This document shows positions 1 through 26,088 of a stretch of DNA of 26,088 bases, one piece after another. The notes beneath the pieces were generated by a model, which saw only the letters and a program-made list of their open reading frames with translations, made no database searches and was not told where the DNA came from. The number at the start of each line of letters is the position of its first letter. Position 1 is the stretch's first letter. Source of the stretch: a virus; the IMG/VR virus record IMGVR_UViG_3300046003_001992, positions 1-26,088 of that record. One strand, 5' to 3'. A program made the position numbers and the translations under genes.

Positions 1-3000
1 TTAGTACCTTGTGATATTGGACCATGTCCTACAACCTGATTTTTCTTAAAGCCAAGATATTGAGCAAGACGAGCTGCAGCAATAAGTTGAGCTTTATTAT
101 TTGTTTTACTACGTGCTGCTATATCTCGATCGTTTGCTCCAATTACCTCTACCCCTATACTGCTTCTGTTGTAACCTGGTCCTGCATGCCAACCGAGAGC
201 ACCGTCCGGTAAGAATCTATGAATACCTCCTTGTTGATCGATTACATACTGTGCGGGAAGACCTCTACTATAGAAAGTAGCGTAGGTGCCATCTGCAGTT
301 CCGCCACCTCCTGTGTGGTGTATTATAAAATTTGCTGCTGGACTTGTTATAGTACCGGCTCCGTAGTTTGTAATGTCAAATTTATTTTTACTAGTATCAT
401 CTATAATATCAGATTCGGTTAAAGGAGTTAATCCTGCTGCTTTTAAATTTATGTTTGAGGTACCTTTCTGGAAGACGTAGTTAGGGTACGCTCTCTTGAA
501 GGCAGTAGTATCAAAAGGTGTTGATGTTTGACGGGCACAAGAATAGTCTGATCCTGCTCCTGGATATAATCCCGGACATGTTTTTTGACCGTTAGTCGAT
601 ACGGTAGATCCTCTATACCCGCTATTACCAGTACTCCCCTGTACTTGAGCAATTTTACTTCCAGTAGCAGAGATATCATCTCCTATCTTTATCATTTGAC
701 CTCTAATTCTAGTTGTCCATTCGTTATTTTGTAAAGTTTGAGTAAGCCCTACTACTACAAATCCTACTTTAGGTTCAAGAGCTGTGCCTCTTAGTGAAGC
801 AGGTAATCGATTTGAAGGCACAGTAAAAGCATTTCCCATTAAAATACCGCTTATACCGTCTATATTAATACTTAAGTTAGCAGGTATAAAAGGAGCTGAT
901 TGAGTATCCTTATCTTCTGCTTTTTTAATTCTAAGACGGTTTAAATAATAGGATATAGAAGGATCTGTTTGTATTTTTGATACTACTCCGGTATTGTATA
1001 CTTGTTTTACATATGCATTAAATTTCTTAGCTGTATCTAAGTCACTATTTATTTTAGCTTTTTGCTGTGTTTGTACGTCTTTATTTGAATTACCGCTATC
1101 AGCGTTAGAGGTAGAATTTAGCTTTATTTTCATAAATGCATCATCATACCCAGTGTTGTAAGCACCAATAGCAGTAGCATCTTGTGCATTAGCAACTTGA
1201 TTTCCAATAGTAGCTTGAGCAGATATGGCTATCATAGCAGACATTGGAGTATTCATGTTTGTTCTAAACTCCATATCTCTAATTATACTGCCCTTACCGA
1301 ATATATTTAACTGAGAAGGATTAGCTGAAATGCCCGCTCTATAAATACAAGTAGGTTCTCCTTTGCTAGGTACTCGTTGATCATCTTTAATTACTACAGT
1401 GTTTGAATCATCTCTGTAAGCTACTCTAAATAAATTAAAACCTCCAGTAGATTTATTTATATCGTCTAATACCCTATCTAAAAAAGGTTTAAAATAAACT
1501 GCTCCTTCTGCATCTGCTTTTAAAAACTGGTCGGCTACTTCCAATAAGTATTGAGTGTTAAGTAGTATCTCCATAGTTTTACCTTGAAGCGAAGTATTAG
1601 CCTTAAAAGGAGGTAGTCTATTAGAAAAAACATTATCTCTCTCTGGATTAAAAAGTTCGTTCTGGAATTTAGTATCTTTTGCAATATCGGGAGGAAATAA
1701 ACTTTTATAATCTTCTAAAGTTGCTTGAAAAGGTATTAATACTTTGTAAGGATCTACTGTAAAATGCTTTGGTGAAGTTAAACAGAAGTTATACTCTGGA
1801 TGAAAGTCAATATAAAAGTAAGGTTTGATATCATTGCTATTAGTAGTATTACTTTGTTTATCTTTTGCTTCATATAACAAGCACATACTGTTCATAAAGG
1901 CAAGTAAATAACCAAACTTAATATACACTGGTTTTTGTCCATTACCAATAGAAGGTGTTTCTCCTTCAGAAAATTCATAATTAGCTTTATATCCTGTACA
2001 TAGAGCTTTAAAATCTACATCTAAAATATCACCGTATAAAGTTTTATCAGCCATTAAGTTGCTGTTAAAACCTTTAATAGCATAATCTAAAACATTAAAG
2101 CTTGCTGGACTGCTTTGTTTTGGAGTTGTAGTGAATATACCGTTAAGAACTCCGCTTTCAAAAAGAGTTCTAGTATTATCTTGAAAATCAATCAGGGTTA
2201 TCCCTGGAGAATTATAAGCTGTTGCTTGTCCTTGTGTCATATTGGCTATAAGCATAGCATGTAATGCAGAATTATACTGTTTAGCTTCTTGTGTTTGAGC
2301 TACAGTTGCTGTATTCTGTCCTCCTATAGTTTCTCCTGTCGGATTAACTGATGTTCCTACTGCCGGTATTGGAGCACCTGTAGCGGGAGGTAAGGAAAGT
2401 ACTTGGTCTATAAGACCACTATCATTGAATGTGACTGTTCCAGTAATGGTATCTCCTTTAACAACCAATCCTTTTATTGTACTGTGTATAATAAGACTCA
2501 CATCTTTATTTACTCCATTACCTATATTAGCAAACTGTAAATCATCTACTATAACTTCACCTACCTGGTAGAACCAGTTAGTTAACCCTTGTACATATTC
2601 TTCTCTTGTATGTCTTCCTTGAGGGTTTATAACAAATTGTATAAATTTTTGTTGTCCGTTTAGTACATAGGCAAGTTGTACATCGAATGGATTTATAATA
2701 ATAGTATCTTCTTTAAGTTTAGTAGAAAATAATCTTCTATTACCAAAAAGAAGAGACGTTACATTTGTAGTAGCTGTTCTTTCATTCTTTATGTTTAAAG
2801 ATACATCTAAAAGTCCTACTGTAGTAGAAGGAGTGTAATCTGTAAGAGGGTCTTTCCATATACCTCCGGTCTCAACACCAGTAAGAAAGTTAACGTTCAC
2901 TCTCGGATAAAGCGTCACATCAGAAGCACCTACCTTAACAGATATCTTGTCGTACAAGTAATCATTTCTAGATATTCGCGTGTCTTTAATAGATAAGTCG

Positions 3001-4334
3001 ATTAACGAATCTGCATATCCTTGTCTAGTTGGATCGGCTAATTCATCTATTAACTTCGTATTTAGTTTTACAGGTTGAGGTCTAGTAGCAACACCTGCAG
3101 CTATAAATTGCCAACCGTTTTTGTGGTTTAAAAATAAACCTGCACGTGGGGCGTAGTAAACACTGCCTACTGTTCCTCCAATATTAAGGTCGTTGTTAAG
3201 AGCAGTGTTAGTAGAGTTTACTTTATAAAAATAATCAGTTCCAAATGGATCGCTTTCACCAGAAGTTTGTACAGCTGCAAAAGATATAGCACCTAGCCAA
3301 GTAGCATCTGGATCTTTTCCGTTAACGGCTTTATAAATGGCTTTTATACCGTCTACGTTTTTTGCTTCTGGCGGCGGTACTGCTAGTAATTTTTGGCTTA
3401 CACGGGCTGCTAAGTCTTCTGCTTTTTTCTGGTTTTCTATAGCTATTCGCTGTCTTTCTCGAAGCTCTGCTTGTTGATCTTTAATTTTCTCCTTTAAAAC
3501 TTTTGGCATTGTAAAGGTCTGATTGATCCTTACCGTATCTATTACTGAACCTAATCCTACTAGCTTTATATTACAATCAAATCCTCCGTCTTGATTGAAA
3601 GAATAGTAAAAGTTAGTAACTGTTCCAAGCATTCCATCGTAGTTACCGTTAGATTGCTTATTCTTTTTAGTTATAGCTTGCTGTATGTCTTCCTTTCCGT
3701 TAAATTGAGTCTTATCAAAAATATCTAGAGGTGCATTGTCTGCACTGTTAGTTTGAAACTTTTCCTTATTATCAAAATAATTAACATGTCCCCATTCAAG
3801 TAGCATAGTGTATCCTAATCTAAAATATAAAGCCTCTACTATATTAAGTTGTACTATATTCCAAACTTTAAAATTAATAGATGCCTCTCTTAAAGAACCT
3901 AAAGTACCTTTGCTATCAATAGTTAAAGATTCAATACCAGGCATTGGTCTGTAGCCTTGCTGTAATCCTCCTAATCCATAAGCACCATCAGGACCTAGAC
4001 CGTACCTTAATTTTGTCTGTTTATCAACGAGTTGAGAAGTACCAGCTTGTAGTATCCAATTTTGAGCAAGACTTTCAGGGGTAGTATATCCCCCAGGTAC
4101 TGTTTCTCCATCAAATAAATTTGCATAGAATTGTTGGAATGTCTGATTACCTGCTGGGGCAACTCTGACAGAAGATACAAGTCTTGTCCAAGACATTTTA
4201 TTTGCAAGATACAAAACATCTTCGTTAGTTCTAGTCTCTAACGCGTTCTTTTTAGATCTTACATCTAATTGGTCTAAGATATACTCATCAAAAGGAGCTC
4301 CTATGACATTGGATAAAACCTTACCTGATAACAT
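1..4334 (-). CDS. Baseplate hub protein with C-terminal N-acetylmuramoyl-L-alanine amidase domain (3' end beyond window)
   Basis: The frame is open from ATG at 4334 to the left edge (1444 codons visible, no stop), so the protein is partial. The start overlaps the end of the upstream gp53-like gene by 14 nt. The first ~1200 residues look like tail-hub structure: a segment rich in beta strands with Leu-Glu-Trp-Gly-His near residue 180, a charged coiled coil at ~275-305, and a hub-like beta region at ~1150-1215. The last ~110 visible residues match the Amidase_2/PGRP family: FIIHHTGGG with His1339 and His1340, GWHAGPGYNRSSIGVEVIG around His1383, and VVGHGP with His1437. His1339 and His1437 fit the usual zinc positions; the third ligand would lie past the edge. 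I infer a tail-tip protein that organises the baseplate hub and cuts peptidoglycan during entry, analogous to the T4 gp27/gp5-lysozyme arrangement but with an amidase. The amidase call is firm; the hub call rests on position and size. Confidence 0.85.
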   Translation of the reverse strand, partial: MLSGKVLSNVIGAPFDEYILDQLDVRSKKNALETRTNEDVLYLANKMSWTRLVSSVRVAPAGNQTFQQFYANLFDGETVPGGYTTPESLAQNWILQAGTSQLVDKQTKLRYGLGPDGAYGLGGLQQGYRPMPGIESLTIDSKGTLGSLREASINFKVWNIVQLNIVEALYFRLGYTMLLEWGHVNYFDNKEKFQTNSADNAPLDIFDKTQFNGKEDIQQAITKKNKQSNGNYDGMLGTVTNFYYSFNQDGGFDCNIKLVGLGSVIDTVRINQTFTMPKVLKEKIKDQQAELRERQRIAIENQKKAEDLAARVSQKLLAVPPPEAKNVDGIKAIYKAVNGKDPDATWLGAISFAAVQTSGESDPFGTDYFYKVNSTNTALNNDLNIGGTVGSVYYAPRAGLFLNHKNGWQFIAAGVATRPQPVKLNTKLIDELADPTRQGYADSLIDLSIKDTRISRNDYLYDKISVKVGASDVTLYPRVNVNFLTGVETGGIWKDPLTDYTPSTTVGLLDVSLNIKNERTATTNVTSLLFGNRRLFSTKLKEDTIIINPFDVQLAYVLNGQQKFIQFVINPQGRHTREEYVQGLTNWFYQVGEVIVDDLQFANIGNGVNKDVSLIIHSTIKGLVVKGDTITGTVTFNDSGLIDQVLSLPPATGAPIPAVGTSVNPTGETIGGQNTATVAQTQEAKQYNSALHAMLIANMTQGQATAYNSPGITLIDFQDNTRTLFESGVLNGIFTTTPKQSSPASFNVLDYAIKGFNSNLMADKTLYGDILDVDFKALCTGYKANYEFSEGETPSIGNGQKPVYIKFGYLLAFMNSMCLLYEAKDKQSNTTNSNDIKPYFYIDFHPEYNFCLTSPKHFTVDPYKVLIPFQATLEDYKSLFPPDIAKDTKFQNELFNPERDNVFSNRLPPFKANTSLQGKTMEILLNTQYLLEVADQFLKADAEGAVYFKPFLDRVLDDINKSTGGFNLFRVAYRDDSNTVVIKDDQRVPSKGEPTCIYRAGISANPSQLNIFGKGSIIRDMEFRTNMNTPMSAMIAISAQATIGNQVANAQDATAIGAYNTGYDDAFMKIKLNSTSNADSGNSNKDVQTQQKAKINSDLDTAKKFNAYVKQVYNTGVVSKIQTDPSISYYLNRLRIKKAEDKDTQSAPFIPANLSINIDGISGILMGNAFTVPSNRLPASLRGTALEPKVGFVVVGLTQTLQNNEWTTRIRGQMIKIGDDISATGSKIAQVQGSTGNSGYRGSTVSTNGQKTCPGLYPGAGSDYSCARQTSTPFDTTAFKRAYPNYVFQKGTSNINLKAAGLTPLTESDIIDDTSKNKFDITNYGAGTITSPAANFIIHHTGGGGTADGTYATFYSRGLPAQYVIDQQGGIHRFLPDGALGWHAGPGYNRSSIGVEVIGANDRDIAARSKTNNKAQLIAAARLAQYLGFKKNQVVGHGPISQGT

Positions 4335-4632
4335 TATTTACTCTATTATATGTAGTTAATATCGATTGTATATCTTGTGGAATTCGTAATTGAATTCCTA
4401 CAGGAGGGTATATTGAATCTCCTGGTAAAGCATTTGCTGATGAAATAATCCACCAAAGGCTTGAATCTTGGTAAAAATCATAAGCTAATAGATCCAATCT
4501 ATCATCCACAGTAGTAATTACATAGTAGTCATTATCTGTAGGAGCTATTTCCGGATAAACGTTTGTAACATAATACAGGCTACCTGTTACGTCAAGCTTT
4601 GTTGTTTCTATGGTTTGGTATCTAGATGGCAT
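4321..4632 (-). CDS. Baseplate wedge protein, gp53/LysM-like
   Basis: This 103-residue protein carries the pattern seen in T4 gp53-type and LysM-like small baseplate proteins: residues ~45-65 read DRLDLLAYDFYQDSSLWWII, followed by SANAL, a proline-rich stretch, a Gly-x-x-Leu and an Ile-Pro pair. In the family this fold lets the wedge or a tail protein grip neighbouring baseplate subunits. It is shorter than T4 gp53 (about 196 residues), so it may represent only the core domain. It sits 13 nt after the large baseplate gene and overlaps the hub-amidase gene by 14 nt, which suggests translational coupling within a baseplate operon. The family assignment is by motif only. Confidence 0.75.
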   Translation of the reverse strand: MPSRYQTIETTKLDVTGSLYYVTNVYPEIAPTDNDYYVITTVDDRLDLLAYDFYQDSSLWWIISSANALPGDSIYPPVGIQLRIPQDIQSILTTYNRVNNVIR

Positions 4633-4645
4633 AATAATTAGTTAC

Positions 4646-6586
4646 TTACTTTTTTCTAGTATTTTTTTTAGGAGCTGGTTGTTTACTATTGAAAGCATAA
4701 GTTCCAGCACCTAGGATTCTTTGAGTTGAGCCAGCTGCTAATTGAGGAGCACTGAAAGTGCGGCTTTGTGCTGCTTGTTGAGCAGCTATAGAAGAACGTC
4801 TTACATCACCTGCAGCTATAGATGCTTGAGAAGTTGCTTCTTCAATTGCTCTTATCTGTGCTGCTAAAGCCTGTCCTTTATTAGTAGCGGAGTTATCAGG
4901 ATTATCTATTCCCGTGCTTAAGAATCCAGTATCAGCAATCAATGGAATGTAAGGATTTTCGTAATTCTCTCTTCTTGGTAATATGTTCATAATTGGTTTA
5001 AACGTACAGCTAACATCTACTACAAAAGGTAATTGAGCTACATCTGTTTCAGTGTAGTTGTTTGAAGGATCTCCGTTTAATAAAATCTCCCACCCTACAT
5101 CTGTATTTAAAGTCACATTAACATTTTCTAAAAATCCAGGTACCCTATAAAAATAGTCTCCTATTGTCAGATTAACAACATTTCCTCTCATAAAATTAGT
5201 ATCTGGGGAGTAATCTGGATATACTTGAGATATTAAATGATTTAATTTTTTATAGAGCGGGCGCATTTCGCTTCTCGTTTGAACAAATAACTTAAAGTTA
5301 AAAGAAACACTTCTATCAAATCCTTGATAGGTTCTAAAAGTTTCACCTCTACCTAAGTATTTAAAACTATTATACTGTGCTTGGTTACTATCTTGGATAG
5401 CACCATCTAGAAAAGCTCTAAATACAAGCGCTACTGCATCACCAGGATAGTCATTAGACATACACTCAAATGCAAATTTAATTAAATCTTTTGTATCATT
5501 ACCTCCTGCAATCCAAGGAGTTTGAGTATTAGCATTATAGTAGAATAAATTTTTTGCATTTAACTTGTCTATAGCTTGCGGAATAATATCGTTATAGTTA
5601 ACTCTTTTAAAAGTATTGATACCCGGGTTACCTACGTTAAGTCTAGCTTCTTGTGAGAAGAGAGGGTAAACAGTAGATGCTACATCACCGCCCTCTAATT
5701 CAATTCTAAAGTCTTTTATGTTTACTACAAGCGGGTCATCTCCTGGTCTAGTATCATAATTGGCAATCTTTTCGTAAGTAAAGGCTATACTAGAATAAGC
5801 TTTAGCTGGAATAGTACTGGTTGCTCTTCTGATAATAGTAGAACCAATACCATAAGTTGAACCGGGTCCTCCTTGGTAATTTAATATCTGACCTTGTGCT
5901 GATGCAATTCCTAATTGATTAACTGCTTGAAGTTTAACAGCATCTTCAGCACCAAATAGAAATCCAGTTGTTTCTTTTAACTTTAATTGGCTTAATAGTA
6001 ATAATCTATTTGAATCAGGAGTATTGCTATTAGCAACAATGTACTCATAAGTTGTTTGAGGAGATTCGTATATAGTTGGGCTAATACCATGCCTGTTAAA
6101 ATGCTTTCCTGTACCCTGTGCAGCAATTTGTGCTAAAGTATTAGCAGGATCATAAGTCTGAGTAACTGGTGATACTTGGTTATCTATTTGAAATAAACCT
6201 AAAATACCTACGTTGTTTTGAATAGTGCTAGGTACTTGAGTAAGAGGGTTGGTTAACTGTAATCCTTTTTGTTTTTGAATAAACATTGGACCACGAGGTG
6301 CATCCTTTAAAAAGTTTTGTATTCTAAGTCTATCTATTTCGCCTGCAGTTGTAGTATAGGTGTTACCTGCCACCTCTGATAATTTACCTCCTCGTATTGG
6401 AAAGTCTAAACTTGTTCTATTGGTTTCGTAAAAGCTATTAAAAAAGCTTGTAGCAGCATTAGAGGTATTTGGAACAGTATCAGGTATAGGAGATTGTATG
6501 TAAGGTTGTGTACTTGATCCACCATTAGGTTTATCATTACCGTAACGTAAGGTTTTAAAATCTGTTTTAAAATTTATTAACGGCAT
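4646..6586 (-). CDS. Large baseplate/tail structural protein, exact role unknown
   Basis: The 646-residue protein has no signal peptide or membrane segment. The N-terminal ~120 residues are Pro/Asn/Thr-rich and probably extended. The central and C-terminal parts are beta-rich, with a conserved-looking block at ~380-560 containing aromatic and glycine clusters such as ALVFRAFLDG, GFDRSVSFNFKLFVQTRSEM and a VGWEILLNGD segment. The last ~75 residues are Ala/Gln/Ser-rich and end in a Lys/Arg tail. Its place between the tape measure and the gp53-like wedge gene suggests a baseplate or tube-baseplate connector protein, the slot where T4-like phages keep gp48/gp54-type proteins. I cannot show homology to either. 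The next upstream gene ends 3 nt before its ATG. Confidence 0.7.
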   Translation of the reverse strand: MPLINFKTDFKTLRYGNDKPNGGSSTQPYIQSPIPDTVPNTSNAATSFFNSFYETNRTSLDFPIRGGKLSEVAGNTYTTTAGEIDRLRIQNFLKDAPRGPMFIQKQKGLQLTNPLTQVPSTIQNNVGILGLFQIDNQVSPVTQTYDPANTLAQIAAQGTGKHFNRHGISPTIYESPQTTYEYIVANSNTPDSNRLLLLSQLKLKETTGFLFGAEDAVKLQAVNQLGIASAQGQILNYQGGPGSTYGIGSTIIRRATSTIPAKAYSSIAFTYEKIANYDTRPGDDPLVVNIKDFRIELEGGDVASTVYPLFSQEARLNVGNPGINTFKRVNYNDIIPQAIDKLNAKNLFYYNANTQTPWIAGGNDTKDLIKFAFECMSNDYPGDAVALVFRAFLDGAIQDSNQAQYNSFKYLGRGETFRTYQGFDRSVSFNFKLFVQTRSEMRPLYKKLNHLISQVYPDYSPDTNFMRGNVVNLTIGDYFYRVPGFLENVNVTLNTDVGWEILLNGDPSNNYTETDVAQLPFVVDVSCTFKPIMNILPRRENYENPYIPLIADTGFLSTGIDNPDNSATNKGQALAAQIRAIEEATSQASIAAGDVRRSSIAAQQAAQSRTFSAPQLAAGSTQRILGAGTYAFNSKQPAPKKNTRKK

Positions 6587-6589
6587 TGA

Positions 6590-6817
6590 TTATCGTTTAG
6601 CTGATTTTAAATAATCTAAGTAGGTAGCTGTATCTCTTAAATTGGAGACATAGTCGATTGGTAATTGACTTGGCGGTACTACTATAGAGGCATTGGGTAC
6701 AGAATAACCTCTTTCAACTACAGCTACGTTTTCAGGAGTACCTTCGAAGATACCTGTTGTAGTGGTTCTACCCTGTTTACTTAATTGCGATTTTTTTATT
6801 TGATCTAGTAATGCCAT
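6590..6817 (-). CDS. Small conserved-looking tail protein of unknown function (75 aa)
   Basis: I do not recognise this protein. It begins MALLDQIKKSQLSKQG, has a Thr/Gly-rich middle, a Pro-rich stretch near residue 48 and a final helix with two tyrosines. No membrane segment or catalytic motif is visible. It is packed 1 nt after the tape measure gene and 3 nt before the large baseplate gene, so it is almost certainly co-translated with them and probably a minor tail or baseplate component or chaperone. Confidence 0.7.
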   Translation of the reverse strand: MALLDQIKKSQLSKQGRTTTTGIFEGTPENVAVVERGYSVPNASIVVPPSQLPIDYVSNLRDTATYLDYLKSAKR

Positions 6818-6818
6818 A

Positions 6819-9032
6819 TTATGATTTTTTTAATCCATGATCTGTTTCAAAGTTCCTTCTAACAGAAGCGTAAACAGGTTGTCCGTCAATAAACAAGTTA
6901 AAGTTAGGATTTGTATTAGTTGCTGTTGTAGCGGCAGCAGGAGCAGGAACTTGAGCTTGCTGATTTGCTGTGATAGGGCTTACAGGTTTTGTCATCCCTT
7001 CTGCACTCGTAGGAGGAATACTAAAAGAAGGGACTGGTGTAGATAAAACAGCTCCTATAGCTGCAGCAGCAGCGATAGCGGCGGCTACTCCTAATGCAGG
7101 TCCGACTACAGGTATCATGGATAAACTTGAAATCATACTTGCTGCCATAATACCTACTAGGGTAGCTCCTATTATCTTTAAGTACGGGATAGCTTGCTGT
7201 AGGTAGGTTGGAAAGTTTTTAATAATATCTGCAATACCAGTGAAAGCCCATTTTAAAGTATTAGCAATTTTTTTTATATTTTCTCCGTTACTAATAAAGT
7301 TAATAAATCCTTCTATAAGTCCTTTTACAGGTCCTTCTAATACTTCTGCTAGAGTAGCTTTTAATTTTTCTATTGCAGCTTGAAACTTATCTTGAATAGA
7401 AGCCCTTCTTAAATCGGCTTGCTCTTGCTCACTTAATTGTTCTTTGATTCGTTTTTGACCTTCAGCAGTTTTCATTAACGTATTATACCTATGCTGCAAA
7501 GACTCTCCTTGTTCTGCACCTAGTACTTTAGCTTGCTTCTCTAAAAGTAATCTCTTAGACAACTCTTCAACACTTAAGCCTATTGCATCCGCTTCTGCTT
7601 TTCTTTGAATGACATTTTCATTCATGAAGGAATCATAAGTTACTTGCTGCTTATTTAACTCCTCCATTAAGCCAGCTGTATTACCCATTAAGGCAAGCTC
7701 TCTTGCTCTAGTTAAGTTAATATTACGGCCAGTTAGTACCTGTAATTCAAATTCTTTTTGTATACTTGTTTCAAAATCTAATAAAGACTCTCCTTGCTTA
7801 TTAATATCATTTAATGTAGTGCCTAATCTAGTTGCTCTAATAACTGCACCGGATAATGCTTCAGTACTACCTTTAAAGTTAATGACAATAGCGGAACTAA
7901 CTTTAGCAATTCCCTCCATTATCTGTCTTGTACTTAAAGCTATTTTATTTCTAGCCCCTTCTATTACTCTTGTACTCGCAACGATGCCATAAGTCTCTCC
8001 TAAAGTCTTACCTGTTAGAGCAGATTGTCTTGCTAGAGCTTCCATACTTTCTGCAGAAGCTCCTGTTCTCTTTTGAATTAGAGCAGCATTTTCAGCAAAA
8101 CCTTTTTGTACTGGCGCTAAATAACCTAATTGAGTACTAATTTCTCCGTAACTTTGAGATACTTCTTCAATTCGTAAACCGAAGTTCTTAGAGCTAGTAG
8201 CAATATCTATAAACTGACTTTGTAAGGTTCTTGCTTCACTGACGCTTACACCAAGACTTTTAGCTATTTTAAAAGTTCTAGCATCAAATTCGAGAACTAA
8301 TTCTATAATCTTTTGAAACAGAGAAAAAATACCTGTTACGTAGGTCATAGGGTCTAGTAAACTTCTTCCAATACTTGCGAAGGTTTCTTTAATTCCTGCG
8401 CCTAGAGCTTGCCACCTACTTCCTGTTTCTGCAGCTTTTTTATTTATAGCTTCAAGAACTTCCTTCGAATCAACTAGTTTATTTAATACCGGTATTTTTG
8501 ATATTCCTTGGAAAAGCTCTCCTACTTTACCTGCTGCTTTTTCGGCTTTTATAGCTTTATCTAATAATCTCTCTTCTAATTTAATTTGCTGTTCTAAAGC
8601 TTTATTTGCTGCTTTAACATTCCCTAAACTATCGTCTGATACCTGAACTCCTTGCATCTCTAAACTTAAGAGATTTGACTCTATACTAGATTGTCTAGCT
8701 TTTAAAGCTACGATGCTTTCTTGATACTTTTTAGAATTTACAAATCCTTTAGTTAATCCCTCTGAAGTTAGTTTTGTTTTTTCTACGGCTTTTGCAGCCA
8801 TTAGTAATTCTTTCGTTAGATCTTTAAGGGTACCTTTTGCTACTTTAGCTGCTGCTTCATCAAAACCCTGTACACTCTCAGTCATATGGAGAATCTCAGT
8901 ACCAATGTCTCTTTGTAAAATACGAGCAACATCTTCTAGAGTATTTTTAACACTTGCAAACTGCTCTTTTAGAGTTTGAGTATTTTTAATATCATCTCTA
9001 CTAGGGCCGCCTGTTCCATCTGCATCTGCCAT
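6819..9032 (-). CDS. Tape measure protein
   Basis: A 737-residue, mostly helical protein that should set tail length and pass into the cell envelope during injection. Long Ala/Lys/Glu/Leu coiled-coil stretches fill residues ~15-200 and ~440-560, and a strongly hydrophobic Ala/Ile/Val-rich region lies at ~614-664, typical of tape measures. The C-terminal part is Pro/Ala/Thr-rich. I chose the ATG at 9032 (MADADGTGG) over the in-frame ATG at 9056: the promoter-like TATTTATA at 9060-9067 would leave only 3 nt before 9056 but 27 nt before 9032, in line with the other units. It precedes the baseplate genes and follows the chaperone-like pair, the usual tape-measure position, with an HNH gene between. 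It is shorter than many myovirus tape measures. Confidence 0.87.
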   Translation of the reverse strand: MADADGTGGPSRDDIKNTQTLKEQFASVKNTLEDVARILQRDIGTEILHMTESVQGFDEAAAKVAKGTLKDLTKELLMAAKAVEKTKLTSEGLTKGFVNSKKYQESIVALKARQSSIESNLLSLEMQGVQVSDDSLGNVKAANKALEQQIKLEERLLDKAIKAEKAAGKVGELFQGISKIPVLNKLVDSKEVLEAINKKAAETGSRWQALGAGIKETFASIGRSLLDPMTYVTGIFSLFQKIIELVLEFDARTFKIAKSLGVSVSEARTLQSQFIDIATSSKNFGLRIEEVSQSYGEISTQLGYLAPVQKGFAENAALIQKRTGASAESMEALARQSALTGKTLGETYGIVASTRVIEGARNKIALSTRQIMEGIAKVSSAIVINFKGSTEALSGAVIRATRLGTTLNDINKQGESLLDFETSIQKEFELQVLTGRNINLTRARELALMGNTAGLMEELNKQQVTYDSFMNENVIQRKAEADAIGLSVEELSKRLLLEKQAKVLGAEQGESLQHRYNTLMKTAEGQKRIKEQLSEQEQADLRRASIQDKFQAAIEKLKATLAEVLEGPVKGLIEGFINFISNGENIKKIANTLKWAFTGIADIIKNFPTYLQQAIPYLKIIGATLVGIMAASMISSLSMIPVVGPALGVAAAIAAAAAIGAVLSTPVPSFSIPPTSAEGMTKPVSPITANQQAQVPAPAAATTATNTNPNFNLFIDGQPVYASVRRNFETDHGLKKS

Positions 9033-9059
9033 ATAAAATTTATTGAATAGCTTCATGTA

Positions 9060-9067
9060 TATAAATA
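9060..9067 (-). promoter_or_regulatory. Candidate late promoter of tape measure/baseplate operon
   Basis: The coding strand reads TATTTATA, preceded by CTC. It lies between the HNH stop and the tape measure start, 27 nt before the preferred ATG at 9032. It is one of a set of matching sites upstream of minus-strand genes. Confidence 0.6.
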
Positions 9068-9074
9068 GAGCTCA

Positions 9075-9656
9075 TTAGCCTTTTGATCCTTTTTCCATGT
9101 TTTCTCTCCACCACATAGGCTGTAGGTTTGTAAAACGGTTTAACTTATAAACGTCTTGTTCTTCTTTTGCTAACGCTAATGGTACTATATGATCAACTAC
9201 CCATTTTCCTTCCCCAAACCCGTAGTTTTCCCAGGTCATTCCCGTAGTAAATTTAATTTCGATATGTTTTTGAAGTTGCTCAAAAGATTCTAATCCTAAA
9301 ATCTCTAATGTTGATTTGGATTTAGAAAATCCGCTGATATGTTGAGCTATTCTTGTACGTATATTAGCTTTTAATTTTTGTAAAGGAGTTTTTTTGTAGG
9401 TTTTAGCATAATCTTTGACATGTTCTAAGTTATTGAGCTTCCACTGTTTATAGTAATTTTGCTGTTCACTTCTCCATTTTCGTCCACGTTCTTTAATTTT
9501 TTCTTTATTCTTACGGTAGGATTTAAGCCTGTACCTGCTTACTACGACGTTAAAGCAGCTTTTACAGGTTCCCATTTTTCCGTCTTTATAGGACTTAGAA
9601 CTGTGAAAATTAGAGAAGTCTTTACTCACGTTACACTTAATACAAACTTTCTCCAT
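9075..9656 (-). CDS. HNH homing-type endonuclease with N-terminal zinc finger
   Basis: This 193-residue protein has an N-terminal zinc-binding knuckle (Cys5-x-x-Cys8 and Cys31-x-x-Cys34), a basic DNA-binding middle, and a C-terminal HNH nuclease motif: Asp155-His156 in WVVDHIVPL, Asn177 in TNLQP, and Asn186-x-x-Lys189. Such free-standing phage HNH enzymes cut DNA at a target in related genomes and spread by repair. It lies between the chaperone-like genes and the tape measure, a junction that is normally uninterrupted, which supports a mobile insertion. A terminator-like hairpin stands just upstream and it has its own promoter-like motif, so it may be expressed as a separate unit. The target site cannot be read from this sequence alone. 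Confidence 0.9.
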   Translation of the reverse strand: MEKVCIKCNVSKDFSNFHSSKSYKDGKMGTCKSCFNVVVSRYRLKSYRKNKEKIKERGRKWRSEQQNYYKQWKLNNLEHVKDYAKTYKKTPLQKLKANIRTRIAQHISGFSKSKSTLEILGLESFEQLQKHIEIKFTTGMTWENYGFGEGKWVVDHIVPLALAKEEQDVYKLNRFTNLQPMWWRENMEKGSKG

Positions 9657-9670
9657 GCTTAGTATTTACA

Positions 9671-9678
9671 TATAAATA
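9671..9678 (-). promoter_or_regulatory. Candidate late promoter of HNH gene
   Basis: The coding strand reads CTATTTATA, with 14 nt to the HNH start codon at 9656. It lies directly after a terminator-like hairpin at 9683-9717. Confidence 0.5.
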
Positions 9679-9682
9679 GCTT

Positions 9683-9717
9683 AAAAAAAGAGAAAGTGCC
9701 TATTTCTTAGACACTTT
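9683..9717 (-). terminator. Probable intrinsic terminator after the chaperone-like genes
   Basis: On the coding strand AAAGTGTC (9717-9710) can pair with GGCACTTT (9700-9693), 8 bp including one G-U pair, with a 9-nt loop. Three bases (CTC) follow and then seven T residues (9689-9683). The hairpin overlaps the last codons of the 96-residue gene. The 3-base gap before the T run makes it weaker than the site at 11175-11200. Confidence 0.5.
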
Positions 9718-9990
9718 GCTCGTATATGTGGGTTTTTGATCTGGAATACCGGGTTTTGCTAGAGGCTTGTTAGCTGTCACTATTTGACTCTTTCCTTGCC
9801 CTTTTTCATATTCTTCTTGCTCTTTCTTATAAAATTCATTAATCTGATTAAAGGTAAACTTGCGTAACCATATAGGCATATTATAAATTGTATTCCAATC
9901 ATATCCACCTTTACCGAAAAACACTATTTCGTGAATTTGAGTAAAAACAGAAGCTCTATACTCAGGCGTTAGGGTAAAAAAAGGAAACAC
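9700..9990 (-). CDS. Tail assembly chaperone-like C-terminal frame (96 aa), possible frameshift product
   Basis: The frame has only a GTG (9990) as upstream start and overlaps the preceding gp26-like gene by 29 nt in the +1 register. Residues ~20-55 hold GYDWNTIYNMPIWLRKF and then a charged helix of Glu/Lys/Tyr, resembling the C-terminal extension of tail assembly chaperones (or the gp51-type baseplate hub factors of T4-like phages). The C-terminus is a Pro/Lys/Ser-rich tail. Position supports the chaperone reading: two overlapping frames directly before the tape measure gene, apart from the HNH insertion. A run of seven T (9982-9976) in the overlap could let ribosomes slip so that this frame is made fused to the upstream protein. 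Whether it starts independently or only by frameshift is undecided. Confidence 0.7.
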   Translation of the reverse strand: MFPFFTLTPEYRASVFTQIHEIVFFGKGGYDWNTIYNMPIWLRKFTFNQINEFYKKEQEEYEKGQGKSQIVTANKPLAKPGIPDQKPTYTSKVSKK

Positions 9991-10720
9991 CCATTGGTAG
10001 GTCTACACCCTCCTTTGTGTAGCCGTCGGAACCGACGAAGGTAAAGGTTAGGTTTAAATCTGGCGATATTTCCTTAATATACTCTCTTAAGGCTTGTGCA
10101 TCGGCAGCTAACATAAAGTTATCTACGAACTCTCTAATTGCTTTTGCTTCTCTATTGTTATTAACAGCTATAATAGAATACTTTAATCTAGTAGTTACTT
10201 CGGCTGATAGGTTAATCTTTTTAAGACCTTTCAGCTCATTCTCTATTTGTCTTTCATCTTTATGAGTTAACATCTTAAAAGATATTTGGTTCTGTGATTT
10301 AGGTAAAGTAAAAGTAAATTCGTTATTATTCTTAAATAAACTATAATCCACTTCCTTATTCTTCATCTCCGCTAAATCAATAGTAATAACCTCTTCTTCC
10401 CCTGTTATAGGATGAGCAAATGTTACTTTGTAATCTTTACCGTAACCTAGAATACGTGCTGCTATCAAGATTGCATTTTTATCTCCTACAGTTAAATCAT
10501 CGTAGTTAATCTTTGATACGATAAGGGATTTTAATAGTTTATCAAATACTGTACCGTCTTTCAAGTAGTTCTGATTTGATAAAATATCCTCTTCTTTTGC
10601 AGTCATATACTTCATCTCTACTACTCCAGAAGATAGCGGATTATCTAGCGGGTACAACAGTCCTTTGGAGGGTAACTCGACGTTTTCTGTTGGGAGACTC
10701 ATTTTTACTTCATTGTCCAT
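9962..10720 (-). CDS. gp26-like (T4_baseplate family) protein, probable tail assembly chaperone or hub subunit
   Basis: The 252-residue protein contains ENVELPSKGLLYP at ~12-25 and MKYMTAKEEDILSN at ~36-50, the hallmark start of the T4 gp26/T4_baseplate family (Pfam PF12322). The rest is mixed alpha/beta with charged helices, and no membrane segment is seen. In T4 gp26 is assigned to baseplate hub formation, but here the gene lies just before the tape measure and overlaps a second frame, which is the arrangement of G/GT-type tail chaperones. ATG at 10720 is 23 nt from a promoter-like motif; an alternative in-frame ATG at 10702 (MSLPTEN) would remove six residues. Family membership is well supported; the chaperone role is inferred from layout. 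Confidence 0.8.
   Translation of the reverse strand: MDNEVKMSLPTENVELPSKGLLYPLDNPLSSGVVEMKYMTAKEEDILSNQNYLKDGTVFDKLLKSLIVSKINYDDLTVGDKNAILIAARILGYGKDYKVTFAHPITGEEEVITIDLAEMKNKEVDYSLFKNNNEFTFTLPKSQNQISFKMLTHKDERQIENELKGLKKINLSAEVTTRLKYSIIAVNNNREAKAIREFVDNFMLAADAQALREYIKEISPDLNLTFTFVGSDGYTKEGVDLPMGVSFFYPNA
9976..9982 (-). other. Candidate programmed frameshift slip site (T7 run)
   Basis: The coding strand reads TCC TTT TTT TAC in the gp26-like frame, with seven T in a row, eleven nt before that frame's TGA stop. A +1 slip (or -2) of the Phe tRNA re-pairs perfectly on TTT and enters the 96-residue frame at ACC, giving a fusion of about 339 residues. Confidence 0.45.
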
Positions 10721-10743
10721 AATCTTAATTTAGTTAATTTATT

Positions 10744-10751
10744 AATAAATA
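10744..10751 (-). promoter_or_regulatory. Candidate late promoter of gp26-like gene
   Basis: The coding strand reads ATATTTATT, the same variant as upstream of the sheath gene. There are 23 nt to the ATG at 10720. Confidence 0.5.
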
Positions 10752-10759
10752 TATAGAGG

Positions 10760-11116
10760 CTAGCTTTTGCTTTCTCGTATAAAATTCTTTACAGTAGCAA
10801 CTAGAGTTAGGTTTATAATAAACAGTAAATACAGTGTTATTTCTAAAGCTAAGGTAGTTTTTTGCGTGTTTTCTGAGAGATTGAATATAGATGCAAGTAC
10901 TACGTTAATTACTGCTAGAACCAGTACTGCTGGAATAAAACTGAATAGTGTTAATCCAATGCAGGTGGTAAAAGACATTAGCATCCTTAATGGCCATGCT
11001 ACTAAAAACCTAGTTAAAGTAAATCTACTTGATATTTCTACTGTTTTTGAGTAAATGTACAGGGGAAATCCTATAAAAACGCCTATTAGTACCGATACTA
11101 CAAATATATAAGCCAT
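10760..11116 (-). CDS. Membrane protein of unknown function (118 aa)
   Basis: I see three hydrophobic regions: ~2-22, a long one at ~45-78 that may be one or two spans, and ~88-110. Short basic or polar stretches lie between them, and the tail is charged (KNFIRESKS). No catalytic motif is evident. It follows the tail tube terminator and precedes the gp26-like gene, so it is an odd membrane protein inside a tail module. It could act in lysis (holin-like), superinfection exclusion or envelope remodelling, but nothing in the sequence decides between these. A weaker version of the promoter motif (ATATTTAGG, 11132-11140) lies 15 nt before the ATG. Confidence 0.7.
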   Translation of the reverse strand: MAYIFVVSVLIGVFIGFPLYIYSKTVEISSRFTLTRFLVAWPLRMLMSFTTCIGLTLFSFIPAVLVLAVINVVLASIFNLSENTQKTTLALEITLYLLFIINLTLVATVKNFIRESKS

Positions 11117-11131
11117 AACTTTTATTTTATA

Positions 11132-11139
11132 CCTAAATA
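11132..11139 (-). promoter_or_regulatory. Weak variant of the late promoter motif
   Basis: The coding strand reads TATTTAGG, matching six of eight positions of the core motif, 15 nt before the ATG of the membrane protein. It lies just downstream of the 11175-11200 terminator, where a new promoter would be needed. Confidence 0.35.
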
Positions 11140-11174
11140 TATGTGTTTTTTACGTACTTTCCAACTTTTTAACA

Positions 11175-11200
11175 TAAAAAAAGCCGCTTTTTAGGCGGCT
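11175..11200 (-). terminator. Strong intrinsic terminator after tail tube gene
   Basis: On the coding strand AGCCGC (11200-11195) pairs with GCGGCT (11187-11182) around a 7-nt loop, followed at once by a run of seven T (11181-11175). It lies 20 nt after the tail tube stop codon. High-copy tube and sheath transcripts would end here. Confidence 0.88.
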
Positions 11201-11219
11201 CTTTAGTATTTTTAATCGA

Positions 11220-11705
11220 TTAGTAGTTCAAGATACAATAATCCATTCCTATACCTAATTCAATTGTGATTGCATCTTGGTTAGACCAGTCGTAAGAACC
11301 GAAGTTTGATGTCTTAATGAAAGCACCTTTAATAATCCACTCCGATACCACATCGCCTACTGGACCTAAGATTGATAAGTTCAAATCTTTCTTATAGAAG
11401 TCAGAATAACCGTCACGTCCTGTAACAGACTCATGTGATAAACGAATCCACTCCATTACTGCTTGTTGACCAGAAGGAGAAATTGGGTTATATAAGTTTA
11501 AAGTCATATCCTGCCATTCAGCCTTTCCTTTAATCTTACGGTAAACGTTAATATGGTCAATTTTAACTTCGTTTAAGTTTACGTTTGGTGCAGTTGCACT
11601 CTTGATCATGAAAGATGGAATACCATCAATATACATTATAAATCGGTTCTGAACGGTAGGTTCAAAAGCGGTAAACATTATTTCATTTGGATCTAATACT
11701 GGCAT
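11220..11705 (-). CDS. Tail tube protein, T4 gp19-like
   Basis: The 161-residue protein matches the T4 gp19 tail tube family in length and pattern: a start of VQNRFIMYIDGIPSFMIKSA at ~18-37, a VNLNEVKIDHINVYRKIKG block, WQDMTLNLYNPISPSG at ~64-79, and a C-terminal beta segment GSYDWSNQDAITIELGIGMD. Such proteins stack as hexamers to form the inner tube through which DNA and the tape measure pass. It follows the sheath gene with one small gene between, as usual for contractile tails. It has its own promoter-like motif 16 nt before the ATG and a strong terminator after the stop, consistent with very high separate expression. Confidence 0.93.
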   Translation of the reverse strand: MPVLDPNEIMFTAFEPTVQNRFIMYIDGIPSFMIKSATAPNVNLNEVKIDHINVYRKIKGKAEWQDMTLNLYNPISPSGQQAVMEWIRLSHESVTGRDGYSDFYKKDLNLSILGPVGDVVSEWIIKGAFIKTSNFGSYDWSNQDAITIELGIGMDYCILNY

Positions 11706-11721
11706 TTTATTCTCTATTTAG

Positions 11722-11729
11722 TATAAATA
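11722..11729 (-). promoter_or_regulatory. Candidate late promoter of tail tube gene
   Basis: The coding strand reads GATATTTATACT. The 8-base core TATTTATA ends 16 nt before the tube ATG at 11705. Confidence 0.6.
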
Positions 11730-11745
11730 TCTGTTAATACGAAAC

Positions 11746-12165
11746 TTATTTTTTCAGTTTTTTCTTTTTAACTGATTCTTCAATCTTCTCTTCAGCTGTC
11801 ATAGTTTCCATTTCAGAAATTCTTTGCTCAAGCTTTGCTTTAGCTTTCTTTAAAGCCTCTACATCATGCTTAGGTTTAGCTACAGGAGCTTCTTCCATCT
11901 TTTTCATCTTATCGGTATCTACATCTACTTCGTTGTAAAGTCCTTTAGCCATTTTTTCTTTAGAAGACATCTTTTCTTCCATTTTTTCCATCTTATCGGT
12001 ATCTGCTACTGCATTTACTTCTTTGATTTTTCCTACTTTAGGCATCTTTACTACCTCTGTATAAGCGCCACCGCCATTAACTTTAGCTTCAGCAAGAATT
12101 TCTCTAGTTAAAGATTCAAATAGATTCTTAGATAAACGAAGTCTAATTTTTGTATTATTGTTCAT
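11746..12165 (-). CDS. Lys/Glu/Met-rich helical protein of unknown function (139 aa)
   Basis: No known family is recognised. The first ~30 residues (LRLSKNLFESLTREILAEAK) form an amphipathic helix. The middle has two copies of a DTDKMxKMEE element at ~56-65 and ~83-92, and the C-terminal 45 residues are a highly charged predicted coiled coil ending in a poly-Lys tail. It lacks membrane segments. It lies between sheath and tube genes, 22 nt after the sheath stop's upstream neighbour spacing is taken into account, with no promoter motif of its own, so it is probably co-transcribed from the unit ahead. A scaffold, chaperone or minor virion protein is possible. Confidence 0.7.
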   Translation of the reverse strand: MNNNTKIRLRLSKNLFESLTREILAEAKVNGGGAYTEVVKMPKVGKIKEVNAVADTDKMEKMEEKMSSKEKMAKGLYNEVDVDTDKMKKMEEAPVAKPKHDVEALKKAKAKLEQRISEMETMTAEEKIEESVKKKKLKK

Positions 12166-12187
12166 CGAACGAGTGTTTTATAGTTTA

Positions 12188-13966
12188 TTACCCAAAGGTT
12201 ACGCCTGTTGGTAAGATGTTGAATGTTAATTGAATAAATTCCGCTGTTCTAGTTGGTTGCAAGTAAATTGCACCTACAAGTAAGTTTCTATCAATAACAT
12301 CTGGTGTGTTATTAGTTTCATCCATCACTACTCTGAATGCGTACAAACCTTGTCTTTGTTGTACGTAATCTAAGTAAGGATTAACTTGAGATAAGAATCT
12401 ATTTCTAGTTACAGCTGTATTTTGTTCAAATACTAATGTCTCAGCAATTTGACCAATGTAACTCTTCAAGGCAATTAATAAACGTCTTACATTTACGCGA
12501 TCTAAAGCAGAAGCTTGAGCTTGTAAAGTCTTTTGTCCGTATACTACTGTACCTTGACCTGGGAATACTGCAATTGGGTTAACTTTTGCACTGTATAAAG
12601 TATTTCTATCTGCTACTGTTAAGCGTCTTTCTGGTTGGATTACTGTTGGTAAACCTCCTCTGTTAAGACCTGCAGGTGCAAACCATTCAGCAGATACTTT
12701 ATCATTGTACTCGTAAACGGCAGGGATGATAGTAGAAGCAGGTACGAAATTTAACTTACCAGTTTCTATTGATCTTACTTGTACCCATGGCCAATATGTA
12801 GCACCGTATGAATTATCGTAAGTTTGAGCTGCTGCTGTTACACTTGCAACTGATTGGTTATAGGTAACCATATCTACTACTGCAATAGCATCACCTCTGT
12901 TTTGTACTGTACTTAATAGAGCACTAATTTGACTAGGTGAGTTTTGATAAGTAATACCTGGAGCATATAATGCATTGTAAGCATATGCATCTGTATTAGC
13001 AAGTAAGCTAATTGCGGTATCATAATCAGTAGAAAATAATCCTTGTACGTTATTAGTATTTGAAGTAGCTGCAACTGCTTTAATATTCTCGTACATGTTT
13101 AATGAAGCCGATGTACTAAAGTCTGCATTTAAGCAACCAAATAAAGCACCTGTAGCACTACCAAATGAACCATTTAATGAACCACTCCCTGCTGCTGGTA
13201 AAGAAGCTGTGTAGTAAGCATATGGTTGACCCTGTGGATTTAAGTAATTTGGAGTTGGAGCAAATACGTTAGAAACTCTTACGTAGTTTGATGCGTTAGG
13301 ATAAGATCCTGAAATTTGAATGTAATAAGCACCGCCATCACTTGTTACGTTTTGAGCTTGATCTCCTAATACGTAAGCAATATAGTTATTTTGATTTGGA
13401 TCCATTGAAAGATTAGACCAAGTTTCTACTACGCTCTTATTTGTAGTGTAGTCGTTACCTTGTCTAATTAATAAGGTGAATAAACCAGATCCTGTATCTA
13501 CATTAGAAATTTCCCATCTTACGTTGTTAGCTGAACCAGAAGGCAATAAACCTTTTGGAGCTTGTGATCCTGATGCAGATGCACTGTTATTCATTACATT
13601 ACCTACGCTTATAGTTTGAAGTTCAAACGAAGCAGAAACTGCTCCTAAAAGCGAAGCAACAGAAGCTGTTGCTGCAGTATAAGAACCACTAGCTACTCTT
13701 GTTACTAACAAAGAAGTACCTCCTTGTTGGAAGTAATTATAAGCTGCTTGAGAGGTCAAGTAATCATAAGATGTACCTCCAGAAATGAAGGTAGCACCGT
13801 ATTTTGCTTTATACTCAGAATATGTTGTAATTAGAGTTGGAATGTTTACTCTACCAAGTACGGTTGGGCCAACTAATGCTGCACCAACTGTAATAGGACC
13901 TGCTGTTATTTGAGATTGGTCATTCTCTGAAAGGAATACACCTGGGGAAATTAATGCTTCTGCCAT
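12188..13966 (-). CDS. Tail sheath protein, T4 gp18-like
   Basis: The 592-residue protein begins MAEALISPGVFLSENDQSQI, the typical opening of contractile sheath proteins, followed by GAALVGPTVLGRVNIPTLI. The variable Ser/Asn/Tyr-rich central part (~110-340) is where sheaths carry surface domains. The conserved C-terminal part has VSAEWFAPAGLNRGGLP near 415-435, an AVFPGQGTVVYGQKTL segment near 470-485, VNVRRLLIALKSYIGQ, and the closing TAEFIQLTFNILPTGVTFG. The sheath is the helical outer layer that shortens to drive the tube through the envelope. A promoter-like motif lies 20 nt before the ATG. Confidence 0.95.
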   Translation of the reverse strand: MAEALISPGVFLSENDQSQITAGPITVGAALVGPTVLGRVNIPTLITTYSEYKAKYGATFISGGTSYDYLTSQAAYNYFQQGGTSLLVTRVASGSYTAATASVASLLGAVSASFELQTISVGNVMNNSASASGSQAPKGLLPSGSANNVRWEISNVDTGSGLFTLLIRQGNDYTTNKSVVETWSNLSMDPNQNNYIAYVLGDQAQNVTSDGGAYYIQISGSYPNASNYVRVSNVFAPTPNYLNPQGQPYAYYTASLPAAGSGSLNGSFGSATGALFGCLNADFSTSASLNMYENIKAVAATSNTNNVQGLFSTDYDTAISLLANTDAYAYNALYAPGITYQNSPSQISALLSTVQNRGDAIAVVDMVTYNQSVASVTAAAQTYDNSYGATYWPWVQVRSIETGKLNFVPASTIIPAVYEYNDKVSAEWFAPAGLNRGGLPTVIQPERRLTVADRNTLYSAKVNPIAVFPGQGTVVYGQKTLQAQASALDRVNVRRLLIALKSYIGQIAETLVFEQNTAVTRNRFLSQVNPYLDYVQQRQGLYAFRVVMDETNNTPDVIDRNLLVGAIYLQPTRTAEFIQLTFNILPTGVTFG

Positions 13967-13986
13967 TTTAATAATTTATTTCTACT

Positions 13987-13994
13987 AATAAATA
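13987..13994 (-). promoter_or_regulatory. Candidate late promoter of tail sheath gene
   Basis: The coding strand reads GCTATTTATTAG, a last-base variant of the core motif, 20 nt before the sheath ATG at 13966. Confidence 0.55.
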
Positions 13995-14022
13995 GCTGAT
14001 ACCGTTGGCAAAACCTAATTTA

Positions 14023-14268
14023 TTACAATGGCTTGATCTCGCCTGTTTCTGGGTTGATTGAACCATCGCCGTACTTCTTTCCAAAAGAAGATAAAAGCTC
14101 TCTTTCCTTGGTTGCGTTTTCTTTAATTACTACTTTTAAACCTTCTAATTCTAGATTTATTAAAGTTTTTCTGTAGTTAAGATCGCCTAAAATTGAGATT
14201 GTCTCATACACAGCTTTTCTAACGTCTTGAAGTTCTTTTAATTCTTCGGGAGTTACTGATTGACTCAT
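14023..14268 (-). CDS. Small helical protein of unknown function (81 aa)
   Basis: Nearly the whole protein is predicted coiled coil (TPEELKELQDVRKAVYETIS and a second charged helix), ending in a Gly/Pro-rich tail that reads INPETGEIKPL. No family is recognised. It starts 5 nt after the membrane-anchored 66-residue gene and so shares its transcript. It may be a small assembly factor or a partner of that protein. Confidence 0.65.
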   Translation of the reverse strand: MSQSVTPEELKELQDVRKAVYETISILGDLNYRKTLINLELEGLKVVIKENATKERELLSSFGKKYGDGSINPETGEIKPL

Positions 14269-14273
14269 AGTCT

Positions 14274-14474
14274 TTATTTTTTTGTTTTTGTACTTTTTGG
14301 TTTAGTAGCTTTAGGAGCAGCTTTTTCAGCTTTCTCTACAACTTCTTTTACCTCTTTAATAATTGGAGCAGCTGCTTTTTCTATCTTCTCAATAGCTTCA
14401 GGAGCTGATTTAGTGAATTTATACCCAGCATAAATTGTTGCTGCGATTATCACTACTACGATAAATGTTAACAT
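14274..14474 (-). CDS. Single-span membrane protein with Lys/Ala/Glu tail (66 aa)
   Basis: Residues 2-18 form one hydrophobic span (LTFIVVVIIAATIYAGY). The rest is a low-complexity Ala/Lys/Glu/Pro tail ending in a cluster of Lys and Thr, likely facing the cytoplasm. No known family or catalytic residue is visible. It begins a two-gene unit with the 81-residue helical protein and has a promoter-like motif 27 nt upstream. A lysis accessory or membrane-tether role is conceivable but unsupported. Confidence 0.65.
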   Translation of the reverse strand: MLTFIVVVIIAATIYAGYKFTKSAPEAIEKIEKAAAPIIKEVKEVVEKAEKAAPKATKPKSTKTKK

Positions 14475-14501
14475 ATTTTTTTAATTTTTAAGTTAGCTAT
14501 A

Positions 14502-14509
14502 TATAAATA
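14502..14509 (-). promoter_or_regulatory. Candidate late promoter of the 66/81-residue gene pair
   Basis: The coding strand reads GATATTTATATATAGC. The core ends 27 nt before the ATG at 14474 and lies just after the stop of the DUF2061 gene. Confidence 0.6.
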
Positions 14510-14529
14510 TCCAATAAAAGCGCAAAACG

Positions 14530-14745
14530 CTATTTTTTATCTTTCAATCCGTATTTAATCCACCTATACCAAATTCTTTCGTGAATGTAGTATTGAATAG
14601 GTTTATATACTAATTCTGCTATACCAAATGCAGCACCTACCTTGATTGAGCCGCTTATTAACCACATTAACAAGAATCCAATAAGAGTACTAATAATTCT
14701 ATAGCTAATTGTCTTGGCTATGTGTCTTCTTTTGTCTACTATCAT
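14530..14745 (-). CDS. DUF2061 family membrane protein
   Basis: The 71-residue protein fits the DUF2061 pattern: an N-terminal basic stretch, KTISYRIISTLIGFLLMWLI, a second hydrophobic segment at ~36-46 and the signature YYIHERIWYRWIKYG near the C-terminus. The family is a small two-span inner-membrane protein of unknown function that is often found beside sulfate or nucleotide-sugar genes in bacteria. Its ATG overlaps the stop of the nucleotidyltransferase gene by 4 nt (ATGA), so it belongs to the same cassette, as its last gene. Whether it takes part in sulfation is unknown. Confidence 0.8.
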   Translation of the reverse strand: MIVDKRRHIAKTISYRIISTLIGFLLMWLISGSIKVGAAFGIAELVYKPIQYYIHERIWYRWIKYGLKDKK

Positions 14746-15128
14746 AACTTTCCTTCTGCTTTCATCTGCTCACGGATTTTAGTGGCAGAAATATCGTGAA
14801 TCTCTTGAGGTGGAACGTGTTCTATAACATCGTACCCAATTCCTCTTCCAATATTCACCGATTCGATGTCAGGTATTACGATTATATGAACTTTTTGCTC
14901 ATTTATCAACTTTTGAAGAGATATTTTTAAGTTTTCAAAGACTTGCCATGCATTCCATGGATTTTTCTCATCAGGTTTTACATCTCTAATACATAGTAGT
15001 ACTTTCTTACCCTCGTTTAAGGCTTGATCAATTAGCCATTGATGTCCCTCATGCCAGGGTTGCCAGCGCCCGATGAACATTGCATAACCGTCACCACTAC
15101 CATTCCCCTTTGCTAGTATATTTTTCAT
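14742..15128 (-). CDS. HxGH-type nucleotidyltransferase (NMNAT/cytidylyltransferase-like)
   Basis: The 128-residue protein shows the two signatures of the HxGH nucleotidyltransferase superfamily: MFIGRWQPWHEGH at ~17-29 and DISATKIREQM at ~112-122. These enzymes move AMP or CMP from a nucleoside triphosphate to a phosphate-bearing acceptor. The GR-x-QP-x-H-x-GH form is closest to NadM-like adenylyltransferases. It lacks the QxRN sulfate-binding motif of ATP sulfurylase, so it should not simply be called that. The start at 15128 is preferred to ATG 15080, which would cut off the first beta strand. It overlaps the APS-kinase-like gene by 32 nt, which links the two enzymes closely. The acceptor is unknown. 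Confidence 0.82.
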   Translation of the reverse strand: MKNILAKGNGSGDGYAMFIGRWQPWHEGHQWLIDQALNEGKKVLLCIRDVKPDEKNPWNAWQVFENLKISLQKLINEQKVHIIVIPDIESVNIGRGIGYDVIEHVPPQEIHDISATKIREQMKAEGKL

Positions 15129-15549
15129 TTAGCCTGGTTTTAATTAAATTAATACATTCCTCTAATGATTTTTCAGTAGTATTTAACATTAAATCCACCT
15201 CATCTGCTTGGGGAATCTCAAAGTCTTCTACATGGTAAGATTCTCTACCTCTTTCTTCATTATATGTTAAATACACCCAGAAGACTTCGTTTGTTAAACT
15301 GTTTAAATAGTCTCTCGCCTCTTTGTACGGGTATACTAGAGATAATACTACTCTAATATCATCAATACTCTGATTTAAGTAGTGAGCTATATCGCTAGCT
15401 CTATTTAAATTCTTGATTCTTCCCTCTTTACTATAGTCTTTATTAGTAAAGATCGTTCTAAGCTTATCACCGTCTATATTATAGGCTTTTAACTCTTTTG
15501 CTAGAGTGGTTTTACCGCTACATGGCTGACCGAATAATACTACTATCAT
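15097..15549 (-). CDS. APS kinase-like P-loop kinase
   Basis: The 150-residue protein has a Walker A loop GQPCSGKTT at ~7-15, IDGDKLRTIF at ~25-34, and YSKEGRIKNLNRASDIAHYL at ~39-58, the order and spacing of adenylylsulfate kinase (CysC), which phosphorylates APS to PAPS with ATP. A YPYKEARDYL segment and a Tyr/Glu-Pro region near residue 113 also fit. It is shorter than typical CysC (about 200 residues), with a reduced lid region. Its neighbours are a sulfotransferase (4-nt overlap) and a nucleotidyltransferase (32-nt overlap), so PAPS supply is the simplest role. Alternatives are another nucleotide or sugar kinase, as for the CysC-like CDP-phosphoramidate kinase of Campylobacter or a NadR-like salvage pair. 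Confidence 0.82.
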   Translation of the reverse strand: MIVVLFGQPCSGKTTLAKELKAYNIDGDKLRTIFTNKDYSKEGRIKNLNRASDIAHYLNQSIDDIRVVLSLVYPYKEARDYLNSLTNEVFWVYLTYNEERGRESYHVEDFEIPQADEVDLMLNTTEKSLEECINLIKTRLNEKYTSKGEW

Positions 15550-16364
15550 TTTGTATATCTAAATTGTTGAAAAAACCATGGATAATTAGTCCAGATCCAA
15601 TCTGTTACATCCTTTCCTAAGATGTGCTTAGCTCTAGAAGGTACTGGTGCTAGTTTAGTTCTGATTTCATGATCACCAAACACACCGTACACTTCATCAT
15701 CCTCTTTTGTAACCTGTTGAATGTTATCAAAATCATGATCGTAATAAGGAACCTCTAAATACTCATATATTCTAGTCATTGTTGTTTCGGGGTAGAGACA
15801 TAAATCTTCGAACTTAACAAATAATACTTTAGAATCTATACCTAGTCTAAATAATTCCTGTAAACGTTCGATTGCAAGACCTATTGGTTGGGATTGTGCC
15901 CATATATCAACGCGTTTTGGTACTGTTGTACCTGCCATTTGAGCCCAATTCAATACGGGATTGGCTTTATCTGGATTTTTACGGTAATTCTTTTCCATTG
16001 AAGCAAAGATATCGCGTAAATCTCTCACCATTACTACTATCTTGGGGTTGGGATAGATTAAATTTAAGAAGTCATAGTGAATACCCCACCCTCTTGACTT
16101 ATCTATTACGTATTTCTTATCTGTAATAGCATTATAATAGCCATCCATTCCGTTTCTACAGAAGGATAAGAAGCCTGTTCTCATTAAATCAGCATCTTGA
16201 GCTTTAAACTCAGGAGAATCTGTGTAATTACCTCTTGCAGCAAATACAAGCTCTAAAACACCTGATGTAGGTGTGGCATAGAAGTCAGGATTTTGTGCAA
16301 TAATGTTTTGTAGCAATGTCGAACCGGCTCTTGGTAAAGAGCTTTGAAAAAATAACCTTTCCAT
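15546..16364 (-). CDS. PAPS-dependent sulfotransferase
   Basis: The 272-residue protein contains the 5'-phosphosulfate loop SLPRAGSTLLQNIIAQNP at ~8-25 and the 3'-phosphate motif MVRDLRDIFASMEKNYR at ~112-128, both hallmarks of the Sulfotransfer family, plus a VKFEDLCLYPETTM segment near 182-195. It should move a sulfuryl group from PAPS to a hydroxyl of a sugar, lipid or protein tyrosine; the acceptor cannot be read from sequence. No signal peptide or membrane span is seen, so it acts in the cytoplasm. It begins immediately after the stop of the glycosyltransferase gene and overlaps the kinase gene by 4 nt, which places sugar transfer, sulfation and donor supply in one operon. Confidence 0.9.
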   Translation of the reverse strand: MERLFFQSSLPRAGSTLLQNIIAQNPDFYATPTSGVLELVFAARGNYTDSPEFKAQDADLMRTGFLSFCRNGMDGYYNAITDKKYVIDKSRGWGIHYDFLNLIYPNPKIVVMVRDLRDIFASMEKNYRKNPDKANPVLNWAQMAGTTVPKRVDIWAQSQPIGLAIERLQELFRLGIDSKVLFVKFEDLCLYPETTMTRIYEYLEVPYYDHDFDNIQQVTKEDDEVYGVFGDHEIRTKLAPVPSRAKHILGKDVTDWIWTNYPWFFQQFRYTK

Positions 16365-17240
16365 TTAGTACTTTTTAAGTGAATCTATAATTTTATAGCT
16401 ATCGAATATCTCGCTTTCTGAAACATAAGGAAATTCTAACAAATCTCCACCTATATTAAAGGCTTGAAGATAGGCATTTCGTAATTCCGCTTTCTTTGTA
16501 AAAGGATTTGCAAGAAGATTATCATGCATATCATATCCAAATACTTCGGGCTTATTAGTAATCCAACAAACTGTAGAAGGGAGTCCTAATCCGGCAGCTA
16601 CGTGCTGAGCAAAGCTGTCCATAAACAATCTCTTAGTACTCAAAGAAACTAATACTACTAAGCCTCTAAAAGATTCAGTAACGGGAATAGTATTTTGAAA
16701 GCTAATTTGATCTTCTCTTTTAATATGAGCAATATTATAAACATCTTTAAATATTTCAATAACATCTACTACGTTTTGATAAGGAATATCTCTTGCCCAA
16801 GAGTATTTTAAATTTGCATCTCCTCCTCCATTGGTTTGAATAACCATTAAAGGACGGTCTGTTGTAAATCGACTACCAAAGAATGTAGCCTCTCTTTCTG
16901 TCAAGTAGACCTTAGGTAATTCTCCATCATATTGAAGATCAAACATCTCACACCATGTTTTAATAAGGTGTTCATTTTGATAAAGATGTTCTGTTTGGAG
17001 ATAAGGATCATGAGCAAAGATCTTAAAGTCTTTCTCATTTTTAATGTACTCTTCGTAGAAGTAACTCATGCCACCGAAGTTATAAGATCGGTGGACATGT
17101 GGGTTACCTAAGAATACGTCTGCGTAGCCTGAAACTACTATAAGATTGGATTCGGGATATTTCTTTTTGATGGCCTCGCAAACGGCTGTAGCCATTACAC
17201 ACTTGCCAATACCCCCATTTATTTGGAATATTATGTTCAT
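16365..17240 (-). CDS. Glycosyltransferase, GT9/heptosyltransferase-like (GT-B fold)
   Basis: The 291-residue protein opens with NIIFQINGGIGKCVMATAV followed by a Lys-rich helix and IVVSGYADVFLGNPHVHR, the Rossmann start of heptosyltransferase-like GT-B enzymes. The second half has MDSFAQHVAAGLGLPSTVCW at ~208-227, like the donor-binding DS-x-x-x-H-x-A-x-x-x-G motif of GT9. It is a little shorter than LPS heptosyltransferases (~320-350 residues). It probably attaches a sugar to phage or host glycan in the cytoplasm; donor and acceptor are unknown. It is the first gene of the five-gene cassette and ends exactly where the sulfotransferase begins. No promoter motif precedes it, so read-through from the 113-residue gene is likely. 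Confidence 0.83.
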   Translation of the reverse strand: MNIIFQINGGIGKCVMATAVCEAIKKKYPESNLIVVSGYADVFLGNPHVHRSYNFGGMSYFYEEYIKNEKDFKIFAHDPYLQTEHLYQNEHLIKTWCEMFDLQYDGELPKVYLTEREATFFGSRFTTDRPLMVIQTNGGGDANLKYSWARDIPYQNVVDVIEIFKDVYNIAHIKREDQISFQNTIPVTESFRGLVVLVSLSTKRLFMDSFAQHVAAGLGLPSTVCWITNKPEVFGYDMHDNLLANPFTKKAELRNAYLQAFNIGGDLLEFPYVSESEIFDSYKIIDSLKKY

Positions 17241-17280
17241 AACAATAATTTACGTAAACTAATTTAAATTACCAACTCTT

Positions 17281-17622
17281 TTAGAAAGTGTTAATCTCTG
17301 AGTAAATAATTTCGGTTACAGTTGTACCTTGTGCTACTGCAATTTCACCTAACACTACAGCGTCGTCAGTTCCCCAAGACGTAATAGCAGAACCAGATAA
17401 GAATTGGTTACCATTAAACAATGTTTGGAAGCTTACTGCACTATCACTTTCATCGAAGGTCAAGTTACCATAAGACACTTGAAAATTTACTGCATTAGTA
17501 CCTAATACGTAAGGACGTGCTACTGCACAGATGTAAGAACCAGTCACAGTTGTTGTGTTGAATGGATCTGCTTGTGTGATCACAGATGCTACTGGATCAA
17601 TCTTACCGAAAATCATGCTCAT
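17281..17622 (-). CDS. Small beta-rich protein, possible virion component (113 aa)
   Basis: No known family is recognised. The sequence is rich in Thr, Val, Ser and aromatic residues with few charges (for example VARPYVLGTNAVNFQVSYG and a SAITSWGTDDAVVLGEIAV stretch), consistent with a beta-sandwich structural protein. It lacks a signal peptide. It lies directly after the giant repeat fibre and before the glycosyltransferase, with its own promoter motif 19 nt upstream. It may be a fibre-associated protein or a chaperone. A second in-frame ATG two codons later (17616) is also possible. Confidence 0.7.
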   Translation of the reverse strand: MSMIFGKIDPVASVITQADPFNTTTVTGSYICAVARPYVLGTNAVNFQVSYGNLTFDESDSAVSFQTLFNGNQFLSGSAITSWGTDDAVVLGEIAVAQGTTVTEIIYSEINTF

Positions 17623-17641
17623 ATTTGTGTGTTTTTACTGT

Positions 17642-17649
17642 TATAAATA
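17642..17649 (-). promoter_or_regulatory. Candidate late promoter of 113-residue gene and the sulfation cassette
   Basis: The coding strand reads CTATTTATAACAG, 19 nt before the ATG at 17622. No other motif copy occurs before 14502, so this site probably drives the whole cassette from 17622 to 14530. Confidence 0.6.
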
Positions 17650-17657
17650 GTTTGTTT

Positions 17658-20600
17658 TTATATTAGATTGTTAGCTTTGAGTATTCCTTCTACTATCTCT
17701 AACCTATCTTTTAATTCCTTGATGGCATTAATATAAGAAGCATAAATGGCATCTTTCTCAAATTGTAATATTGGTTCGCCTTCTATCTCACCTCCTACTT
17801 TTCCTTCTGCATCGACTTTATCAATAGGATGATGAGTAATGATTTCGGGCACGACTTGGCAAACCTGTTGTGCTATGAAACCATATCTTCTAAAGTTACT
17901 ACAATCTCCATTAAATACGAAAGAGACAGGATTTAATTGTGTTAGTTTATCTAAGCTATATGTAAGTGGGCAGATTGAATGTTTCATTCTGCAATCAGAA
18001 GTACCGCCCGATACATTACAAATGTTATTTGCGTATAGGTACGATGCAGCCGATGTAGCAATTCCACATCCTACTATAAATGAGCAAGCATGAGTAATGG
18101 TGTTATTTCTTCCTCCTAATATAGCACTAAAATCACCTCCCGTACATACATGGTTTGAAAAACCTCCCAGTATAGATGCATATTGGACTTCGACACTATT
18201 AGATTCACCTCCTGCTAAAGTACCTCTTGTTCCAGAAACTAAGTTATTGTATCCACCACCAAGAAAGGTCCAAGCACCAGTTGCTGTGTTTGTATTTCCT
18301 CCTGCTACTACCGAACAGGCTCCTGAAGCAATATTAATAGTACCGCCACCTACGAAGCTAAATGCTCCTGATCCTGTATTAAAAGATCCCCCTACTATTG
18401 CTGAACAATCTCCTGAGGCTAGGTTATTACAGCCACCTCCTACAATGGATGCGCCAGCAGTAGCTCTGTTTCCTCTACCAGAAAAAACTCCAGATCTTGC
18501 ATTGCTTGCTATATTGTTCCATCCACCACCTACTGTAGCCATATAACCACTAGCTGTGTTTTGATATCCACCTAATACTGCTGCCCATCCAATTCCGCAA
18601 GCTGTATTACTATCTCCTCCTGCTATTACTGCTCTACCGTATACTCCGCTTATGGAGTTTTGTATACCCCCTCCTATCATTGAGCCATTACTCGATATTA
18701 AGTTAAGATTACCTCCACCAATAATAGCGCATTGAGCACTACCACTAATTTGATTTTGAAACCCTCCTGCAATTGTTGAATATTGTCCTGAAGTAGTATT
18801 AACACCTGCGTTGTAAATGGAGTTTAATCTACCACCACCTATTGAAGATCCGTATGAGTAACCGCATATTAAATTAACATTTCCTCCTGCTATGGTTGTT
18901 GTATCTTGACAAGCTCTATTACAAACACCACCTCCCACTGTTGTATAAGCTCCTGCAGCTGCGTTTAATTGACCACCGCCTATTGTTGCACAGTTTCCTG
19001 ATGCTACGTTACTCAAACCGCCTCCGATAAAACTATTACCTCCACTTGCTGTACTAGAATCTCCTCCAGCTATAGTTGCATAAGTACCACTCGCAGTATT
19101 AAATCCACCCCCAACTACAGTAGCTCTTGCTGCTAAAGCACGGTTTCTAACACCTCCCACTGCTACTGCATGAGCTCCTGAACCAGTCATTTGAGTACCT
19201 CCTCCTACAAAAGAATACAATCCACTTGCTGTGTTTAACGAGCCGCCTACTATTGTTGAACATGCTACTGAAGCTATATTACAGTTTCCACCTCCAACAA
19301 AAGCAGCTGCTGCTTGAGCAGCGTTTAATTTACCGCCTACAACTACAGCACAGTTACCTGATACTCCATTAACACTACCTCCACCTGCAAATGAATAAGT
19401 ACCACTAGCTGAGCTAGCATATCCTCCTACTACTGTTGCGTAAGTATTTGAAGCTGTGTTTTGCTGTCCACCACCTACTATTGAATTAGTTCCAGAAGCA
19501 ATGTTTGAACTTCCTCCTGCTATTACTGCTCTATTACCTGAAGCGGCATTTGAGTTACCTCCGCCTACAGAACTCCATGTTCCTGATCCTGTATTAGCTT
19601 GGCCTCCGGCTACTGTTGCAGCACAAGCAGTTGCACAGTTTTTAAGACCAGCACCTATAAATGCATGTCTACCACTACTAACATTTAATTCACCGCCAAC
19701 TACTGTTGATATAATTCCTGTTGCATAGTTTACTTGGCCTGCACCTACGAAAGAATCTATTCCTGTGGCTTGATTTGAAGTACCCCCTACTACTGTAGCA
19801 CGAATATTAGATGCTATGTTAGTGTCACCTCCACCTATAAATGAGCCTGTACCTGCTAAACAAATACAGTTACTTGTACCTCCTACTATTGCTGAGCAAA
19901 ATGCGCGAGCCGTGTTAGAAGCACCACCACCTATTACCGATGAATCTCCTGATGCTAAGTTGAAGCTGCCTCCACCTACAATAGCATAACTATTATTTAC
20001 TGTGTTACCAATACCACCTATTGTTGTTGCGTAAGCAGCTGAGGCTATATTACAACATCCGCCACCTACGAAAGAACAAGCTCCTGATGCTAGATTATTA
20101 ATACCACCTCCTACAAAACTAAATGCTCCTGATCCTGTGTTAAAAGTTCCTCCTACTACTACTGCGCAGTTTCCTGAAGCTAAGTTGTTTATTCCTCCTA
20201 ATATTGCAGATTGATTTGCAGATGCTATGTTTGTTTGACCGCCACCTATTGTAGCTCTATATCCTGAAGCAGTGTTTGAAATACCACCAGCAACAACAGA
20301 ACTATTACCAGATGCTGTATTACCAATGCCAGTTGCTACACCTGAATAGTTACCTGATGCTGTATTAGAAGTACCACCTCCTACAGTTGTAAAGTTAGCA
20401 TTTGCTGTGTTAGAAGAACCTCCTCCAATATGTGAACAGTTTCCTGATGCATTATTTGATGCACCTCCTGCTACTGAAGAATAGTTTCCTGTTGCAGAAG
20501 CACCTGAACCAACTGCTAAGTTATTTGATACTCTTACAAGTCCACTTGCACTTACAAATAGAGCATTTGAATAGAAGTATGAAGAGCTGTCGTCTGTATA

Positions 20601-21701
20601 GACTTGGGAAGCAGTGATGTGATCACCACCTTGGCCTTTCATTACATAGTTAGCTAAAGTGCCTTGCTCATTACCTAATGATCCGGTATTTCTCGGACCA
20701 TTCATTAGCATAGCCGAGTTATAGGTACTACCTGATGGGTTAGAATATATCCAATGGTTCTTTTCTGAATCCCAAAATATCGACCCAGTCAATCCAGTTG
20801 ATCCACTATCAAAAACAGATAAACCTCCAAATCTTATAGCTGGTGTATCTGTGTTGACAGTAATTACGTTTGATCCAATATTTACTTGACTTGAAGTAAT
20901 GTATTGGATACTAGAAGTTCCATAAACTGTTATATTATTAAAATAAGCAGTACCACTCACAAATGAATCTTTTGCTACTCTAAAACCTCCATCTGTATAT
21001 AAAGAAGCTGTACTTGTAAAGCTAATAGCATTGCTTGCTTGATTAATAAATTGCGGACCTGTAAAAGTATTTGAACCAGTTGTTGCGTATTGATCTTCAA
21101 TTGTAGTAACTCTACCTGCAATTGATCCAGAAGTTAAGGAGAAAGAAGAAGAAACTACTGCAAAGGATGCAGAAGCATTTGTTAAAGTAATAATATTTGC
21201 TTCATCGGTAGTTAGTCTTGTAGAAAGACTAGCAGATTGAGCTGCAAATGAACCTGAAGCAGATACTAAGGTACTTGAAGTTGCTTCTAGATTCGACGTT
21301 CTAACACTTAAAGAACCTGATGCTGAAGCATACGACCCAGAAGTAATAGTATAAGAGCTACTTAAGGCTGCTTGACTATTTTGAACTGATTGAGAAAGTA
21401 CTAAAATAGAAGCTGATACTGAAGCATCTGTTGCAAAGGTAGCATCCAAAGAAGAACTAAATTGCTCTAAATTAGTAATTCTACCGGCTGCAGATCCTGA
21501 AAAAGTATTAAAAGAAGAAGTAGATACAAAAGAGGCAGAACTCAAGTTGTTTAATAGGGCTGCATTGTCTGCATAGGAAGCAGAATCAATAGAGCCGGTA
21601 ATGGTACCGTTTATAGTACCAAAGACGGAAAGACTCCCGCTCAATACTGTACTCCCTGAAACAACTAAAGATCCTGAAATGGTCGGCTGATATAAATTCA
21701 T
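17658..21701 (-). CDS. Giant repeat tail fibre/adhesin with C-terminal S74 chaperone domain
   Basis: The 1347-residue protein has four parts. Residues 1-~195 are Ser/Ala/Gly-rich with heptad-like Leu spacing, probably a trimeric stalk. Residues ~195-370 are a module shared with the neighbouring fibre. Residues 408-1221 consist of about 53 copies of a 15-residue repeat, consensus [SA]xVxGGxxNxASGxx, similar to YadA-like head repeats and predicted to form a trimeric beta-roll. Residues 1235-1347 are an S74 (endosialidase-type) intramolecular chaperone, with the Ser1235-Asp and Lys1240 dyad of the self-cleaving site. Such domains guide trimer folding and are then cut off. The repeats contain many Cys, often at the end of a unit. 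The fibre most likely binds the host surface. A promoter motif lies 18 nt before the ATG. Confidence 0.88.
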   Translation of the reverse strand: MNLYQPTISGSLVVSGSTVLSGSLSVFGTINGTITGSIDSASYADNAALLNNLSSASFVSTSSFNTFSGSAAGRITNLEQFSSSLDATFATDASVSASILVLSQSVQNSQAALSSSYTITSGSYASASGSLSVRTSNLEATSSTLVSASGSFAAQSASLSTRLTTDEANIITLTNASASFAVVSSSFSLTSGSIAGRVTTIEDQYATTGSNTFTGPQFINQASNAISFTSTASLYTDGGFRVAKDSFVSGTAYFNNITVYGTSSIQYITSSQVNIGSNVITVNTDTPAIRFGGLSVFDSGSTGLTGSIFWDSEKNHWIYSNPSGSTYNSAMLMNGPRNTGSLGNEQGTLANYVMKGQGGDHITASQVYTDDSSSYFYSNALFVSASGLVRVSNNLAVGSGASATGNYSSVAGGASNNASGNCSHIGGGSSNTANANFTTVGGGTSNTASGNYSGVATGIGNTASGNSSVVAGGISNTASGYRATIGGGQTNIASANQSAILGGINNLASGNCAVVVGGTFNTGSGAFSFVGGGINNLASGACSFVGGGCCNIASAAYATTIGGIGNTVNNSYAIVGGGSFNLASGDSSVIGGGASNTARAFCSAIVGGTSNCICLAGTGSFIGGGDTNIASNIRATVVGGTSNQATGIDSFVGAGQVNYATGIISTVVGGELNVSSGRHAFIGAGLKNCATACAATVAGGQANTGSGTWSSVGGGNSNAASGNRAVIAGGSSNIASGTNSIVGGGQQNTASNTYATVVGGYASSASGTYSFAGGGSVNGVSGNCAVVVGGKLNAAQAAAAFVGGGNCNIASVACSTIVGGSLNTASGLYSFVGGGTQMTGSGAHAVAVGGVRNRALAARATVVGGGFNTASGTYATIAGGDSSTASGGNSFIGGGLSNVASGNCATIGGGQLNAAAGAYTTVGGGVCNRACQDTTTIAGGNVNLICGYSYGSSIGGGRLNSIYNAGVNTTSGQYSTIAGGFQNQISGSAQCAIIGGGNLNLISSNGSMIGGGIQNSISGVYGRAVIAGGDSNTACGIGWAAVLGGYQNTASGYMATVGGGWNNIASNARSGVFSGRGNRATAGASIVGGGCNNLASGDCSAIVGGSFNTGSGAFSFVGGGTINIASGACSVVAGGNTNTATGAWTFLGGGYNNLVSGTRGTLAGGESNSVEVQYASILGGFSNHVCTGGDFSAILGGRNNTITHACSFIVGCGIATSAASYLYANNICNVSGGTSDCRMKHSICPLTYSLDKLTQLNPVSFVFNGDCSNFRRYGFIAQQVCQVVPEIITHHPIDKVDAEGKVGGEIEGEPILQFEKDAIYASYINAIKELKDRLEIVEGILKANNLI
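18039..20480 (-). repeat. 53-unit, 45-nt coding repeat array (15-aa GGxxNxASG units)
   Basis: This is the in-frame array in the giant fibre, about 53 units of 45 nt, a few of them 48-69 nt (near units 14, 36-38, 40 and 51). Units vary at most non-Gly/Asn/Ala/Ser positions, so the DNA is diverged but some blocks are nearly duplicated. Confidence 0.85.
20601..21122 (-). repeat. Shared fibre module, copy 1
   Basis: This 522-nt coding segment of the giant fibre aligns without net gaps to 25560-26081 of the other fibre gene. I count 18 differences in 174 aligned residues (about 90% identity), with strong DNA similarity. Confidence 0.85.
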
Positions 21702-21719
21702 TTACGTAAAGTTTCTAGA

Positions 21720-21727
21720 TATAAATA
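21720..21727 (-). promoter_or_regulatory. Candidate late promoter of giant repeat fibre
   Basis: The coding strand reads GATATTTATATCTAG, 18 nt before the ATG at 21701. Confidence 0.6.
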
Positions 21728-21763
21728 TCAGTGAATATTGTTATACCTTGGGTAGGTATTTTA

Positions 21764-21952
21764 TTATTGAGCCGATACCTTGTATCTTCTACTTGGATCT
21801 TCAATAGTTAATTCATCGCATTTGGCTTGAGCCTCTATTTCATTATCGTATATATATGCAATATCTTCTGCATTGAGTCTAGCCACCCAAATTTCGGCAT
21901 TAGGTGCAAATTGCTTTAAGACGTAATACTCTATATGTCCTTCTGATGTCAT
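21764..21952 (-). CDS. Small protein of unknown function (62 aa)
   Basis: The sequence is mixed alpha/beta, with a WVARLNAEDIAYIYDNEIEA core and a closing SRRYKVSAQ; no family is recognised. It looks like a small soluble domain. It follows the 85-residue secreted-type gene after 11 nt, so it is in the same transcript, and it ends the right-hand fibre unit. Its role is unknown. Confidence 0.6.
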   Translation of the reverse strand: MTSEGHIEYYVLKQFAPNAEIWVARLNAEDIAYIYDNEIEAQAKCDELTIEDPSRRYKVSAQ

Positions 21953-21963
21953 GATTATTTATT

Positions 21964-22221
21964 TTATTTTGTGGATATTGTATTATTTGCTTGATTTTGC
22001 AAGGCTTGAATTATAGATCTTCTGTAATATAAGGAAAATAATAGAGCTACTGCTATAAAACCTACTACATTTCCATTATCATCCCATATCGGCCAAGGTT
22101 TATTTCGATTATCTACATTAGACAGCCATTCTTCTTTAGCAACTTGTTTTCCCGTAGTATCTACTTGAGAGAAAGAGTTTATGCTTACTAGCAATAAAAG
22201 GATTATTATAATTTTTTTCAT
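21964..22221 (-). CDS. Small secreted/membrane protein with Bacteroidota-type signal peptide (85 aa)
   Basis: Residues 1-19 (MKKIIIILLLLVSINSFSQ) form a signal peptide with the FSQ end common in Bacteroidota secreted proteins. A second hydrophobic span lies at ~52-68 (GNVVGFIAVALLFSLYY region), followed by a basic YYRRS and a polar tail. The mature part would be a short Trp/Pro-rich ectodomain plus one membrane anchor. It starts 1 nt after the stop of the LamG-like gene. A role at the host inner membrane is likely, for example lysis, spanin-like bridging or immunity to superinfection, but no motif decides this. Confidence 0.7.
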   Translation of the reverse strand: MKKIIIILLLLVSINSFSQVDTTGKQVAKEEWLSNVDNRNKPWPIWDDNGNVVGFIAVALLFSLYYRRSIIQALQNQANNTISTK

Positions 22222-22222
22222 A

Positions 22223-23095
22223 TTAAGATATACCGTAAATTGGTTTTAAGAAATTATAGTTAGCTGTGATTTCTGTTGAAGTTAGAGCTCTATTCCAAAC
22301 TAGGACTGCGTATTGTTTCATATAACTACGTTCCGGACCTGTTAGAGTACCGAGTTGGTAGTTATTAGTACCTTGTGAAAATCCAGCATCCGAACCCACA
22401 CCGGCTTGAGTTGCCGATATGGCACTAGTATTTGCATACATTATATTTGAAGCTGTAGCTTGATTATATGTTACTGTAAACAAGTACATTTGATTTTGAG
22501 TCAATGATGTTGTCCCTCTTAAATCGGTAGAATTGTTATTATATCCAGAACCGTAAAATCTCATACTATTTGTCCATGCTCCACCCCCGTCTGAGCCTAT
22601 TTCAAGTACGTAACCATACGGAGAGGAAGTTACCCAAAACTTATTAAATACAAAGCTTCTTAATGACATATTGGTAATACTAGCAACAACCGATATTGTA
22701 ACTTGAGTACTTACTTTACTTGCTAAACTATTATTACCATTAAAGTAATAAGCACCTCCGCTATAATTAAAATAACCGGCCGCACCTATCACGCCAGGTG
22801 TACCTGCTACGTAAGGTACAGTTCCAGACATTGTTGCATTATAACCATTTCCTGATACATCATACCATATTGTACCGCTTCCTGGATAGGATACTGTACT
22901 TATTGTGGTTAGATATAACTGTAAATTGGTTGTCGTCAAACCGTATCCATAGAATTCGCTTATAGAATCTGGGCTAGATTTGCCAGCATTAGTACTAAGC
23001 TGCTTTAGGCTATAGGTAGAATTGAGTCCGCCCCAATTCACTTGCTCATTTCTAATTGAACTTATACCTAAAGTACCGCTACTTGGTAAGGCCAT
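22223..23095 (-). CDS. LamG/concanavalin-like adhesin associated with tail fibres
   Basis: The 290-residue protein starts with a phage-type collar (MALPSSGTLGISSIRNEQVN followed by a SISEFYGYG segment), then a LamG-like jelly roll at ~55-285. Visible LamG signs are a WYDVSGNGYNATMSGTVPYV stretch, a VTISVVASITNMS strand, a YLFTVTYNQATASNIMYAN strand, and the closing AVLVWNRALTSTEITANYNF. This domain family binds carbohydrates or proteins, so a receptor-binding accessory role is likely. The ATG overlaps the stop of the right-hand fibre gene by 17 nt, which suggests coupled translation and joint assembly. Confidence 0.83.
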   Translation of the reverse strand: MALPSSGTLGISSIRNEQVNWGGLNSTYSLKQLSTNAGKSSPDSISEFYGYGLTTTNLQLYLTTISTVSYPGSGTIWYDVSGNGYNATMSGTVPYVAGTPGVIGAAGYFNYSGGAYYFNGNNSLASKVSTQVTISVVASITNMSLRSFVFNKFWVTSSPYGYVLEIGSDGGGAWTNSMRFYGSGYNNNSTDLRGTTSLTQNQMYLFTVTYNQATASNIMYANTSAISATQAGVGSDAGFSQGTNNYQLGTLTGPERSYMKQYAVLVWNRALTSTEITANYNFLKPIYGIS

Positions 23096-26088
23096 GGATT
23101 AGGATTTTAAGTTCTTCAATTTGTGTTTGTTGTTCTTTGATTGCTTCAATAAGTACACCTACCATATTACCGTAAGCAACACCTAATGTATCATTACTTG
23201 TACTAATTACTTCAGGAAGTATTTCTTGTATTTCTTGAGCAATAACGCCTGTTTTACGAGATTTATCCTCAATATCTATTCTATTATAGAATACACCTCT
23301 CAATGCTTTTACTTTTTCAAGAGCATTATCAATAGTAACAACATTTTCTTTTAGTTTAGCATCTGAATATGCCGTAACGTCCCCTGTTGCAACCACAGTT
23401 GTTTTGAAGGTAGTGTTATTTGTACCGTAGCTGATAGATGAGTGTTGTGATGTGGCATAATTTAATGCTGTAAACACATTACCATCTAACCAGCCACCAT
23501 AGTTTGTTTGTATAGCGTCAATATATGCTATACTATATCCAGGAGCAGAGTAAATAAATAATGCAAGATATTGAACTCCATTATAAGGTAATTGAACCAA
23601 TGCGGTTTGGTATTCTTGATAACTTGTTTGTCTAAATGCTATTGCATTACCATACGATACTGTTAAATCAAAATCATCATGTACATCTATACCGATACCA
23701 TTTGTACGCTCTAGGGCTATAGTGCCTCTAAACCCGCAATTTACAGTAGTATTACCAAATGTTGGTACTTTGCATAACAGTATGTACCTATATTGATAAT
23801 CTTGTCCGTCTAATCCTATTGTTATAAGCTTCTTCTGTGCACCTCCATCATTCCCTATCGTTGCTTGTGGACTTGCAAGAGTAGTATAGCCTGTTGATTC
23901 TGCTATTGTTAAGAGATTTGTAGTATTTGCATAGTTTTGAATGGCAATTGCGCCGCCACTTGCAGCAGGTCTTAATACTGTTGAATTAGAAGCATCTACT
24001 GCTAAAACTGTTCTTGCAGTACCTGCGCTGTCTTTAAATTGTAAATAAGTATTATTTGGTAATGTAACTGTACTAGAGAACGTAGCTGCTCCTGTGGATG
24101 CTATAATAAGATTATTAGTAGTACCACCACCTGCTCTGAAATGTATAGGTGTCCCTGTTGCAGATGCTATATAAATTCCATCAGAACCATCTCTTGCACC
24201 AAATATTCTATTAGCTCCATTAGAAGTTCCGCTAAAACCTAAAGTATAATAAGTGCCTGTATAAGTTCCGTCTTCTGATAAAGTCAAATATGTCGCTGCC
24301 GTTACTGCCCCACTAAACCTTCCTGTACCATTAACATCTAGCTTGTAGCCTGAATCAGTAGTAGTTCCTATTAATACATTGCCACCACTTGTAATAAGCA
24401 TTTTCAAATTAGTAGTAGTATAAAATCCAAACTCTCCTGCACCTGTTGAACCTGCAGTAAGCCTCATCATATAATCACCACCTGCAACTGCAACACCTAA
24501 TCCAATTTTATAATGGTTTGGATTATTATTAAATAAAATTTTATCACCTCCAATATCTGCAAAAACTAATGGAATATTTTGTGTTGGAATAACTCCTATA
24601 CCTACATTGCCTGATGTAGTAGCCATATTAACTCCATTAACAAACCTTCCTGTACCATTAACATCTAGCTTATATAAACCTATTGCTGCTGAATAACCAA
24701 CTTCTAAACCCGTTGTATTTTCAAATCTAAAAGCACCACCATTTGTATAAAATCTTAAATCAGTAGTGTTAGAGTATATAAAAGCGTAACCCGTTCCCGC
24801 AGTTTGAAATGCTATTTGCCCCCCCGTTGAACCATTTATAGATAAAGTCTTATATCCCCCACTATTAGTTAATGTAGTAGTTCCAACACCTAAATCCCCT
24901 GAAGCATTCAAGGTCATTGCTTGGGTAAAGGTTATAGCGTTACCTGCCGTTCCTGAAGGGGCGGTAAACCAACGATATTGACCATTATATTGGTCTTGTA
25001 GTGTTGAGTAATTATTGGTTATATAACGAGCAGAACCAGATGTATTTACATATAAATTATTACCAATACTAACATTTGATGCATCACCTTGATATACGCT
25101 ACCTACTGTACCAATTTGAAATACTTTATATGTGCTTTCCCACGCACTAGGTGTAACTCCTAATCCTAAATTGCCTCCGCTTGTTAATGTTAAACGAGTA
25201 GCAAAAGCAGAATCAAGTATTTTAAAACCAACATTATCAGCACCTATGTACATATAACCTGCACTTGTAGTAATTCTTTCTAATTTTAATTGTGCTGTAC
25301 CTTGGTCAACTATTACTGAATGAAAATCATTACCACTTGCACTAAATCTACCTGCTACACTTACAATGCCACTACTTTCGCTTACTATTGAGTTCCCTAT
25401 TGTACTTGCACCTGTAAATTTAGGTAGGTAGTTGGTAGTAGCAGTAGCACCGCCATTGCCTATTAATAAACCATTAGTAGCAGTAACTGTACTAGATCCT
25501 ACAATACTTCCTGTTACTTGAAGATTGCCAGGAATTTGTACTGTAGTACCGTCATCAATCATTTGAGATGAAGTAATATGGTCTCCTCCTTGACCCTTCA
25601 TCAAAGCATTATTAGTAGTTCCTTGTTCAGTTCCTAATGATCCAGTATTTCTTGGACCATTCATTAACATAGCCGAATTATAAGCACTTCCACTTGGGTT
25701 AGAATAAATCCAATGATTCTTTTCTGAATCCCAGAATAACGAACCTGTTAGCTGTGTAGAACCAGAATCAAATACCGAGATACCACCAAATCGAATTGCA
25801 GGGGTATCAGTATTAACTGTAATTACGTTTGATCCGATGTCTATTTGACTTGAAGTAATATATTCAATACTTGAAGTACCGTAAACTGTTATATTGTTAA
25901 AATAAGCTGTACCACTTACAAAGGAATCTTTAGCAACTCTTAAACCTCCATCTGTATAAAGTGATGCAGTGGAAGTGAAACTTATTGCATTCGATGCTTG
26001 ATTAATAAATTGAGGTCCTGTAAAATTATTTGAACCTGTAGTTGCGTATTGACCTTCAATTAAAGTTACTCTACCTGCAATTCTCTTC
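23079..26088 (-). CDS. Tail fibre protein with S74 chaperone domain, 5' end beyond window
   Basis: The frame is open to the right edge, so the N-terminus is missing; 1002 residues are visible. The first ~175 match the anchor-side module of the giant fibre. Then come repeated beta modules typical of Bacteroidota phage fibres, including two copies of YKLDVNGTGRF followed by a short variable stretch, and a jelly-roll-like part before the end. The last 95 residues are an S74 intramolecular chaperone: SDAKLKENV with the Ser and the Lys five residues later, then an IAQEIQEILPEV segment and a final coiled coil. The protein probably trimerises, self-cleaves and binds the host surface with a different tip from the giant fibre. 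An internal ATG at 25670 lies inside the shared module and is unlikely to be the true start. Confidence 0.87.
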   Translation of the reverse strand, partial: KRIAGRVTLIEGQYATTGSNNFTGPQFINQASNAISFTSTASLYTDGGLRVAKDSFVSGTAYFNNITVYGTSSIEYITSSQIDIGSNVITVNTDTPAIRFGGISVFDSGSTQLTGSLFWDSEKNHWIYSNPSGSAYNSAMLMNGPRNTGSLGTEQGTTNNALMKGQGGDHITSSQMIDDGTTVQIPGNLQVTGSIVGSSTVTATNGLLIGNGGATATTNYLPKFTGASTIGNSIVSESSGIVSVAGRFSASGNDFHSVIVDQGTAQLKLERITTSAGYMYIGADNVGFKILDSAFATRLTLTSGGNLGLGVTPSAWESTYKVFQIGTVGSVYQGDASNVSIGNNLYVNTSGSARYITNNYSTLQDQYNGQYRWFTAPSGTAGNAITFTQAMTLNASGDLGVGTTTLTNSGGYKTLSINGSTGGQIAFQTAGTGYAFIYSNTTDLRFYTNGGAFRFENTTGLEVGYSAAIGLYKLDVNGTGRFVNGVNMATTSGNVGIGVIPTQNIPLVFADIGGDKILFNNNPNHYKIGLGVAVAGGDYMMRLTAGSTGAGEFGFYTTTNLKMLITSGGNVLIGTTTDSGYKLDVNGTGRFSGAVTAATYLTLSEDGTYTGTYYTLGFSGTSNGANRIFGARDGSDGIYIASATGTPIHFRAGGGTTNNLIIASTGAATFSSTVTLPNNTYLQFKDSAGTARTVLAVDASNSTVLRPAASGGAIAIQNYANTTNLLTIAESTGYTTLASPQATIGNDGGAQKKLITIGLDGQDYQYRYILLCKVPTFGNTTVNCGFRGTIALERTNGIGIDVHDDFDLTVSYGNAIAFRQTSYQEYQTALVQLPYNGVQYLALFIYSAPGYSIAYIDAIQTNYGGWLDGNVFTALNYATSQHSSISYGTNNTTFKTTVVATGDVTAYSDAKLKENVVTIDNALEKVKALRGVFYNRIDIEDKSRKTGVIAQEIQEILPEVISTSNDTLGVAYGNMVGVLIEAIKEQQTQIEELKILIHGLTK
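25560..26081 (-). repeat. Shared fibre module, copy 2
   Basis: This is the counterpart of 20601-21122 in the right-hand fibre gene, of the same length (522 nt) and about 90% identical at protein level. Downstream of it the two fibres no longer resemble each other apart from the S74 type of domain at the end. Confidence 0.85.

Follow-up and report, generated by a model that had tools for sequence, protein, structure and literature searches.

The window analysed here, a 26,088-nucleotide stretch of viral DNA (IMG/VR record IMGVR_UViG_3300046003_001992), encodes in five tightly packed genes what is quite probably, as judged from sequence comparison, a self-contained sulfation module. A small nucleotidyltransferase (NTase) would make APS, a kinase would convert APS to PAPS, and a sulfotransferase would sulfate an acceptor. 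The sequence-only reading had proposed a dedicated sulfation module, supplied with PAPS by a phage kinase, beside the virion genes; comparison across genomes supports that proposal well, but the APS-forming role of the NTase had been missed. This probable assignment of the missing first step is the newest part of our analysis.

Architecture of the cassette

The five overlapping or abutting open reading frames occupy 17240–14530 on the minus strand, at the coordinates first noted. In coding order they specify a GT9-fold glycosyltransferase (291 aa, 16365..17240), a predicted PAPS-dependent sulfotransferase (272 aa, 15546..16364), a shortened kinase of the APS-kinase family (150 aa, 15097..15549), a miniature NadM-related NTase that is a candidate ATP sulfurylase (128 aa, 14742..15128), and a small DUF2061 membrane protein (71 aa, 14530..14745). 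The tight packing described earlier is reproduced at every junction, with 0 nt between the glycosyltransferase and sulfotransferase genes, a 4-nt overlap of sulfotransferase and kinase, a 32-nt overlap of kinase and NTase, and a 4-nt overlap of NTase and DUF2061. The cassette had been placed between the giant fibre gene and the sheath gene; it does lie between them, but the gene of a 113-aa protein (17281..17622, minus strand) precedes the glycosyltransferase, and two small genes (14023–14474) stand between DUF2061 and the sheath. The 113-aa gene, which heads the putative transcription unit, is conserved between fibre and glycosyltransferase in relatives and duplicated in the related loci L006, L007 and L010; family searches with its product matched no family. 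Upstream lies the giant tail-fibre-like protein (1347 aa, 17658..21701, minus strand), a possible acceptor, with 32% Ser/Thr/Asn, 17% Gly and, as read from its sequence, NxASGxxSxVGGG-type repeats and a chaperone-like C-terminus.

Of 172 related IMG/VR loci, 43 show the exact order glycosyltransferase–sulfotransferase–kinase–NTase–DUF2061, and because it persists in relatives whose sulfotransferase identity has fallen as low as 46–50%, it is not due to chance. As the earlier suggestion of a conserved order anticipated, the genes stay together across related phage loci rather than being scattered. Searching isolated phages for the cassette at the DNA level gave no match.

Within the window, six of the seven sense-strand copies of the promoter-like motif TATTTATA are positioned no more than 45 nt upstream of gene starts, namely those of the fibre, the 113-aa gene, s66, tube and two others, and the same holds in L004, L006 and L044. 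One copy (17642..17649, minus strand) stands 19 nt before the 113-aa gene, while no exact copy occurs within the cassette. Just past DUF2061, a hairpin with a T-rich tract (AGCGTTTTGCGCT TTTATTGG; 14519..14531, minus strand) resembles a terminator, as identified by pattern match only. A sigma-70 promoter scan gave chance-level results and the T4-type TATAAATA on the coding strand, unlike TATTTATA, is not enriched upstream of genes.

Sulfotransferase, glycosyltransferase and candidate acceptor

The sulfotransferase matches Pfam Sulfotransfer_3 (4.4e-19, 70 bits; curated cut-off 27) and Sulfotransfer_1 (2e-11). Both PAPS-binding motifs that had been read from the sequence are present, SLPRAGSTLLQN as the 5'-PSB and MVRDLRDIFASMEKN as the 3'-PB, and P11, R12, G14, S15 and T16 (PRAGST) together with R114 and S122 (RDxxxxxxS) are invariant in 38 relatives. 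Some viral contigs with the kinase–NTase pair (L185-L187, L215, L227-L235) carry no Sulfotransfer_3 protein; a Sulfotransfer_2 in its stead is clear in L234/L235 alone and weak in three more, rather than general to these contigs.

The glycosyltransferase of the window has no GT-family match in Pfam, and 5 of 37 relatives match Glyco_transf_9 weakly. Its AlphaFold2 model (pLDDT 93.4) nevertheless bears out a GT9 fold, with 3tov (2.4e-12, TMq 0.62) and WaaF 1psw (7.9e-11) as the best Foldseek matches. The donor-site motif D208-S209...H213 is invariant in 37 relatives, as is G12-K13, which occupies the position of the heptosyltransferase G-D; the catalytic Asp of the GT9 motif is absent. We take this position to be that of Asp13 of WaaC, the catalytic Asp in heptosyltransferases. 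The DUF2061 assignment is confirmed by its Pfam profile (2e-16, 60.5 bits; cut-off 23.1), and of 81 well-flanked viral loci, 69 have a DUF2061 gene no more than 5 kb from the NTase. This protein may add some membrane-linked function; its placement as a cys-operon gene was unsupported in the three bacterial loci tested.

We give about even weight to the proposal that the acceptor is a glycan, which the GT9-fold enzyme would build or extend, with the adjacent fibre or some other virion protein as its likeliest carrier. A virion acceptor is favoured because the genes belong to a fibre-adjacent unit that shares a promoter-like motif with the structural genes. It is possible, if doubtful, that the module works as proposed on capsule, LPS or an S-layer glycan at the host surface instead, with superinfection exclusion as one conceivable purpose. 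The host of this phage lineage is putatively a freshwater member of the Bacteroidota. A GT9 fold is what LPS-core heptosyltransferases typically show and cellular relatives lie near sugar and sulfotransferase genes, whereas the location of the unit among structural genes points to the virion, although late expression would still be compatible with a host target.

The acceptor may also be a protein, since the solved structures nearest to the sulfotransferase by profile are protein-tyrosine sulfotransferases (3e-10). That the enzyme acts directly on tyrosines of a virion protein, with the glycosyltransferase independent of it, is nonetheless unlikely: the similarity is remote, the best NCBIfam match is to the NoeE family (1.6e-8), a sugar sulfotransferase, and in 52 of 81 loci the glycosyltransferase lies no more than 6 kb away.

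Kinase and nucleotidyltransferase

The CysC-like character of the kinase is confirmed by the Pfam APS_kinase profile (2.6e-9, 37.7 bits; cut-off 21.1), which also matches 29 of 29 relatives, while the equivalog cut-off of NCBIfam apsK TIGR00455 is missed (36.2 versus 138.7 bits). In alignment with E. coli CysC, the P-loop, DGDxxR, RxxN and PYxxxR substrate-site residues are retained as invariant columns, whereas the canonical K-ARAGE--FTGID lid is absent and shortened to RGRE-HV-DFE-P. A tblastn search of isolated phages with the kinase alone found no match. A canonical CysC replaces the short kinase in L035-L037 and L227-L235. In L035-L037, it forms a single 349-aa protein with the same NTase (TIGR00455 256 bits, cut-off 138.7), and this fusion sits directly after the sulfotransferase and before DUF2061.

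The NTase contains GRWQPWHEGH (GRWQPxHxGH type), PDIESVNIGRGIGY and ISATKIR, and thus the GRxQPxHxGH and ISxTxxR nucleotidyltransferase motifs of NadM and NadR. Its HxGH assignment is upheld by these motifs and by Pfam CTP_transf_like (1.7e-5 in the window; 26 of 26 relatives). The match to Sat PF01747 falls below the cut-off (14.2 versus 24.3 bits), Pfam ATP-sulfurylase matches are weak among relatives (12 of 26, best E 1.5e-4), and Foldseek aligns the NTase model with the Sat structure 1v47 over 76 columns (E 0.028); at 128 aa, the protein is not a full-length multidomain Sat. The model is moderately confident and worst around the GRGxGY loop. CysDN combines a PP-loop CysD with a GTPase CysN, while every family that the NTase matches is of the HxGH type. 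Its sequence places the NTase outside both known sulfurylase families.

Linkage in viral and cellular genomes

Of 135 testable viral loci, 122 have kinase and NTase side by side or fused and 12 more have them no more than 3.5 kb apart, the kinase being absent in one; among 60 cellular loci, 57 show the NTase next to an APS kinase or fused with it, with fusions in both orders. A CysQ-like phosphatase adjoins the pair in L120, L128 and L131. On the NTase tree, the NTase of L035-L037 clusters with Flavobacteriales pairs (97% SH-aLRT), so that phages must have acquired the kinase–NTase pair more than once.

Among 60 sampled Flavobacteriales genomes, 25 have a full-length CysC. All 23 of these that lack the NTase carry CysD, the ATP sulfurylase subunit, while the two with an NTase directly after CysC are both without CysD. 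More broadly, 36 of 48 NTase genomes with an APS kinase lack both Sat and any clear CysD, although such missing-gene calls are soft because many of the cellular genomes are incomplete. In 16 of 50 genomes, a sulfotransferase (one scoring under Pfam's cut-off) is found no farther than about 6.5 kb from the pair, and haloarchaeal plasmids show the arrangement sulfotransferase-[CysC-NTase]-YqcI in five of five examined.

CysDN is common in free-living bacteria, and a host sulfurylase might therefore supply APS to the phage kinase, with the NTase acting otherwise on the pathway, either as a regulator or by adenylylating another small acid. We regard this as improbable given the lack of another sulfurylase in most NTase genomes and the coincidence of NTase presence with CysD absence in Flavobacteriales. 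The conserved catalytic HxGH and ISxTxxR motifs argue further against a purely regulatory domain.

It is highly improbable that kinase and NTase share out a NadR-like function in NAD salvage, as nicotinamide riboside kinase and NMN adenylyltransferase, and simply neighbour the sulfotransferase and glycosyltransferase. The solved structures closest to the NTase by sequence are indeed NMN adenylyltransferases (2qjo, 3e-9), phages are known to carry NAD-salvage genes such as NadM with Nampt, and in phage Bhz60 a related fusion adjoins a NADAR-domain gene. However, the NTase reaches 36–38 bits against NMNAT NCBIfam equivalogs with cut-offs of 127–409, in alignments that reach over the N-terminal half of these models only. 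We dropped NAD salvage as the main reading on three further grounds: the kinase profile ranks APS kinases first in the PDB (3e-18, against 0.01 for NR kinase), a full canonical CysC substitutes for the kinase in related phages and many cells, and the NTase stands in for CysD in Flavobacteriales.

Also highly improbable is that the PAPS feeds assimilatory sulfate reduction, and with it the making of cysteine by the infected cell, the published view of phage cysC and cysH (PMC10914622, PMC9529941), since no cysH-, cysI- or cysJ-like genes were found near cellular pairs and the phage genes are tightly linked to sulfotransferases and glycosyltransferases.

Proposed pathway and relation to known systems

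In the sulfation pathway that we propose, the 128-aa NTase would serve as an ATP sulfurylase of compact size (ATP + sulfate -> APS + PPi), the kinase, from its family and motifs, would phosphorylate APS to PAPS, and the sulfotransferase, from its motifs, would move the sulfuryl group from PAPS to the acceptor. Like PAPS synthases that join Sat to APS kinase (human PAPSS1, Aquifex SAT/APS kinase), the pair couples an HxGH-type nucleotidyltransferase with an APS kinase and would feed sulfotransferases, but the NTase is NadM-like, spans about 112–128 aa instead of the roughly 400 of Sat, is without the rest of Sat and is fused in both orders. CysDN/CysC loci with glycosyltransferase and sulfation genes, as in the case of the plasmid locus L269 (cysD-cysN-permease-cysC-glycosyltransferase), follow the same neighbourhood logic of CysC and then a sulfurylase gene, whereas here one small NTase takes the place of CysD and CysN. 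With the NMN adenylyltransferases NadM and NadR, the NTase shares its core fold and both motifs; in contrast, its second half is shortened and bears GRGxGY, and its partner is an APS kinase, not a ribosylnicotinamide kinase.

Published accounts treat phage cysC as an auxiliary metabolic gene of sulfate assimilation (PMC10914622, PMC9529941, PMC8190135). Such phage-borne APS kinases are common in large freshwater phages, but the one described here is linked to a sulfotransferase, a glycosyltransferase and a putative sulfurylase. Sulfotransferases of OM43 phages and of the Synechococcus phages S-SKS1 and S-SRM01, whose function has been called unclear (PMC10580990, 2023), belong to the same Sulfotransfer_3 superfamily (26–30% identity), yet no accompanying PAPS-supply genes are described for them. 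The phrog_10255 fusions (Bhz60, DLP_6, AhaSv) likewise combine kinase and NTase, with GRDVGY and mostly ISATxxR, but their kinase domain is divergent and no sulfotransferase is nearby; Stenotrophomonas and Xanthomonas phages carry a divergent kinase–NTase fusion with no sulfotransferase nearby. In full-text searches, which covered few subscription journals, we found no description of the enzyme pair or of a phage PAPS–sulfotransferase cassette.

Our broadest proposal is tentative: the NTase may represent a third class of ATP sulfurylase, neither Sat nor CysDN, that serves sulfation instead of assimilation in bacteria, archaea and large aquatic phages, the phages coating their own fibres with sulfated glycans. 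If so, single polypeptides of about 260–350 aa would be compact PAPS synthases and possible tools for PAPS production. The phage cysC studied here probably serves sulfation, and if the pathway is correct, phage cysC in this lineage would be read as sulfation of surface molecules, not cysteine synthesis, and phage sulfotransferases would gain a concrete role. The NTase would likewise be the missing sulfate activator of many organisms that have an APS kinase and no recognised ATP sulfurylase, such as Patescibacteria, haloarchaea and marine Flavobacteriales.

Cassette genes and their setting

The five minus-strand ORFs from which the sequence-only reading proposed a phage sulfation module are all present exactly where it placed them: a glycosyltransferase (GT; 16365–17240), a sulfotransferase (15546–16364), a kinase (15097–15549), an HxGH nucleotidyltransferase (NTase; 14742–15128) and a DUF2061 gene (14530–14745). 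Their surroundings are the tail genes of a phage with a contractile tail: giant fibre genes upstream, baseplate genes downstream, and the sheath and tube at 12188–13966 and 11220–11705. Between fibre and GT stands a 113-aa gene (17281–17622) of no known function, conserved in relatives and sometimes duplicated there (e.g., L006 6371–7066). The tail genes also include an Endonuclease VII/HNH-like gene (9075–9656; phrog_1035, 6.6e-24), possibly a homing endonuclease, and a very large protein of at least 1444 aa (3–4334) has an amidase/endolysin-like C-terminal domain and is possibly a tail-associated lysin.

Seven copies of the octamer TATTTATA (sense strand) are present in the window. Six of them lie no more than 45 nt ahead of a gene start; the genes so preceded include the fibre and tube genes, the 113-aa gene and the small gene that comes first after the cassette. 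Copies just upstream of structural genes, in minus-strand sense, are at 9060–9067, 9671–9678, 11722–11729, 14502–14509, 17642–17649 and 21720–21727, and the placement is the same in the close relatives L004, L006 and L044. The octamer is likely a phage late-promoter element. Because a copy precedes the 113-aa gene, no exact copy lies within the cassette and a terminator-like hairpin directly follows DUF2061, motif placement suggests that 17622–14530 is a single transcription unit with the promoter type of the structural genes.

The sulfotransferase is a Sulfotransfer_3 match in which both PAPS motifs are present. The kinase is APS-kinase-like by its family profile, which matches APS kinases among solved structures at 3e-18, and by its retained P-loop, DGDxxR, RxxN and PYxxxR positions; its lid is shortened. 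The GT adopts a GT9 fold (AlphaFold2 model, Foldseek), and its family has an invariant Lys (G-K) where heptosyltransferases have Asp (G-D); altered catalysis or an altered donor is possible. The NTase is a member of the HxGH superfamily with NadM nearest by sequence, although it is short, with GRGxGY in place of the second half of NadM. AlphaFold2 models it with moderate confidence (pLDDT 77), and Foldseek returns NadM first and Sat lower in the list.

Conservation in phages

IMG/VR loci were fetched by sulfotransferase (80), NTase (80, one shared) and fusion (13), giving 172 viral loci, many of them close relatives and hence not independent samples. The exact order GT-sulfotransferase-kinase-NTase-DUF2061, from which the module had been read, is conserved in 43 of these 172, and arrangements of these genes in a different order are common too. 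In the 135 loci that have sufficient upstream sequence, a kinase directly neighbours the NTase or is fused to it in 122 and is absent in one. Among 81 well-flanked loci, the NTase has a sulfotransferase within 5 kb in 61, DUF2061 within 5 kb in 69 and a GT within 6 kb in 52.

In phage loci L035–L037, a sulfotransferase is followed by a 349-aa protein in which the NTase is joined to a complete canonical CysC; DUF2061 comes next. A textbook APS kinase here replaces the divergent kinase and identifies its role. CysC also adjoins the NTase, with DUF2061, in L227–L235, where the L227 pair is flanked by glycosyltransferases and the L234 pair lies near a Sulfotransfer_2 gene. In an NTase tree of few columns and many unresolved forks, the phage group with canonical CysC clusters with Flavobacteriales CysC/NTase pairs (97% SH-aLRT), apart from the window's group, which points to more than one entry of the pair into phages.

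The NTase in cellular genomes

Scanning 84,980 species genomes yielded 60 cellular NTase loci. In 31 of them the NTase and APS kinase form one fused protein (in both orders, CysC-NTase and NTase-CysC), in 26 the two are adjacent or nearly so, and the exceptions are L089, L090 and L138. Whole-genome searches of 50 NTase carriers found APS kinase in 48, Sat in five and a strong CysD match in nine (Sat or strong CysD, 12); this leaves 36 that have APS kinase but no sulfurylase of a recognised kind, a figure weakened by genome incompleteness. For this reason an independent control was made with 60 genomes of Flavobacteriales. Full-length CysC is present in 25; all 23 of these that lack the NTase have CysD, mostly directly after CysC, while the other two have the NTase directly after CysC and no CysD. 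Since both were already known NTase carriers, the informative part is the 23/23 and the exact positional swap. By the tests made, the NTase falls outside Sat and CysDN; in function it is probably ATP-sulfurylase-like.

A sulfotransferase lies within ~6.5 kb of the CysC/NTase pair in 16 of the 50 genomes (one under the Pfam cut-off). Five haloarchaeal plasmids (L264–L268) share a fixed order, sulfotransferase-[CysC-NTase fusion]-YqcI (a YqcI/YcgG gene), with the fusion annotated as cysC only, and in Patescibacterium L125 a sulfotransferase directly precedes an NTase-CysC fusion. The pair adjoins a CysQ-like phosphatase in L120, L128 and L131; CysQ-type phosphatases remove the by-product PAP. 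No cysD, cysN or cysH was found near the pair in cellular loci, except a weak cysN-like match 5 kb from the Haloarcula pair.

Proposed pathway and acceptor

Phage cysC has been described as an assimilatory auxiliary gene, strongly transcribed in freshwater phages (PMC10914622, PMC9529941, PMC8190135), and phage sulfotransferases have been noted with function called unclear (PMC10580990); the literature searched contained no paper connecting the two and none describing this NTase. NTase, kinase and sulfotransferase are best explained as a complete line of sulfate activation and transfer, in which the NTase would form APS, the kinase PAPS, and the sulfotransferase would make the transfer. Against this stand kinase-NTase phages of the L186 and L215 groups, large contigs without Sulfotransfer_3 or any clear sulfotransferase, in which a DNA methylase follows the pair (L186 7538–9226, N6_N4_Mtase by Pfam; L215 6720–9253), and phrog_10255-type fusions, for which no link to sulfation was found. 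L215 also carries a sulfotransferase-like ORF (KTATSL, RNPYTRYVS) that matches no Pfam family. Divergent kinase-NTase fusions (GRDVGY) occur in Stenotrophomonas/Xanthomonas phages (L081 5587–6327, L082 5593–6324, L083 4578–5324); in L081 the fusion has a NADAR gene on one side and a DNA methyltransferase on the other.

For the acceptor of such a sulfation line, host surface glycans and protein tyrosines are rival candidates; the cassette's location favours a virion glycan.
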